64,000 nt of DNA from Sphingopyxis sp. LK2115 (GTDB lineage: Bacteria > Pseudomonadota > Alphaproteobacteria > Sphingomonadales > Sphingomonadaceae), in the NCBI RefSeq assembly GCF_014595975.1, contig NZ_JABWGQ010000003.1, positions 1-64,000 on the forward strand. The letters run 5' to 3'. The notes under the pieces are model-generated. The model did not search any database. It was not told where the DNA came from and worked only from the letters and a program-made list of their open reading frames with translations. Position numbers and translations under genes: made by a program. Shown one piece after another: positions 1 to 64,000 of this stretch (positions within the stretch are counted from its first letter, which is position 1; each line of letters opens with the position of its first letter).

Positions 1-45
1 CCGGCGGCCTTTCCTGTCAACGCCAACATTTTTTCGAATGCCGTC

Positions 46-150
46 ACCCTGAAATCCTTTCAGGGTCCATGGCCGATGCCATCGTCAGACGCAGCGCCTG
101 ACGCGGACGGGCCATGGATGCTGCACCAGGTTCGGCATGAAGCGGAATAG
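46..150. repeat. Short palindromic intergenic repeat, family 1 copy A
   Basis: It begins with a perfect 9-bp stem, ACCCTGAAA (46-54) and TTTCAGGGT (58-66), followed by CCATGGCC and, about 70 bp later, GGCCATGGAT, ending in TTCGGCATG..GAATAG. A second copy with the same parts in the same order lies after lptD (5155-5260). Here it sits just downstream of ndk and may end its transcript. Positions 1-45 hold nothing I can identify. Confidence 0.6.
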
Positions 151-154
151 AGGG

Positions 155-577
<423 letters not shown>

Positions 578-663
578 GGGAAAGCTCCTGCGATGTTATG
601 GTTTGCGATGCGCGCGCCTCTAGCCGCGCTTTGGCTGTCCCGCAAGGACCGAACGGCCGATGC

Positions 664-1113
664 TCATGGCCCCTCGGACCAGCGGCCGCCTTCATCCTGT
701 TTCCAGAAGCGGTTGTCGACATCCTCGCGCGCCGCAAGCACGCGCCAGGTCGCGCGCGCATCGTCGATACGGCTGTTGTCGAAGAGAAAGAAAATGCGAT
801 CGAACGCCAGCGCCGCGTCGCGCCATTCGCCGTCGGCGAGCGCAACGTGGGTTGCGCCATTGGGCGCTGGCGCGTCGAGCGTGCCCGCGAGCAGAATCGG
901 CTCGATTGCTTCGTCGGGCGATCCCGCATGGCCGTGCGGCAGGAAACTCGCTGGATTTGCCGTCCACAGCGCCGCGTCAATATCCTGCCGCTGCATCGCC
1001 GTGGCCGCGACCACCAGCAGCCGCTCGCCATTGCCGAGGACGCGCGCCGCGAGCGCGGGCAGCACCCGTTCGACGGGATCGCGGGTCAGACGGTAGAAAT
1101 CGACGCGGGGCAT
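664..1113 (-). CDS. holC: DNA polymerase III chi subunit
   Basis: A 149-aa protein of the HolC family, the clamp-loader accessory subunit that links the holoenzyme to single-stranded-DNA-binding protein. The FYRLTRDP start, the GERLLVVA segment and the D..LW motif near residue 46 are typical. The C-terminal FFLFDNS strand and the W-R-x-L ending region also fit. It follows pepA, as holC does in many Gram-negatives, but a palindromic repeat (1128-1225) separates the two genes. The ribosome site before the ATG is weak. Confidence 0.9.
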   Translation of the reverse strand: MPRVDFYRLTRDPVERVLPALAARVLGNGERLLVVAATAMQRQDIDAALWTANPASFLPHGHAGSPDEAIEPILLAGTLDAPAPNGATHVALADGEWRDAALAFDRIFFLFDNSRIDDARATWRVLAAREDVDNRFWKQDEGGRWSEGP

Positions 1114-1127
1114 TTCGCTATATCAGC

Positions 1128-1225
1128 CTCGTCATTGCGAGGAGCGAGACGACGCGGCGATCCAGAGCCCGCGTAAAGCGCCCTGGATTGCTTCCCCCGG
1201 CTTTCGCCGGGGTCGCAATGACGAG
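1128..1225. repeat. Short palindromic intergenic repeat, family 2
   Basis: A 98-bp element bounded by a perfect 13-bp inverted repeat, CTCGTCATTGCGA (1128-1140) and TCGCAATGACGAG (1213-1225). It has an inner GGCGATCCAGAG / CCTGGATTGC pairing and a CCCCGGCTTTCGCCGGGG hairpin. It fills the gap between pepA and holC, so the transcript could form a long hairpin there that attenuates or stabilises the downstream message. Confidence 0.7.
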
Positions 1226-1235
1226 CCAGTGGGCA

Positions 1236-2681
1236 TCACCCCTCGTGCTTTGCCGCGATATAGCGGTCGAGCAAGCGCACGCCATAGCCCGTCGCGCCCT
1301 TGGCATAGACCGGGCCGTCCTTGTCGGCCCACGCCATGCCCGCGATGTCGAGATGCGCCCAGGCGACGCCTTCATCGACAAAGCGTTTCAGAAACTGCGC
1401 CGCGGTGATCGATCCGCCTTCGCGCGGGCCGATATTCTTCATGTCGGCAATCGGGCTGTCGATCAGCTTGTCATAGGCGGGCGACAGGGGGAAGCGCCAC
1501 AGTTTGTTGTTCGACGCCTCGCCCGCGGCGATAAGGTCGGCGGCAAGCGTATCGTCGTTCGCGAACAGGCCCGCATATTCGTGGCCGAGCGAGATGACCA
1601 TCGCGCCGGTCAGCGTGGCGAGGTCGACGATCACCCTGGGGGCATAGGTCTTTTGCGCCCAGCTGATCGCGTCGCACAGGACGAGACGGCCCTCCGCGTC
1701 GGTGTTGAGCACCTCGACCGTCTGCCCCGACATGGTGGTCACGATGTCACCGGGGCGCATCGCATTGCCGTCGGGCATATTTTCGACGAGACCGACGACA
1801 CCGACGACATTCGCTTTCGCCTTGCGCCCCGCGATCGCCTTCATCGCACCCGCGACGGCGCCCGCGCCGCCCATGTCCCATTTCATCATGTCCATGCCGG
1901 GGCCGGGTTTCAGGCTGATGCCGCCGGTGTCGAAGGTGACGCCCTTGCCGATGAACACCACCGGCGCATCGCCCGGATTACCCCCGTTCCAGCGCATTGC
2001 AAGCAGCCGCGGCGGCCGTGTCGAACCTTGCGCCACGCCGAGCAGCGCGCCCATGCCGAGCGCTTTCATCTGGCGTTCGTCGAGCACTTCCAGTTCGACG
2101 CCAAGATCGGCGAGATGCTGGCAGCGTTCGACGAAGCTTTCAGGATAGAGGATGTTCGGCGGCTCGGCGACGAGCGTCTGGGTGAAGGCGACACCCTCGG
2201 CAATGGCTTCATTCGCCGCCCAGCGCGCCGACAGGTCACCGTGCGGCGATGCGATGATCACGGTGTTGAGGCTGGGCTTCGCCTTGTCGGCAAGGCGGGT
2301 GCGATAGGTGTCGAGCCGCCAGTTCCTGAGCCGCGCGCCCATCGCAAAGGCGAGGACATCGTCGGCGTCGCTCGGCCCCGTGCCCGCGAAATCGACATGA
2401 ACCTCGGTCGCGCCGCTCGTCTGAAGCTTTGCGGTGAGCGCCGCGCCGCCGCGTTCAAGGTCGTGCTCGCTACCCTCGCCGATGCCGACGAGCAACAGGC
2501 GCTTCGCCTGCTCGCCGTCGAGCGCCGCGGTTTCGGCGATGCTGCCTGCCGAACCGTCGAAACGCGCCTGGGCCGCGGCGGCGCCAAGGAGCGCACCGAG
2601 CGCCTCCGCCTCGCCCTTGCGGACGGGGAAAGCGACGACGTCGGCAGACACGTCGATTTGCGCGACAAACTGAATGTCCAT
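1236..2681 (-). CDS. pepA: Leucyl aminopeptidase (M17)
   Basis: A cytosolic metallo-exopeptidase that removes N-terminal residues from peptides. In XerC/D systems relatives also bind DNA. The 481-aa protein has the M17 layout: a variable N-terminal domain to about residue 165, then the catalytic domain with GKGVTFDTGG, the metal ligands around MKWDMGGAGAV, and the family signature NTDAEGRL. Its start is divergent from lptD across 132 bp, so the two promoters share that gap. holC follows after repeat 1128-1225. Confidence 0.97.
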   Translation of the reverse strand: MDIQFVAQIDVSADVVAFPVRKGEAEALGALLGAAAAQARFDGSAGSIAETAALDGEQAKRLLLVGIGEGSEHDLERGGAALTAKLQTSGATEVHVDFAGTGPSDADDVLAFAMGARLRNWRLDTYRTRLADKAKPSLNTVIIASPHGDLSARWAANEAIAEGVAFTQTLVAEPPNILYPESFVERCQHLADLGVELEVLDERQMKALGMGALLGVAQGSTRPPRLLAMRWNGGNPGDAPVVFIGKGVTFDTGGISLKPGPGMDMMKWDMGGAGAVAGAMKAIAGRKAKANVVGVVGLVENMPDGNAMRPGDIVTTMSGQTVEVLNTDAEGRLVLCDAISWAQKTYAPRVIVDLATLTGAMVISLGHEYAGLFANDDTLAADLIAAGEASNNKLWRFPLSPAYDKLIDSPIADMKNIGPREGGSITAAQFLKRFVDEGVAWAHLDIAGMAWADKDGPVYAKGATGYGVRLLDRYIAAKHEG

Positions 2682-2813
2682 GCCTTAACTTTCTTATGCG
2701 ATGATTGATTGGAACGTGCCGGACCGATAGGGGTTTCGCCTGCGAGTTGCAAAAACAAAGCGGCCGGTCCAAGCCGGGAAACGTCGATAGTGGGTTCGGG
2801 ACAAAGGGATTAA

Positions 2814-5117
2814 ATGAGCTGGACTTTGTTCCATCAGGCGGCGCTTGCCCGGCCGTTCTGGCTTGCGACGGCGAGCGGGCTGGCGCTGGCGGCGGGCCCG
2901 GTGCTCGCCCAGGGTGCGCCGAATCGGACCGCGGCGCCGGACATTTCCGCCGAACCTGACCTGCAAACCCCGGACCTTCCGTCCGCCCCCGCCGACGCGC
3001 CCGAAGCGGCGGGCGATCAGCAGATCGGCTTTGCCGCCGATAAGCTCGATTACGATAGCGACGCCGATGTCGTCGTCGCCGAGGGCAATGTCCTGATGAA
3101 TCGCGACGCGATCGAGATGCGGGCGGACAGGGTGACGTGGAACCGCACGACGGGCCAGGTCGTTGCCGAAGGCAATGTGATGGTCCGCAACCCCGAAGGC
3201 GACACCGCCTATGGCGAGCGGATCGAACTGACGGACAGCCTGCGCGACGGCGTGGTGGAAAACCTGCTCGTCGTGCTCGATAATGGCGCGCGGCTTGCCG
3301 CGGTGAAGGGCACGCGCTTCGACAACGGCAATATCGAGCTGGACAACGCCGCCTATACGCCCTGTCCCGTCGAGGATGAGGCGGGGTGCCCCAAGAATCC
3401 GAGCTGGCAGATCCGCGCCGTGCGCGTGATATATGATCGCGAAAAGAACAAGATCCGATACAAGGGCGCGCGCGTCGAGATTTTCGGCCTGCCGCTGATC
3501 CCGCTGCCGGGGCTCAGCCATCCCGCAAACCGCGAGGCGGGAAGCGGCATCCTGGTCCCCGAAATCCGCCTCGACCGCAGCAACGGGTTCGAGATTGCGG
3601 TGCCCTATTATATCCGCCTCGCGCCCGACCGCGACGTGACGATCACGCCGCACCTTTACACCGACGCGGCACCGATGCTGGAGGGCGAGTTTCGGGCGCT
3701 CACCGACATCGGATCGTTCCGCATCAACGGCTATGCGACCTATGGCTCGCTTGTCCCGCTGGTCGGCGAAGACCCCGATCGGCAGAAACGCTTTCGCGGC
3801 TATCTGGAAAGTGTGGGCCGGTTCCAGTTCGACCCGCGCTGGAGCCTCAGCTATTCGGGGCGCATCGCGACCGACCGCACTTTCATGCGCCGATATGACA
3901 TCAGCCGCGACGACCGGCTGCGCTCGACCTTCGAACTCGAACGGATCGGCGGCAACTCCTATCTGTCGATTGCGGGCTGGGCGACGCAGACGCTGCGCGT
4001 CAACGATGTGCAGGGGCAGCAGCCGGTCGCGCTGCCCATCATCGACTATCGCCAGCGGCTCGACGATCCGATTTTTGGCGGGCAGTTCGAGCTACAGCTG
4101 AACACGCTCGCGATCGGGCGCACCGCCGGGCAGGATACGCAGCGGGCCTTTGCCGGGGCGCAATGGAATCTGCGCGGACTGACCCGGCTGGGGCAGGAAG
4201 TGACCTTGACCGCGCTGGTGCGCGGCGATGTCTATCACAGCGACGAAAATCTGTTGACCGCGATCCCCGGTTATCGCGGCAAGTCGGGATGGCAGGCGCG
4301 CGGCATTGCGGCGGTGGCCGCCGATATGCGCTGGCCCTTTATCGGCGAGTTCGCAGGGGGGACGCAGACGCTTACCCCGCGCATCCAGCTTGTCGCGACG
4401 CCGCCGATCAAGAACATCGATATTCCGAACGAAGATTCACGCGCATTTGACCTTGAGGACAGCAATATCTTCGCGATCAACCGCTTCAACGGCCACGACC
4501 GGTTCGAGGATGGCGCACGCGTCACCTATGGCGTCGAATGGAATTACAGTCGCCCAGGGTTCAGCATCAACAGCATCATCGGGCAAAGCTATCGGCTGAC
4601 CGACAAGCCCAGCCTGTTTCCCGACGGCACCGGGCTGACCGACCGCACGTCGGACATCGTCGGGCGCACGACGATCGCCTACAGGGATTTCCTGCGCCTC
4701 ACGCATCGATTCCGGCTCGACAAGGACAATCTGGCGGTGCGCCGCAACGAGTTCGACGCGACGATCGGCAATCGCTCGACCTATGCCGTGATCGGCTATT
4801 CACGGCTCAATCGCGACATCTTGCTGCTCGGCGAGGATTTGCAGGACCGCGAGGAAGTGCGCGCGGGCGGGCGCGTCGCGGTGGCGCGCAACTGGTCGAT
4901 CTTCGGATCGGCGATCGTCGACCTGACCAGTCGCAACGACGACCCTCTGGCGCAGGCCGACGGTTTCGAACCGATCCGTCACCGGCTCGGTATCGCCTAT
5001 GACGACGAATGCCTGTCGATCGCGCTGACCTGGCGCCGCGACTATGCCGACACGGGCGACGCGCGGCGCGGGAACAGCTTTTCGTTCCGCGTGGCGTTCC
5101 GCAATCTGGGGTTCTGA
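2814..5117 (+). CDS. lptD: LPS-assembly outer membrane protein LptD
   Basis: The outer-membrane beta-barrel that, with LptE, inserts lipopolysaccharide into the outer leaflet. The 767-aa protein has a signal peptide ending near Ala32, an OstA/LptA-like periplasmic jellyroll (about 55-175) with the G-NV-M repeat pattern, and a C-terminal barrel ending in Phe, the usual barrel-assembly signal. Cysteines occur in CPVEDEAGC after the jellyroll and near residue 733, which fits the disulfide pattern of the family. AAAGGGATTAA before the ATG is a good ribosome site. In many bacteria surA follows lptD. Here a repeat and a convergent ligase gene follow instead. Confidence 0.95.
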   Translation: MSWTLFHQAALARPFWLATASGLALAAGPVLAQGAPNRTAAPDISAEPDLQTPDLPSAPADAPEAAGDQQIGFAADKLDYDSDADVVVAEGNVLMNRDAIEMRADRVTWNRTTGQVVAEGNVMVRNPEGDTAYGERIELTDSLRDGVVENLLVVLDNGARLAAVKGTRFDNGNIELDNAAYTPCPVEDEAGCPKNPSWQIRAVRVIYDREKNKIRYKGARVEIFGLPLIPLPGLSHPANREAGSGILVPEIRLDRSNGFEIAVPYYIRLAPDRDVTITPHLYTDAAPMLEGEFRALTDIGSFRINGYATYGSLVPLVGEDPDRQKRFRGYLESVGRFQFDPRWSLSYSGRIATDRTFMRRYDISRDDRLRSTFELERIGGNSYLSIAGWATQTLRVNDVQGQQPVALPIIDYRQRLDDPIFGGQFELQLNTLAIGRTAGQDTQRAFAGAQWNLRGLTRLGQEVTLTALVRGDVYHSDENLLTAIPGYRGKSGWQARGIAAVAADMRWPFIGEFAGGTQTLTPRIQLVATPPIKNIDIPNEDSRAFDLEDSNIFAINRFNGHDRFEDGARVTYGVEWNYSRPGFSINSIIGQSYRLTDKPSLFPDGTGLTDRTSDIVGRTTIAYRDFLRLTHRFRLDKDNLAVRRNEFDATIGNRSTYAVIGYSRLNRDILLLGEDLQDREEVRAGGRVAVARNWSIFGSAIVDLTSRNDDPLAQADGFEPIRHRLGIAYDDECLSIALTWRRDYADTGDARRGNSFSFRVAFRNLGF

Positions 5118-5154
5118 GGGCGGCGATCGACCGACGCCGCCATATTCATCCTCG

Positions 5155-5260
5155 TCCCCTGAACCTGTTTCAGGGGCCATTGCCAGCCGCGTCCTTGGGC
5201 GCGGCGTTGGACCATGGGCCAGACCATCGATTCCGAAACCGGTTCAGCATGTCGAATAGG
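5155..5260. repeat. Short palindromic intergenic repeat, family 1 copy B
   Basis: It starts with the hairpin CCCCTGAA (5156-5163) / TTCAGGGG (5169-5176). CCATTGCC, GGACCATGGG and GTTCAGCATG..GAATAG follow in the same order as in 46-150. It lies between the convergent ends of lptD and the CoA ligase and may end both transcripts. Confidence 0.6.
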
Positions 5261-5296
5261 AAAACAATCGGTTTCTGATCCAGATATCGGCCCCCA

Positions 5297-6862
5297 TCAC
5301 CCCACCGCGCGGTCGCGGCCTTCCCAATAAGGCGCGCGCAGTTCGCGGCGGAGCACCTTGCCCGACGGATTGCGCGGCAGCGCATCGATGAACTCGATGC
5401 TTTTGGGCACCTTGTACGCCGCGATGCGCTCGCGCGCCCAGGCGATGATCGCGGCAGCGTCGGGCGCCGTGCCCGCGGCGGGAACGATCAGCGCCTTCAC
5501 CCCCTCGCCCCATTTGTCGTCGGGGACGCCGATCACCGCGACATCGGCAACGCCCGGACAGCCCATGATCGCGCTTTCGACCTCGGCCGGATAGACATTT
5601 TCGCCGCCCGATACGATCATGTCCTTGATCCGGTCGTGGACGTAATAAAAGCCGTCCGTATCGCGGTAACCGACGTCGCCGGTGTGAAGCCAGCCGCCCG
5701 CCATCGTCTCTTCGGTCGCGCTCGCGCGGTTCCAATAGCCCTTCATCACGATGCCGCCGCGGATCGCGATCTCGCCTATCTCGCCGTCGCCAAGCTCTTT
5801 CCCCTCGCCATCAAGGATTGCCATTTCGACCCCCGGCCACGGCTGGCCGCACGAGGTGAGCTTGCCGGGCAAGTCGTGCGCGGAGGGCGACAGATAGGAG
5901 CCGCCGCCCGCCGATTCCGTCATCCCGTAAAATTGCACGAAGTCGCAGCCGAAGGTCGCCCGCGCGCGGCGCAGCACATCTTCGGCGATCGGCGAGGCGC
6001 CGTAAGCGATCGACCGGAGCTGCGGATAGCCGCCCGCACCCGCCGATGGATCGAGCAGCATCATCTGGATCATCGCCGGGGCAAGGAAGGCGTGCGCGAC
6101 GTCCTCGTCGCGCAGCATCCGCACTGCGTCGGCGGCGGTGAAATCCTTGACCAGCACGAGTCGCCCGCCCTGCGCCAGCCCCGAAAAACTGACGTTGGTG
6201 CCCGCGACATGGAAGAGCGGCATGACGATCATCACCGTCTCGTCCTCGCCATAAGCAAAACCGTCCACGCGCGTCGCCGCTTCCAGAAAGGTGCGATAAT
6301 TGGCGTTGGTCAGCACGACGCCCTTCGGCAGTCCGGTGGTGCCGCTGGTATAAAGCTGAAGCACATCGTCGGCGAGCTGCGGCGGATCGGCTGGCGGCGC
6401 ATCGGATGCGTCGCCAAGCCAGCTGTCGAAGGGTTCAAACGCCGGATGTTCGCCATAAAGCGCGATCAGGCGCGGCGGCGCGGCCAGATCGGCCACCGCC
6501 GCGAGCGCGCAGTCAAAAAAATCCTCGCCGACGAAAAGCAGCTTCGGCCCGGCATCACCCAGGATGAAGGCGATCTCCGCGGGCGCAAGGCGGCAATTGA
6601 TCGGCGCAAAACAGGCGCGGGCGCGCGCGGTGCCGAAAAAAAGCGGATACCAGCTGTCGTGATTCTTGGTCAGCGCCGACACGCGGTCGCCGGGCGCGAC
6701 GCCCGCCGCGATCAGCGAATGGGCGACGCGGTTCGACGCCGCGTCGAGCGCGGCGAAGCTTGTCTCGCGTGTTCCGAACTTCACCGCCGTCGCCTGCCCG
6801 CGCGTACGCGCCTGCGCCGCCGGAATGTCCGCCAGCGTCCGGATGGCCTCCAGGTCGATCAT
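5297..6862 (-). CDS. AMP-dependent fatty-acyl-CoA synthetase (ligase 1)
   Basis: An ANL-superfamily enzyme that activates a carboxylic acid to its acyl-AMP and then its CoA thioester. The 521-aa protein has the P-loop LYTSGTTGLPKG near residue 170, YGMTES, the hinge region GDVGYRDTDG, and the adenylation lysine in NPSGKVLRRELR near the C terminus. A GGGAGAGCGAG ribosome site precedes the ATG. A MarR-type palindrome (6892-6911) lies 30 bp upstream, linking it to the island at 12-21 kb. It resembles ligase 3 (24203-25762) closely, down to the shared ending RAPYWEG. The substrate cannot be told from sequence. Confidence 0.9.
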   Translation of the reverse strand: MIDLEAIRTLADIPAAQARTRGQATAVKFGTRETSFAALDAASNRVAHSLIAAGVAPGDRVSALTKNHDSWYPLFFGTARARACFAPINCRLAPAEIAFILGDAGPKLLFVGEDFFDCALAAVADLAAPPRLIALYGEHPAFEPFDSWLGDASDAPPADPPQLADDVLQLYTSGTTGLPKGVVLTNANYRTFLEAATRVDGFAYGEDETVMIVMPLFHVAGTNVSFSGLAQGGRLVLVKDFTAADAVRMLRDEDVAHAFLAPAMIQMMLLDPSAGAGGYPQLRSIAYGASPIAEDVLRRARATFGCDFVQFYGMTESAGGGSYLSPSAHDLPGKLTSCGQPWPGVEMAILDGEGKELGDGEIGEIAIRGGIVMKGYWNRASATEETMAGGWLHTGDVGYRDTDGFYYVHDRIKDMIVSGGENVYPAEVESAIMGCPGVADVAVIGVPDDKWGEGVKALIVPAAGTAPDAAAIIAWARERIAAYKVPKSIEFIDALPRNPSGKVLRRELRAPYWEGRDRAVG

Positions 6863-6891
6863 CTCGCTCTCCCACGCCCGTTTCGGTTTAA

Positions 6892-6911
6892 TTGGATAGT
6901 ATGCTAATCAA
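6892..6911. promoter_or_regulatory. Candidate MarR operator before ligase 1
   Basis: TTGGATAGTATGCTAATCAA matches its own reverse complement at 14 of 20 positions and has the core TAGTATGCTA. It lies 30 bp before the ATG at 6862. Four similar sites occur at 14152, 15383, 16082 and 21018. The rest of the gene-free stretch 6863-7324 holds only short arginine-rich ORFs without family resemblance, so I see no gene there. Confidence 0.55.
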
Positions 6912-7324
6912 ATGCTTGGCCAGCCCCAAAAAAGCAAGAGGACGGGCCTGGTCCGACCATCCCATCCTGCCGACACGAATCGCCGGAACCCACCCCCAGC
7001 GGCGCGGCGTTGCGCCACATCGGTGCGCAGCGGCTGTCGATCGCGCCCGGCGGCGGCATGGCATATCACAGGCGCCCCCTGGAGCGGCAAGCGTTTCATC
7101 AGAGCCATTGTCCCCTTCGTGTCGGTCCCTTCGACGGCCTTGCAGGCGCTCAGGATAAACGTCGACCTTTGGTCAAAGTCGGGACACGAACCGAACTGAC
7201 ACGTTGCCGATCTGGCCCACGACGCTCTGGCCAGGCGGATCCGAAAGCGATGGTCGATGCGACGGCGACGGTGGGGGCGGAACGGTCGCGAGTTCGACAT
7301 TCGCGCTTTCGCGGGCCCGATGGG

Positions 7325-8020
7325 CTATTGATCGATAAAATCGGTCAGCAACGGCACCACCACCCCCGCTGCCTCGATGGTCGGCAGATGTCCGGCCCCC
7401 GCAATCACCTCCAGCCGCGCTCCCGGTATCGCCTCCTCGATCTCCTCTTGATGCGCGCGGCTGGTGATGCCGTCCTGCTCGCCCCAGATCAGCAGGGTCG
7501 GCACCGCGATCGCATGCAGGTGCGGGCGGCTGTCGATGCGCGCCATGATCGCGCGCTGCTGGGCAAGGAAAGTGTCGGCGCCGGTGTCGGCCGCCATTTT
7601 CCGCGCGATGGCGAGCAGGCGTTCGTCGCCGCGCCTTGCTTCGGGAAAGAGCATGGGGATGCGTTCCTCGACGACCTGATCGAACCGGCCGCTTTGCACC
7701 AGATCGATATAGCCCTGCCGCCGCGCCGTCTGCGCGGGCCCGTCGGCCGAGGCGAGCGTCGAAATGAGCGCGAGCTTGGCGATGCGTTCGGGCGCGCGGC
7801 GCATCACTTCGAACGCGACGAAGCCGCCCATGGCGTGCGCGACCAGCATGAAACGCGGCGGCGCCGTGTCGAGCAGGCGCTGTGCGAAGCCCGCTATCGT
7901 GTCATCGCGCCGATTGTCGGCGACGATGACGTCGCGGTCGGGCCAGGCGTCGAGCAAGGGTTGCCAGACGGCATCGGTGAGCAGCTGGCCGGTGATGAGG
8001 ACGATGGGGAGGGACGACAT
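7325..8020 (-). CDS. Alpha/beta-hydrolase fold protein lacking the nucleophile serine
   Basis: A 231-aa cytosolic protein of the compact alpha/beta-hydrolase fold. The acid (GEQDG) and histidine (GAGHLP) of a catalytic triad are present in the right places. At the nucleophile elbow, where the family has GHSMGG, the sequence reads AHAMGG and the DNA codes GCC, alanine. Ordinary serine-hydrolase chemistry is therefore unlikely, so it may be a non-catalytic binder or use another mechanism. It stands alone between the unexplained 6863-7324 stretch and repeat 8044-8127. Confidence 0.8.
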   Translation of the reverse strand: MSSLPIVLITGQLLTDAVWQPLLDAWPDRDVIVADNRRDDTIAGFAQRLLDTAPPRFMLVAHAMGGFVAFEVMRRAPERIAKLALISTLASADGPAQTARRQGYIDLVQSGRFDQVVEERIPMLFPEARRGDERLLAIARKMAADTGADTFLAQQRAIMARIDSRPHLHAIAVPTLLIWGEQDGITSRAHQEEIEEAIPGARLEVIAGAGHLPTIEAAGVVVPLLTDFIDQ

Positions 8021-8043
8021 AAGGACGCTTTCCTTTCCATCAC

Positions 8044-8127
8044 GCCGTTCGCCCTGCGCTTGTCGAAGGGCCGTCCTTGCCCTGCGGCAAGAAAGGACGG
8101 CGCTTCGCCAAGCCGGGCACGAACGGC
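8044..8127. repeat. Short palindromic intergenic repeat, family 3
   Basis: An imperfect inverted repeat of about 84 bp. The left arm has CCGTTCG..GCTTGTCGAAG..GCCGTCCTT and the right arm has AAGGACGGC..CTTCGCCAAG..CGAACGG. It separates the alpha/beta-hydrolase gene from the end of the 14.1-8.1 kb operon. CGTTCG / CGAACG ends are also seen at 41756-41838 and 63400-63504. Confidence 0.55.
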
Positions 8128-8141
8128 AACAAGGGTAGCGC

Positions 8142-9062
8142 CTAAACTACCCGGTGGATCAATGCTTCACCCGCCGCAAGCCGTCGGCAATTCTCATGCG
8201 CCACCGTCAGGCTGCGCACCAGCGTTTCGGGGGTGAGCCAGGCGATATGCGGCGCGAGCACGGCGTTCGGAAGGCCGAGCAGGCGATTGCCACGCGGCAG
8301 CGGCTCTTCGGCAAAGACGTCAAGGCCCGCGCCGCGCAGATGGCCGGAGGTCAGCGCCCGGACCAATCGGTTTTCGTCGACGAGTTCGCCGCGCGCCGTG
8401 TTCACCAGCACCGCGCCTTGTTTCATCGCGAAAGGATCGACGCTGGCGCGCGTCTCGTCGGTCAGCGGGATGTGCAGCGAGACGATGTCGCTTTCCGCGA
8501 GCAGCCGATCGCGCGGCAAATAATCATAAGGCACGTCGCGCGGGCTGCGCGCGGTATAGACGACCTTCGCGCCCAGCGCCGCCAGCACCGGCGCGAGCCG
8601 CTGCGCCGAATGGCCAAAGCCGACGAGCCCGACGGTGCGCCCGCCAACCTCGCCCACCGCATCGAGTTCGGACGGGTCGGCGCTCCACCCCTCGCCCGCG
8701 CGCGTGCGCGCATCAAAGAAACAGGTGCGGCGCAGCACCGCCATCATCAGCGACAGCGCCATTTCGGCGACCGCCTGGCTGTTGGTGCCGGGCATGTTGC
8801 ACACCGCAACGCCGGCCCCGCGCGCCGCATCGAGTGCGATGGTGTTGACCCCGACGCCCAGCTTCTGGATCAATTTCAGCTTTGGTGCCGCGGCAATGAA
8901 CTCAGCCGTGACGGGCGTAAGGACATGGAGCAGCGCGGTGATGTCGTTCGCAACATCGTCGAGCGGCGCCGCCTCGTCGACATGCACGACGGTGCCGGGG
9001 CCGAAGATCGCATCGACGGCTGCGCGAAAGCCGGGGCTGGGGCGCGCGTGCAGGACAATCAT
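8142..9062 (-). CDS. D-isomer-specific 2-hydroxyacid dehydrogenase
   Basis: A 306-aa NAD(P)-dependent oxidoreductase that interconverts 2-hydroxy and 2-oxo acids. The nucleotide-binding GFGHSA motif comes near the middle. The catalytic Arg (NTARGELVD), Glu (FAEEPLP) and His (LAPHIAW) are all present. The residue after the second beta strand region is Arg (YTARS), which would favour NADP. The ATG at 9062 overlaps the TGA of the enolase-like gene by 4 nt, so the two are translationally coupled. It is the last gene of the operon. With kinase and enolase genes upstream, a hydroxypyruvate/glycerate-type substrate is one possible reading. Confidence 0.88.
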   Translation of the reverse strand: MIVLHARPSPGFRAAVDAIFGPGTVVHVDEAAPLDDVANDITALLHVLTPVTAEFIAAAPKLKLIQKLGVGVNTIALDAARGAGVAVCNMPGTNSQAVAEMALSLMMAVLRRTCFFDARTRAGEGWSADPSELDAVGEVGGRTVGLVGFGHSAQRLAPVLAALGAKVVYTARSPRDVPYDYLPRDRLLAESDIVSLHIPLTDETRASVDPFAMKQGAVLVNTARGELVDENRLVRALTSGHLRGAGLDVFAEEPLPRGNRLLGLPNAVLAPHIAWLTPETLVRSLTVAHENCRRLAAGEALIHRVV

Positions 9063-10357
9063 GCCGCGACCCGACCGATCGTCCCTGCGAAGGCCGAAAA
9101 ACCAGCGAACTCGGCGTCGGCCCCCATCGCCTCTTCGATCCGCAACATTTCGTTCCACTTCGCCATGCGTTCGGAGCGGGTAAAGCTGCCGACTTTCAAC
9201 TGCCCGGCGTCCCAGCCGGTCGCGAGATGCGCGATGGTGACGTCCTCGCTCTCCCCCGACCGCGCCGAAACGATCGTGCCCCAGCCGCGCTGCATCGCGG
9301 CATCGAGCGCGGCCTTGGCCTCGGTCACCGTGCCGACCTGGTTTACCTTGACAAGCGCGGCGTTGCACACCGCCGCTTCGGCCGCGCGCTCGACACGCGC
9401 CGCGTCGGTGACGAGCACATCGTCGCCGATGATCTGCACCCGCTCGCCGATCGCCGCCGTGACCGCCGCCATCGTCGTCCAGTCGTCCTGCCCTGCGGGA
9501 TCCTCGACCGACAGGATCGGGTAGCGCGCGGCCCATTCGACGATGCGCGCCGCCATGTCCTCGCCCGACAGCCGCCCCTCGTCGAGCGCGAGCGTGTAAC
9601 CGCCCGCGTCACCCAGTTCGTTCGCGGCGATGTCGAGCGAGATGAACACCTCGTCGCCCGCGCGGTGCCCGCTCGCCTCGATGGCTTTGGTCAGCGTGTC
9701 GAGTGCATCCTCGTTCGACGCGAAACTGGGCCACCAGCCGCCCTCGTCGGCGACGCCCGCCAGCGGGCCTTTGGCTTCCATCAGCCTGCCCGCGGCGCGA
9801 TAGACATCGCCCGTCATCTCCAGCGCCCGGCGAAAGCTGCCCGCCTTGGGGCACATCACCATGAAATCCTGCACATCGGTGCGCCGCCCGGCGTGCGCGC
9901 CGCCGCCGAAAATCTGGATTTCAGGCAGCGGCACACGAACCTTGCGTCCGTCGGCCAGAAAGCGCCACAGCGGCGCGCGCGCGTCCGCCGCCGCGGCGTG
10001 AAGCACCGCCATCGACACCGCCACGACCGCGTTCGCGCCAAGCCGCGCCTTGTTCGGCGTGCCGTCAAGATCGCACAAGGCCCCGTCGACCGCCGCCTGA
10101 TCGCGCGCATCCATGCCCGCGATGGCATCCGCCATCTCGGACCCGATACCCGCGACTGCGCAGTTCACGCCAAAGCCGCCGAAGGCGTCACCGCCGTCGC
10201 GCAGGTCGATCGCCTCATGCGCGCCGCGCGATGCGCCCGCCGGGGCGATGGCGCGGCCGATCGCACCCGATTCAAGCGTGACTTCGGCTTCGACGGTCGG
10301 GCGCCCGCGCGAATCCCATAGCTGGCGGCCGGTGACGGAGGCGATACGCGATGTCAT
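9059..10357 (-). CDS. Divergent enolase-family protein (phosphopyruvate hydratase-like)
   Basis: A 432-aa protein aligning over full length with enolase, which dehydrates 2-phosphoglycerate to phosphoenolpyruvate. Metal and acid/base residues are recognisable: ADEGGW, SLDIAA, SVEDP, GDDVLVT, the catalytic lysine in KVNQVGT and the second lysine in GQLKVGS. Several normally invariant motifs differ: SGASTG is AGASRG, QEFM is QDFM, and SHRSGET is SARSGES, so a His is lost. It is probably a paralog with a changed substrate rather than the housekeeping enzyme. The ATG at 10357 overlaps the kinase stop by 4 nt. Confidence 0.85.
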   Translation of the reverse strand: MTSRIASVTGRQLWDSRGRPTVEAEVTLESGAIGRAIAPAGASRGAHEAIDLRDGGDAFGGFGVNCAVAGIGSEMADAIAGMDARDQAAVDGALCDLDGTPNKARLGANAVVAVSMAVLHAAAADARAPLWRFLADGRKVRVPLPEIQIFGGGAHAGRRTDVQDFMVMCPKAGSFRRALEMTGDVYRAAGRLMEAKGPLAGVADEGGWWPSFASNEDALDTLTKAIEASGHRAGDEVFISLDIAANELGDAGGYTLALDEGRLSGEDMAARIVEWAARYPILSVEDPAGQDDWTTMAAVTAAIGERVQIIGDDVLVTDAARVERAAEAAVCNAALVKVNQVGTVTEAKAALDAAMQRGWGTIVSARSGESEDVTIAHLATGWDAGQLKVGSFTRSERMAKWNEMLRIEEAMGADAEFAGFSAFAGTIGRVAA

Positions 10358-11331
10358 GATGATATCCTTGTCCAATGGGCAACGAGCGCGTCGATGGGCC
10401 GCGGCGCCAGCAACAGCGCGCGCGCCTGGTCGCGCACGATGCGCCGGTGATCGGGGTCGGTGAGATAGGGCACGGGCGACTTGCCCTCGACGCGCGCGAG
10501 GAGCAGCGCGGCGGTGAGGCGCCCTGCGCGAAGCAGCAGCCCGTCGGCCTGCTCCCAGTCGATACCGGCGCGATAGGACGTAACGAGCGCAGTCGCGGCG
10601 TGGGTCAGGCGGGCGTCGTCCAGCCACACCGCTTTCAAGAGCAGGTGCGTCGTGCAAAAGCCAAGGTCGAACGCCGGATCGCCATAGACGGCGCATTCGG
10701 CGTCGAGAAGCACGGGGCCAGCGGCGCCGACAAGGATATTCTTGGGGCTGACGTCACCGTGCACGAGCGCGACCTTGCGAGCCGCAAGATCGTCGGCGAG
10801 CGCGTAAAGCGCCGGCGCCACCTCGGCGTCCTTCTGCGCCACATACAGAAGGAAGGGGTCGATGCGCAGCGCGCGAAACATCGCATCGGTTGCAAAGGCG
10901 TCGCGGTCGGCGGCGCTGTTGGCCGTGGCCGAATGGACCGCGGCAAGGCTGCGCCCCACCGCTGCCGCAAAAGCGGCATCAACGCGCCCCCCGATCAGCT
11001 CATCCTTCCACACCGGCGCGCCCGGCAGGAAACGCATCGCAAAGCCATAGCCGGGCAGTTCGGCGAGCACTTCGGGCGCGATCGCGGGATCGACGCCGCG
11101 CGCGCGCCTGAGCCAGCGCACCTCGCTCTGCCCGCGCTCGACCGGCGCGTGCCATTCGGCGGCGACGCGCAATTGTTCGAGCGGGCGTTTGACGACGATC
11201 GGCCCCGTCGGCGCCTCCACCTTCCAGACGTCGCACGATACCCCGCCGGTGAGCGGTTCGATCACGACATCGCCCTCGCCCAACAGCCCGGCGGCGCGCA
11301 GCTCCTCGATGATGTCGGCATCCGCCGTCAC
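10354..11331 (-). CDS. Aminoglycoside-phosphotransferase-fold small-molecule kinase (kinase 1)
   Basis: A 325-aa APH/choline-kinase-fold phosphotransferase. The catalytic loop is HGDVSPKN (catalytic Asp, metal Asn), followed by LLDAE as the metal-binding site and PAFDLGF. I place the start at GTG 11331, one base after the hydrolase stop, because GGAG lies 10 nt ahead. An upstream GTG at 11358 is possible. The 4-nt overlap with the enolase-like gene suggests it supplies that enzyme with a phosphorylated hydroxy acid. This is inference, since APH folds phosphorylate many alcohols. No resistance role is suggested by the context. Confidence 0.82.
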   Translation of the reverse strand: MTADADIIEELRAAGLLGEGDVVIEPLTGGVSCDVWKVEAPTGPIVVKRPLEQLRVAAEWHAPVERGQSEVRWLRRARGVDPAIAPEVLAELPGYGFAMRFLPGAPVWKDELIGGRVDAAFAAAVGRSLAAVHSATANSAADRDAFATDAMFRALRIDPFLLYVAQKDAEVAPALYALADDLAARKVALVHGDVSPKNILVGAAGPVLLDAECAVYGDPAFDLGFCTTHLLLKAVWLDDARLTHAATALVTSYRAGIDWEQADGLLLRAGRLTAALLLARVEGKSPVPYLTDPDHRRIVRDQARALLLAPRPIDALVAHWTRISS

Positions 11332-11332
11332 G

Positions 11333-12466
11333 TTACAGCTTCTCCCGGATCCAGGCACCGACGAGGTCGGCGGCGCCCCGACGTTCCTCCACCGAATCCT
11401 CGAAATAATGCGCGCCGGGGATCAGTTCGAGCCGTTTGTCGCTGCTTCCCAGGAAGTCGAAGATCTTGCGCGCATCGCTGGGAAAAACACCAGTGTCGGC
11501 GGTGCCCTGCACGACAAGCGCGGGGGTGTCGTGTTTCGCAAGATGCGGCTGTCCCTGGCAGGGCGAGGTTTCGAGGCTCCACATGTTGAGCCAGGTTTTC
11601 AGCGTATTGGCACGGCCAATGCTGGGCGTGCGGTTGGCGATTGCCGGGTCGCCGCGATAGCACCAGTTGGGCTTGCGGTCCGACGGGTCGATCGCCGGAT
11701 CGACGCAGCGCAGGTCACCCCAGCAACGGAACATCGGAAAGATGCGGTCGGGGATGCCCGCGGCGTTGAGGCGCGCCAGTTCGGCCTTCGCCCAGTCGGT
11801 GATCCGCTGATTGCGCGCGCGCTGTGCGGCGCGATATTTTGCGATGAAGGCGTCCGAATAGGGCGGGCCATTGTCGGGGTTGAACGGGTCGAGTTCGGGA
11901 TCGGTCAGGGTCGGATCATTCTCGTCGATCACCGATGCGTCCATCCAGTCGGTGAGCACTTCGGGGCGCCCCTGATGCGCGTTGAAACTGATATAGAGGT
12001 CGCCCTTCACCAGTTGCGCAAGTGCGTCCTGACCCGCGGGCGGCAGGCGGTCGGTCAGGGTCGGCGCAATCGCCTCGGCCTGATAGGCGCCCATCAGCGA
12101 ACCGCCGCCCGAATTGCCGAGGATAATGATCGCTTCGACCCCCGCTTCTTCTTTCAGCCATTTCATGCCGACGCCGATGTCGAGCACCGCATGTTCGAGC
12201 AGAAACTGGTCCTCGAACCCGCGATAGCGCGTGTTCCAGCCGAGGAAGCCAAAGCCCTGGCGCGCGAACCAGGGCGCGATATAATGTTCGGAAAAATCGA
12301 CATTATAATGCGTCGCGATGATCGCGACCCTGGGCCGCTTGCCCGCCGCGGTCCAGTAGATGCCCTGGCACGGATGCCCCCCCGCCTGGATGCGCGGCGC
12401 GGTCGGCGACACCCGCCCGACGAATTGCGCGTCCAGTCCTTCGATCCCGTTCGGGTCCATTCGCAT
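11333..12466 (-). CDS. Alpha/beta hydrolase
   Basis: A 377-aa alpha/beta hydrolase with an intact triad: the nucleophile elbow is LGNSGGGS, the acid is in QGTADTGVFP and the histidine is in PGAHYFED. A long insertion of about 130 residues between the elbow and the acid probably forms a lid. There is no signal peptide. AAGTAGGAGAG directly before the ATG is a strong ribosome site. It starts 21 bp after ligase 2 and ends one base before kinase 1, so it is the second gene of the operon. It probably hydrolyses an ester or thioester, but the substrate is unknown. Confidence 0.85.
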   Translation of the reverse strand: MRMDPNGIEGLDAQFVGRVSPTAPRIQAGGHPCQGIYWTAAGKRPRVAIIATHYNVDFSEHYIAPWFARQGFGFLGWNTRYRGFEDQFLLEHAVLDIGVGMKWLKEEAGVEAIIILGNSGGGSLMGAYQAEAIAPTLTDRLPPAGQDALAQLVKGDLYISFNAHQGRPEVLTDWMDASVIDENDPTLTDPELDPFNPDNGPPYSDAFIAKYRAAQRARNQRITDWAKAELARLNAAGIPDRIFPMFRCWGDLRCVDPAIDPSDRKPNWCYRGDPAIANRTPSIGRANTLKTWLNMWSLETSPCQGQPHLAKHDTPALVVQGTADTGVFPSDARKIFDFLGSSDKRLELIPGAHYFEDSVEERRGAADLVGAWIREKL

Positions 12467-12487
12467 CTCTCCTACTTATGGTCTTGG

Positions 12488-14122
12488 TCAGCGGGTGACT
12501 TCAAAGGGCAGCTTATACCCCTCCAGCCCGGCGCGGATCGCTTTCTTGTCGATCTTGCCGGTCGGACCCAGCGGGATTTCGCCGACGAACAGCACATCGT
12601 CGGGCATCCACCATTTGGCGATCCGGCCGTCCAGATAGGCGCGAAGATCGTCGGCCGAGGCGCTCGCGCCGGGTTTGAGCTGGCACAGCAGGATCGGTCG
12701 TTCGTCCCATTTCGGATGTGCAACGCCGACGACCGCCGCGTTGGCGACGGCGTCATGCCCCATCGCGATATTCTCGATCTCGATCGAACTGATCCACTCG
12801 CCGCCCGATTTGACGACATCCTTGGCGCGATCGGTGATCTGCATATAGCCTTCGCCGTCGATCGTGCTGACGTCGCCGGTGTCGAAGAAACCCTCGGCGT
12901 CGAGCACGTCGCCGCCTTCGCCGCCAAAATAGGCGGCGGCGATCGTCGGTCCCTTCACCATCAACCGCCCCGGCGTCCTGCCGTCGTGCGGCAAGCGATT
13001 GCCCGCGTCGTCGACCAGCTTCATCTCCAGCCCGCAAAGCAGCCGACCTTGCTTCAGCTTGTACGCCATCTGCTCGGCGTCCGATTTGGCGGCGACCGAC
13101 GCGTTGGGAACCGATACGGTGCCAAGCGGCGAGGTTTCGGTCATGCCCCACCCCTGAATGACATCGACGCCATAATCGTCGCGGAAGGTGCGGATGATCG
13201 ATTCGGGGCACGCCGACCCGCCGATCGTCACGCGCTCCAATGTCGTGAAGCGTTTGCCGTTCTCCTGCATATATTGCAGCAGCATCTGCCACACGGTCGG
13301 CACCGCCGCCGAGTAAGTGACGCCCTCTTCCTCGATGAGATTATAGATGGATTCGCCGTCCATCCGCTGCCCCGGCAGCACCAGCTTGGCGCCCACCGCT
13401 GGCGCCGAATAGACCACCCCCCACGCATTGGCATGATACATCGGCACGACCAGCAGCACGGTGTCGCGCGCCGACAGCGCCAGCGCGTCGCGCTGCAAGG
13501 TCATCAGCGCATGGATATAGTTGGAGCGGTGCGAATAGAGCACGCCCTTGGGATTACCCGTCGTCCCGCTGGTGTAGCAGAGGCCGCACGCCGCATTTTC
13601 GTCGAACCCGCCCCAGGCATGTTCGGCCGGTTGCCCCGCGATCCAGTCGTCGAAAGCGATCGCGGCAACGCTCGTCTGGGGCAACGATGCAGCGCCGCAG
13701 AAGAAGATCACCTTTTCGATCGACGGCACCTGCGGCAACAATTGTTCGACGAGTTCGGCGGTCGCCGGGTCGGCGAGCAGCAGCCGGTCGCCCGCATGGT
13801 TGGCGATATAGGCAATCTGTTCGAGGAACAGCCGCGGGTTGAGCGTATGCAGCACCGCCCCCATCCCCGCCGCGCCATACCAGGCGGCCAGGTGCCGCGC
13901 GCCGTTCCACGCCATCGTCGCGACCCGGTCGCCCGGCTTGATACCCTCCGCAGCCAAAGCGTTCGACACACGCTTCGCATCGGCATGGACACCGGCGTAG
14001 GTCGATCGGCTGACGCGACCTTCGGCATCGCGCGAGACGATTTCGCGCGCGCCATGCCACGCCGCCGCATGGTCGATGATCCGGTCGACCGTCAGCGGCA
14101 CATTCTGCATCAAGCCGTCCAT
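12488..14122 (-). CDS. Medium/long-chain acyl-CoA ligase (ligase 2)
   Basis: A 544-aa ANL acyl-CoA synthetase of the type that includes medium-chain and 3-methylmercaptopropionate (DmdB-like) ligases. It carries [13 protein letters not shown] near residue 185, [27 protein letters not shown] and the adenylation lysine in [11 protein letters not shown]. It heads the five-gene operon that runs to 8142. A perfect TAGTATACTA palindrome lies 30 bp upstream of its ATG, between it and the divergent MarR gene at 14268. The substrate is not determinable. The neighbours argue for a hydroxylated or branched acid. Confidence 0.9.
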
Positions 14123-14151
14123 GCCGTTCCTCTCCGCATTTGCACAATAGA

Positions 14152-14161
14152 TAGTATACTA
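14152..14161. promoter_or_regulatory. Candidate MarR operator between ligase 2 and marR
   Basis: A perfect 10-bp palindrome, TAGTATACTA, with partly symmetric flanks (TAGA before, AGTA after). It sits 30 bp before ligase 2 and 106 bp before the divergent MarR gene, the classic position for a regulator controlling itself and its neighbour. Confidence 0.65.
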
Positions 14162-14267
14162 AGTATTTTATCCTGGCAATGGCTGGTCTGCCTTGCCTCG
14201 CGCCGCCCGCTCCACTAGCGTGCGCGCGCCGACACGCCGTCGGCGGCGGGATCGTCCTTTCCATCCT

Positions 14268-14708
14268 ATGCGCACCAACCAGTTGATCATCGCACTGTTT
14301 CAACGTTTCTGCTGGCTCGACGAAGGGTTGCAGGCGCGGCTCCACGACCTCGGCTGGCCCGACGTCAGCCGGCCGCAGTCCATGGTGATGACCAACATCG
14401 TCAGCGGCATCGTTCGCCCGTCGGACATCGCCCGCAACCTCGGCGTGTCGCGGCAGGCCATTCACAGCACGATCAACCAGATGGTGAAGCTCGGTATCGT
14501 CCGGCTTGACGTCGACCCCGACGACCGGCGGCACATGATCGTCTCGCTCACCGAAACCGGCGCCCGGATGCGCAAGGACGCACAGCGCGCGATGGATTCG
14601 CTGACGGCGCAGATCGCGGCGCGAATCGGTCAGGATCGGTTTGCTGCGCTGCTCGACGCACTCGAAGCCGATTGGGGGGACAATATCGAGCGCGCTGCCA
14701 AGCGCTGA
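14268..14708 (+). CDS. MarR-family transcriptional regulator
   Basis: A 146-aa winged-helix protein of the MarR family, whose members bind palindromes as dimers and usually let go when a phenolic or acyl ligand binds. The wHTH reads SDIARNLGVSRQAIHSTINQ (about residues 53-72) and the wing is D-P-D-D-R-R, the MarR signature. I chose the ATG at 14268, because the upstream in-frame extension is arginine-rich and unlike the family. It is divergent from ligase 2 across an operator palindrome and is the likeliest regulator of the island. Confidence 0.88.
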   Translation: MRTNQLIIALFQRFCWLDEGLQARLHDLGWPDVSRPQSMVMTNIVSGIVRPSDIARNLGVSRQAIHSTINQMVKLGIVRLDVDPDDRRHMIVSLTETGARMRKDAQRAMDSLTAQIAARIGQDRFAALLDALEADWGDNIERAAKR

Positions 14709-14737
14709 TCGGGCGAATGACCGCCGTTTCCCGCATT

Positions 14738-14765
14738 CGTCATGCGGGCGAAGGCCGGGATGACG
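14738..14765. repeat. REP-like hairpin between convergent genes
   Basis: CGTCATGCGGGC-gaag-GCCGGGATGACG forms an imperfect 12-bp stem. Better copies of the same element occur at 26965-26992 and 59799-59825. It overlaps the last codons of the FMN reductase gene and lies 30 bp after the MarR stop, so it may act as a two-way terminator. Confidence 0.55.
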
Positions 14766-15360
14766 ATCCGACAGGGATTGCGTCCTGGGCCGACAGCGCC
14801 TTTGCAACCGCGATCAGCCGCGCCGCGGTCTGGTCGACGAGCGATGCGGGCAGCGCGTCCTTCAAACGGCCATCCTCGGCAAAGGCAGCGTGCGCGTTCG
14901 GCACCACCACCTGTTCGGGAATCACGAGCATCTGCACCGTCGACAGGATCTGGCGCAGGTGCATCAACCCGCGCAGCCCGCCAAAGGGGCTGATCGACGC
15001 CGCCATGATCGCCGCCGCCTTGCCGCGATAGGCGGTCAGCGCAACCAGCCCTTCGTCGCCGCTCGGCCGCGAGGCCCAGTCGATCGCATTTTTGAGCAGC
15101 GGCGGCAGCGAGCCATTATATTCGGGCGACACGAACAACAGGCCGTCCTGCTGAACGAACAGCGCCTTCAATCGCGCGGCGTCGGGGGGAAAGGCGGTCG
15201 CCTCGATCGCCGCCGAATAGAGCGGCAGGTCGAAGGCGCCAAGATCCACGCGCGTCACCGCCGCGCCCTGCGTAGCGAGGCTGGCGGCGGCCAGTTCGGC
15301 GAGCGCGCGATTATAGGAGCCTTCGCGCGTGCTTCCGGCGACAACGGCGATACTGGTCAT
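14740..15360 (-). CDS. NADPH-dependent FMN reductase
   Basis: A 206-aa flavodoxin-like reductase that uses NADPH to reduce FMN, quinones or similar acceptors. The phosphate-binding loop GSTREGSYN is at the N terminus and the family signature SPEYNGSLPPLLKNAIDW lies near residue 80. I take the ATG at 15360, because GGGGAGGA has better spacing to it than to the ATG at 15363. A palindrome (GGTTAGAATACTAACC) lies 22 bp upstream, so it probably belongs to the same regulon. Its final residues are encoded by a repeat. Confidence 0.88.
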   Translation of the reverse strand: MTSIAVVAGSTREGSYNRALAELAAASLATQGAAVTRVDLGAFDLPLYSAAIEATAFPPDAARLKALFVQQDGLLFVSPEYNGSLPPLLKNAIDWASRPSGDEGLVALTAYRGKAAAIMAASISPFGGLRGLMHLRQILSTVQMLVIPEQVVVPNAHAAFAEDGRLKDALPASLVDQTAARLIAVAKALSAQDAIPVGSSSRPSPA

Positions 15361-15381
15361 CATTCCTCCCCGCGAAACAAT

Positions 15382-15397
15382 GGTTAGAATACTAACC
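15382..15397. promoter_or_regulatory. Candidate MarR operator before FMN reductase
   Basis: GGTTAGAATACTAACC has perfect 6-bp arms (GGTTAG / CTAACC) and the TTAG..CTAA frame of the other sites. It lies 22 bp before the start codon, where a bound dimer would block the promoter. Confidence 0.6.
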
Positions 15398-15429
15398 TGT
15401 TTCCCGTCGCGAGGGCAAGGGACAGATGC

Positions 15430-15936
15430 TCAGGCCTTGATTTCGGACAGCACCGCCAGCTTGCGCGTTTCCTCGGCCAGATTGTCGATCACGCGGCGCA
15501 TCAGCGCCTGGAGCATTTCGACCTCCGCATCGGTCATGCCCTTGGTCGCGATCTCGTGGATTTCGGCGTTCATCGGCGCGAGGATGAGTTCGAGCTTCCT
15601 CGCGTGCGGGGTCAGATAGATGAAAGTCTTGCGCCGGTCGTCGGCGGTCTTTTTGCGGGTGATCAGTCCCGCCTTTTCAAGCCCCTTGAGCGCAACCACC
15701 GTGGTCGGTTCGCGCATTCCCACCCGTTCGCTCAGCTCGCGCTGGGTAATCCCGTCCTCGCGCCACAACTGGCGCAGGAAACGCCACTGACCGGCCGACA
15801 CATCGTGGGTCAGCGTGCGCCGCTCCAGCAGCCGCGAAAAGGAACGAAAGACGACGCGCGCAAGATAGCCGATGCTGTTTTCGGGATCGGTATAATATTC
15901 GGCCGGATGCCGGTACGCCTGCTTGCTCTTCGCCAA
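15430..15936 (-). CDS. MarR-family transcriptional regulator (second)
   Basis: A winged-helix regulator, 168 aa if it starts at TTG 15936. That codon is preceded by GGGGAGCAGGAAG, and the in-frame sequence further upstream is low-complexity and arginine-rich. The wHTH is QRELSERVGMREPTTVVALK, followed by GLEKAGLI and the wing DDRRK. The nearby N-terminal PAEYYTDPENSIGYL is unlike the other MarR here, so the two are not recent duplicates. It is divergent from leuD, with a TTAGTAATCTAA palindrome between them. The start is the uncertain part. Confidence 0.82.
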   Translation of the reverse strand: MAKSKQAYRHPAEYYTDPENSIGYLARVVFRSFSRLLERRTLTHDVSAGQWRFLRQLWREDGITQRELSERVGMREPTTVVALKGLEKAGLITRKKTADDRRKTFIYLTPHARKLELILAPMNAEIHEIATKGMTDAEVEMLQALMRRVIDNLAEETRKLAVLSEIKA

Positions 15937-16055
15937 CTTCCTGCTCCCCTGCCGCGGACCCGGACGCCGGGGCGCCCTTCCCTTCGATTTCCAATTCTTA
16001 GGGCGCGGCGATTCGCGCGGCAACTCCCTTCGTCGCCGCCTGGCCCGCGATAAGG

Positions 16056-16095
16056 TTGGACAAGCGCCGTCGCTCCATTTACTTAGTAATCTAAG
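16056..16095 (+). promoter_or_regulatory. leuD-like promoter with overlapping MarR-type operator
   Basis: TTGGAC (16056-16061) can serve as a -35 element, with a 17-bp spacer to TTACTT (16079-16084) as a weak -10. The palindrome CTTAGTAATCTAAG (16082-16095, 5-bp perfect arms) overlaps the -10 region and ends 14 bp before the ATG, so a bound repressor would occlude RNA polymerase. Confidence 0.5.
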
Positions 16096-16109
16096 ATAAT
16101 GGAGGCAAG

Positions 16110-16709
16110 GTGCAGAAGTTTGTTCGGGTGACGGCCGTGGCGGCGCCATTGCCGATCGCCAATATCGATACCGACATGATCATTCCCGCGCTTTACATGA
16201 AGGCGCTGACGCGGACGGGGCTGGCGCGGCATCTGTTCCGCGAGCTGCGCTATGACGCGAGCGGCCAGGAGCGCGCAGACTTCATCCTCAATCGCCCGCC
16301 GTGCCGCGATGCGCAGATATTGATCGCCGACCGCAATTTCGGATGCGGTTCGTCGCGCGAACATGCGGTGTGGGCGCTGGTCGACTTCGGCATCCGCTGT
16401 GTCATCGCGCCAAGTTTCGGCGATATTTTCGCGGGCAATGCGCGCAAGAGCGGGCTGCTGCTGATCCGCCTGCCCGACCCGACATGCGCCGCGTTGCGCC
16501 ACGAGGTTGAAGCCACCGATTATGCGCCGGTCGAAGTCGACCTTGAAGCCCGGCAGATCCGCCTCGCTTCCGGTCAGTCGATCGGCTTTGCCGTCGACGC
16601 GGGCGACCGGCGGATATTGATGGAAGGGCTCGACGACATCGAGCGCACGCTGCGCCACGCCGACGCCATCGCGCGCTTCGAGGCGGAGCATGGCCCGAAA
16701 TGCGCTTGA
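16110..16709 (+). CDS. leuD: 3-isopropylmalate dehydratase small subunit family (LeuD-like)
   Basis: A 199-aa swivel-domain subunit of the aconitase superfamily. With a LeuC subunit it moves a hydroxyl group between neighbouring carbons (2- to 3-isopropylmalate in leucine synthesis). The family landmarks NIDTDMIIPALYMK, NFGCGSSREHAVWAL and PSFGDIFAGNARKSG are all present. A LeuC-like partner lies downstream on the opposite strand, 98 bp away tail to tail, which is not the usual leuCD order. With a MarR-type operator at its promoter, a catabolic paralog is as likely as the biosynthetic enzyme. Confidence 0.85.
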   Translation: MQKFVRVTAVAAPLPIANIDTDMIIPALYMKALTRTGLARHLFRELRYDASGQERADFILNRPPCRDAQILIADRNFGCGSSREHAVWALVDFGIRCVIAPSFGDIFAGNARKSGLLLIRLPDPTCAALRHEVEATDYAPVEVDLEARQIRLASGQSIGFAVDAGDRRILMEGLDDIERTLRHADAIARFEAEHGPKCA

Positions 16710-16807
16710 CCTGACCGCTCCTGCCGTTTGCGTAAAACCCCTGGGCTGGCTTGCGGGCGTGCCGGATAAACTTCGCCCCTGTGGCCGGCGTCGATGCACG
16801 AACGGAT

Positions 16808-18250
16808 TCAGAACGATCCCGTTCCGACCTTTCCGCCCTTATCCAGCATATCGGGCGAGGCGATGGCGCCCGCGATGGCGCTTGCCGCGGCCAGCGCCGG
16901 GCTCATCAGGTGCGTCCGCCCGCCGCGCCCCTGCCGATTTTCGAAATTGCGGTTCGACGTCGCGGCGCAGCGTTCGCCGGGCGCAAGCCGGTCGGCATTC
17001 ATGCCGACGCACATCGAACAGCCGGGTTCGCGCCAGTCGAACCCCGCGGCGCGCAATGTGGCGGCGATGCCCTCGGCCTCCGCCTGCCGCTTGACCAGCC
17101 CCGATCCGGGGACGACCATTGCGCGGACATGGGGCGCGACGCGGCGGCCGCGCACCACCGCGGCAGCGGCGCGCAGATCCTCGATCCGGCTGTTCGTGCA
17201 ACTGCCGATGAACACCCGGTCGAGCCGCTGTCCGGCGATGGGGCTTCCCGGTTCAAGGTCCATATAGGTCAGCGCGCGCGCCGCCGCGGCGCGGGCGTCG
17301 GCGCTGCCGAGCGCCGCCGGGTCGGGGACGCATCCGTCGATCGGCACGACCTGCGACGGATTGGTGCCCCAGCTCACCATCGGCCGGACGTCGCGGGCGT
17401 CGATCCGCATCTCGCGATCGAACATGGCGTCCTTGTCGCTGGCGAGCGCCCGCCAGCGCGCGACCGCCGCGTCCCATGCGGCGCCATCGGGTGCCGACGG
17501 ACGGCCTTTCAGATAAGCGAAAGTCGTGGCGTCGGGCGCGATCAGGCCTGCGCGCGCGCCCATTTCGATGCTGAGGTTGCACAGCGTCATGCGCCCTTCC
17601 ATCGACAGCGCCCGCACCGCCGCGCCGCCATATTCGATGATATGCCCGCCCGCCCCATCGACGCCGATCGTTCCGAGCAGGTGCAGCGCCAGATCCTTGG
17701 CCTGGACATGCGGCGCCAGCGCGCCCTCGACCCTCACGCGCATGTTGCGCGCGCGGCGCTGACGAATCGTCTGCGTCGCCAGCACATGCTCGACCTCCGA
17801 CGTTCCGATACCGAATGCGAGCGCGCCGAAGGCGCCGTGGGTCGAGGTGTGGCTGTCGCCGCAAACGATCGTCATCCCCGGTTGCGATCGCCCCTGTTCC
17901 GGCCCGACGACGTGAACGATGCCGCCGCGCGGATCGCCCATCGGCACATTTTCGATTCCGAAGCGCCGCGTATTGGCGACCAGCGCCTCCAGTTGCGCGC
18001 GCGCCTGCGCGTCGGCGACCCCTGCCGGACCCCGCGCCTGCCCCACGGTAGGCACATTATGGTCCGACAGCGCGAGCGCGCGTTCGGGGCGCCGCACCGC
18101 GCGCCCGGCCGCATCCAACCCCGCAAAGGCTTGCGGCGAGGTGACCTCGTGCAGCAAGTGGAGGTCGATATAGAGCAACGTCTCGCCATCATCCTCGGCG
18201 ACGGCGTGCGCATCCCATATCTTGTCATACAGCGTGCGGGGCAAGGCCAT
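16808..18250 (-). CDS. leuC: 3-isopropylmalate dehydratase large subunit family (LeuC-like)
   Basis: A 480-aa aconitase-family large subunit that carries a [4Fe-4S] cluster. Its cysteines are in GSCTNSR and CSMCVGMN. The N-terminal [20 protein letters not shown] and the [12 protein letters not shown] motif are typical. The start at 18250 lies 8 bp after the acyl-CoA dehydrogenase stop, making it the third gene of a unit kinase 2 - ACAD - leuC. Its small subunit is convergent on the other strand. The pairing with an ACAD10/11-type module suggests a catabolic dehydratase or isomerase, but leucine synthesis cannot be excluded. Confidence 0.87.
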
Positions 18251-18258
18251 GGCGCGCG

Positions 18259-19554
18259 TCAGATCCGCCCCAGCGTCTCGCGCCGCGGGCCAAGATATCC
18301 GAAGAGATAGGCCGCGACCTTGCGCATCTGAATCTCTTCGGCGCCTTCGGTGATGCGATAGCGGCGGTGGTGGCGATAGATATGCTCGAACGGCTTGTGC
18401 CGCGAATATCCGATGCCGCCATGGACCTGCATCGCCCGGTCGGCGGCTTCGCAGACGAGGCGGTTCGCCCAGTAATTGCACATGCTGACCTTGTCGGACA
18501 GCGTGCGCTCGATTTCCTTGTGCGGGGTGTTGTCCATGTCCCAGGCGGTCTTGCGGATCAGCAGGCGCAGCATTTCGGCCTGCGTCGCCAGTTCGACGAG
18601 CGGGAACTGAATCGCCTGATTTCGGGCGAGCGCTTCGCCGAAGGGCTTGCGTGTCCGCGCGTAGCGAACGCTTTCCTCGATACAATAGACCGCGGCGCCA
18701 AGCGAACTCGCCGCCTGGCGGATGCGGTTCTGGTGAACGAAGCTCTGCGCGATCGACAGGCCGCCGCCCTCCGGCCCCAGCCGCGCGCTGTCGGGCACCC
18801 ACACATTGGTAAAGCTGACACGCGGATGGTCGGTCGGCATGTTGAAAGTCCAGAGATATTCTTCGATTTTGAGCCCCGGCGACGGATTGGGAACCAGCAG
18901 GCAGGTGATCCCCTGTGCATCGCCGTCCGCACCGCTCGTCCGGCAAAAGGTCGCGCAGTGTGTGGCGACGTGCATCCCCGTCGTCCACATCTTCGCCCCG
19001 TTGATGCGCCAGCCGTCGACGCCGTCACGGACTTCGCGCACCGCGCGCGTTTCCATATGCGTTGCGTCGCTGCCATGTTCGGGTTCGGTCAGGCCAAAGG
19101 CGGTGCGGCGCTTGCCCTCGAAGCCGCCGAGGATGAACTCGGCCTTTTGTTCCTCGCTCGTCGCGAACTGCTCGAACATTTCGACGAAGGGGAAATTGCC
19201 GACGATGCTGTGCTCGTTCTGCAAGTCGTTGTGCAGCCCCAGCCCCTTGGCGGCGAAATGTTCGCGGATCACCGCCATCCACAGATTCGATCCGTCCCTG
19301 CCGCCATATTTTTTCGGCGCCGAAAAGCGCCAATGTCCGGCGGCATCGGCGCGGCGCGTCGCCTCCTTCAGCAGCGCCTCCCATTCGGGGCGCGGCAGGC
19401 CCCGATTGTCCCAGTCGGTGCGCGCATGTTCGCGGCGATGGTCAAAAAAGCGGATATTGTCGTCGGCTTGTTCGAGCGGCCTGATCTCGGCGTCGATGAA
19501 AGCATCGAGTTCGTTCAGATAGGCCTGCAATTCGGCGGGAACCGCAAAATCCAT
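18259..19554 (-). CDS. Acyl-CoA dehydrogenase, ACAD10/11 type
   Basis: A 431-aa FAD-dependent acyl-CoA dehydrogenase. [13 protein letters not shown] and MWTTGMHVA form the flavin and substrate pocket. [12 protein letters not shown] and [13 protein letters not shown] are family signatures, and the catalytic base is the Glu in [10 protein letters not shown]. The start is ATG 19554, since the in-frame extension upstream is arginine-rich. It follows kinase 2 by 16 bp. In animals kinase and dehydrogenase are fused in ACAD10/11, which handle 4-hydroxyacyl-CoAs by phosphorylation. Here they are separate neighbouring genes. Confidence 0.9.
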
Positions 19555-19570
19555 GTCTCTCTCCCTGTCC

Positions 19571-20914
19571 TTATCCGCCCCATTCGGCACGCGCCGCGGC
19601 GAGCGCGGCATATTTCGGGCTGTCGACCGCGCATTTGTCGAGCACCGCGCGGCGCAGCCGTGCCAGCAGGCCGGGGCGCGCAAGCGTGGCCGTCCCCGCC
19701 AGCAGCTCGTCCGCCAGCGCCTTGTCCTCGGCGCGCGCTCCCGCATCGAGGTCGCGCAGCACGATGCCGAGCGCGTTCATCGCCACCACCGCCTCGAACT
19801 TGGCGTGGCCGACGGCGCGCGGCTTGATCGCGCCCCCGATCCAGTCGCGCACCGCCTGCACCATCTCGCGGTTCGTCGGCTCGCCGGTCGGTGCGGGCGC
19901 AGTGTGCGCTGGTGGCGGAAGCGGGCGGGCGCGTTCGGCTTCGGGCGCCTCGATCTCCAGCAGCCGCACAAGGTCGAGTTCCTGTTCGGCGGCGCGCCGC
20001 CCGACGACGACGCGCTCGACCGTCCGGTCGGCGCCGCTGCGCCACGCCTCGCCCATCTGAAGGCAGCCCAGCGCCCACCACAGCGTGCGATAGACCAGCC
20101 AGAAACGGAACCGTTCGCGGTCGACGGGGCGGCCGCCCGCGGCTTCATAGGCCGCAAAATAATCGTCAAGGCTGCCAAGTCCGAAGGCGGGCCGGTCGAG
20201 CTGGCCGAACCGCCACACGCTCATGCAACCGAACGCCAGATCCTCGTGCGCGTCGCCGCGATGCGCCAGTTCCCAGTCGAGCACCGCGGCAAGTCCGTCG
20301 GCATCGACCATGATATTGCCCATGCGATAATCGCCGTGGACAAGCACCGGATCGGCGGGCGCGGGCAGATGATCCTCGCACCATTTGATCGCCAGCGCGA
20401 TCACCGGCCGGTCGCCGCCATGGCCCAGGAAGCGCGCCTTGAGCGCCGCGAGCGCCTCGCCAGTGTCCATGTGCGGGATCGCCGCCGGGATCGTGTCGAG
20501 CGGAATGGCGTGGATATGCGCCAGTTCGCGCCCCAGATCGGCGAGCAAGGACGGCGGCGGGTCGGCAAGGATCGTCGCGGGCGCCACCTCCGCCAGCACG
20601 CGGCGCATGACATAGCCGGTGCCCAGACCGTCGGCGTCATCCAGCACGCCGACCACCTCGGGCGCCTTTACCCCGCCCGCGCGCGCGGCGATGACCAGCG
20701 CCGCCTCGTCCGCATGGCCAAAGGGACGGTCCGCCATATAGGCCGCCGACGGTGCGCGCCGCAGGACATAGGGCGCGGTGCGGCCGCCGGCGGCCCACTC
20801 GAACGCCCAGCTTTCCATATTGGCGCCGCCCGACAGGCGCGAAAGCGCGGACACTTCCCCCTTCCCGAACCATCGCCGCATTGCTGCCGCCAGCCGTTCC
20901 GCCAAGTCATTCAT
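19571..20914 (-). CDS. Phosphotransferase-family kinase with C-terminal extra domain (kinase 2)
   Basis: A 447-aa protein. Residues 1 to about 330 form an APH-fold kinase with SGGANMESW near the N terminus, the catalytic loop VHGDYRMGN and the metal site DWE, as in the kinase half of ACAD10/11 and in LvaA-type 4-hydroxyacyl-CoA kinases. The last 100 residues, from about TNREMVQAVRDW, resemble the DUF6285 domain often found beside such kinases. The start is ATG 20914, and a TTG at 21013 is less likely. A perfect TTAGTATACTAA palindrome lies 104 bp upstream. It leads the unit with ACAD and leuC. Confidence 0.87.
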   Translation of the reverse strand: MNDLAERLAAAMRRWFGKGEVSALSRLSGGANMESWAFEWAAGGRTAPYVLRRAPSAAYMADRPFGHADEAALVIAARAGGVKAPEVVGVLDDADGLGTGYVMRRVLAEVAPATILADPPPSLLADLGRELAHIHAIPLDTIPAAIPHMDTGEALAALKARFLGHGGDRPVIALAIKWCEDHLPAPADPVLVHGDYRMGNIMVDADGLAAVLDWELAHRGDAHEDLAFGCMSVWRFGQLDRPAFGLGSLDDYFAAYEAAGGRPVDRERFRFWLVYRTLWWALGCLQMGEAWRSGADRTVERVVVGRRAAEQELDLVRLLEIEAPEAERARPLPPPAHTAPAPTGEPTNREMVQAVRDWIGGAIKPRAVGHAKFEAVVAMNALGIVLRDLDAGARAEDKALADELLAGTATLARPGLLARLRRAVLDKCAVDSPKYAALAAARAEWGG

Positions 20915-21017
20915 GCCCGCGTCCCGCAACCCATGCGGTCGAACCAATGGGAAAATCCCCGCATTTGCAATCCCCAACGAACCGAGCCTGTCATTGTCGA
21001 CAGGTCGATGCAATTAC

Positions 21018-21029
21018 TTAGTATACTAA
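21018..21029. promoter_or_regulatory. Candidate MarR operator before kinase 2
   Basis: TTAGTATACTAA is a perfect 12-bp palindrome, and the flanking CAATTA / TAATTG adds partial symmetry. It is the best of the five sites and lies 104 bp before the kinase ATG. No other gene starts within 900 bp on its far side, so it most likely serves the kinase 2 - ACAD - leuC unit. Confidence 0.65.
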
Positions 21030-21081
21030 TTGTATAGAAAGAAGGGGATGCGGGCAAGGGCTGGGCGACCGGCACTCCTCT

Positions 21082-21975
21082 TCAGGGCGGCGGATCGGCA
21101 ACGGCGTCATCCCGCGCGCCCGCCGCCGCGCCGATCGACGACGCCATGATGAGCCCGATGGCCACCCATTGTGCCGCCGACAGCCATTCGCCGAGCAAAA
21201 AAACCCCGATCAGCGCGCCGACCGCGGGCTCGGCGCTGAGCAAGGTGCCAAAGCTGCTCGGCGGCAAGCGACGGAGCGCGACCATCTCGAACCCATAGGG
21301 AATGGCGCTCGATACCAGCCCGACCGCGAGGCCAAGCGCCAGAATCTCCGGCTGGAGCAGCGTCGAGCCCGCCGCGATGATCCCGACCGGCGCAGCCAGC
21401 ACCGCCGCGACGACCGTGCCGGCCGCGGCGGCAGCGGGGCCATGCTCCACCCCCGCGCGCTTGCCCAGCAGGATATAGGCCGCCCAGCAGGCCCCCGCGA
21501 CAAGCGCGAGCGCGACGCCGCGCCAGTCGAGCGCGGCGACGCCCGCGCGCAGCGGCAGCAGAAGCAAAAGCCCCGCCACCGCGATCGCAATCCACAGGAG
21601 ATCCCGGCGTCGGCGCGAAGTGAACACCGCCACCGCCAAAGGTCCGATGAACTCGATCGCGATCGCGATACCCAGCGGGATATAGGCCAGCGCATGATAG
21701 AAGCTGAGGTTCATCAGTCCGAGAACGGCGCCATAGACAAGGACCGACCGCCAGCCCCCGCGAAGATCGAGCCGCCAAGGACGCAGCACGATCGACAGGA
21801 GGAGCGCACCGAAGATCAGCCGCAGCGCGGTCGCGCCCGCGGGACCGACGAGCGGGAACAGGCTCTTGGCGAGCGCCGCGCCGCCGGTCACCGACACCAG
21901 CCCGATGAACAGGGCGCCGAGCGCGAGCAGGTCGATACGACCCGGCGATGTGGGGGTGGCTGGAGAGATTGTCAT
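21082..21975 (-). CDS. DMT-superfamily permease (EamA/RhtA type)
   Basis: A 297-aa inner-membrane protein with about ten hydrophobic helices in two EamA repeats. It resembles RhtA-like exporters of threonine/homoserine and related metabolites ([39 protein letters not shown]). The start is ATG 21975, because the upstream extension is not membrane-like. It stands alone on the minus strand behind tRNA-Trp. Whether it exports a product of the neighbouring island is unknown. Confidence 0.85.
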
Positions 21976-22195
21976 GCCGCTCGCTGTCGTTGCCGGGCGT
22001 CTGGTTAGGCGGTCTCGCGGCGTTAAGAAAGCACCCAATCTGCAAAATGCGAAGGATGCCGAAAGGAGCCGGGCGCGGGACCGCGAGCGTTCCCGCAACA
22101 TAAATGAGGGACTTGTTCGATGGACCGATGACCGGCGCGCCCGGCCGTGACGATGCGCGGCGACCGACCTTTGCCCCGGGCTTTGCCGACCGGCC

Positions 22196-22271
22196 TGGCA
22201 GGGGCAGCAGGACTCGAACCCGCGACCCTCGGTTTTGGAGACCGATGCTCTACCAACTGAGCTATACCCCT
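22196..22271 (-). tRNA. tRNA-Trp (CCA anticodon)
   Basis: 76 nt including an encoded CCA end. The acceptor AGGGGTA pairs with TGCCCCT. The anticodon stem TCGGT/ACCGA holds the loop CTCCAAA with anticodon CCA, and the T arm contains TTCGAGT. It is the only tRNA in the window. secE-nusG, which follows tRNA-Trp in many bacteria, does not follow here. Confidence 0.97.
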
Positions 22272-22360
22272 AGGCCGGAGTGCGCCCCTAGCCCGATTGG
22301 CGAAGCGGGGCAAGGGGGATGACGCGGGCATCACGGCTTGCGCGCGCGGGCGGGGCTGAT

Positions 22361-23320
22361 ATGCGCTTGGGGCTCATGACCGCCGCCCCTTCCCTTGCTC
22401 AGCCCGCTGACCAGCCGCAACATTATCTTGGGGGCATCGCGCTGCGGCTGATCGCGATGGTCAGCCTTTCGCTGATGTTCGTGCTCGTCAAATATGTCGA
22501 CGCCGCGGGCGTGCATATCGTCGAAAGCCTGTTCTGGCGGCAGGCGCTTGTTCTGCCCTTCCTGCTCGCCTGGGTGATGGCGACGAGCGGGCTCGCGTCG
22601 CTCAGGACGCGGCGGATCGGCGCGCACATGCGGCGCATGATCATGGGGCTGACGGGCATGGCGTGCAATTTCGGCGGAATGATCCTGCTGCCGATGGCCG
22701 AGGCGACGACCATCAGCCTGTCGGTGCCGATCTTTGCCGTCATCTTCGCCGCGCTGCTGCTCGGCGAGGCGACCGGATGGCAAAGATGGGGCGCGGTGAT
22801 CGTCGGCTTTGTCGGCGTGCTGCTCGTGCTCGACCCCTTCGCCGGTTTCGCAGGCGGCTTCGGCGGCGACCATGGCCTCGGCACTCTCGTCGCGGTCGGC
22901 GGCGCGATCATGACCGCGCTTATAACCATCGCCGTGCGTGACCTTGGCCGCACCGAAAATGCCGCGACGATCGTTTTCTGGTTCAGCCTGCTGTCGATGA
23001 TCCCGCTCGGCCTTGCGCTGCCCTTTGTCATTACGCCGCACGACGCGCACGAATGGCTGCTGCTGATCGGACTCGGCTTGCTGGGCGCGGTCGTGCAGAT
23101 GGCGCTGACCGGCGCCCTGCGCCTTGCCCCCGTGTCGGTCGTGATCCCGATGGACTATTCCAGCCTGCTCTGGTCGATCGCCGCGGGCTGGTGGTTCTTC
23201 GGCACGCTGCCCGCCGACACGACCTGGATCGGCGCGCCGCTGATCGTCGCATCGGGACTGTTCATCGCCTGGCGCGAGCATCGCCGCCATATCGAGCGTC
23301 CAAAGGAGGTTGCCGCATGA
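22361..23320 (+). CDS. DMT-superfamily permease
   Basis: A 319-aa EamA-type inner-membrane transporter with about ten helices. VSLSLMFVLVKYVD begins the first repeat and the second starts near VAVGGAIMTALITIAV. The start is unsure: ATG 22319, 22361 and 22376 are in frame, and GGGG stretches precede each. I prefer 22361. Its stop overlaps the GST start by 4 nt (ATGA), so the two are co-translated. It is not a close duplicate of the permease at 21082-21975. Confidence 0.85.
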   Translation: MRLGLMTAAPSLAQPADQPQHYLGGIALRLIAMVSLSLMFVLVKYVDAAGVHIVESLFWRQALVLPFLLAWVMATSGLASLRTRRIGAHMRRMIMGLTGMACNFGGMILLPMAEATTISLSVPIFAVIFAALLLGEATGWQRWGAVIVGFVGVLLVLDPFAGFAGGFGGDHGLGTLVAVGGAIMTALITIAVRDLGRTENAATIVFWFSLLSMIPLGLALPFVITPHDAHEWLLLIGLGLLGAVVQMALTGALRLAPVSVVIPMDYSSLLWSIAAGWWFFGTLPADTTWIGAPLIVASGLFIAWREHRRHIERPKEVAA

Positions 23321-23937
23321 CGCCGCCGACATTGTATCACTGCCCCGATGCCCGCTCGCTGCGCTGCCTGTGGGCGGCAGAAGAGGCGGCGATCGACGTC
23401 GACCTCAAGCTGCTGCGGTTTCCGCCGCGCGCCTTCGAGCCCGATTATCGCGCCGTGAACCCGTTGATGACCGTGCCCGGCTGGGTGGAGGATGGTCGGC
23501 TGATGACCGAATCGGCAGCGATCTGCGAACGCATCGCCGAAGGGACGCCGCTCGAGGTGCGCCGCGACGAAGCCGATTATTGGGATTATCGCAACTGGCT
23601 CCATCGCAGCGACGCAACGCTGACCTTTCCGCTTGCGATCATGATCCGCTACACGCGGGTCGAACCCGAAGAGCGGCGGCTGGCCCAGGCCGTCGAGGAC
23701 TATAGGGCGTTTTTCGGCGGTCGCGCCAAAAGCATCGAGGCGGCGCTCGCCGACGGGCGCGAGTGGCTTGTCGCGGGACGCTTCACCATTGCCGACATTG
23801 CGATCGGCTATGCCGCCTTCCTTGCGACGACGCTGGGCGCCGGCGATGTGCTGGGTGAGGCGACCAGGGCATGGCTTGGGCGCTGCATGGCGCGCGATGG
23901 ATTCCGACGCGCGCGCGCGCGTCAGGCGGTCGCCTGA
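23317..23937 (+). CDS. Glutathione S-transferase family protein
   Basis: A 206-aa two-domain GST-fold protein. The N-terminal thioredoxin-like domain (1-78) contains CPDARSLRCLWAAEE, NPLMTVPG with the cis-proline, and the glutathione-contact pair ES in LMTESAAI. The helical domain has the N-capping box FTIADIAIG. AAAGGAGG lies 7 nt before the ATG, a strong ribosome site, and the gene is coupled to the permease upstream. The last twelve residues are unusually arginine-rich. The substrate is unknown. Confidence 0.87.
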   Translation: MTPPTLYHCPDARSLRCLWAAEEAAIDVDLKLLRFPPRAFEPDYRAVNPLMTVPGWVEDGRLMTESAAICERIAEGTPLEVRRDEADYWDYRNWLHRSDATLTFPLAIMIRYTRVEPEERRLAQAVEDYRAFFGGRAKSIEAALADGREWLVAGRFTIADIAIGYAAFLATTLGAGDVLGEATRAWLGRCMARDGFRRARARQAVA

Positions 23938-24136
23938 CGAAACGGGCTTCACCCTCGCGCACGAAGCCGTTGGCGCCCCCGTGCATCGCAATGCCAACAA
24001 GGAAAACGCACCGGCCCTTCGGGGCGGGGAGCGGACGTAGCGGCCGTTTCGCGCGTCGTGCGCCACATCGGCAACGCTTCCATTCGTGGGTGTCGAGCGG
24101 GAAAAATGGCTCTGATCCAACGCTCGCCGCTCTAAG

Positions 24137-24164
24137 CCCCTCTCTTTCAGCGAAGGGGTTTTTT
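24137..24164 (+). terminator. Candidate rho-independent terminator after GST
   Basis: CCCCT (24137-24141) pairs with AGGGG (24154-24158), followed directly by six T. It would end the plus-strand permease-GST transcript before it meets ligase 3, which runs convergent and ends at 24203. The remaining intergenic sequence, 23938-24136, shows nothing recognisable. Confidence 0.5.
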
Positions 24165-24202
24165 GGGGTTATGGCCGCTTTCGGTCGCGTCCCCGACGCC
24201 CA

Positions 24203-25762
24203 TCAATTCACCATCCGCTCATAGCCTTCCCAATAGGGTGCGCGCAGATCCTTGCGCAAAATCTTGCCGCTGGCATTGCGCGGCAGCGCGTCGACCACAT
24301 CGACGCTGCGCGGGCATTTGAAGGGCGCGATGCGTTCGCGCGCCCAGGCGATGATGTCGGCTTCGTCGATGCTGGCGCCGGGCTTGGCGACGACAACCGC
24401 CTTTACCGTTTCGCCCCATTTCGCGTCGGGAATGCCGATCACCGCGACCTCCTGCACCGCGGGATGGCCGAAGATCGCGCTTTCGACCTCGGCCGGATAG
24501 ACATTTTCGCCGCCGGTGATGATCATGTCCTTCATCCGGTCGTGAATATACAGATAGCCGTCCTCGTCCAGATAACCGGCGTCGCCGGTGCGGATCCAGC
24601 CGTCATCGGTCAACGTCCGCGCGGTGGCGTCGGGCAGGTTCCAATAACCCAGCATATTGTTCGACGATCGTGTCACGACCTCGCCCACCTCGCCCGTCGG
24701 CACGGGATTGCCGTCGGCATCGACGATGCGGATCTCGACGCCGGGCAGCGCCTTGCCCGCCGAGCGCATCCTTTTGTTGCCCGCCGGATCATGGTCCTCG
24801 GGCGGCAGCATCGAAATGGTGCCGGTGGTTTCGGTCATGCCATAAGCCTGGATGAACTGTGCGCCGAACATCTGGATACACTGGCGCAGCAGCTCGAGCG
24901 GAATCGGCGCGGCGCCATAGAGAATATATTTGAGGCGGCTGAAATCGACGCTGGCGCAGCGCGGATGCATCAGCAGCATCTGAAGCGCTGCCGGAACCAT
25001 GAAGAAGCGCGTCACGCCATAATGCTCGACCGCGTCGAACACGCCGTCCGGGTTGAACTCGGCAAGGACGATCCCCGGAAGCCCCGCCGCGAGCGCCATG
25101 ATGCCCAGCCCCGTGCCGCCGATATGCGCGCAGGGCATCGCCACCAGCACCGCCTCGTCATCGTCCCATTTGGTATAGGGCATGTCGAGCGTGCTCGAAT
25201 GTTTGCGCAGCGCGAACAGGTTGCGGTTGGAAAGCACCGCGCCCTTGGGGTTACCCGTGGTGCCCGACGTATAAAGCTGGAGCACGGCGTCATCGACTGC
25301 GGAAGGTTCGAAGGGCGCACGCCCGGCGCGCTCAATCATCGCCCAGGCATCCGCCGCACCGACAATCGTCGGATCGTTCCGGAGCCTATCGGCGAGCTGA
25401 TCGGCAAGCCCGTCGAAACCCGGCCCGGCGAAGACCATCTTCGCCTGCGTATCGTTGACGATGAACGCCCACTCGGCGGGCGACAGGCGCCAGCCGATCG
25501 GCGCCATCACGATGCCCGCGCGCGCGGCACCATAGAAGAGGGTGAAATAAAGGTCGCTGTTCTTGCCGATCCACGCGATGCGGTCGCCCTTTTTCAGCCC
25601 CGCCGCGATCAGCGCAGAGGCGGCGCGCGCCGTCAGATCGTCGAGCTGGGCATAGCTGTAGACACGATTCTCTTCGCGCATCGCGACGCGATCGGGCCGC
25701 TCGGCGGCCCAATGGGTCAGAAACTCGTCGAATGTGAACAGGTCCGAAACGTCGCGGCCCAT
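24203..25762 (-). CDS. AMP-dependent fatty-acyl-CoA synthetase (ligase 3)
   Basis: A 519-aa ANL acyl-CoA ligase with [13 protein letters not shown] near residue 175, YGMTETTG, RTGDAGYLDEDGY and the adenylation lysine in NASGKILRKDLR. It shares the C-terminal RAPYWEG with ligase 1 (5297-6862), so the two are probably paralogs. AGGAGAGAGAGGCG precedes the ATG. It is monocistronic. No good copy of the TTAGTATACTAA palindrome lies upstream, only a weak imperfect one near 25800, so I do not place it in the regulon. Confidence 0.9.
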   Translation of the reverse strand: MGRDVSDLFTFDEFLTHWAAERPDRVAMREENRVYSYAQLDDLTARAASALIAAGLKKGDRIAWIGKNSDLYFTLFYGAARAGIVMAPIGWRLSPAEWAFIVNDTQAKMVFAGPGFDGLADQLADRLRNDPTIVGAADAWAMIERAGRAPFEPSAVDDAVLQLYTSGTTGNPKGAVLSNRNLFALRKHSSTLDMPYTKWDDDEAVLVAMPCAHIGGTGLGIMALAAGLPGIVLAEFNPDGVFDAVEHYGVTRFFMVPAALQMLLMHPRCASVDFSRLKYILYGAAPIPLELLRQCIQMFGAQFIQAYGMTETTGTISMLPPEDHDPAGNKRMRSAGKALPGVEIRIVDADGNPVPTGEVGEVVTRSSNNMLGYWNLPDATARTLTDDGWIRTGDAGYLDEDGYLYIHDRMKDMIITGGENVYPAEVESAIFGHPAVQEVAVIGIPDAKWGETVKAVVVAKPGASIDEADIIAWARERIAPFKCPRSVDVVDALPRNASGKILRKDLRAPYWEGYERMVN

Positions 25763-25864
25763 CGCCTCTCTCTCCTCGAATCGCGTCTTTTGCGCGCAGT
25801 TGGTGAGAAAGCTAACGGTTCCGCCCGCAAGGTAAAGCGTCGATGCCCGACCCTGTCAGGTCCG

Positions 25865-26500
25865 TCAGGTGCGGCGGAACAACAGCATCAGATTGTTCGC
25901 GGGCATCGCGCGGCGTTCGGCGCACGCCAGTCCGGCGTCCGCGGCGGCCGCCTTGATCGCATCGGTGTCGCGCAGCCCCCATGCCGGGTCACGCGCGCGC
26001 AGATTGGCGTCGAAGTCGAGGTTGCTCTGCGCGGTCGGCACGTCGGGCTCGATGAAGGCGCCATAGAGGATCAGCGGCGCGCCGGGTGCGAGCAGCCGCG
26101 CCGCGCCCGCGAACAGGCCGAGCGTCGCGTCCCACGGGCTGATATGCACCATGTTGATGCACAGGATCGCGTCGGCCTGGCCGAGCGGCCAGGCGGGTGC
26201 CGTCGCATCGAGCGCGAGCGGTGGCGCAAGATTGGCGAGCTTTGCCTCGGCGCGCCAGGCGGCGATCGAGGTCAGCCCGGCAGGGTCGGGATCGCTCGGC
26301 TGCCAGTCGAGGTGCGGAAAGGCGGCGGCGAAATGAACGGCATGTTCGCCCGATCCGCTCGCAACCTCCAGCACCGTGCCTGACGCGGGCAGCCAGTCGG
26401 CGAGCACCGCGGCGATGGCGTCGCGGTTGCGCAAGGTCGCCGGTGCGTGGCGCTTGTCCGCTGCGCCGCCGTCGCCCGGCATCCACGGCTGCGGCGTCAC
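25865..26500 (-). CDS. DUF938 SAM-dependent methyltransferase-like protein
   Basis: A protein of 211 aa if it starts at GTG 26500, which overlaps the upstream stop by 4 nt, or 205 aa from ATG 26482. It has the Rossmann methyltransferase motif VLEVASGSGEHAVHFA and the DUF938 hallmarks RHAPATLRNRDAI, DWQPSDPD, INMVHISPW and YGAFIEPD..SN..FD. The substrate is not known for the family. It is translationally coupled to the DUF4281 gene and ends the minus-strand run that starts at gcvT. Confidence 0.85.
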   Translation of the reverse strand: MTPQPWMPGDGGAADKRHAPATLRNRDAIAAVLADWLPASGTVLEVASGSGEHAVHFAAAFPHLDWQPSDPDPAGLTSIAAWRAEAKLANLAPPLALDATAPAWPLGQADAILCINMVHISPWDATLGLFAGAARLLAPGAPLILYGAFIEPDVPTAQSNLDFDANLRARDPAWGLRDTDAIKAAAADAGLACAERRAMPANNLMLLFRRT

Positions 26501-26946
26501 TTCGCCTTCGCCTGTGCCCGCGCGCGGCGTTCGCGGACGATCAGCCAGGCGAACAGCCCGACCGGCCCGACGAGCAAGGTCAGCAGCAGAAAGGGGAATT
26601 GCGCGATGCGGCTGAATCCCTTTTGATCGGCGTCGCGCGCGATCCACATGCCGGTGAACAGGTCGAAGGCCAGATAATGGATCCAGCCGAGCGTCGCGCC
26701 GCCGGGGCTGTCGAACAGCGCCATCACGCCCTTCAGCGTCGTGAAGTCGCCGCCGCCCGGACCGCCGGGGTCGATGCCGCCGGTCAGGAATCCCGCAATC
26801 AGCACGGTGTAAGCGAGGCACAGCAATGCGACGCCCAGATAGAGGATGAGCGCGAGCGTCTTTGGCCCGCGCGGCAGGAAAGCGAGCGCGATCCACGCCG
26901 CAATGGCCCAATAATTCGCCGGCAGAAACAGGCTGTCCCAGCTCAT
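26497..26946 (-). CDS. ABA4-like (DUF4281) membrane protein
   Basis: A 149-aa integral membrane protein with about four hydrophobic segments. It contains the family motif GGATLGWIHYLAFDLFTGMW with its His and Asp, as in plant ABA4, which acts in neoxanthin formation. Bacterial members have no proven role. The start at ATG 26946 has AAGGGGAGGG ahead, and a start at 26970 is less likely. A REP hairpin (26965-26992) separates it from gcvPB. The stop overlaps the DUF938 start. Confidence 0.8.
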   Translation of the reverse strand: MSWDSLFLPANYWAIAAWIALAFLPRGPKTLALILYLGVALLCLAYTVLIAGFLTGGIDPGGPGGGDFTTLKGVMALFDSPGGATLGWIHYLAFDLFTGMWIARDADQKGFSRIAQFPFLLLTLLVGPVGLFAWLIVRERRARAQAKAK

Positions 26947-26964
26947 TGCACCCTCCCCTTTATC

Positions 26965-26992
26965 CGTCATCCCGGCCTTCGCCGGGATGACG
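26965..26992. repeat. REP-like hairpin, perfect 12-bp stem
   Basis: CGTCATCCCGGC (26965-26976), loop CTTC, then GCCGGGATGACG (26981-26992). It lies 5 bp after the gcvPB stop and before the DUF4281 ATG, so it could shape how much of the gcv transcript continues. Related copies are at 14738 and 59799. Confidence 0.75.
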
Positions 26993-26997
26993 ATGGA

Positions 26998-28551
26998 TTA
27001 CAGATCACCTTCCCACGCCAGCACGGGTTTGCGCGCCGCCGCCGTTTCGTCGAGCCGCGCGCGCGGGGCGAAATGCGGCGCCGATTTAAGCGCCGGGTCG
27101 CCGTTCTTTGCACGCATCGCGATGCTGCGCAGCGCGCCGATGAACTGGTCCAGCGCCGCCTTGCTCTCCGTCTCGGTCGGCTCGATCAGCATCGCGCCAT
27201 GAACGACGAGCGGGAAATAGACCGTCATAGGGTGATAGCCTTCGTCGATCAGCCCCTTGGCGATGTCGAGCGTCGAGAAACCCTCGGCCAATCCCTTGTC
27301 GCTGAACAGCGCCTCGTGCATGCACGGACCCGACGCAGCGAAGGGCGCGTCGAGGACGTCCTCCAGGCTGCGCAGCACATAATTGGCGTTGAGCACCGCA
27401 TCTTCGGCGACCTGCTTCAGCCCGTCGGCTCCGTGGCTGAGGATATAGGCGAGCGCGCGGGTGAACATGCCCATCTGTCCGTGGAAGGCGGTCATGCGGC
27501 CGAAGGTCGCGGGATGCTCCTCGCCCGCATTTTCCTCCTCGATCAGCCTGTATGTGCCGTCGGCATAACGCGCGACGAAGGGAAGCGGACCATAGGGCGC
27601 CAGCGCTTCCGACAGCACGACCGGCCCCGACCCCGGCCCGCCGCCGCCGTGCGGGGTCGAGAAGGTCTTGTGCAAATTGATGTGCATCGCATCGATGCCA
27701 AGGTCGCCGGGACGCACGCGCCCGACGATCGCGTTGAAATTGGCGCCGTCGCAATAGACATAGCCGCCCGCCGCGTGAACCGCGTCCGAAATCGCCTTCA
27801 TGTCGCGCTCGAACAGGCCACAGGTGTTGGGGTTGGTGATCATCACCCCCGCGACATCGGGGCCGAGCCGCGCCTTCAGCGCCTCCAGATCGACCCGGCC
27901 CTCCTTGGTCGCGGGAATATCCTCGACGGTGAAGCCTGCGAAGGCGGCGGTGGCGGGGTTGGTGCCATGCGCGCTTTCGGGGACGAGCAGCACGCGCCGA
28001 TCCTCGCCGCGCGCTTCGAGCGCCGCCTTGATGCACAGGATGCCGCACAGCTCGCCATGCGCGCCGGCCTTGGGCGACATGGCGACGCCATACATTCCGG
28101 TCAGGCCGATCAGCCAGACGGCCAGCTCGTTGATGACGGCGAGCGCGCCCTGCACCGTTTCCTGCGGCTGGAGCGGGTGGACGTCGGCAAAGCCCGGCAT
28201 CCGCGCGACCTTTTCATTGAGGCGCGGGTTGTGCTTCATCGTGCAGCTGCCGAGCGGAAAGAGGCCGAGGTCGATCGCGTAATTCTGGCGCGACAGGCGC
28301 GTGTAATGGCGCACGGTTTCGGATTCGCTGAGCCCGGGCAGGCCGATCGGCGCGGTGCGCGCGAGGCCGTCAAGGTCAGCGGCGGGCGCCGCTTCGTCGA
28401 AATCGACGCCGGTGGTTTCGGTCGATCCGATCTCGAAGATCAGGGGTTCATCAAGCATCAGCGCGCGATTGCCGGTGAAGGTCGCCGCGTCGTCGGCGCC
28501 GCCAGCGGCGTTCATTTCGGGGCGCCATCCGGCGCGGTTGAGCGCGGTCAT
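26998..28551 (-). CDS. gcvPB: Glycine dehydrogenase (decarboxylating) subunit 2
   Basis: The PLP-carrying half of the two-subunit P protein of the glycine cleavage system. It decarboxylates glycine and loads the aminomethyl group onto GcvH. The 517-aa protein has the PLP lysine in [17 protein letters not shown], and SVGAMTMKHNPR-type landmarks appear as [13 protein letters not shown]. Its ATG overlaps the gcvPA stop by 4 nt, matching stoichiometric synthesis. The operon is gcvT-gcvH-GT-gcvPA-gcvPB behind the glycine riboswitch. Confidence 0.96.
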
Positions 28552-29906
28552 GCCAGCACCTCCTTCAGCGCCGCGGCAAAGGCGGCGATATCGTCGTCGG
28601 TCACGGTTTCGGTCACGGCGACGACCAGGCCATTTTCGAGACCGGCATTGTCAGGATAGAGTCGGCCGAGCGACACGCCGCCCAAAATGTCCTTCTCCGC
28701 CAGCTTGTGGACGACCGGCCGCGCCGCGACGGGCAGCAGCAGGGTGAATTCGTTAAAAAAGCTGTCGTTCATCACCGACACGCCGGGCACCTTGGCCAGC
28801 TCGGCGGCCGCCGATTTGGCCCGGCCGTGGTTGATGGCCGCCAGCTGGCGCAGCCCCGCCTCGCCCAGCAAGGTCATGTGAATGCTGAAAGCCAGCGCGC
28901 AGAGTCCTGCATTGGTGCAGATATTGCTCGTCGCTTTCTCGCGCCGGATATGCTGTTCGCGCGTCGAAAGCGTCAGCACGAAACCGCGCTTGCCATTGGC
29001 ATCGACGGTCTCGCCGCAAAGGCGCCCCGGCATCTGGCGGACATATTTGCTCTTGCACGCGAACAGGCCGACATAGGGCCCCCCGAATTGCAGGCCGACG
29101 CCGAGCGACTGACCCTCGCCCACCACAATGTCGGCGCCCATCTCGCCCGGCGACTTGATGAGGCCAAGCGCGACGGGTTCGGTGACGACCGCGATCAGCA
29201 GCGCGCCCGCAGCCTGACAGGCCTCCGCAAGCGCCGTCATGTCGTCGATGCGGCCGAGGATGTCGGGATATTGGACAACGACGCAGCTGGTTTCCTTGTC
29301 GATGCTGCCCGCCAGTGCCGCCCAGTCGGTGCCCGGCCTGAGCGTCGGATCGCCGTCGACGAGCATGTCGCGGGTATATTTCGCCATCGTGCGCGCGACG
29401 CTGCGATAATGGGGGTGCAGGCCCGTCGAGAGCAAGGCCTTGCTGCGCCTCGTGATGCGGCGCGCCATCACGATCGCTTCCCAGCACGCGGTCGAACCAT
29501 CGTACATCGACGCATTGGCGACGTCGGTGCCGAACAGCCGCGCGACCTGGCTCTGGAACTCGAAGAGCATCTGGAGCGTGCCTTGCGCGATTTCGGGCTG
29601 ATAGGGGGTGTAAGCGGTCAAAAACTCGCCGCGCTGGATCAGGTGATCGACGCTGGCGGGCACATGATGGCGATAGGCGCCCGCGCCAAGGAAGAAGGGT
29701 CCGTCGCCCGCCGCGCGGTTGCGACGCGCAAGCGCGCCCATATGGCGTTCGACCGCAAGCTCGCTCGCGCGCATCGGCAAGCCGGCGATCGGACCGTCGA
29801 GCTGCGCCTCGGCGGGGACATCGGCGAACAGCTCGTCGATCGACGACGCGCCGATGACACCAAGCATCGCCGCGCGGTCATCGGGGGTGAGCGGGAGATA
29901 ACGCAT
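28548..29906 (-). CDS. gcvPA: Glycine dehydrogenase (decarboxylating) subunit 1
   Basis: The N-terminal half of the split P protein, 452 aa. It begins [15 protein letters not shown] and has [30 protein letters not shown] and the [20 protein letters not shown] segment of the family. It forms the heterotetramer with GcvPB and has no PLP lysine of its own. The start lies 3 bp after the glycosyltransferase-like gene, so all are one transcript. Confidence 0.96.
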
Positions 29907-29909
29907 GAA

Positions 29910-30734
29910 CTACTCCACAGAAGGGGCGGGATTGACGGAATAAAGCTGCGCCGTGTCGGCAAGCGCGCCGGCAAAGACCATCGGCCCCGCATGGGTCGTG
30001 CGGACCCACGGCGCGAGCCAGATGCGAAAACCGGCGTCGCGGACGCGGTGGCAAAAGGAATAATCGTCCGACAGCAACGCCCGGCTTTCGGGGTCGATGA
30101 AGGGAAAGAAAAATGCGGGCGCGACGTCGCCGACGCCATGCGCCTGCTGTTCGGCCGGATCGGGCCGGAACACCAGATCGGGGAATCGCGAGCGCATCGT
30201 TTCGAGCACCCCGCGCCGGATCATCATCATCGCCGTGCCGAGCCGCGACAGCTCGACCAGATCGGTCATCCTGAAGCTTTGCTGCGGGTTCAGGAAATGC
30301 AGCGCGAACTCGCCCGCAAAGCGCGCAAGCTCTGCGGGATTATCCTTGGCGATCCCAAGCTCCGCCGCGCGCGCCACGTTGCGCCAGTTGATCATGCGCC
30401 GCGGATAGGCCGCGCCGAGCACCCCGACGTCGGCACGCGCATCCATCGCGCGCACCATCGAAAACACGTCGTCCGCCGAAAAATCGATGTCGGCGTCGAC
30501 GAACAGCAGGTGCGTGCAGTCGCTGGCCAGGAACATGGCGGTCAACAGGTTGCGCGCGCGCGTGATCGACGGCTGATAGAGGATGAACTCGAACCGCACC
30601 GGCACCCCCATCGCCTGCGCGCGCAGCGCCAGGTCGAGCGCGGCGCGGACATAGGTGCCCTGCGCGCCCTCATAGACGGGCGTCGCCACCATCAGGCGGC
30701 AATCGGCCAGCGCGGGATCGGTTGCGGTCATCAT
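29910..30734 (-). CDS. GT-A-fold glycosyltransferase-like protein inside the gcv operon
   Basis: A 274-aa cytosolic protein resembling family-2-like glycosyltransferases. It begins with MVATPVYEGAQGTYV, then has RNLLTAMFL and a DxD-type metal/nucleotide site in LLFVDADIDF near residue 85. Later come GAAYPRR and LLSDDYSFCHRVRDAG, where the acidic pair may be the catalytic base region. No membrane segment is visible. GGAAGGGGAC precedes two adjacent ATGs (30734, 30731). It sits 37 bp after gcvH and 3 bp before gcvPA, an unexpected place for a sugar transferase. The substrate is unknown. Confidence 0.75.
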   Translation of the reverse strand: MMTATDPALADCRLMVATPVYEGAQGTYVRAALDLALRAQAMGVPVRFEFILYQPSITRARNLLTAMFLASDCTHLLFVDADIDFSADDVFSMVRAMDARADVGVLGAAYPRRMINWRNVARAAELGIAKDNPAELARFAGEFALHFLNPQQSFRMTDLVELSRLGTAMMMIRRGVLETMRSRFPDLVFRPDPAEQQAHGVGDVAPAFFFPFIDPESRALLSDDYSFCHRVRDAGFRIWLAPWVRTTHAGPMVFAGALADTAQLYSVNPAPSVE

Positions 30735-30771
30735 GTCCCCTTCCCCTCCCACGTGCGGGAGGGGCGGTCGG

Positions 30772-31143
30772 TTACAGGGCGTCGCAGAAGGCCTTGTAGG
30801 CCTTTGCGTCCATCAGGCCGTCGAGCTGGCTCTTGTCGGCCAGCGTCATGCGAAAGAACCAGCCTTCGCCTTCGGGGTCCGAATTGACGAGCGAGGGATC
30901 TTCCTCAAGCTGCGCATTGCCTTCGGTCACCGTGCCGTCGACCGGAGCATAGACGTCGCTCGCCGCCTTCACCGATTCAACCACCGCGGCGTCGCCGCCC
31001 TGACTGAGTTCGGCGCCGGTGTCGGGAACCTCGACAAAGACGATGTCGCCCAGCTGGCCCTGCGCAAAGTCGGTGATGCCGACCGTCGCAACGTCGCCGT
31101 CGACGTCGATCCACTCATGTTCTTCGGTATAATAACGCGGCAT
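30772..31143 (-). CDS. gcvH: Glycine cleavage system H protein
   Basis: A 123-aa lipoyl carrier that shuttles the aminomethyl intermediate between GcvP, GcvT and dihydrolipoyl dehydrogenase. The lipoylated lysine lies in [14 protein letters not shown] (about residue 61), flanked by the two hammerhead halves. [12 protein letters not shown] at the start and the [12 protein letters not shown] ending are typical. It starts 3 bp after gcvT. Confidence 0.97.
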
Positions 31144-31146
31144 CGG

Positions 31147-32271
31147 TCAGGCTCCCTGTTTGCGCACATAACGGTGCGGAATGAATGGCATGGCGGTGAC
31201 GGTGCAGGCGACGCGCTTGCCGCGCACCTCGGCGGCGACCGCGGTGCCCGGCCCGGCCAGTCCGGTCGGGACATAACCCATGGCGATCGGCGCGCCGACG
31301 CTGGGGGCAAAGCCGCCCGACGTCACGACGCCGATTTCGGCGTTGCCATCGAACAATCTGGCGCCTTCGCGCACCGGTATTTTCCCTTCGACGAGAAGCC
31401 CGACGCGCTTGCGTGGCGATCCGTCGGCCAGATGACCAAGGATGCGCGCCGCGCCGGGGAAACCGCCTTGCTCGCGGCGGCGCTTGCTGATCGCAAAGGC
31501 CAGATCGCCCTCGACCGGGTCGGTATTTTCGTCGAGATCGTGGCCATAGAGCGGCAAACCCGCCTCCAGCCGCAGCGAGTCGCGCGCGCCGAGGCCGATC
31601 GGCTTCACCTCTTTCATCGCGCAGAGCGCTTCGGCAAAACTTTCCAGCGCCGCATTCGGCAGCGAAATCTCGAACCCGTCCTCGCCGGTATAACCCGACC
31701 GGCTGAGGCCGATGGCATGGCCGTTCCACGTCGCGGAGATTGCCTGCATGAAGACGAGCCCGGCCGCTTCGGGCACAAGGCGCGAAAGCGCCGTCACCGC
31801 CTTTGGCCCCTGCAAGGCAAGCAGGCCGTGGTCGTCCTTGTGGTTGAGCGTGATGTGGTCGGGCAGATATTCGCGCAGATGCGCGATATCGTCCCACTTG
31901 ACCGCGCCGTTGACGACGATGCCGAACTGGTCGCCCTCATTGGTGATCATCAGATCGTCGAGGATGCCGCCGTCATCGTTCAGCAACAGCGAATAACGCA
32001 TCCGCCCCGGCTTCAGCGCCGAAATGTCGCCGGGAACCAGCATTTCGAGCGCCGCAGCGACGCCTTCGCCGCTCAGCGCGAGCTGGCCCATATGGCTGAC
32101 GTCGAACAGGCCGGCATGTTCGCGCGTCCAGAGATGTTCGGCCATGATGCCTTCATATTGGATTGGCATCCAGTAGCCTGCGAACGCCACCATCCGGCCG
32201 CCCTTCGCGCGGTGCCAGGCGTCGAGCGGCAAGGTCGCCGTTTCGATGGGGATCTCGTCGTCTTCGTGCAT
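31147..32271 (-). CDS. gcvT: Glycine cleavage system T protein (aminomethyltransferase)
   Basis: 374 aa. It moves the aminomethyl carbon from GcvH to tetrahydrofolate, releasing ammonia. MVAFAGYWMPIQYEG, HAGLFDVSHMGQ and RSGYTGEDGFEI are family signatures, and the catalytic Asp is that of FDVSHMG. It is the first gene of the operon and lies about 55 nt after the tandem glycine riboswitch, so its expression should rise with glycine. Confidence 0.96.
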   Translation of the reverse strand: MHEDDEIPIETATLPLDAWHRAKGGRMVAFAGYWMPIQYEGIMAEHLWTREHAGLFDVSHMGQLALSGEGVAAALEMLVPGDISALKPGRMRYSLLLNDDGGILDDLMITNEGDQFGIVVNGAVKWDDIAHLREYLPDHITLNHKDDHGLLALQGPKAVTALSRLVPEAAGLVFMQAISATWNGHAIGLSRSGYTGEDGFEISLPNAALESFAEALCAMKEVKPIGLGARDSLRLEAGLPLYGHDLDENTDPVEGDLAFAISKRRREQGGFPGAARILGHLADGSPRKRVGLLVEGKIPVREGARLFDGNAEIGVVTSGGFAPSVGAPIAMGYVPTGLAGPGTAVAAEVRGKRVACTVTAMPFIPHRYVRKQGA

Positions 32272-32327
32272 ATCGCTTTCCCGTCGTTGACACGGCGCGG
32301 CGCGGCCCGATGCCGCGCGGTCGCCAT

Positions 32328-32545
32328 GCCCCCTCTGTCACGGGAACCTGAGAGTTTTCCTCCATGCCCCGCGTTGGAGGCGGACATGGAGTTACCCCTT
32401 CGGTGGTTCCGGCCGAAACAGCCGGAACGCTTTCCAGAGTGTCCCCTCCAGCCTGCGCGGTCCTTCTGACCTGAGAGTTTCCGGGGCGGTTGCTCCTTCG
32501 GTGGTGAGGCGCCGGTTGCCCTGCCCCCACGCTCTCCCGCGCGGC
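32328..32545 (-). promoter_or_regulatory. Tandem glycine riboswitch
   Basis: Reading the minus strand, two aptamers follow each other. The first has GGGAGAG, CCGAAGGAGCAA and AACTCTCAGGTCAGAAGGACC (about 32540-32460). The second has CACTCTGGAAAG, CCGAAGGGGTAACTCC and AACTCTCAGGTTCC with GACAGAGG (about 32440-32330). These are the conserved cores of the cooperative glycine switch. It precedes gcvT and fills most of the 335-bp gap 32272-32606. No clear hairpin plus T-run is visible before gcvT, so control may act at translation or on another structure. Confidence 0.93.
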
Positions 32546-32606
32546 CGGTCGAATCTCTTGCGAGACCCGACGGACGCCCGAGCCTTGGCGATGCCCCCTT
32601 GCGGAG

Positions 32607-33254
32607 TCAATCGGCGAGCGCGCGAATTGCGTCGTTTTCGTGGATATGCACGCCCGAACCGCCCTGCGCGGCAAGTCGCGCGATCGCCGCAGCGACATCG
32701 GTTGCCGAAATCGAACGGTAACGGCGCAAGCGTCCGTGGAGCAGCGCATCGGTAAGCGGCGCCGCAATGGTCGCAAGCCCCTCGCCCAGCCGCGGCGGTC
32801 CGCGCCGGTCGCCGCGAAGCAGACCGGGGCGGACGAGGTCGAGCCGGTCAAAGCCAAGCGCGATCAGATCGCGTTCGGTCTCGCCCTTGGTGCGCAGATA
32901 GAAATTGCCGCTGTTCGCCGACGCGCCGACCGAACTGACCGCGATCATCTGCCGCGCCCCGCCCGCCCTCGCCCCCTCGGCCGCGGCGAGCACCAGATCG
33001 TGATCGACCGCGCGAAAGGCGGCCTGCGATCCCGCCTCGCGGATCGTCGTGCCGAGGCAGCAGATCAGGACGGCGGGTCTTTCGGCGACGATGATGTCGC
33101 TCCAGCGGTCTGGCGGCGCAACCACCTGCTTGTGATGCGGCGCCAGCCGGTCGGCATCGCGGCGCGAGAGGATGGTCAGCGTTGCCGGGCCGAAACATTC
33201 GATCACCGCGCGTCCGACCATGCCGGTCGCGCCGACGATCAGCGTATCAGGCAT
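32607..33254 (-). CDS. NAD(P)-binding oxidoreductase-like protein (NmrA/HTATIP2 type)
   Basis: A 215-aa Rossmann protein of the atypical short-chain dehydrogenase group. The dinucleotide loop is VGATGMVGRAV. SSVGASANSGNFYLRTKGETE carries the YxxxK pair, and LVRPGLLRGDR follows, as in HTATIP2/TIP30-like proteins. The function is unknown. The start at ATG 33254 overlaps the end of dgt by 8 bp, so it is the last gene of the SPOR-dgt unit. Confidence 0.85.
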   Translation of the reverse strand: MPDTLIVGATGMVGRAVIECFGPATLTILSRRDADRLAPHHKQVVAPPDRWSDIIVAERPAVLICCLGTTIREAGSQAAFRAVDHDLVLAAAEGARAGGARQMIAVSSVGASANSGNFYLRTKGETERDLIALGFDRLDLVRPGLLRGDRRGPPRLGEGLATIAAPLTDALLHGRLRRYRSISATDVAAAIARLAAQGGSGVHIHENDAIRALAD

Positions 33255-34419
33255 GGGCGAGCGCCGCGGGGACAGCATCGCGGCCAAAGATTTCGGCGTA
33301 TCGGTCGATCGCGAAGCGGTCGGTCATTCCGGCAATATAGTCGCCGATATGCCGATGTGTCGCGCATTCTTCGCCGGGGAGGCGCGCCGACCAGTCCGCG
33401 CCCATCAGCCGCGGATCGGCGGCATAGGCGGCGAAAAGCCTGCCCACCACCTTGTTTGCCGCCTCGGCCGCCGCGAGCTGTTCGGGATGATGATAGAGAT
33501 TCTGGTACATGAAGCGCTTGAGTTCGCGCTCGGCGGCGGCAAGTTCGGGCGAAAAGCCGCCGAGCGTGCGACCCGCGGCGCGCACCTCGTCGGCGCTGGC
33601 GACCCCCGCCGCGGCGACATGGGCGGCGGTCGCGGCAATCACGTCGTTGACCATCACGCCGATCTGGTCGCGCACCAGTTCGCGCAGCAGCCGTTCGCGC
33701 GGCGCACCCGGAAAGCGCGCTTCGACCGCACGATAATTGGCGGCGATGAAAGGCTGTTCCATCAGCTGGTCGAAATCGAGCAGCCCGGCGCGCAGGCCAT
33801 CGTCGATGTCGTGATTGTCATAGGCGATGTCGTCGGCGACCGCCGCGACCTGTGCCTCAAGGCTGGCGTGGCTGGCAAGGTCGAGACCGAAATCAGCGTC
33901 GATCTCGGCAAGCGCCCAGCCGGGGTGCCGCACCGGGCCATTGTGTTTCGCCAGCCCTTCAAGCGTCTCCCAAGACAGGTTCAGCCCGTCGAACATCGGA
34001 TAGGGGCATTCGAGGCACGCCAGCGTGCGCAGCGTGTGGCCATTGTGGTCGAAGCCGCCATGCGCCGCCATCGCAGCCTTCAGTGCATCCTCGCCCGCAT
34101 GTCCGAACGGGGGATGGCCTATGTCGTGCGCCAGGCACAGCGCCTCGGTCAGATCCTCGTTCAGCCCCAGCGCGCGGGCGATGCCGCGGCCGATCTGCGC
34201 CACTTCGATACTGTGGGTCAACCGGACGCGATAATGATCGCCGTCGGGGGCGATGAACACCTGCGTCTTGTGGCGCAGGCGGCGGAAGGCGATCGAATGG
34301 ATGATGCGGTCGCGGTCGCGCTGAAACGCATCGCGCGGCCCGCGCACGACGCGCCCCGATTCGGCATGACGGCGCCCGCGGCTGTGCGCCGGGTCGCTGG
34401 CGCAGCGGGCGACGCTCAC
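33247..34419 (-). CDS. dgt: Deoxyguanosinetriphosphate triphosphohydrolase-like protein
   Basis: A 390-aa HD-domain enzyme that splits dNTPs into deoxynucleoside and triphosphate, or a relative of it. RDRDRIIHSIAFRRLRHKTQV and RLTHSIEVAQIGR come first. The metal-binding HD is in LAHDIGHPPFGHAGE and a later Asp is in AVADDIAYDNHD. The 4-nt overlap with the SPOR gene (ATGA) shows coupling. The catalytic residues are all present. Confidence 0.93.
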   Translation of the reverse strand: MSVARCASDPAHSRGRRHAESGRVVRGPRDAFQRDRDRIIHSIAFRRLRHKTQVFIAPDGDHYRVRLTHSIEVAQIGRGIARALGLNEDLTEALCLAHDIGHPPFGHAGEDALKAAMAAHGGFDHNGHTLRTLACLECPYPMFDGLNLSWETLEGLAKHNGPVRHPGWALAEIDADFGLDLASHASLEAQVAAVADDIAYDNHDIDDGLRAGLLDFDQLMEQPFIAANYRAVEARFPGAPRERLLRELVRDQIGVMVNDVIAATAAHVAAAGVASADEVRAAGRTLGGFSPELAAAERELKRFMYQNLYHHPEQLAAAEAANKVVGRLFAAYAADPRLMGADWSARLPGEECATHRHIGDYIAGMTDRFAIDRYAEIFGRDAVPAALAHA

Positions 34420-36047
34420 CGGAGCGGCTCGACGATCTCGCCGACCTCGCTGTTGAACAGAAAACCGTCGCCTTCGGCCTTCTTATATTCGCCGAGCCAG
34501 TCCTGCGCCGCCTTCCGGTTCGCGAACGGGCCGACAAGCAGGCGCCGCGTCTGCCCCCATTCGGCGATCGCGCCCGCCTTGCCCTTGAACAGCGCCGCGT
34601 TGCGCTTGGCAAAGCGGTTATAGTCAAAGGCGAGCGCCTTCGGATTGGCGCCGGTGGCGATCTGCACCCAGATACGCGCGGGATGCGCCTTTTTCTTGGC
34701 GGCTTCTTCCTTCGCCCTGGCATCGGCCTCGGCCTTTGCCCTGGCGGCCGCTTCATCCTTTTCGCGCTTTGCCGCTTCGGCGGCTTCGGCCTTGCGCTTG
34801 TCTTCGAGCAGCCTCGCGAGCGTGTCGGCGCCGATGGCATCGTCGGGACGCGCGAGTTCCTCGGGCGGTATTTCGATCGATCCCACGATGTCGGCGAGCG
34901 AAGCGAGCGGCGACGCGGCGGGAGAAGGCGCGGCTGGGAGCGGCGCAGGCGCCGGAGCCGCAGCGGGCGGGGCCGATGGCCTGATGTCGGCGATCGAAAA
35001 GCCCGGACCTGCCGGCGCTTTTACCGCGGAGGCTGGCGGCTGCGCGGGCGGTGAAGGCAATGGCGCGGGCGTTTCGACGCGCGGACGGCTGGACGGCACC
35101 GCGGCGGGCGGCGGCGTCGGCTTCGGAGCGGGAGCCGCAACCGCGGGCGCGGGAGTCGGCGCGTCCCGGCGCGCGCTGGGCGTCGAGGCGGGCCTTGACG
35201 GCGCGGCGGCGACCTGCACCGGCTGCTGCGCCGCGGCGGGCCGACCGTTCGGGAAGCGGCCGAAATGCGCCGCGGCGGCCTTTTGCGCCGGGTTGAGCCG
35301 GTCCATCTGCGTCAGATAGGGCAGGATATTCGCCGCCATCGGCGCGGGCATCGTCGCGTTGACGATGTCGCCTGCTTCCTTGTCACGGCCGTTCATCGCC
35401 AGGATCATCGCGCGAAGCCGCCACGCGCCGCGATCCTGCGCGCGCAGTTGCGGCGTGAGCAACTGAACGGCGCGATCGGGATCGCCGCTGATGCCGAGCG
35501 AAAGGGCATAGCGCCGCGTCAGTTCGGCATCGGGCGCGATCGACAACGCAAGCTGATAATCGCGCTGCGCGGCATCCTGTTGCCCCAGCAGATCGCGCGC
35601 GAGGCCGCGGTCGGCAAGGAACAGCCGTTCGGGCGCGCCCAAAAGCTGCGCTTCGCCGAAATAGTCGAGCGCGCGCGTCGGATTTTCCGAATGCACCATC
35701 GCCGATCCGAGCGCTGCCTTCACCGCACCGTCGCGCGGACTGGCCTGTTCGGCGCGCAGCAAGAAACCCAGCGCCGCACGATAATCCTCAAGCGCAATCG
35801 ACGCACGCCCCGCGTCGAGCAGCGCCGCGGCATCATTGCTGTTCGAGGCCAAGCGCGCCAGCGACGAAGACAGGAGCGTGCGCGCCGCGGTGCGTTTTTC
35901 CATCGCAGCGCGGGTCGCCGCATCGGGCGACGCCGCCTGCATCGCCTGCGCCGCCGGGAGGCCAACCGTCCCCAGCAACAGCGCGCCCAGCACACCCACA
36001 CTACGCCGTGTGTGCGCCGGCTTCGCCGTCAATCTCGCTTGCCGCAT
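34416..36047 (-). CDS. TPR and SPOR domain secreted protein
   Basis: A 543-aa envelope protein with a signal peptide over the first 35 residues (SVGVLGALLLGTVGLPAAQA). Residues about 50-240 form TPR-like helix pairs. A proline/alanine-rich stretch spans about 270-390 and a charged coiled-coil region (KRKAEAAEAAKREKDEAAAR) about 420-455. A C-terminal SPOR domain (last 75 residues, WVQIATGANPKALAFDYNRF) binds denuded glycan at septa. I chose ATG 36047, because the upstream TTG adds residues before the signal. Its position right after ftsZ fits a division or envelope role. Confidence 0.85.
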   Translation of the reverse strand: MRQARLTAKPAHTRRSVGVLGALLLGTVGLPAAQAMQAASPDAATRAAMEKRTAARTLLSSSLARLASNSNDAAALLDAGRASIALEDYRAALGFLLRAEQASPRDGAVKAALGSAMVHSENPTRALDYFGEAQLLGAPERLFLADRGLARDLLGQQDAAQRDYQLALSIAPDAELTRRYALSLGISGDPDRAVQLLTPQLRAQDRGAWRLRAMILAMNGRDKEAGDIVNATMPAPMAANILPYLTQMDRLNPAQKAAAAHFGRFPNGRPAAAQQPVQVAAAPSRPASTPSARRDAPTPAPAVAAPAPKPTPPPAAVPSSRPRVETPAPLPSPPAQPPASAVKAPAGPGFSIADIRPSAPPAAAPAPAPLPAAPSPAASPLASLADIVGSIEIPPEELARPDDAIGADTLARLLEDKRKAEAAEAAKREKDEAAARAKAEADARAKEEAAKKKAHPARIWVQIATGANPKALAFDYNRFAKRNAALFKGKAGAIAEWGQTRRLLVGPFANRKAAQDWLGEYKKAEGDGFLFNSEVGEIVEPLR

Positions 36048-36106
36048 GGGCAAATCATCCCGTTTCCGGCCTGCCAATCCTGGCGGTCGGCCGTCCGAAA
36101 GCCCTG

Positions 36107-37555
36107 TTACTGGTTGTTCTGCCGCCCCAGGAAGCGCGGAATGTCGACCGAATCGCCCTTGCCCTCATCGGCGTCCGCCGTGCTTGCGCCGCGCGACAGG
36201 CGCGACATGCGCTCGAACAGCGTTCCGCCGCCGATCGGGCGTGCAGGCGGTTCGGCCGGTGCCGCGGCGGGCGCTGCATCGTCCCTGATCGCCGGGGCCG
36301 CGGGCGCGTCGAGCACAAGTTCGTCGGCGGTGTCGTCATAGGTCGCGGCGACCTGTGACAGCTCCATCGGCTCTTCCTCGGCGGCTGCCGCCACCGCGGG
36401 CTCGACCGGATCGCCCAGCGAGAAACCCGGCGCGGGGTCGTTGCTTTGTGCAACCGGCGCTTCATCGGCGACGGGCTTTTCCTCCACCGCGGGTTCGACC
36501 ACTTCCTCGACCACCGGCGCGGGGGCCACCGTGCGCGCAGGCGCGAAGGAAAAGCTGCGCGTCGCAGGCGCCGACGGGGCTGCCTCGCCCGTCCCGTCGA
36601 TACCGGTCGCGACGACCGACACGCGGATCTTTCCGTCGAGACTGTCGTTGAAGGCGCTGCCCCAGATGATGTTCGCGTCGGGATCGACCAGCTCGCGAAT
36701 ATGGTTCGCGGCCTCGTCGACTTCCATCAGGCGCATGTCCTCGCCGCCGGTGATCGAGATAATGACGCCCTTTGCACCCGCCATCGACACGCCGTCGAGC
36801 AGCGGGTTGGCGATGGCTTTCTGCGCCGCTTCCAATGCGCGGCCATCGCCTTCGGCTTCGCCCGTGCCCATCATGGCCTTGCCCATTTCGCGCATCACGC
36901 TGCGCACGTCGGCAAAGTCGAGGTTGATGAGGCCGGGCATGACCATCAGGTCGGTGATGCCGCGCACGCCCTGTTGAAGCACTTCATCCGCCATGGTGAA
37001 GGCTTCCTTGAAGGTCGTGTTCGGGTTGGCGACAAGGAAGAGATTCTGGTTGGGAATGACGATCAACGTATCGACATGATCCTGAAGCTCGGCGATCCCG
37101 GCATCGGCCGAACGCATCCGCCGCGCGCCTTCAAACATGAAGGGCTTGGTTACGACGCCGACGGTCAGGATGCCGCGGTCGCGCGCCGCCTTGGCGATCA
37201 CGGGCGCCGCGCCGGTGCCGGTGCCGCCGCCCATGCCCGCCGCGACGAAGCACATATGCGCGCCGTTCAGCGCCTCTTCGACCTGCGCGATGCTTTCTTC
37301 GGCCGCGGCGCGCCCGACTTCGGGCCGCGAACCCGCGCCCAGGCCCTGCGTGATCTGCACCCCCAGCTGAATGCGCCGTTCGGCGGGCGAGGCGTTCAGC
37401 GCCTGCGCGTCGGTGTTGGCGACGATGAAATCGACACCCTCGACGCGCGCCGCGATCATATTGGCGATGGCATTGCCGCCCGCACCGCCGACGCCGATCA
37501 CTGCGATCCGCGGCTTGAGCTCGTCGACCTGCGGCGGGCCAATGTTGATGCTCAT
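36107..37555 (-). CDS. ftsZ: Cell division protein FtsZ
   Basis: The tubulin-like GTPase that forms the division ring, 482 aa. The GTP-binding [10 protein letters not shown] loop and the [12 protein letters not shown] start are intact. After the globular core (to about 320) comes a long acidic, proline/valine-rich linker. The C-terminal peptide DIPRFLGRQ would bind FtsA. GGGAGACTTTTTG precedes the ATG. A 152-bp gap to ftsA, the longest in the cluster, probably carries a dedicated promoter. Confidence 0.98.
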
Positions 37556-37707
37556 CAAAAAGTCTCCCTGCAGCGGCGGACAACTGCCGCTTCCCCAACC
37601 TTGCGACCCGGTCGGGCGGCAGTCCATCCGCCCGGATTCCTGTCACCGCATTGCACTATTGTGACGCCGGAATCACCCAAAAAATTAACCTTTTCGTCGC
37701 GTGTCAT

Positions 37708-38964
37708 TCAAAAACTGCTTTTCAGCGCAGCCATCAACCGATGCAGGATCGAGGTCCCCGACGGCTTGTACACATCCTGCGCCATCATCGGCAGGTCGCG
37801 CAGGTCGACCGGGTCCGACGCGGCATAGAGAACCAGACCCGCGAGCGTCGCGAAAGCGGGGCCGCTGTGCGCATCGGGCAGGCCGTGCAAGCCGCGCGGT
37901 CGCCCGACGCGCGCGGCGCGGCCGAGCGCGCTTTGCGTATAGTCGGCGATGCCTTTCAGGTCCGCGCCGCCGCCGACAAGCACGACCTGGCGCCCGATCG
38001 GCCCGACGAAATGCAGGTCTTTGAGCGTCCGCCCGATTTCGCCCATCATCGCGTCGAGCCGCTGGCGGATCACCGACACGAGCTGCGCGCGCGTGATGCG
38101 CGGCGAATCGCCGCCCGCCGGCGCACCGGGTTCGAGTTCGATCACATCATTATTGTCGCGCGGGCTGGCCGAGGCCGAGCCGTAGAAGCTCTGGAGCCGC
38201 TGCGCCTGGCTGCGCCTTATGCCAAAGGCCGAGGCGATGTCGTCGGTGATGTCGCTCGCGCCGAAGGGCAGCGACGCCATTTCGACGAGCATCCCGCCGG
38301 CATAGAGCGACACCGTCGTCACCGCCGCGCCCATCTCGACCAGCGCAACGCCGAGGTCGCGCTCCTCGTCCGACAGGCAGGCCAGCCCCGCCGCGATCGG
38401 CGAGGCGACCACGGCGTTGACGTCGAGATGCGCCTGCCGCACCGCGGCCTCGAGGTTCCGCACCGGGGCGCCGTCGGCCATGATGATGTGAATGTCGACG
38501 CCAAGCCGGTCGGCGTGCAGCCCGATCGGGTTCTTCACCCCGGTCAGTCCGTCAATTGTGTACAGCGCCGGCTGGGCGTGCAGGATCATTCGCCCTTCGG
38601 GGTCGATCCCCGCCCGCCCGGCGGCGAGCAGGTCGTCGATATCCTCCTGCTCGATCCGGTGGCCACCAAGCTCGCTTTCGATCGGCGCAACGTCGCTCAG
38701 CAGGCTCCCGGCCGAGAAGCTGACCCACACATCGTCGATATTGAGCCCGGCGATGCGTTCGGCCTGTTCGATCGCCTCGCGCACGACGTGCTCGGTCTGT
38801 TCCATGTCGGCGACATAGCCGCGCTGGACGCCGCGGCTTTCGCGCTGGCCGGTGCCGAGCACATGGAGCTGGCCGTCGGCGGTCTGCCCCGCGATCAGCG
38901 CGCAGACCTTCCACGACCCGACATCGAGCGCCGTGATGAGCTTTTCGATGCGCGGTGGCGCCAT
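37708..38964 (-). CDS. ftsA: Cell division protein FtsA
   Basis: An actin-like ATPase (418 aa) that tethers FtsZ to the membrane. The phosphate-1 loop is ALDVGSWKVCALI. The 1C domain follows, and the adenosine motif VVLVGGGADLKGI comes late. The C-terminal amphipathic helix ILHRLMAALKSSF would insert in the inner membrane. It starts 3 bp after ftsQ. Confidence 0.97.
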   Translation of the reverse strand: MAPPRIEKLITALDVGSWKVCALIAGQTADGQLHVLGTGQRESRGVQRGYVADMEQTEHVVREAIEQAERIAGLNIDDVWVSFSAGSLLSDVAPIESELGGHRIEQEDIDDLLAAGRAGIDPEGRMILHAQPALYTIDGLTGVKNPIGLHADRLGVDIHIIMADGAPVRNLEAAVRQAHLDVNAVVASPIAAGLACLSDEERDLGVALVEMGAAVTTVSLYAGGMLVEMASLPFGASDITDDIASAFGIRRSQAQRLQSFYGSASASPRDNNDVIELEPGAPAGGDSPRITRAQLVSVIRQRLDAMMGEIGRTLKDLHFVGPIGRQVVLVGGGADLKGIADYTQSALGRAARVGRPRGLHGLPDAHSGPAFATLAGLVLYAASDPVDLRDLPMMAQDVYKPSGTSILHRLMAALKSSF

Positions 38965-38967
38965 CCT

Positions 38968-39906
38968 CTATCCTTCGTTCGACTGGTTGGCCGCAACGGC
39001 GTCGACCACGGCGCGCGCGTCGTCGAGCTTCGCGGGCGCGACCTGCCCTTCGTGCGGCAGGCGCAGCACGAAACGCGCGGGATCACGCATGTCGAAGCGC
39101 AATATGCCGCGGCCGAGCAGACGGTTGGCGCCATCCATATGCGCGAATTTGGCGAGCGCGGCCTTCGCCGCTTCTTCGCCTTCGGGCAGCGACAGCGTCT
39201 CGCCGCTGCGGAAGCGCAGATCCCAGCGGCGGTTGCCGACCCATGTTGCGCCGGCAAGCAATTCCTTGAGGCTGCTCGCCTCGGCCAGCAGGCGGGCAAG
39301 ATCCTGCGAGCGCTGGTTCGCCCTCGGCCCGATCACCAGCGGCAGGTCGGGCATCGTCGCGACGGTAACGGGTTCGAGCACGACACCCTTTTCGTCGATC
39401 AGCGACAGGCGATTATTGTGCTGCCAGATCGCCGCCGGGGTGCGCTCGACGATGTCGACGACCAGCGTGTCGGGCAGGCGGCGCGTCACGCGCGCGTCCT
39501 TGATCCAGCCATATTGCATCAGGTCGCGGCGCACGTCTTCGAGATCGACCGCCGCCATCGAGCGATCCTTCTGAGCAAGCGCGATGTCATAGACTTTCAG
39601 CCGGTCGATCCGATCGGCGCCGACCACCTCGACCTTCTTGACCTGAAAGCCCGCACGGCCGACCGCCTGCGCATATTCCTCATGGACCTTTGCCGTCACC
39701 CCCGTCGCGTGCGCGGCAAGGCCCGCAACCGCGAACAGGCTGACGCCCACCGTCCAATTGGCGATTTTTTGCAACCGCTGCGGGCTGATCGGCAGCGCGT
39801 TGATGATCGCGTTGAGGCGCGATTGCTGGATCTTGCGACGCTTTTTCGGCGCGCGTGCGGGCCGCCGCGGCGGCGCCTTGGCGCGCCTGATCTTCGTGCT
39901 GCTCAC
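38968..39906 (-). CDS. ftsQ: Cell division protein FtsQ
   Basis: A bitopic divisome protein of about 312 aa. A basic cytoplasmic tail (KIRRAKAPPRRPARAPKKRRK) is followed by one membrane helix near WTVGVSLFAVAGLAAHATG. A POTRA domain (VKKVEVVGADRIDRLKV) and the FtsQ beta domain come next. I start at GTG 39906, because AGGGGG sits 6 nt ahead. The adjacent GTG 39909 is equally possible. It lies 10 bp after ddl. Confidence 0.92.
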   Translation of the reverse strand: MSSTKIRRAKAPPRRPARAPKKRRKIQQSRLNAIINALPISPQRLQKIANWTVGVSLFAVAGLAAHATGVTAKVHEEYAQAVGRAGFQVKKVEVVGADRIDRLKVYDIALAQKDRSMAAVDLEDVRRDLMQYGWIKDARVTRRLPDTLVVDIVERTPAAIWQHNNRLSLIDEKGVVLEPVTVATMPDLPLVIGPRANQRSQDLARLLAEASSLKELLAGATWVGNRRWDLRFRSGETLSLPEGEEAAKAALAKFAHMDGANRLLGRGILRFDMRDPARFVLRLPHEGQVAPAKLDDARAVVDAVAANQSNEG

Positions 39907-39916
39907 CACCGCCCCC

Positions 39917-40843
39917 TCATGCCAGCGCTTCCTCCACGATGCGTTCGACCAGCTCGGCATAATCCATGCCGACCGCGCGCCCCTGTTCGGGCACGAGGCT
40001 GAGCGGCGTCATTCCCGGCTGGGTATTGACTTCGAGCAGGAAGATGCCGGCAAGACCATGTTCGTCGTCCCAACGGAAATCCGAGCGCGACGCGCCCTTG
40101 CAGCCGAGCAGGCGGTGCGCCCGAAGCGCCAGTTCCTTCATTCGTTCGGCAATTTCGGCGGGCACTTCGGCAGGGCAGACATGCTCGGTCAGCCCGTCGG
40201 TGTATTTGGCGTCATAGTCATAGAAACCCGACTTCACGCGCAGCTCGGTAACGGCCAGCGCCGTGTCGCCAAGCACCGCGACGGTCAGCTCGCGCCCCTT
40301 GATGAAAGGTTCGGCGAGCAGGCGGTCGAACTCCCGCCACGGCCCCATCGCATCGCGCGAGATGGGATTGCCGTAATTGCTGTCGTCCTTGACGATCGCG
40401 ACGCCGACCGATGAACCTTCGTTGACGGGTTTAAGGACATAGGGGCGCGGCAGCGGGTCGATGGAAAAGAGGCTTTCGCTGTCGACCATTATTCCCGTCG
40501 GCATGGGGATTCCATGCGGCACCAGCGCCTGTTTCGTCAATTGCTTGTCGATCGCGATCACCGAGGTGACGAGGCCGCTGTGGGTGTATTTCAGGCCCAT
40601 CAGGTCCAGCATCCCCTGCACCGTCCCGTCCTCGCCCGGAACGCCGTGAAGCGCGTTGAAAACGACATCGGGCTTTGCCTCGGCCAGTCGCAGCACCACG
40701 TCGCGGCCCATGTCGATGCGGGTGACCTTGTGGCCGCGCGACTCAAGCGCATCGGCGACGCCCTTGCCGCTCATCAGCGACACTTCGCGTTCGGCGGACC
40801 AGCCGCCCATCAAAACGGCGACATGCCACGGACCCCGACTCAC
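39917..40843 (-). CDS. ddl: D-alanine--D-alanine ligase
   Basis: A 308-aa ATP-grasp enzyme that makes the D-Ala-D-Ala dipeptide for the peptidoglycan stem. AVLMGGWSAEREVSLMSG is the N-terminal signature. PYVLKPVNEGSSVGV holds the ATP-binding lysine and flexible loop, and LLEVNTQPGMTPLSLVPEQ holds the metal ligands. The start is GTG 40843, which overlaps the murB stop by 4 nt. The longer upstream reading is arginine-rich shadow. Confidence 0.96.
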   Translation of the reverse strand: MSRGPWHVAVLMGGWSAEREVSLMSGKGVADALESRGHKVTRIDMGRDVVLRLAEAKPDVVFNALHGVPGEDGTVQGMLDLMGLKYTHSGLVTSVIAIDKQLTKQALVPHGIPMPTGIMVDSESLFSIDPLPRPYVLKPVNEGSSVGVAIVKDDSNYGNPISRDAMGPWREFDRLLAEPFIKGRELTVAVLGDTALAVTELRVKSGFYDYDAKYTDGLTEHVCPAEVPAEIAERMKELALRAHRLLGCKGASRSDFRWDDEHGLAGIFLLEVNTQPGMTPLSLVPEQGRAVGMDYAELVERIVEEALA

Positions 40844-41739
40844 TTCGCCACCCCCACGCGCTGAATCTCCCACTGCAATTCCACGCCGCTCTTGTCCTTC
40901 ACCCGGCGACGGACTTCCTCGCCCAGCGCCTCGATGTCGGCGCTCGTCGCATCGCCGGTGTTGATAAGGAAATTGGCGTGCTTTTCGCTGACCTGCGCGC
41001 CACCGACAACCAGGCCGCGGCATCCCGCCGCGTCGACCAGCTGCCACGCCTTGTGCCCGTCGGGGTTCTTGAAGGTCGATCCGCCGGTCTTGGAGCGCAA
41101 CGGCTGCGACGCCTCGCGGCTCGCCGAGATGCGGTCCATTTCGGCCTGGATGGCGGCGGGATCGCCGGGGCGACCGCGGAAGATCGCGCCGATCACCACG
41201 GCGCCGTCGGGCAATTCGCTGTGGCGATAGGTGTAGCCGAGGTCGGCGAGGGCGAGCGTGCGGCGCTCGCCCGATCGCAGCACGATCTCGGCTTCGACCA
41301 ATATGTCCTTGACCTCGCCGCCATAGGCGCCGCCGTTCATGCGCACGAAACCGCCGACGGTGCCGGGAATCGAGCGCAGAAACTCCATCCCCGCGATGCC
41401 CGCGTCGCGGGCGGTCGAGGACACGAGAATACCCGACGCACCGCCGCCGCAGCGCAGCGTGGTTTCATCGATCGCCTCGACCTTCGCGAACGGCTTGCCC
41501 AGCCGGACGACGACGCCTGGAAATCCGCCGTCGCGCACGATCAGGTTCGACCCAAGGCCGAGCGCCATGACGGGGATCGCGGGATCGAGATCGCAGAGGA
41601 AATCGGCAAGGTCGTCGGCGTCCTTCGGTTCGAAAAGCCAGTCGGCGGGGCCGCCCGACTTGAACCAGACGAGCGGCGCCAGCGGAGCGTTGTGGGTGAG
41701 CTTGCCGCGGACAGCGGGGAGAGCGGTGGTCGCGGTCAT
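40840..41739 (-). CDS. murB: UDP-N-acetylmuramate dehydrogenase
   Basis: The FAD-dependent reductase (299 aa) that turns UDP-GlcNAc-enolpyruvate into UDP-MurNAc. LGLGSNLIVRDGGFPG binds FAD, IPGTVGG and NGGAYG follow, and the proton-donor serine lies in TGGSTFKNP. The length fits the short type II form. It is separated from murC by 118 bp with a palindromic repeat, the only break inside the mur block. Confidence 0.97.
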   Translation of the reverse strand: MTATTALPAVRGKLTHNAPLAPLVWFKSGGPADWLFEPKDADDLADFLCDLDPAIPVMALGLGSNLIVRDGGFPGVVVRLGKPFAKVEAIDETTLRCGGGASGILVSSTARDAGIAGMEFLRSIPGTVGGFVRMNGGAYGGEVKDILVEAEIVLRSGERRTLALADLGYTYRHSELPDGAVVIGAIFRGRPGDPAAIQAEMDRISASREASQPLRSKTGGSTFKNPDGHKAWQLVDAAGCRGLVVGGAQVSEKHANFLINTGDATSADIEALGEEVRRRVKDKSGVELQWEIQRVGVAK

Positions 41740-41755
41740 TCGGCCGTCCCCTTTC

Positions 41756-41838
41756 CGCTCGCATCGCGCGATGTCGCAATACCCGTCGGGCCTGACTTCA
41801 GGTCGAAGGGTATCGCGACTTCGCTCGACACGAACGGG
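41756..41838. repeat. Short palindromic intergenic repeat, family 4 copy A
   Basis: An imperfect inverted repeat. The left arm CGCATCGCGCGATGTCGCAATACCC is matched by GGGTATCGCGACTTCGCTCGACACG on the right, across a GC-rich loop. It lies between murC and murB and splits an otherwise overlapping operon. The CGAGCGAA..CGTTCG parts also occur at 63400-63504. Confidence 0.6.
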
Positions 41839-41857
41839 GTGAAGGGCAGATAAAAAA

Positions 41858-43288
41858 TCACGCTGCCTCCACCGCTGCCGCCAGGCCCGCCGCGATCCTG
41901 GTGATGTCCCCCGCGCCGAGACAGATGATCATGTCGCCTGCGCCAAGGTCGCCCGCCCTGATGCTCGCGGCGATGGCGGCGGCCAGCGCATCGGCGTCGG
42001 CGGCGACCTGGGCGTGCCGATGGCCGCGATCGCGCAGCCCCTGCACCAGCGCGTCCGACGAAACGCCCTCGATCGGAGCCTCGCCCGCCGCATAGACGGG
42101 CAACGCCAGCACCATGTCGGCGTCGTTAAACGCCTGCTGGAAATCGTCCATATGGTCGCGCAGCCGGGTAAATCGGTGCGGCTGGACGACGGCGACGACG
42201 CGCCCGGCACCCGCCCCCTCGCGCGCGGCCGACAGCACCGCGCGGATTTCGACGGGGTGATGGGCATAATCGTCGATCACCGTGACGACGCCGCCTTCGA
42301 CCGCGATCTTTCCGACCTTGGTAAAGCGCCGCTTGACGCCAGCAAAGCCCTGAAAGCCTGACACGATCTTGTCGTCCGACACGCCCATGTGGAGCGCAAC
42401 CGCAATCGCCGCCAGCGCATTCTGGACATTGTGCCGCCCCGACATCGGCAGGTGGATGCCCTCGATCGTCCGGCTGTTCCCTTCACGATCCCGCACGACG
42501 ACGTCGAACCGATTGCCGTCGGGCCCCGGTGTCACATTGGTCCCGCGCACGTCGGCTTGGGCAGAAAAGCCATAGGTGATGATCCGCCGGTCACGGATGC
42601 GCGGGATGATCGCCTGCACCTCGCCATGGTCGAGGCAGAGAATCGCGGCGCCATAGAAGGGCACATTTTCGATGAACTCGACGAACGCGTCCTTGATCGC
42701 GTCAAAGCTGCCATAATGGTCGAGATGTTCGGGGTCGATGTTGGTGACGACAGCAATCGTGCCGTCGAGGCGCAGGAAGCTGCCGTCGCTCTCGTCGGCC
42801 TCGACGACCATCCAGTCCGACGCGCCAAGACGCGCATTCGAACCATAATTGTTGATGATGCCACCGTTGATGACCGTCGGGTCGATCCCGCCCGCGTCGA
42901 GCAGCGCTGCAACGAGGCTGGTCGTCGTCGTCTTGCCATGCGTCCCCGCGATCGCGACAGTCGACTTGAGGCGCATTAACTCGGCGAGCATTTCGGCGCG
43001 GCGAACGATGGGAATGCGCTGCGCCAGCGCCGCCTCGACCTCCGGGTTGCCGCGCTTTACCGCGGTCGAGGTGACGACGACCGCAACGCCGTCGACATTT
43101 TCGGGCGCATGGCCGATCGCGACCTTGATCCCGCGCGCGCGCAATCCTTCGACGACATAGCCATCGGCGATGTCGCTGCCCTGCACGCGGTAACCCAGAT
43201 TGTGCATCACCTCGGCGATTCCCGACATGCCGATGCCGCCGATGCCGATGAAATGGATGATGCCGATGTCGGTCGCAACGCCGCGCAT
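41858..43288 (-). CDS. murC: UDP-N-acetylmuramate--L-alanine ligase
   Basis: The first amino-acid-adding Mur ligase, 476 aa. It has the N-terminal nucleotide motif [14 protein letters not shown], the ATP P-loop [23 protein letters not shown] and the DDYAHHPVE motif. The start is ATG 43288, sharing one base with the murG stop (TGATG). A second, different Mur ligase starts at about 63523. Confidence 0.97.
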
Positions 43289-44466
43289 CACTTTGCCTCC
43301 CGGCGTGCTGCGGCAACGCCCGATGCCCCGCGCGGCGCCGTCGCGCCAACCCGGATCACGTCCATCATCGGCGGCGCGGCAAAGGATTCGACAAGGTCGG
43401 CCAGATCGCGCGTCGCATCGGGAAGCCCGCAGCTCGCGGCGCGTTCGGCCGCCTCTTCGAGCGCGCCGGACTCCAGCGCCATGCGCTGAAGATGCTTGGC
43501 GACTTCGGCGGCGGTAAAATCGGGCTGCTGAAACGAAATCGCTCCGCCCGCCTCGACCAGGTCGACGACATTCCAGGTCTGGTGATCGTCCATCGCGTGC
43601 GGATAGGGCACGAAGATCGCCGGGCGGCCCGCGCAGGCCAGTTCGGCGACGGTCGAGGCGCCCGCGCGCGCGATCACCATATGCGCCCAGCGCAGCCGAT
43701 CGGGGAAATCCGGGATATAGGGCGCGCATTCGGCAGCAACGCCAAGCTCGGCATATCTGGCGCGCACGGCCTCCAGATCGGCTTCGCGGCATTGCTGGAC
43801 GACCTGCAAGCGGTCGAGCAGCGCGCGCGGCAGCATCGCGATCGCCGCCGGCACGACCTCGCTGAGCACCGCCGCGCCCAGGCTCCCGCCGACAACGAGC
43901 AGACGGAAGATGCCATCATCGGGGAGCGGCGGGAAACCGTCCTCGCGGATGGCGACAATCTCGGCGCGCACGGGATTGCCGATGATATGGCGCTTGGCTT
44001 CGTGCCCCGCCGGATAGCGCTGGATATTGCGATAGGCGACCGCCACCGCATCGACGCGCGGCGTCATCAGCCGGTTGACGCGGCCCAGCACGGCATTTTG
44101 CTCGTGGAGCACGCGCGGACGCTTCGTCGCCCCTGCCGCGAGCAGGCTGGGCAGCGAGGGATAGCCGCCGAAGCCGACGACGACCGCCGGATCGAAATCA
44201 TGGATCAGGTCGATCGCTTGTGCCCGCCCCTTGCGGATCGCGAGCGCGCCCTTGAGCCAGCCGAGCGGCCCGCCCGACACGCGCCCGGCCGGCAGGACGT
44301 GGGTTTCCATTTCGGCGGGGGCGCCGGGAATCCTGAGGCCGCGGTCGTCGCTGACCAATGCGACGCGGTGCCCGCGCGCGATCAGCTCGGCCGCCAGCGC
44401 ATAGGCGGGAAGCATATGCCCGCCGGTGCCGCCGGCGGCGAGGAGGAAGTGGCGCGTTGCGGTCAT
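43288..44466 (-). CDS. murG: Undecaprenyl-PP-MurNAc-pentapeptide GlcNAc transferase
   Basis: A peripheral inner-membrane GT28 glycosyltransferase (392 aa) that makes lipid II from lipid I. The N-terminal [14 protein letters not shown] loop binds the lipid phosphate. [23 protein letters not shown] and VGGSLGA follow, and [12 protein letters not shown] is the UDP-GlcNAc region. The start is ATG 44466, 10 bp after the ftsW stop. Confidence 0.96.
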
Positions 44467-44476
44467 GCGGAAGCCG

Positions 44477-45709
44477 TCATTTCTTGTTCCAGTTGCGGGT
44501 GATCGACACGCGCGCCGCATAGGGGTTTCGACGGGTCAGCGACAAGAGCAAACCCATGCCGATCGACAAGGCAATGAAGGACGAGCCGCCATAGCTGATG
44601 AAGGGCAAGGTCATCCCCTTTGACGGAAATATCTGCGTGTTCACCGCCATGTTGATGACCGCTTGCCCGCCGAACTGCGCGATCAGCCCCGCGACGGCGA
44701 GGATCAGGAAACTGTCCTCCTCGTCGAGCAGGCGGACGAGCACACGGACGATGATCGCGAGATAAAGGATGGCGATCGCGATGCACGCGATGATCCCGAA
44801 CTCTTCGCCGATCACCGAAAAGATATAATCGGTGTGCGCTTCGGGCAGCTGGAACTTGGCGAGACCCGCGCCGGGCCCTGTGCCGATCAAACCCCCGGCG
44901 GTCAGCGTCGCGTGCGCCTTGTCGACCTGGAAACTGTCGCCTTCGGCGAACAGCCAGATGTTGATGCGCTGCTGCGCCACCGGATAGAAGAAATAGGCAA
45001 GGATCAGCCCTACGACCCCCGCGCCGGCGAGCATCCCCATGATCCGCATCGACAGTCCCGCGACGAGCACGAGCACGAACCAGGTCGCGGCAAAGATCAC
45101 CGTCTGGCCAAGGTCGGGCTGCCCCATCAAGAGCAGCGCGATGACGCCGGTGAGCGCCGCGGCAAGCGGGACGACGGGCAGGCTCTGGTCATGCAGGCGC
45201 AGCGACAATATCCACGCGAGCGTCACGGCGAAAAAGGGTTTCAGAAACTCCGACGGCTGCAACCGGAAAACGCCGCTGCCGATCCAGCGCTGCGCGCCGT
45301 TCACCGATGTCCCCGCCAGCGGGACGAGAAAGAGCAGGACGATGAACAAGATTGTTCCATAGATCGCGAACCGCCGTGCCTGCGGTTTGGGCAGCATCGA
45401 TACCGCCAGCATCACCGGGACACCGACGATTACCCACATGAGCTGGCGATAGAAATAATAGAGCGGGTCGAGCGACGCGCTGCTGGTCGACAGCTTTTGC
45501 GCCGCCACCGGCGACGCCGCCGCAACCGCGACCAGCCCGATCGCGATCAGCATCGATACGAGCAGCAACAGCACGCGGTCGATTTCCCAGAACCACAGGC
45601 CGAGCGGGGTGCGGTCGGCGCGGCTGAAGCGCGGGCCGCGGCGTTTCGTGCTGCGCGTGGCGGCGATCACCGGGCGTTCGGCCGTTTCCATATTGTCCCC
45701 CCCGCTCAT
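44477..45709 (-). CDS. ftsW: Septal peptidoglycan polymerase FtsW
   Basis: A SEDS-family membrane glycosyltransferase (410 aa, about ten helices) that polymerises lipid II at the septum with FtsI. QRWIGSGVFRLQPSEFLKP, MGQPDLGQT and PFISYGGSS are family signatures. The ATG at 45709 overlaps the murD stop by 4 nt. A second in-frame ATG at 45691 has a stronger ribosome site (GGGGGGGA), so the true start may be six codons later. Confidence 0.95.
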   Translation of the reverse strand: MSGGDNMETAERPVIAATRSTKRRGPRFSRADRTPLGLWFWEIDRVLLLLVSMLIAIGLVAVAAASPVAAQKLSTSSASLDPLYYFYRQLMWVIVGVPVMLAVSMLPKPQARRFAIYGTILFIVLLFLVPLAGTSVNGAQRWIGSGVFRLQPSEFLKPFFAVTLAWILSLRLHDQSLPVVPLAAALTGVIALLLMGQPDLGQTVIFAATWFVLVLVAGLSMRIMGMLAGAGVVGLILAYFFYPVAQQRINIWLFAEGDSFQVDKAHATLTAGGLIGTGPGAGLAKFQLPEAHTDYIFSVIGEEFGIIACIAIAILYLAIIVRVLVRLLDEEDSFLILAVAGLIAQFGGQAVINMAVNTQIFPSKGMTLPFISYGGSSFIALSIGMGLLLSLTRRNPYAARVSITRNWNKK

Positions 45710-47010
45710 GCCCCCAGCGCCTCGACCGCGGCGCGGAACGCATCGCCGCGCGCCTCATAATCCCTGAACTGGTCGAACGACGCGCAAGCGGGCGACAGCA
45801 GCACCACGTCGCCGGGCTGCACCGCCGCCGCCGCCTGCTGAACCGCCGTCGCCAGGTCGCCCGATCGTTCCACCGCAATCGCATCGCCAATCTCGGCGGC
45901 GAACGGCTCCATCGCTTCGCCGATCAGATAGGCGCGCTTGACGTGGCCGAACCACGGCCGACACGCCGCCAGCCCGTCGCCCTTCGCCTGTCCGCCTGCG
46001 ATCCAGTGCAAACGCTGGTCCGGCGCCGGCGGAAACGCCGCCAGCGCCGGTGCAGCGGAGGCCGCGTTGGTCGCCTTGCTGTCGTTATACCAGCGGGCGC
46101 CACGGGCTTCGCCGACCAATTCCATGCGGTGCGGCAGCGACCGGAAGGTCGCAAGGCCGCGTTCGATTGCCTCGTCGCCCAGCCCCAGCACGCGGCACAC
46201 CGCGATCGCGCAGACGGCGTTCTGCGCATTGTGCGGACCTTGCAGCGCGGGCCAGCGCGCCTGATCGGCGGGGTCGATGTCCTTGGCCGACACGCGGTGG
46301 AGGCGATGGCTCACCCGGCTCGCGATCATTTTCGACGGGTCGCCGTCGGTCGCGATGACCGCGATCTGATCGCGGTGCTGAAGGCTGAACAGCCGCGCTT
46401 TCGACGCCGCATATCCCTCGAACCCATCGTAACGGTCGAGATGATCGGGGCTGATGTTGGTAAGCACCGCGACGTCGCACGCCAGGCTGTGCGCCAGGTC
46501 GATCTGGTAACTCGACAGTTCGAGCACATAAACGCCGCCTTCGGCAAGCGGCCGGCGCGTCAGGATCGGCAGGCCGATATTGCCGCCCATCAGCGCGGGC
46601 ACGCCGGCGTTTTCCAGCATATGCGCGACCAGCGCGGTAACCGTCGACTTTCCATTGGTGCCGGTGATGCCGACCACCTTGTGCGGCGGCAGCTCGCCAC
46701 GCGCTTCTGCGAACAGTTCGATGTCGCCGATGACGGGGACATGGGCGTCGCGCGCGTGCGCGGCAATCGGGTGGCGGTTGAGCGGCACGCCGGGCGAGAC
46801 GACGACGCCGGCAAAGCCGATCAGATCGATTCCGAGCGGGTCGCCGATGTCGGCGCCCAGCGCCATGGCGGCGTCGCGCGCATCTTCGCGCTCGTCCCAG
46901 GCAGTGACGCCCGCGCCGCTGGCGACGAGCGCCTCGACGGTCGCGAGACCCGATCGCGCCAGTCCCAGCACCGCATAGCGGCGACCGGCAAAGGCGCGCG
47001 AGGTAATCAC
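45706..47010 (-). CDS. murD: UDP-MurNAc-L-alanine--D-glutamate ligase
   Basis: The second Mur ligase, 434 aa. The N-terminal [12 protein letters not shown]-loop [31 protein letters not shown] and YNDSKATN motifs are all present. The start is GTG 47010, overlapping the mraY stop by 4 nt. A longer reading runs through mraY and is shadow. Confidence 0.96.
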
Positions 47011-48077
47011 CGCAGCTTCAGGGTCGCGAGTCCCGCAAGCGCCAGGACGATCGAGACGATCCAGAAGCGAATGACGACGGTGGATTCGGGCCAGCCCAGC
47101 TGTTCGAAATGATGATGGATCGGTGCCATGCGGAATACGCGCTTGCCCGTGCGTTTGTACCAGAAAACCTGGATGATGACCGACAAGGCCTCGACCACGA
47201 ACAGCCCGCCGACAAGGACGAGCACCAGTTCGTGCTGCGCCGTCACCGCGATCGTCGCGAGCGCGCCACCGAGCGCGAGGCTGCCCGTATCGCCCATGAA
47301 AACCGCTGCCGGCGGCGCGTTGAACCACAGGAATGCCAGGCAGGCGCCGATGATCGCCGCGGCGAATACCGCCAGCTCGCCCGCGCCGGGGACATGCGGA
47401 ATGCCCAGATAGGCCGCAAATTTGGCGTTGCCCGACAGATAGACGATGACGAGAAAGGTCAGGCTGGCGATGATGACGGGGAAGGTCGCCAGGCCATCGA
47501 GCCCGTCGGTCAGGTTCACCGCATTACCGAAGCCGACGATGAGCACCATCGCAAAAACATAATAGAGCGGCCCCATTGGAATCACGATATCGTTGAAAAA
47601 AGGCAGATAAAGGTCCGTGCCGGTGCGCGAGACGATCAGCAGCACGGCGGCGCCGGCGATCAGAAACTCGATCAGCAACCGCACCCGTCCGGGAATGCCG
47701 CGATGGCTCGACTTGGTCACCTTGTCATAATCGTCGAGGAAACCGACGATCGCGAAGCCCGCAGTCACGAACAGGCACGCCCAGACGAAACGGTTGGACA
47801 GATCCATCCACAGCAGCGCCGAGATCATCAGCGAGATGAGGATCATCAGCCCGCCCATCGTCGGCGTGCCCTTTTTGGCGAGATGGCTTTGCGGCCCGTC
47901 GTCGCGGATCGGCTGCCCCTTCCCCTGCCGCATCCGCAGCATCAGGATGAAGCGCGGCCCGATCCACAGCCCCAGAATCATCGCAGTCGCAACAGCGGCG
48001 CCCGAGCGGAAGCTCAGATAGCGGATGAGGTTGAGCACCCCCGGAAAGCCAAGCCATTCCGCCAGCCAATACAGCAT
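47007..48077 (-). CDS. mraY: Phospho-MurNAc-pentapeptide translocase
   Basis: An inner-membrane enzyme (356 aa, ten helices) that joins UDP-MurNAc-pentapeptide to undecaprenyl phosphate, giving lipid [18 protein letters not shown] and [10 protein letters not shown] carry the catalytic aspartates, and the PIHHHFE-type loop appears as [14 protein letters not shown]. The ATG shares a base with the murF stop (TGATG). Confidence 0.97.
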
Positions 48078-49453
48078 CAATAATCCCCGTTGGTCAGCGC
48101 GGTCACGACATGCGACAGGCCGACGCTGTTCGATCCCTTGACAAGCACGACATCGCCGGGACGGATGAGACCGCCCAGCCGCGCCGTGGCGTCCGAGTGC
48201 GCGGGCACATGCGCGAAATCGACGCGCCCCTCAAGCGCTTTGGCCAGCGGCGCCATCTCTTCGCCGACAAGCAGGGCGAATTGCACGCCTGCTGCGACGA
48301 GCGGAGCCGCGAGTCCCGCATGATAGGTATCGCCGCCCGCGCCCAGTTCCTTCATCGCCCCCAGAATCGCCACCTTGCGGTCGCCGGATTCGCTCGCCAG
48401 CTGACCGATCGTCGCCGCCATCGAGGCGGGATTGGCGTTATAGCTTTCGTCAATGACAAGGATATGGCCACCGGGCACCGCGATCCGATGGCGTGCGCCG
48501 CGCCCGGCAAGGCCCGGCAACTCGGCAAAGGCAAGGCCCGCCGCGGGCAGGTCGCCGCCGACCGCCTTCACCGCCGCCAGCACCGCCAGCGAATTGGCGA
48601 CCCAATGCGCGCCGGCCTGCGCAATGGAAAAACAAAGAAGCGCGTCCTGCACCTGCGCGGTGACCAGCGAGCCGCCCCGTCCGTCGGGGAGCCAGTCGAC
48701 CGCGCGCACATCGGCGCCCTCGTTCAGGCCGAAGCTGACGATATTTGCGGCGTGCTGCCCGGCCTTGGCGCGAAGGCGTTCATGATGCGGGCTGTCGAAC
48801 GGAACGATCGCGGTGCCGCCCGGCTCCAGCCCCTCGAAAATCTCGCCCTTCGCGTCGGCGATCGCTTCCTCGCTGCCGAAAAACTCCAGGTGCGCGGGGG
48901 CGATGGTGGTCACGATGGCGACGTGCGGGCGCACCATGCGCGTCAGCGCGGCGAGTTCGCCCGCATGGTTCATGCCCATTTCAAAAACGCCGAAATCGGC
49001 GGTCGACGGCATCCGCGCGAGGCTCAAGGGCACACCGACATGATTATTATAGCTTTTGACCGAGCGATGCGCCTTGCCGGGCCGGAAGCGGTCGAGCGCG
49101 GCGAACAGCGCCTCCTTCGTCCCGGTCTTGCCCGCCGATCCGGTAACGCCGATGATGCGGCCGTGACTGCGCGCGCGCGACGCGGCGCCGAGCGCGTTCA
49201 GCGCGGCACCGCTGTCACAGACGCGGACATGCGGATGGCTGACCGCGGTTTCGCACAATATGCCGGCGGCGCCCGCGGCGATCGCCTTGTCGATGAAACT
49301 GTGCCCGTCGGCCGTTTCGCCCTTCATCGCGATAAAGAGATCGCCCTTGGTGACTTCGCGCGAGTCGAAGGCAACACCGCTTACCGTGAAGTCGGCGCTG
49401 GCGGTGCCGCCCGTGGCCTGGGCGATGGCGCGCGCGGTCCAGAGCGGGTTCAT
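48077..49453 (-). CDS. murF: UDP-MurNAc-tripeptide--D-alanyl-D-alanine ligase
   Basis: The last cytoplasmic Mur ligase, 458 aa, adding D-Ala-D-Ala. The P-loop is [36 protein letters not shown] and [11 protein letters not shown] are family motifs. The ATG overlaps the murE stop by 4 nt. Confidence 0.97.
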
Positions 49454-50889
49454 GCCGCCTCCTCGCGCGCGACCGCCACATCGTCGAATGGAATGACGCG
49501 CATATCGTCGCCGCGCCCGACGATCTGCCCCTGCTCATGCCCCTTGCCCGCAATGCAGATGATGTCGTCGGCGTGCGCTCCGGCGATCGCCGCGGCGATC
49601 GCCGCGCGGCGGTCGCCGATCACCCGCGCGCCGGGTGCCGCTGCGGCAATCGCGTCGCGAATGGCGGCGGGGTCTTCGCCGCGCGGATTGTCGTCGGTGA
49701 TGATGACCACGTCGGCCTTGGCGGCGGCAATCCGTCCCATTTCCGGCCGCTTTGCCTGATCGCGGTCGCCGCCGGCGCCAAAGACGAGGATCAGCCGCCC
49801 GGTCGCGTGCGGGCGCAGCGCGTCGAGCGCCGCCTCGATGGCATCGGGGGTATGCGCATAATCGACATAGATGGGGGCGCCGCTGCGCGCGATCGCCGCC
49901 CGTTCGAGCCGCCCGCGCACCGGCTGAAGCCGCGCGAGATTGGCGAGCGTCAGTGCGACATCGCCGCCGGTCGCAATGACGAGCCCCGCAGCCACCAATG
50001 CGTTCGCCGTCTGATAGGCGCCGATCAGCGGCAGCGTAACCTTATGCGTGTCGTCACCTGCCGCCATGACGAGTATCTGGCCAAGCTGCGTCGGCGTGCG
50101 CGACACGAGACGCAGCGTCTCACCCGCCTGCCCCACCGTGAGCACACGGACATTGCGCGCGCGCGCCGCATCGGCAACCGCCGCTGAATGGGCATCGTCG
50201 GCCCAGACGACCGCCGCGCCGCCGGGTTGGACAATTTCGCGGAACAGCCGCATCTTGGCGGCGAAATAGGCCTCCATCGTCCCGTGATAGTCGAGATGAT
50301 CGTGGCTGAGGTTGGTGAAGGCGGCGGCCTTCACCGGCAGTCCTTCGGTGCGATACTGATCCAGCCCGTGGCTCGACGCCTCGAAAGCGGCGTGCGTCAC
50401 CCCTTCGGCCGCGAGCCCCGACATATTGCTGAGGAAGGTCACGATGTCGGGCGTCGTCAGCCCCGTCGATGCGCTGTCGATCGACGTGGTGATGCCGAGC
50501 GTGCCGATCGACGCGGCGTTGAAACCCGCCATGCGCCACAGTTGGCGCGTCATTTCGACTGTCGAGGTCTTGCCGTTGGTGCCCGTCACCGCAACGCAGG
50601 TTGCGGGAAAACGGTGAAAGAAGCGCGCGGCGATATGCGCAAAGGCACGGCGCGGGTTGGCGTCGGCGACATGGACCGCGCCTTCGACTGCCGCTTCGGG
50701 CCGCGCAACCACGGCAACGGCGCCCGCCGCCACCGCGTCGGGAATGAAATCCTCGCCGTTGAACCTTTCACCGACAAAGGCGCCGAAGATTGTTCCCGGC
50801 GCCACCTTGCGATGATCGATGGCCACGCCGGTCACGACGGGATCGGTCCCCGTCCGGTCGGCATCGTCCAGCAGCGCAGCGAGACGCAT
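49450..50889 (-). CDS. murE: UDP-MurNAc-L-Ala-D-Glu--meso-diaminopimelate ligase
   Basis: A Mur ligase (479 aa) that adds the third stem residue. The P-loop is VTGTNGKTSTVE. The specificity motif DDNPRGEDP is that of meso-diaminopimelate-adding enzymes, so the wall should be of the usual Gram-negative type. YVDYAHTPD and GKGHEQGQ are also present. The ATG shares a base with the ftsI stop. Confidence 0.97.
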   Translation of the reverse strand: MRLAALLDDADRTGTDPVVTGVAIDHRKVAPGTIFGAFVGERFNGEDFIPDAVAAGAVAVVARPEAAVEGAVHVADANPRRAFAHIAARFFHRFPATCVAVTGTNGKTSTVEMTRQLWRMAGFNAASIGTLGITTSIDSASTGLTTPDIVTFLSNMSGLAAEGVTHAAFEASSHGLDQYRTEGLPVKAAAFTNLSHDHLDYHGTMEAYFAAKMRLFREIVQPGGAAVVWADDAHSAAVADAARARNVRVLTVGQAGETLRLVSRTPTQLGQILVMAAGDDTHKVTLPLIGAYQTANALVAAGLVIATGGDVALTLANLARLQPVRGRLERAAIARSGAPIYVDYAHTPDAIEAALDALRPHATGRLILVFGAGGDRDQAKRPEMGRIAAAKADVVIITDDNPRGEDPAAIRDAIAAAAPGARVIGDRRAAIAAAIAGAHADDIICIAGKGHEQGQIVGRGDDMRVIPFDDVAVAREEAA

Positions 50890-52577
50890 CAGAGCGCCTC
50901 CTCGTTTCTCCGCAGCAAGGGGGTGAGTTCGGACACGTCGACGTCGCGGCTCTGGTCGGGGAAGACGCCGAGCATCGGTCCCGCGCGCGTCACGACCCTG
51001 CGCACCACCGGCGCTGCGGTCCAGCCTGCGGTGCGTTGTCCCGAACTATAAGCGTTGCCCTTCGGCTCGTCGATCATCACGATCACGACGTAGCGCGGAT
51101 TGTCCATCGGGAAGGCGGCCGCGAAGGTCGAGACGAGCGAGTGGCGGCGATAACCCCCGGCGCCCGGCTTTTCGGCCGATCCGGTCTTGCCGCCGACGCG
51201 AAAGCCCGGCGCGTCGGCCTGTTTGCCCGTGCCGTCGGAGACGATCAGGCGAAGAAGCTGGCGCATCCGTGCGCTGGTCGCGGCCTTGAACACGCGGCGC
51301 CCCTGCGGCGGCGCCTTGTCGCCGAGCTTGAGCAGGGTCGCCGGGCGATAAAGGCCGCCGTTGACGAGCGCGGCATAGGCGCTCGCGAGGTGCAGTGGCG
51401 TCACCGCGATCCCATGGCCATAGCTGGTCGTCATCGTCGTCACCCGGCCCCAGTTTTTTGGCCACAGCGGGAAAGCGCGCTCTTTCAGCTCGATGCCCGG
51501 ACGCTGGTCGAAATGAAGGTCGCGGAACAGTTTTTCGAGCGGCTCGCGGCCGAGATCGTCGGCGATGCGCGCGGTCGCGATGTTCGAACTTTCGATGAGC
51601 GTTTCGGGCACGTTGTACCAGCGCCCCGGATGGCTGTCGCGAATGCGGAACCCCGCGATCGGGAGCGGCGCCGACGCATCATAACGGCGCGCCATGCTGG
51701 TCACTGTCCCATTGTCGATCGCAGCGCCGATGGAGAGCGGCTTGAAGGTCGAACCCAGCTCGTAAAGATTATAGGTGACGGCATTGCGCCGCGTCGTCGG
51801 GTCGCTGCCGGTCAGCTTGTTGGGGTTATAGGTCGGCAGCGACGTCATCGCGGCAACTTCGCCCGTGTGGACGTCGAGGATCACGCCCGCACCGCCGATC
51901 GCTTCCAGATTGGCGACCGCCGCGCCGAGTTCGCTTTCGAGCACGCCCTGCACACGCGCGTCGATCGACAGCGCCAGCGGCTCGCCGCGCGTCGCCTTGT
52001 CGATCAGCCGCGCGTCGAACGCCCCCTCGACGCCGGTGACGCCATGCCCCTCGGCATTGGTAAAGCCAAGCACATGCGCGGCAAGGGTGAGCTGCGGGTA
52101 AAGCCGTTCCTTCTCGCGCGGGAAATCGAACCCGACGTCACCGATCGCATTGACTGCCGCCACCTGGTCGGGCAGCGCGCGGCGGCGGATATAGGTCGGG
52201 CGCGGCCCCGTGAGCTTGGCGAGCAGTTCGGCGCGCGACATGTCGGGGAAAATCCGGTGCAGCTCGCCCGCCAGATAATTGCGGTCGTTGAGCAATTTCG
52301 ACGGCACGACGCGGATCGAATAGGCGTCGATCGTGCGCGCCAGCGGCACGCCGTTGCGGTCGACGATGTCGGCGCGAGCGGGAATGAAGGCGCCCGACAC
52401 GCGCTGACCCGACGAGGTGTCGAAGAGCGCGAAATAAAGAAGCCGCATCGACACAAGCAGAAAGGCCGCCGCGAACAGCAGCATCAGGATCATCAAACGC
52501 TGCTGTGCGGTCAGCAATATCTGCTGCCGCACACCAGCGGTACGCACCCGGGTCGGACGGACGACCAGCGTGTTCAT
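50889..52577 (-). CDS. ftsI: Septal transpeptidase FtsI (PBP3)
   Basis: A monofunctional class B penicillin-binding protein of 562 aa. After a short cytoplasmic tail comes a membrane helix near LMILMLLFAAAFLLVSM, then the pedestal domain. The transpeptidase domain has the active-site STFK (in ELGSTFKPL), the SSN motif (IESSNIATA) and the KTGS motif (VGGKTGSAEK). The ATG overlaps the ftsL stop by 4 nt. Confidence 0.97.
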   Translation of the reverse strand: MNTLVVRPTRVRTAGVRQQILLTAQQRLMILMLLFAAAFLLVSMRLLYFALFDTSSGQRVSGAFIPARADIVDRNGVPLARTIDAYSIRVVPSKLLNDRNYLAGELHRIFPDMSRAELLAKLTGPRPTYIRRRALPDQVAAVNAIGDVGFDFPREKERLYPQLTLAAHVLGFTNAEGHGVTGVEGAFDARLIDKATRGEPLALSIDARVQGVLESELGAAVANLEAIGGAGVILDVHTGEVAAMTSLPTYNPNKLTGSDPTTRRNAVTYNLYELGSTFKPLSIGAAIDNGTVTSMARRYDASAPLPIAGFRIRDSHPGRWYNVPETLIESSNIATARIADDLGREPLEKLFRDLHFDQRPGIELKERAFPLWPKNWGRVTTMTTSYGHGIAVTPLHLASAYAALVNGGLYRPATLLKLGDKAPPQGRRVFKAATSARMRQLLRLIVSDGTGKQADAPGFRVGGKTGSAEKPGAGGYRRHSLVSTFAAAFPMDNPRYVVIVMIDEPKGNAYSSGQRTAGWTAAPVVRRVVTRAGPMLGVFPDQSRDVDVSELTPLLRRNEEAL

Positions 52578-53170
52578 CGGGCGGGCTTGCCTCCCGCCGC
52601 TTCAATCGCCGCTTGACGCTTCAGGTCGGCGAGCGTCGATTCGGCGAGCAACTGATCCTCGATCATCTTCAATTGCTCGCGGCGGCGCGTTGGCGCCATG
52701 CGTGGCGGCGTATCGCTGCGCACCGCGCTGTCGGCCTGCGCCAGCACGACGGGTCTGGCCGCCGCCACGCCGGAGCTGGCCGCCGGACTGACCTTGGGCG
52801 CGGCGGGCACCGCGACGGGCGAGACCATCGCCATCAGCACCGGCGCAACCTCATTGGCGCCGCGCGCACGCGGCAGGCGATCGAGCGAGGCGAGCTGGCG
52901 TTCGCTCGACAGATATTGACTGGCATCGGGGGCCGAATAGCCGAAGGCCTCGGCATTCCATTGTTCGAGCTGGCGCATCGACGCGCGCACCGCCAGTTCG
53001 GATTCGAGATAGCGGATATTGGCGCGCGCCCGGTCGATCTCGCGCTCGACGCGAGTAAGTTCGCTTCGCGTCGCCGCGACCTTCAGCGACACCGGATAGA
53101 GCATCATCGCAAAGATGAGCACGAGCAGGACCAGCCCGATCCCCTGAAGCTTGCGGGCCGCCATCAGCAT
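52574..53170 (-). CDS. ftsL: FtsL-like division protein with long C-terminal extension
   Basis: A 198-aa bitopic protein in the ftsL position. A single helix ([22 protein letters not shown], about 11-32) is followed by a coiled-coil segment rich in charged heptads ([20 protein letters not shown]). Proline/alanine-rich sequence and a second helical stretch at the C terminus come after. FtsL proteins are usually about 90-120 aa, so the last 80-90 residues are extra. I assign it by location and topology, since sequence conservation in this family is low. Confidence 0.8.
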
Positions 53171-54153
53171 GACATTGCCTCCTTTATCGACGTTGCGGGC
53201 CAGGCAGGCGCCGCGGTCCGCACGGCGCTGCGCAGCGTGGCCGAACGCGCGCGCGGGTTACGCGCCTCTTCGGCCTTGCCCGGCCGCACCTTGCGCGCCG
53301 GGGGTTCAAAGGTTGCGGCGCGCGCAGGCACGGTCGGCGCGGGCCTGTGGCGCGATCCCGCGGCGTCGCCGCCGCTGCGCTCGCGCAGGAAATTCTTGAC
53401 GATCCGGTCCTCGGTGCTGTGAAAGCTGACCACCGCGAGCCGGCCGCCGGGGCGCAGCACACGCTCCGCGGCGGCCAAACCCGCGACCAACTCGTCGAGT
53501 TCGCGGTTGATGTGGATACGGATCGCCTGAAAGCTTTTCGTCGCCGGGTCTTTCGGCGCACCGGGCGGATGACGCAGCGCCTTGCGGATCACGCTCGCAA
53601 GCTCGGCGGTGCGCGTCAGCGGGCGCGCCGCGACGATCGCGCGCGCGACGCGGCGCGACTGGCGCTCGTCGCCATAATGATAGAGGACATCGGCAATCTC
53701 CTCTTCGTCGGCGCGGTTGAGCCAGTCGGCGGCGCTTTCCCCCTCTTGCGCCATGCGCATGTCGAGCGGGCCGTCCTTCTGGAAGGAAAAGCCGCGCTCG
53801 CCCTGATCGAGCTGCATCGACGACACGCCGATGTCGAAGGTGATGCCGTCGACCGCGTCGATCCCGCGTTCGGCGAGCAGCCGGTCGATTTCGCCGAACC
53901 GGCCGTGGATCAGCGTCAGCCTGCCGCCCGCTTTTTCGACCAGCGCCTGCCCGCCCGCGATCGCGTCGGGATCGCGGTCGCAGGCGACAACCTCGGCGCC
54001 CGCAGCGAGCATCGCGCGTGTATAGCCGCCCGCACCGAAGGTCGCATCGACATGGCGCTCGCCAGGGGCAATGGCGAGCGCGGCAATGACTTCTTCAAGC
54101 AGGACAGGATCGTGGCGGGGATCGCGGGGGAGTTCGGCGGGAAGGTCGGTCAC
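53164..54153 (-). CDS. rsmH: 16S rRNA m4C1402 methyltransferase
   Basis: A SAM-dependent N4-cytosine methyltransferase of 329 aa that modifies C1402 in the ribosomal P site. [43 protein letters not shown] and [11 protein letters not shown] are family signatures. The start is GTG 54153, overlapping the mraZ stop by 4 nt. The C-terminal 70 residues are arginine/alanine-rich. Confidence 0.96.
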
Positions 54154-54650
54154 TTGCGCGCCTTCCCTTTCGTCTGCTCCCATGAGGCGGCAAGCCGCTG
54201 AAGCACCGGATCGGCCTCGGCACATTCGGCGAGCGTCGGCAACCACCAGATTTCGAGGCGGCGGCCCGACCCCACAAAAGCCGTCGCGCCGGCATCGCCG
54301 ACGCGGTCGCGGTGGATGAAGCTGGGCAGAAAACGACCGCTGTCGTCGAGCGTATATGGCTCGGTATAGCTGAAACGCTTCTTGAACTCGCTGTCCTCGT
54401 CAAAATCGAGGTTGCGCAGCCGCGCGGTTTCGCGGTCGCGTTCGATCTCGCCGTTCAGCCGGTCATATTGATCCTGGCCATAGGCAACGAGGCACGGCAG
54501 CTTTTCATGGAAGCCAACCCATAGCACGCGCTGACCGTCCGCAGTGAGGGGCACATTGTTGCGGAACTGCGAGGGCACGGCGATGCGCCCCTTGCCATCG
54601 ATCGCGGCGAAACTGGTGCCCGCATATTGGCCGGGCGTCACAATCGCCAT
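54150..54650 (-). CDS. mraZ: Transcriptional regulator MraZ
   Basis: A 166-aa DNA-binding protein with two SpoVT/AbrB-like swapped-hairpin domains. The first contains [14 protein letters not shown] (about 16-29) and the second, weaker, [15 protein letters not shown] (about 101-115). In other bacteria MraZ binds repeats in front of its own operon and represses it. Regular GGG repeats are visible 125-160 bp upstream (54775-54823). It opens the dcw cluster. Confidence 0.95.
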
Positions 54651-54764
54651 CGCTCTGCCCCCTGCCTCGCGTCACCGGGCATAACTTTCCCGTCCCCGGA
54701 ATCGCAGGATTCCGGCTGAGTCGGCACGAGTGGAGAATGCCCCTCTCCGACAATCTGAGTATCA

Positions 54765-54823
54765 ACTATAGATCGGGGTGAAAAGGGGTATTTTAGGGCA
54801 GAATAGGGATTCTAGCCCCTATT
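54765..54823 (-). promoter_or_regulatory. mraZ promoter region with 10-bp-spaced GGG boxes
   Basis: On the plus strand GGGGT (54775), GGGGT (54785), AGGGC (54795) and AGGGA (54805) recur at exactly 10-bp steps, separated by A/T-rich 5-mers. An inverted fifth unit, CCCCTATT, ends at 54823. This is the geometry of known MraZ boxes (G-triplet units one helical turn apart), though on the strand opposite to mraZ. A possible -10, TATAGT, lies at 54770-54765 on the minus strand. The rest of 54651-54927 shows no gene. Confidence 0.5.
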
Positions 54824-54927
54824 TGCCGCAAAACATCCCTCGAACCGGGCAAATATCGGTCCCACGACGCAAAGTCGCGGAACCGAACCGGGTGCTATCG
54901 GGGGGATTTGAGACGGAAAGGCGCGAC

Positions 54928-56091
54928 TCAGTCGGCGCGCGAATGAATCCAGATCGGGTTCAGCGTCGCCCGCCCAGCGCCGGGCCACAGTCGCGCCGCA
55001 ATCCATTCCATCGTATCGGCTTGCCGCAGATGATCGGCGCCGGGGACAATCGGCCGCCACAGCGACGCATGAAAGAGATCGGCGTCGCCGACGAGCCAGA
55101 CCTCGCCCTTGCCGATCCGGCAATGAGCGACATGACCGTCCGCAAGGCGCCGACATGCCGAAGGAAGCCGGTCAAAGCGCCCGGCGCTCGACAGGCGGAG
55201 CCGCCCATGTTCGACGTCGACCGCAACTGCCGCGCCTTCCCCGACCGGTGCGCCGCCCAGCGCGACTCCCCAATGATCGAACAGCGGCGTGAGCAGGCTC
55301 GTCACCGGCGGGTTGCGCGGATCGCCGAGCGGATGGCGTGGCGGCCAGCTCGACAGCGCATCGGCGAGGATGACCGCGCGCGCGCCGCCGCGCACAACGG
55401 CGTCGATTGCAACCAGTTCCTGCGGCGCCAGCGCGCGCGGGTGCGCGATCAGCAGCGCCCCGCCCGGCGGCGGCACATGGTCAGCCAGACTGTCGACAAG
55501 CAGCGTCGGTCCCAGCCGCTCGATCCGCACCAGCGCGGGATCGTCGTTCGCGCCCGCGGCAATCATCGACGCCAGACTTTCGCCGCCCGGCCAACGCAGC
55601 GGCAGGCCGGTCAGCATCGTCGCCGCGGGCGCATCGGCGGACGCGGTCGCGGGCCGATAAAGCGCTGCGAGCAGCGCATGACCGGCGCTCCACCAGACGG
55701 AAACGAACAGCAGCGCCGCAAGCCAGGGCAGCGCGCGAAGCGACGGGCGCCACCGGACCAGTGCATCGGCGGCGAGCGCCGCAGCCCCGCCCGCCAGCGC
55801 GACCAGCAGCAATTGGAGCGTCGCCACAAATCCGGCCAGCGCGAAAGCGAGCGCCGCCTGCGCCGCTGCGGTCAGCCCCAGTGCCAGCAGGACGGTGCAC
55901 CGCCGAATGATGGCGGGATCGCGCCGCTGCCACCAGGCAAGCAACAGCATCGGCGGCGCGAGCAGCGGAACCGTGAGCGCGGGGTCGATCCGGCCGAGCA
56001 GCGCCTGCCCGCCGACCCACCAGGTGAACGCGACAGTCAGGATCGCAATCGAACCCGCGCGCAGAACAGACCCGCGTAACCCCGCGGTCAC
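54928..56091 (-). CDS. DUF4350-like membrane protein
   Basis: A 387-aa protein whose first about 145 residues form four or five hydrophobic helices. The remaining part is soluble and resembles DUF4350/GldG-type domains related to class I amidotransferase folds (LLVDSLADHVPPPGGALLIAHPRAL, GGARAVILAD, GDADLFH). The function is not known. Its ATG overlaps the stop of the small membrane protein upstream by 4 nt, making it the third gene of cysK-orf-DUF4350. It ends 277 bp before mraZ. Confidence 0.72.
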   Translation of the reverse strand: MTAGLRGSVLRAGSIAILTVAFTWWVGGQALLGRIDPALTVPLLAPPMLLLAWWQRRDPAIIRRCTVLLALGLTAAAQAALAFALAGFVATLQLLLVALAGGAAALAADALVRWRPSLRALPWLAALLFVSVWWSAGHALLAALYRPATASADAPAATMLTGLPLRWPGGESLASMIAAGANDDPALVRIERLGPTLLVDSLADHVPPPGGALLIAHPRALAPQELVAIDAVVRGGARAVILADALSSWPPRHPLGDPRNPPVTSLLTPLFDHWGVALGGAPVGEGAAVAVDVEHGRLRLSSAGRFDRLPSACRRLADGHVAHCRIGKGEVWLVGDADLFHASLWRPIVPGADHLRQADTMEWIAARLWPGAGRATLNPIWIHSRAD

Positions 56092-56486
56092 GGCGCCGAC
56101 TGGCGCGCGCGCTGAAGTTCGGGATCGGGTTCAAGGTCAGGGACGGTGGCCGTCGGCGCCACCGCCTGTGGCACCTTTATCGACGGGTCGACATTTTCAT
56201 CCTTCGACGAGGGCGACACCGGCTGAACCCCCAATTCTTCGAGCGGCGCGCCGCCCGCCTGATTGTCGCCGGGCAGCTTGACCTCCGCGCTCGATGCCTC
56301 TTCGGCCGCCACCTGTTCGCGCGCGCGGTCGCCGATCAGCCCGGCCATGCCGACGAGCAGCAGCACCGTCAACACCCCGGCGATGCCGATCTGCAGTCGG
56401 CGCATGGCATCGTGCGCCTGCGGGGGCGGCGGCGCGGCTTTCTGTCCTGCCGGCGTGGTCGAACCGCTGTCGATACGCACACTCAT
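56088..56486 (-). CDS. Small single-helix membrane protein
   Basis: A 132-aa protein with a hydrophilic N terminus, one membrane helix (IGIAGVLTVLLLVGMAGLIG, about 32-52) and a long acidic, proline-rich tail likely in the periplasm. I do not recognise a family. The start is ATG 56486 with GTGAAAGG ahead. It lies 8 bp after cysK and is coupled to the DUF4350 gene, so the two membrane proteins probably work together. Confidence 0.7.
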   Translation of the reverse strand: MSVRIDSGSTTPAGQKAAPPPPQAHDAMRRLQIGIAGVLTVLLLVGMAGLIGDRAREQVAAEEASSAEVKLPGDNQAGGAPLEELGVQPVSPSSKDENVDPSIKVPQAVAPTATVPDLEPDPELQRARQSAP

Positions 56487-56494
56487 CCTTTCAC

Positions 56495-57463
56495 CTATGC
56501 CAGTCCCTTGCTGGCCAGCCATTCAGGGTTGTAGAGCGTCGAAAGATAGCGAAACCCGCTGTCGCACAGGATGGTTGCAATGCGCTTGCCCGGCCCCAGG
56601 CGCCGCGCCAGCGCCATCGCGCCCGCAACATTGATGCCCGACGAAAGGCCGAGGCACAGCCCCTCCTCGTCGAGCAGGCGGCGCACGACGGCGAGCCCCT
56701 CGGCATCGGAGATGCGGAATTGCGTGTCGATCGGCGCGCCCTCGAGGTTCGCCGTGATGCGGTTCTGCCCGATGCCTTCGGCGACGCTCGACCCTTCGGC
56801 CTTCAGCTCACCGCACTGGTAATAATTGTAAAGGCCCGCGCCATGCGGGTCGGTCAGCGCAATGGTGATGTCGGGATCCCTGGCTTTCAGCCCCAGCCCG
56901 GTCCCGGCAATCGTCCCGCCGGTCCCCGCGGCGCAGGTAAAGCCGTCGATCCGCCCCTCCATCTGCGCCCATATTTCCTCTGCCGTGCCGCACACATGTG
57001 CCTTGCGGTTGGCGATATTGTCGAACTGGTTCGCCCAGATCGCATTGTCGGTTTCCTCAGCAATTCGGCGCGAGGTGTGGACGAAATGGCCGGGGTTGGC
57101 GAAAGGCGCGGGCGGCACGAGCACCAGCTCGGCGCCCAATGCGCGGATCGTCGCCATTTTTTCGGCGCTTTGATTGTCGGGCATGACGATGATCGTCTTG
57201 TAACCCAGCGCGTTGGCGACGAGCGCAAGCCCGATGCCGGTGTTGCCCGCGGTCCCCTCGACGATCGTTCCGCCGGGCGCCAGGCTGCCGTTCGCTTCGG
57301 CATCGCGAACAATATACAGCGCGGCGCGGTCCTTCACCGATCCGCCGGGGTTGGCATATTCGCACTTGCCCCAGATTTCGCAGCCGGTCGCTTCGCTGGG
57401 GCCCTTGAGCAGGACGAGCGGCGTGTTGCCGATCAGGTCCAGGCTGGTTTTGGCAATCGTCAT
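56495..57463 (-). CDS. cysK: Cysteine synthase A (O-acetylserine sulfhydrylase)
   Basis: A PLP enzyme of 322 aa making cysteine from O-acetylserine and sulfide. The N-terminal IGNTPLVLLKG is followed by the PLP lysine in PGGSVKDRAA. The phosphate-binding loop GTGGTIAGTG and the substrate loop EGTAGNTG are also present. The start is ATG 57463, since the upstream reading is arginine-rich. It is divergent from the TonB receptor across 194 bp and leads an operon with two membrane protein genes. Confidence 0.93.
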   Translation of the reverse strand: MTIAKTSLDLIGNTPLVLLKGPSEATGCEIWGKCEYANPGGSVKDRAALYIVRDAEANGSLAPGGTIVEGTAGNTGIGLALVANALGYKTIIVMPDNQSAEKMATIRALGAELVLVPPAPFANPGHFVHTSRRIAEETDNAIWANQFDNIANRKAHVCGTAEEIWAQMEGRIDGFTCAAGTGGTIAGTGLGLKARDPDITIALTDPHGAGLYNYYQCGELKAEGSSVAEGIGQNRITANLEGAPIDTQFRISDAEGLAVVRRLLDEEGLCLGLSSGINVAGAMALARRLGPGKRIATILCDSGFRYLSTLYNPEWLASKGLA

Positions 57464-57597
57464 GCGCCTTGATCTAGGACCGCGTTCGGGACGCCGCAAG
57501 ACAGCTTCGCTTTTCTCGCCGATGATCGGCCTTTGTCGACCAATCGCCGTTCGGCGCCGACCAACCGCAGACCGGAAGGCGGAACGGGCTTGCCATT

Positions 57598-57615
57598 GTA
57601 ACAGTATATCATTAC
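57598..57615. promoter_or_regulatory. Zur-like palindrome before the TonB receptor
   Basis: GTAACAGTATATCATTAC matches its reverse complement at 12 of 18 positions (GTAA....TATA....TTAC). It lies 42 bp before the ATG of a receptor with His-rich segments. The A/T-rich dyad is of the kind bound by Zur/Fur-family repressors. The assignment to Zur is inference from the gene it precedes. Confidence 0.4.
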
Positions 57616-57657
57616 TGGCACGGCATACCCACATTCAGTCAGGATTATCGCCGTCCC

Positions 57658-59775
57658 ATGCGCTTGCTCTCTTCCGCCGGTTTCACTTTCGCCCTCATCC
57701 TTTCCGCCCCCGCCTTTGCGCAGGATCGCCCCGCGGACAACGACGACGTGCATACGGGCGAACCGATCATCGTCACCGCCCCCTATGTCCGCAGCCTCGA
57801 CATTCTCGGCAATGTCTCGGTGCTCGAAGGCGACGAGCTGGCACGCGACATCCGCGGGCAGATCGGCGACAGCCTGACACGGCAAGCGGGTGTGTCGGCG
57901 ACCAGTTTCACCCCCGGCGCCTCGCGCCCCGTGCTGCGCGGCTTTTCGGGCGAGCGCGTGCGCGTGCTGACCGATGGCATCGGTTCGATCGACGTGTCGA
58001 ACACCTCGGCCGACCATGCGGTGACGATCGACCCGCTGACCGTCGAGCGCATCGAGATTTTGCGCGGTCCCGCGGTGCTGCTGTTCGGCAGCCAGGCGAT
58101 CGGCGGCGCGGTCAACCTTTTCGACCGCCGGATCCCGCGCAAGGTGCCCGAAGATCATGTCCATATCGACGCGATCGGCGGCTATGCCACCGCCGCCGAC
58201 GACCGCAATGCCGGGGCATCGATCGACGTCGCGCTGTCGCCACAGCTCGTCGCGCATTTCGACGGCAGTTGGCGCAAGACCGGCGATGTGCGGAGCGGCG
58301 GCTTTGTCTATGCCCCCGCATTGCGCGACGAACTGCTCCACCTTGCCGAACATGAAGCCGAAGAAGGTCATGCCGAGGAAGCCGCCGAACTCACCGAACA
58401 GGCGCGCTCGCGCGGCAAGGTCGCCAACACCGGCAGCGAGACCTGGACCGCCGCCGGCGGGCTGTCGCTCATCAACGAGGGCGGACAGCTCGGCATTTCG
58501 GTCAGCTATTTTGATAGCAATTATGGCGTCCCGTCGCGCCCCGGAACCGAGCACCACCACGAAGAGGGTGAAGAAGAGGGCGGTCACGAACATGGCGAAG
58601 GACCGGTGACGATCGGCCTGAAACAATGGCGCGCCGACCTGCGCGGCGAGGTCGAAATGGGCGACGGCTTTTTCGACAAGCTGCGCATCCGCGCGGGCTA
58701 CGCCGATTATGAACATACCGAGTTCGAGGGCGACGAGGTCGGCACCGTCTTCACCAACCGGGGAGTCGAGGGTCGGCTGGAACTGGCGCAGAACGACCAC
58801 GGCGGCTGGCGCGGGGCGAGCGGCGTGCAATATAGCCACCGCGACTTCAACGCGATCGGCGCCGAAGCCTTTGTTCCGCGCAACCTGACCGACCAGTTCG
58901 CGCTGTTCACCTTGCAGGAATGGCAGACGGGTCCACTGGGAATCGAGGCCGCAGCGCGCTTTGAAAGCACCAGCGTGCGTGCACCGACGCTGGGCATCGA
59001 ACGCGATTTCGACACCTTTTCGGGCGCGATCGGCGCCAATTACGAGCTGGCCGAAGGTGTGAAGTTCGGCGTCTCGGTTGCGCGCGCAGTGCGCGCACCG
59101 TCGGCCGAGGAACTTTTTTCGAACGGCCCGCATATCGCAACCCAATCCTTCGAGGTCGGCGACCCGGATCTGAAGCGCGAGGCGAGCTGGGGGGCCGAGG
59201 CGTCGTTCAAGCTGCGCACCGACGGCTTCGCCCTCAGCCTTGCCGCCTATTCCAACTGGTTCGACGATTTCATCTATGCCAATGCGACGGGCGAGGAAGA
59301 GGATGAACTTCCCGTCTTTCAGTATTTCCAGCGCGATGCGCGCGTCTGGGGTTTCGAGGCCGAGGCAAGCGCGCGACTCGCGCAAGTCGGCGGCTTCAAC
59401 ATCGTCGCCGATGCGACCGCCGACATGACGCGCGCAAAGATCAAGGGTGGGCTCGACCAGCACGCCCCGCGCATTCCGCCGCTGCGCCTGCTCGGCGGGC
59501 TGGAGGCGCAGGGCGAGCGGATCGACGCGCGTGCCGAGGTCGAATGGACCGACGACCAGACGCGGATCGCGCCGTTCGAGACGCCGACCAAGGGCTTTAC
59601 GCTGGTCAATGCGTCGATCAGCTGGCGCCCGCTGCCCGACAGCCGCAACCTCACGCTCAGCCTCGCCGCGAACAATATCTTCGACGTCGAGGCGCGGCGC
59701 CACGCCAGCTTCACCAAGGATTTTGTCCCGCTGGCCGGTCGCGACATCCGCATTACCGCACGGGCGAGCTTCTAG
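57658..59775 (+). CDS. TonB-dependent receptor, ZnuD-like (probable zinc uptake)
   Basis: A 705-aa outer-membrane receptor. A signal peptide ends near AFAQD. The plug domain (about 40-160) has GEPIIVTAP, VLRGFSGERVRVLTDG and VERIEILRGPAVLLFGS. A 22-strand-type barrel follows and ends RASF. Two insertions rich in His, Glu and Asp, HLAEHEAEEGHAEE (about 228) and EHHHEEGEEEGGHEHGEG (about 300), resemble the metal-capturing loops of ZnuD. Other TonB receptors lack these, so zinc or a related metal is the likeliest cargo. A Zur-like palindrome lies upstream. Confidence 0.87.
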   Translation: MRLLSSAGFTFALILSAPAFAQDRPADNDDVHTGEPIIVTAPYVRSLDILGNVSVLEGDELARDIRGQIGDSLTRQAGVSATSFTPGASRPVLRGFSGERVRVLTDGIGSIDVSNTSADHAVTIDPLTVERIEILRGPAVLLFGSQAIGGAVNLFDRRIPRKVPEDHVHIDAIGGYATAADDRNAGASIDVALSPQLVAHFDGSWRKTGDVRSGGFVYAPALRDELLHLAEHEAEEGHAEEAAELTEQARSRGKVANTGSETWTAAGGLSLINEGGQLGISVSYFDSNYGVPSRPGTEHHHEEGEEEGGHEHGEGPVTIGLKQWRADLRGEVEMGDGFFDKLRIRAGYADYEHTEFEGDEVGTVFTNRGVEGRLELAQNDHGGWRGASGVQYSHRDFNAIGAEAFVPRNLTDQFALFTLQEWQTGPLGIEAAARFESTSVRAPTLGIERDFDTFSGAIGANYELAEGVKFGVSVARAVRAPSAEELFSNGPHIATQSFEVGDPDLKREASWGAEASFKLRTDGFALSLAAYSNWFDDFIYANATGEEEDELPVFQYFQRDARVWGFEAEASARLAQVGGFNIVADATADMTRAKIKGGLDQHAPRIPPLRLLGGLEAQGERIDARAEVEWTDDQTRIAPFETPTKGFTLVNASISWRPLPDSRNLTLSLAANNIFDVEARRHASFTKDFVPLAGRDIRITARASF

Positions 59776-59798
59776 CGTCTGAACGACCCTGCTTGAAT

Positions 59799-59825
59799 CG
59801 TCATCCCGGCCTTCGCCGGGTGACG
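59799..59825. repeat. REP-like hairpin after the TonB receptor
   Basis: CGTCATCCCGGC-cttc-GCCGGGTGACG, the same element as 26965-26992 but with one A missing from the right arm. It lies between the convergent receptor gene and the secreted-protein gene and could end both transcripts. Confidence 0.65.
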
Positions 59826-59854
59826 ATCATATTTGCCTCAGGCTGTTTGCCCGT

Positions 59855-60394
59855 TCAGAACGGCAACAGTCTGCGCTTGTTCCAGTAAATCGACGTCGCC
59901 GCCGCATAGGCGCCAACCTTTTCCCAGACCGCGCCGTCGACCTTGTCGATGTCGACGCCGGCGTCGATATAGCCCTGGACGATCTTCATGATCTGCTCTT
60001 CGCTCATCTCCGACGACAGGTCGGGATTCGTTCCTTCGGGCCCGAAATCCAGCGCGCGGTCGACGACGCCAGGGGCAAGGTCGAGTCTCGCAATGTCGAC
60101 CGCCAGCCATTCGCGCGCAATACGCGCGAGGCTGTAGTCGAAATAATGCCTCCTCTGTTCGTCGGTGATGCCGTGGCGCGCAACACAGCCGTCGGTGATC
60201 GTCGCCAGTTCCTTGAACATCGCGTCGCGCGAAGCCTCGTCGCCGGCGCCCGCCATTGCCGCGCCCAGCTTCTCCTTTGTTCCCGCGGGCAACGATGCGA
60301 CGACACAGTCGAACTTTTCGCCTTCCTGCGCCGATACGGCATTTGGCAGCGCCGCCCACACAAGCGCGGCGGCCGCGATCCCATATTTCGTCAT
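59855..60394 (-). CDS. Secreted protein of unknown function
   Basis: A 179-aa protein with a clear signal peptide (AAAALVWAALPNAVSAQE, cut near residue 22). The mature part is helical and acidic with two cysteines (FDCVV, DGCVA) that could pair in the periplasm. It contains MSEEQIMKIVQGYIDAGVDIDKVDG. I do not recognise a domain. It starts about 30 bp after fabG on the same strand and may be co-transcribed with it. Confidence 0.75.
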   Translation of the reverse strand: MTKYGIAAAALVWAALPNAVSAQEGEKFDCVVASLPAGTKEKLGAAMAGAGDEASRDAMFKELATITDGCVARHGITDEQRRHYFDYSLARIAREWLAVDIARLDLAPGVVDRALDFGPEGTNPDLSSEMSEEQIMKIVQGYIDAGVDIDKVDGAVWEKVGAYAAATSIYWNKRRLLPF

Positions 60395-60425
60395 CGGCAG
60401 TTCCCTTCGCGATCGGCCGCTGCCG

Positions 60426-61169
60426 TCAGGACAGCATCGCCATGCCGCCGTTTACATGCAAAGTCTGTCCGGTGACATAGGCAGCTTCCTTCGACGCGAG
60501 ATAGACGACCGCAGCGGCGATGTCGCTGCCCTCGCCCATCCGACCCGCAGGGATGCGCTGGTTGAGCGCTTCCTTCTGCGCGTCGGGCAGGTCGTCGGTC
60601 ATTGCCGTGGCGATAAACCCCGGCGCGACACAGTTGGCGGTCACGCCGCGGCTCGCCAATTCCTGCGCCAGCGCCCTGGTCATGCCGGTGACGCCCGCCT
60701 TCGACGCGGCATAATTGGCCTGCCCCGGATTGCCCGTCGCGCCGACGACGCTGGTGATCGAGATGATGCGGCCAAAGCGCGCCTTCATCATCGGCTTGGC
60801 CGCGGCGCGGCACAGCCGGAAATTGGCTTCCAGGTTGATGCGGATGACGTCCATCCACTCTTCGTCTTTCATCCGCATGATCAGATTGTCGCGCGTCACC
60901 CCCGCATTGTTGACAAGGATATCAAGCTTGCCGCCCAGCGCATCGACCGCCGCCGGCACCAGCGCATCGACCGCTTCGGCGTCGCCGAGGTTGCATGGCA
61001 ATGCGACATGATCGCCGCTCAGCGTGGCGCGAAAGGCATTGAGCTTGTCGACATTGGAGCCCGAAACCGCCAACCGCGCCCCCTGCGCGCTGAGCGCCTG
61101 CGCGATGGCGGAACCGATGCCACCGCTGGCACCTGTGACAAGGGCGGTCATACCGGTAAGATCGAACAT
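60426..61169 (-). CDS. fabG: 3-oxoacyl-[ACP] reductase
   Basis: A short-chain dehydrogenase (247 aa) that reduces 3-oxoacyl-ACP with NADPH in fatty-acid elongation. TGASGGIGSAIA is the cofactor loop and VNNAGVTRDNL is the NNAG motif. The Ser-Tyr-Lys triad lies in SVVGATGNPGQANYAASKAG, and HVNGGMAM ends the protein as in FabG. AGGAGACACAG lies before the ATG. fabD follows the same strand upstream, with a decayed element between them. Confidence 0.95.
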   Translation of the reverse strand: MFDLTGMTALVTGASGGIGSAIAQALSAQGARLAVSGSNVDKLNAFRATLSGDHVALPCNLGDAEAVDALVPAAVDALGGKLDILVNNAGVTRDNLIMRMKDEEWMDVIRINLEANFRLCRAAAKPMMKARFGRIISITSVVGATGNPGQANYAASKAGVTGMTRALAQELASRGVTANCVAPGFIATAMTDDLPDAQKEALNQRIPAGRMGEGSDIAAAVVYLASKEAAYVTGQTLHVNGGMAMLS

Positions 61170-61189
61170 CTGTGTCTCCTGTTAAATCC

Positions 61190-61464
61190 GGTTCACGCGG
61201 AGACGCGAAGACGCGGAGGGTTAATGATCATTGACGATGCAGCGAACGCCTTATTTGAGCATCGCGCCGCCGAAGTTGATGAGCAATCCGAACAATTGAT
61301 CGGTGTGAAGCTATCAGGTCCATAACTGTTTGGCATGGGCAGGGTTAAGCCATTTCAAGCAGTCCGGCCCTAAGGTCCGGTGTCGGCGAAGCGACAAGTT
61401 CAACACATCGTCGCTCAGGCCATCGATATCTCGCACGCCCCGCTTCCGCATCTCCGCGTAAACC
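61190..61464. mobile_element. Small inverted-repeat element carrying the GxxExxY remnant
   Basis: The left end GGTTCACGCGGAGACGCGAAG (61190-61210) is matched by the right end read on the other strand, GGTTTACGCGGAGATGCGGAAG (61464-61443), with few differences. Between the ends lies only a decayed GxxExxY gene. Repeats of the CGCGGAGACGCGGAG type are known around genes of this family. The element sits between fabD and fabG, splitting what would otherwise be one unit. Confidence 0.55.
61221..61451 (-). pseudogene. GxxExxY-family protein remnant
   Basis: From ATG 61451 the frame reads RDIDGLSDDVLNLSLRRH then RTLGP, which matches the N terminus of the GxxExxY family. It jumps straight to HAKQLWT and GLLINFGGAMLK, which match the C terminus, and ends GVRCIVNDH. 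The middle 50-60 codons, including the GxxExxY segment itself, are missing, and three in-frame stops interrupt the rest. Intact members are about 125 aa. It is clearly non-functional. Confidence 0.75.
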
Positions 61465-61491
61465 GTTTTCCTGCTCCTCTGCGCGCATATT

Positions 61492-62430
61492 TCAAAGCGC
61501 CTTCAGCAAAGCCTCGATGTCGTCCATCGACATGACGCTCACCGTCTCGACCTCGCCCGACGCGCTGCGTTTGACCATCGGCGACAGCACCTTGCCCCCG
61601 AACTCGACGAACTGGCCGACGCCGATATCCTCCATCGCCGCGACGCTCTCGCGCCAGCGGACGCGGCCGGTGACCTGGCCGACGAGCAGGTCGCGGATCG
61701 TATCGGCGTCGCTCGCCGGGCCGGCGGTGACGTTGGCGACGACAGGCACCAGCGGCGCGGCGGGCGGGTTCGCGCCGAGCGCTTCGGCCATCGCATCGGC
61801 GGCGGGTTGCATCAGCGGACAGTGGAAGGGCGCCGAAACGGGGAGCAGCACGCCGCGCTTGATCCCATAATCCTTGACCATCGCGACCGCACGCTCGACC
61901 GCGCCCCTGTGCCCCGAAATCACCACCTGCGACGGATCATTGTCATTCGCGACGGTACAGACTTCGCCCTCGGCGGCGGCATCGGCAAGTTTCTGCGCTG
62001 TGTCTACGTCAGCGCCGAGCAGCGCGGCCATCGCGCCCACGCCGACGGGCACCGCCGCCTGCATCGCCTGCCCGCGCGTCTTGAGCAGGCGCGCGGTGGT
62101 CGCAAGATCGAACGCCCCCGCAGCGCAGAGCGCGCTATATTCGCCCAGGCTGTGCCCGGCCACATAATCGGCCTTGGCGGCGAGCGTCACGCCGCCCTCC
62201 TTTTCGAGCACGCGCAGCGTCGCGATCGCATTCGCCATGATCGCGGGCTGGGCGTTTTCGGTAAGGGTAAGCTGGTCTTCGGGGCCTTCGCTCATCAGCT
62301 GGAACAGCTTCTGACCAAGTGCGTCGTCGACCTCCTGAAACACCTCGCGCGCGTGGCTCGATGCGTCGGCGAGCGCCTTGCCCATGCCGACCGACTGGCT
62401 GCCCTGACCCGGAAAGATGAATGCGCGCAT
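61492..62430 (-). CDS. fabD: Malonyl-CoA-ACP transacylase
   Basis: A 312-aa acyltransferase that loads malonyl groups on ACP. FPGQGSQSVGMG opens it, the nucleophile serine is in GHSLGEYS, and the catalytic histidine is in APFHCPL. AAGGA lies 10 nt before the ATG. A 31-bp-arm hairpin lies only 17 bp upstream of the start codon. In many bacteria fabD and fabG are adjacent. Here a 322-bp gap holds a decayed element. Confidence 0.95.
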   Translation of the reverse strand: MRAFIFPGQGSQSVGMGKALADASSHAREVFQEVDDALGQKLFQLMSEGPEDQLTLTENAQPAIMANAIATLRVLEKEGGVTLAAKADYVAGHSLGEYSALCAAGAFDLATTARLLKTRGQAMQAAVPVGVGAMAALLGADVDTAQKLADAAAEGEVCTVANDNDPSQVVISGHRGAVERAVAMVKDYGIKRGVLLPVSAPFHCPLMQPAADAMAEALGANPPAAPLVPVVANVTAGPASDADTIRDLLVGQVTGRVRWRESVAAMEDIGVGQFVEFGGKVLSPMVKRSASGEVETVSVMSMDDIEALLKAL

Positions 62431-62446
62431 GACCCTGTTCCTTATC

Positions 62447-62535
62447 GTCGCCCCCGCGAAGGCAGAGGCCGCTGTCGTTTTACATCTGGCTGTCGGCTTG
62501 TCACCGACAACGGCCTCCGCCTTCGCGGGGGCGAC
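62447..62535. repeat. Long inverted repeat between ldc and fabD
   Basis: Two 31-nt arms, 62447-62477 and 62505-62535, are complementary except at two positions, across a 27-nt loop. The arms begin GTCGCCCCCGCGAAGGC. In RNA this gives a very stable stem just before the fabD ribosome site. It lies 20 bp after the carboxypeptidase stop. Confidence 0.75.
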
Positions 62536-62554
62536 CGGCTGGCCGCCTATTCGC

Positions 62555-63382
62555 TCACCCCGCACGATGCAAGCCGAAGGGCACGACCTTGTTCGCCGCA
62601 TCATGCCCGATGTCGGCGCGGCCGAGCCACGGAATGCCCGCGCGCGCGCACCAGCCCTGCGCTATCTCCTCGACCTCCATACCGAAAGGACGGTCATTTT
62701 CGGGAATGTCGCTGACTCGCCCCAGCCGCAGCCCGGCAAGTCCGCGCCGCGCCAGATAGCTTGTCACATGAAACAGCGCACGGTCAAAGGCATAGAGATA
62801 TTCGCTGACCTCCTCGACCAGCAGGACATGCCCCGTCAGATCGGGCTCGAGCGGGGTGCCGAGCAGCATCGACAGCGTCATCAGATTGAACGCCGCATGG
62901 CGCGCGCCATGCTCCAGCCCCGGCTCGCACGCCGCGGGATCGCGCGCCACCAGCCAGTCGAGCGCGCGCGTCACCGCCGCCTCGCCGCCCTCGCGCCGGA
63001 TGTCGGCGACCATCGGCCCGTGCGCGACGTGATCAAAGCCATCGCGATAGAGGCAGGCAAGCAGATTGCCCTGGTCCGAATAGCCAAGAAACGCCTTGCC
63101 CCGCGCGGCATCGGTCATCGCCGCCACCGCCTCTCCGGCGATACGGCACGCGCCATAACCGCCGCGCGCGAACCAGAGCGCGTCGATGTCCGGGCGGTTC
63201 GCCATCTCGACGAGCGCCGCAAAGCGATGCCCGTCCTCGCCCGCGAAATGGCCGTGGATGGCAAAGCATTGCGGATCGAAGACGAGTTCGACATCGGGGT
63301 AGCCGAGCGCCGCGATCGCGCGCACGGCCTCGGCGTCGTCGGGCAGGATCGGGGTCGAGGGGGCGACAATTCCTATGCGCAT
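62555..63382 (-). CDS. LD-carboxypeptidase (S66)
   Basis: A 275-aa serine peptidase of the LdcA family, which trims the terminal D-Ala from tetrapeptides during peptidoglycan recycling. IGIVAPSTPI opens it. RGGYGACRI is followed by the nucleophile serine in GYSDQGNLL, and the Glu and His of the triad lie in LLVEEVSEYLYAFDR and near HDAANKVVPFG. The start is ATG 63382, since the longer reading runs through a repeat. It is divergent from a Mur ligase that may belong to the same recycling path. Confidence 0.85.
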   Translation of the reverse strand: MRIGIVAPSTPILPDDAEAVRAIAALGYPDVELVFDPQCFAIHGHFAGEDGHRFAALVEMANRPDIDALWFARGGYGACRIAGEAVAAMTDAARGKAFLGYSDQGNLLACLYRDGFDHVAHGPMVADIRREGGEAAVTRALDWLVARDPAACEPGLEHGARHAAFNLMTLSMLLGTPLEPDLTGHVLLVEEVSEYLYAFDRALFHVTSYLARRGLAGLRLGRVSDIPENDRPFGMEVEEIAQGWCARAGIPWLGRADIGHDAANKVVPFGLHRAG

Positions 63383-63399
63383 GAAGCGGCCATTGCTTT

Positions 63400-63504
63400 C
63401 CGTTCGTGTCGAGCGAAACCCGTCCTGAGCCCGGCGAAGGATCGAGACACCCCGAAGGCAAGCGCCAAGCCGACGGACATCTCGACTTTGCTCGATGCGA
63501 ACGG
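63400..63504. repeat. Short palindromic intergenic repeat, family 4 copy B
   Basis: It begins CCGTTCGTGTCGAGCGAAAC and ends TTGCTCGATGCGAACGG, which is roughly the reverse complement of its start. Inner parts include CCTGAGCCCGGCGAAGGATC. It shares the CGTTCG..TCGAGCGAA ends with 41756-41838 and separates the divergent ldc and Mur ligase genes. Confidence 0.6.
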
Positions 63505-63522
63505 GGAAAGGGTGCGTCGCCC

Positions 63523-64000
63523 ATGGTTGCAAACCCTTTGCCAAGCCCATATCGCGCCGCGATGGCCGAAAACAAATCCTATTTCTTCTGCGGCATCGGC
63601 GGGTCGGGCATGTCGCCGCTGGCGATGATCGTCGCGGCGCGCGGCGCCAGTGTCTCCGGGTCGGATCGCAGCCGCGATCAGGGCCGGTCGGCGGACAAGT
63701 TCGACTGGATCGAAAGCCGCGGCATCGCCCTTTTTCCGCAGGACGGCAGCGGCGTTGCGGACGGCCAGATTCTCGTCGCGTCGGCGGCGGTCGAGGACAG
63801 CGTGCCCGACGTCGCCGCCGCCAATGCGCTCGGCCTTGCCCGCATGACGCGCGCGGACCTGAACGCCGCGCTGTTCAACGCCGCGGACAAGGGCATCGGC
63901 GTCGGCGGGACGAGCGGCAAGTCGACCGTCACCGGCATGATCGGCTGGATCCTCCACCGCGCGGGTCGCCAGCCGACGGTGATGAACGGCGCGGTGATGC
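63523..64000 (+). CDS. Mur ligase family protein (Mpl/MurC-like), cut by window end
   Basis: Only the N-terminal 159 residues are present. [16 protein letters not shown] is the MurC/Mpl UDP-binding start, and the ATP P-loop is [13 protein letters not shown] near residue 125. It differs clearly from the dcw murC (41858-43288). The context, beside an LD-carboxypeptidase, favours a recycling ligase such as Mpl, which joins recovered tripeptide to UDP-MurNAc. ATG 63523 and ATG 63562 are in frame. I prefer 63523, since AAAGGG lies ahead of it. Confidence 0.75.

Follow-up and report, generated by a model that had tools for sequence, protein, structure and literature searches.

Four GGG boxes at exact 10-bp steps directly upstream of mraZ in Sphingopyxis sp. 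LK2115 very probably form the operator through which MraZ regulates its own division and cell-wall cluster, in an alphaproteobacterial version that lies on the template strand, over what we predict to be the core promoter. MraZ is a widespread bacterial regulator that heads the cell-division cluster; in other bacteria it forms an oligomeric ring, each subunit of which has two AbrB-like half-domains. Here, "the window" is the whole 64-kb stretch of DNA that was analysed, and all positions refer to it. On the plus strand the boxes read GGGGT at 54775 and 54785, AGGGC at 54795, and AGGGA at 54805, with a shared register in which GGG falls at 54776, 54786, 54796, and 54806. Beyond them lies an inverted unit, and AATAGGG (54802-54808) and CCCTATT (54817-54823) make up a perfect 7-bp inverted repeat. 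The units, as read from the sequence, are:

54775 to 54778, plus strand: box 1, MraZ-type (GGGG), immediately 3' of a -35-like hexamer on the mraZ strand
54785 to 54788, plus strand: box 2, MraZ-type (GGGG), immediately 5' of the same hexamer on the mraZ strand
54796 to 54798, plus strand: box 3, MraZ-type (GGG), its CCC invariant in 30 aligned loci of the genus
54806 to 54808, plus strand: box 4, MraZ-type (GGG), its CCC likewise invariant in those 30 loci
54816 to 54819, minus strand: fifth unit, in the inverted sense, which reads GGGG along the coding strand of mraZ and CCCC along the plus strand

When the 277-bp intergenic stretch was shuffled 5000 times with its dinucleotides kept, a run of at least four GGG or CCC at 10-bp steps arose once. 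The window holds a single such run, the box array, and 20 shuffles of the full 64 kb gave a mean of 0.05. Similarly, a search of both strands of the 3.2-Mb genome for GGG-7-GGG-7-GGG-7-GGG returned one match, the array itself. The sequence, the shuffles, and this uniqueness confirm what the first-pass annotation had described: four GGG boxes at 10-bp steps before mraZ, on the opposite strand, with a fifth unit inverted.

The genes around the array are as follows:

54150 to 54650, minus strand: mraZ (PF02381, 37.4 bits against a cut-off of 23), with rsmH (PF01795) next
54928 to 56091, minus strand: a DUF4350-like gene, directed towards mraZ
56088 to 56522, minus strand: a small gene, directed towards mraZ
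56495 to 57634, minus strand: cysK, directed towards mraZ; the cysK group (54928-57634) lies upstream of mraZ

Because mraZ is on the minus strand, the boxes read as CCC on its coding strand. They had earlier been said to read toward the cysK operon. Since cysK (whose product in the window has an 80.7% match to Sphingomonas parapaucimobilis, by which the window was assigned to the Alphaproteobacteria), the small gene, and the DUF4350-like gene are also on the minus strand and run towards mraZ, the boxes face no cysK promoter, and that direction carries no functional meaning.

Within the genus, 58 of 60 genomes (this one included) have a PF02381 match, and we examined the best 30 matching loci together with the window. 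All 31 have four CCC at exact 10-bp steps on the mraZ coding strand, and 30 of them also have a GGG in the inverted sense, 10-12 nt 5' of the first CCC. One locus was too close to a contig end to be aligned; across the other 30, no box varies in its CCC, and the stretch ACCCCTTTTCACCCC is almost invariant. A comparison of upstream regions across relatives, proposed earlier as a check, finds the boxes in all examined loci of the genus, and template-strand arrays in 22/40 from other genera of the family and 21/29 from other families of the order. The MraZ proteins are strongly diverged (24% to B. subtilis); the D-x-K-x-R and D-x-x-x-R signatures of the two half-domains are both present in 30 distinct proteins of the genus.

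Strand use was compared more widely in genomes whose kinship was taken from database group labels. A PF02381 match was found in 126/196 genomes drawn from the order, 198/240 from the class, and 211/299 from the phylum, and, in further draws, in 40/41 Actinomycetota, 41/41 Bacillota, and 39/41 Bacteroidota, these three being reached through the named loci of one scan (46 loci). The loci examined are a part of the matches, up to 30 per draw plus 100 further stretches. Each was scored by a symmetric scan, in which five box words on both strands were set against 200 dinucleotide shuffles; 22 near-identical Enterobacteriaceae loci (L143-L162, L164, L167), 3 duplicates, 2 short loci, and 10 loci without MraZ were excluded. 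Among 190 examined alphaproteobacterial loci, the array was on the template strand in 150, on the coding strand in 4, and on both in 4, with none significant in 32. By group, the examined loci divide as follows:

Window's genus, 31 loci: template strand in all
Other genera of the family, 40 loci: template strand in 22, coding strand in 3, no significant array in 15
Other families of the order, 29 loci: template strand in 21, coding strand in 1, both strands in 2, no significant array in 5
Remainder of the class, 90 loci: template strand in 76, both strands in 2, no significant array in 12
Other Pseudomonadota, 53 loci: coding strand in 44, both strands in 3, no significant array in 6
Bacillota, 47 loci: coding strand in 39, no significant array in 8
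Actinomycetota, 30 loci: coding strand in 22, both strands in 2, no significant array in 6
Bacteroidota, 31 loci: coding strand in 20, both strands in 2, no significant array in 9

The expectation that MraZ boxes elsewhere stand on the coding strand at a 10-bp step was borne out, both in E. coli and in the 161 examined loci from outside the class (125 coding only, 0 template, 7 both, 29 none significant). The first-pass annotation had treated the reversal as a trait of this group; the strand is indeed reversed relative to other groups, but this is not confined to the Sphingomonadales and is found across the class. An earlier tally based on the word TGGG missed 19 of the 31 genus loci, because the word there is A/G-GGG, and was superseded by the five-word scan.

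Spacing and strand also stand out when words are counted in pairs. In 120 alphaproteobacterial loci outside the family, 212 CCCA pairs were 10 bp apart, where other distances gave 1.1 on average, and TGGG pairs at 10 bp numbered 2. In 151 thinned loci from other groups, GTGG pairs at 10 bp numbered 196 against 3.9 elsewhere, and CCAC pairs 11. Thinning removed the near-identical Enterobacteriaceae loci, which the unthinned pair and promoter counts had included, and 11 Bacillus near-copies; the unthinned GTGG count was 245 against 4.6 (187 loci). Read along the strand that carries GGG, boxes outside the class have the word GTGG(G), those of alphaproteobacteria ATGGGA, and those of the window's genus A/G-GGG, as against TGGG or GTGG in its relatives. 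The base preceding TGG is G in 91% of cases outside the class and A in 81% within it, in arrays that (outside the genus) were selected with a TGGG word and are therefore biased towards TGGG. A third G is present in 38-57% of boxes outside the class, many of which are GTGG with two Gs.

The array also goes with the gene. From the family, 20 genomes without a PF02381 hit were picked (L367-L383, L385-L387); all have a diverged MraZ, which the six-frame PF02381 search misses and a profile built here finds. Of ten other PF02381-negative alphaproteobacterial genomes picked likewise, nine have no MraZ beside rsmH and no array (L359-L366 and L384, in genomes G583, G627, G575, G513, G666, G507, G612, G653, and G553), and the tenth, L388, has a gene fragment only and was left uncounted. 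A run of three boxes within 1500 bp occurs in 0/9 of these loci. By the same rule it occurs in 11/20 MraZ-bearing loci of the family, some perhaps by chance (Fisher p 0.005 against 0/9), and, within 500 bp of the mraZ start, in 75/120 other alphaproteobacterial loci (Fisher p 0.0003 against 0/9); as background, 2 of the 64 one-kb tiles of the window score. The array thus adjoins mraZ in every examined locus of the genus and is missing from the nine loci without MraZ beside rsmH.

Scanning the region for sigma-70 promoters gave no hit, and the promoter was instead assigned from class-wide co-conservation, with a predicted start site. The motif TTGACn-14-TGnTA is present in 49 of the 120 alphaproteobacterial loci outside the family and a 15-bp version in 28 others, with none at spacings of 8-13 or 16-21. 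It resembles the Caulobacter RpoD consensus as given in the accessible text of PMC8144410 (TTGaCgS / GCtANAWC), and its -10 half fits poorly (TATCCC after TGn). Measured from TTGAC, CCCA falls at -4, +6, +16, +26, and +36 in 22, 33, 42, 39, and 21 of the 49 loci, that is, from about -39 to +2, across the -35, the spacer, and the -10. In 23 thinned loci from other groups with a recognisable promoter (45 before thinning), GTGG lies 13-14, 23-24, and 33-34 bp past the -12 T, from about +2 onward downstream. Of the 31 examined loci of the window's genus, 29 contain TTT[TC]CA-14-TGnTA, with one match at all other spacings from 8 to 21, and the 14-bp spacing of this motif is that of the class. The predicted elements in the window are:

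54779 to 54784, minus strand: TTTTCA, a -35-like hexamer flanked by boxes 1 and 2, predicted from the genus and class spacing
54759 to 54764, minus strand: extended -10-like region TGATAC, free of boxes in the genus, placed by its register with the class promoter
54732 to 54749, minus strand: conserved hairpin CGGAGAGGGGCATTCTCC at the predicted 5' end of the mRNA, from the genus alignment and a predicted fold

If this assignment is right, the array of the genus has moved upstream by about two boxes, so that it would bracket the -35 only; its upstream edge carries the single inverted unit. Followed in the GGG direction, arrays of either kind seem to begin near the start site and run off downstream in most bacteria or upstream in alphaproteobacteria, as if rotated about the transcription start. 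The first-pass annotation was right that these look like MraZ boxes on the opposite strand; that their position relative to the promoter had changed as well went unnoticed.

Eraso et al. (2014) are said to have placed MraZ boxes upstream of mraZ in E. coli, where the sequence has the -10 TAAACT followed by GTGGGAAATTGTGGGGCAAAGTGGG on the coding strand. The two systems share four G-core boxes at 10-bp steps, directly before mraZ with rsmH next. They differ in that the E. coli boxes are of the GTGGG type, on the coding strand and just past the -10, whereas those of the window are A/G-GGG, on the template strand and across the -35. In Burkholderia cenocepacia, MraZ was shown by EMSA to bind a DNA fragment with four 7-nt repeats and 3-nt spacers; these share the window's 10-bp step and number of four, but they begin past the -10 and extend over the start site, which matches E. 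coli and not the window (PMC7761207, accessible text). The Mollicutes site, reported by Fisunov et al. (2016) according to PMC8475190 as AAAGTG[T/G], likewise consists of short direct repeats at the mraZ promoter with a GTG core, in a word different from that of the window. The UpsM leader of Rhodobacter sphaeroides is likewise tied to an alphaproteobacterial dcw promoter upstream of mraZ, with a start site 268 nt from the gene, and a term search of the available text of that paper found no mention of MraZ boxes or repeats (PMC5089854). The window array has the at least three direct repeats at a 10-bp step that mark MraZ operators; it lacks the GTG or TGGG core word (no T precedes GGG) and the coding-strand placement downstream of the -10 found in E. 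coli and Burkholderia. Given the A/G-GGG word of the window and genus, we class the array as a variant and not as a canonical MraZ box.

We would picture consecutive subunits of the MraZ ring on boxes one helical turn apart, with the alphaproteobacterial array turned 180 degrees relative to the gene so as to cover the -35, spacer, and -10; in that position bound MraZ should exclude RNA polymerase from the promoter. In E. coli and others, the array from about +2 would cover the transcription start and early leader. Judging from the comparisons above, MraZ would bind the array and repress by occlusion, and a single early flip with a shift onto the core promoter, within the Alphaproteobacteria, would account for the distribution.

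Could the boxes be something other than MraZ sites? The usual rule for a G-quadruplex asks for four tracts of at least three Gs with loops of 7 nt or fewer, and the four tracts here, with loops of 6, 7, and 7 nt, match it. Such a structure on the mraZ template strand might then control transcription, with the 10-bp spacing incidental, and a precedent is reported from S. aureus, where a G4 motif past the mraZ promoter, on its downstream side, was seen to fold in vitro (PMC11796246, accessible text). We regard this as very improbable: a quadruplex needs no fixed phase, yet the observed spacing is sharply 10 bp; the many two-G GTGG boxes of other groups cannot form three tetrads; the array is absent from the nine alphaproteobacterial loci without MraZ; and the S. 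aureus tracts may themselves be MraZ boxes. We also hold it very improbable that some regulator other than MraZ acts on the division cluster through this array, CtrA or a response regulator akin to CenR being examples. The available text of PMC3616915 places CtrA motifs upstream of mraZ in Sinorhizobium meliloti and that of PMC9275681 gives ChIP enrichment of CenR in R. sphaeroides, but in the latter text the promoter regions concerned are without a predicted CenR motif. Moreover, the G-core word and 10-bp period are common to the mraZ arrays of other groups, array presence goes with mraZ presence, and the genome has a single four-box match, unlike the sites of a global regulator.

A third proposal leaves the operator to MraZ but supposes that the alphaproteobacterial protein was itself re-engineered to contact DNA in the opposite sense. 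It draws on strong differences between alphaproteobacterial and other MraZ at many positions (for example 8, 9, 37, 53, 75, and 89 in E. coli numbering; such correlates of the strand flip are confounded with phylogeny) and on the change from G to A before TGG. Against it, the charged residues of the signature hardly vary, if at all, in either half across the groups compared, the TGGG core is kept on the GGG strand in most alphaproteobacteria (where boxes were selected with a TGGG word), coding-strand arrays are back in two loci of one sister genus, and an MraZ ring could in principle accept an operator either way round. We therefore consider re-engineering unlikely. Of the two options left by the first-pass annotation, that orientation does not matter or that the repressor reads the boxes differently, the former is the better supported: the GGG core, the 10-bp step, and the signature residues are kept, and there are the two coding-strand loci, so orientation is probably irrelevant to the operator.

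Those two loci, L380 and L417, come from a sister-genus sample of 35 loci (28 new and 7 earlier), 24 of which have a run of at least three CCC, in one (L352) far upstream. L417 has three GGG at 10 bp on the coding strand, immediately upstream of TTGAAC-14-TGTTAC, and L380 has three TGG at 10 bp on the coding strand, immediately upstream of TTGTAG-14-TGGTAC; neither has a CCC run. Both appear to be re-flipped arrays, and array orientation thus seems to change again within one family. Of the four alphaproteobacterial loci scored as coding only (L380, L052, L369, and L372), L380 seems truly so; in the other three the coding array is distal and box-like C words lie closer to the gene. In L393, two G boxes abut four C boxes, and the inverted unit of the window may resemble a first step of such a change.

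In the family outside the genus, we also found boxes farther upstream, on the strand opposite to the promoter array. GGGA pairs there number 31 at exactly 10 bp, where every other distance between 4 and 30 gives 0-7, and TCCC pairs at 10 bp number 3. Such a pair accompanies 25 of 44 strong promoter arrays (68 family loci inspected), in a test that is sharper than a count of three-box runs but post hoc, set up after the sister-genus arrays had been inspected, and on related loci that are not independent. Loci with a distal pair, of up to four boxes, include L367, L368, L374, L375, L397, L399, L400, L401, L403, L406, L408-L411, L414, and L416, with others. The nearest such pair tends to stand 122-125, 133-136, 143-147, or 156 bp from the promoter array, with one at 101, and these distances are phased at a 10.5-bp period (R = 0.72, nominal p about 1e-5, 22 loci; 10.8-11 fits slightly better). 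After thinning at 70% MraZ identity the phasing is kept (R = 0.74, p about 0.007, 9 loci), whereas single GGG as a control gave R = 0.15 (p about 0.33). A stricter three-box test scored 6/40 loci in other genera of the family, 2/29 and 3/90 elsewhere, and 0/30 in the genus, where distal GGG pairs at 10 bp were likewise absent from 30 loci.

Opposite-strand pairs in phase with the promoter array suggest two facing, possibly looping operators. We put forward, tentatively and as a doubtful possibility, that Sphingomonadaceae MraZ uses the promoter array together with a distal one, which has two to four boxes and in most cases lies some 120-160 bp upstream, facing the same side of the helix. A repression loop could then be closed by a pair of rings or by a single ring with subunits to spare, and orientation would switch by growth of inverted units at one edge and decay at the other. 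One inverted unit with four boxes (the window's genus), two with four (L393), and coding-strand boxes only (L380, L417) could form such a series. Against the two-operator reading stand the post hoc nature of the test, the small number of loci with three distal boxes, the absence of a distal pair from the window's genus, and the box words of the two arrays, which show no covariation from locus to locus (p = 0.19).

MraZ operators have so far been described from few groups. A literature search, mostly at title and abstract level, found no description of alphaproteobacterial MraZ boxes, which may be mentioned elsewhere; the operator is thus known in kind, and its alphaproteobacterial orientation, position, and distribution are without a description in the literature searched. 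The probable flip onto the core promoter offers a natural test of the effect of polarity, the more so as one family seems to include arrays that have turned back and others of mixed strand. It also bears on how an oligomeric ring repressor reads repeats and on how operators reverse in evolution. A further question is whether the G-quadruplexes that have been predicted in mraZ leaders are in fact no more than MraZ boxes. The S. aureus mraZ-leader quadruplex, a reported drug target, has the position and G-tracts expected of such boxes, as far as the accessible text of PMC11796246 describes it.

The leader of the window's mraZ has features of its own. A search of Rfam gave nothing above threshold (sX6 scored 16.4 bits against 40), and the whole leader folds no better than shuffles (z -0.49), so we make no riboswitch claim. 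The hairpin CGGAGAGGGGCATTCTCC pairs in the predicted fold, and 17 of its 18 columns are invariant in 30 genus loci, with the remaining one at least 70% conserved. After it, near 54675-54705, lies a second conserved leader stretch of the genus.
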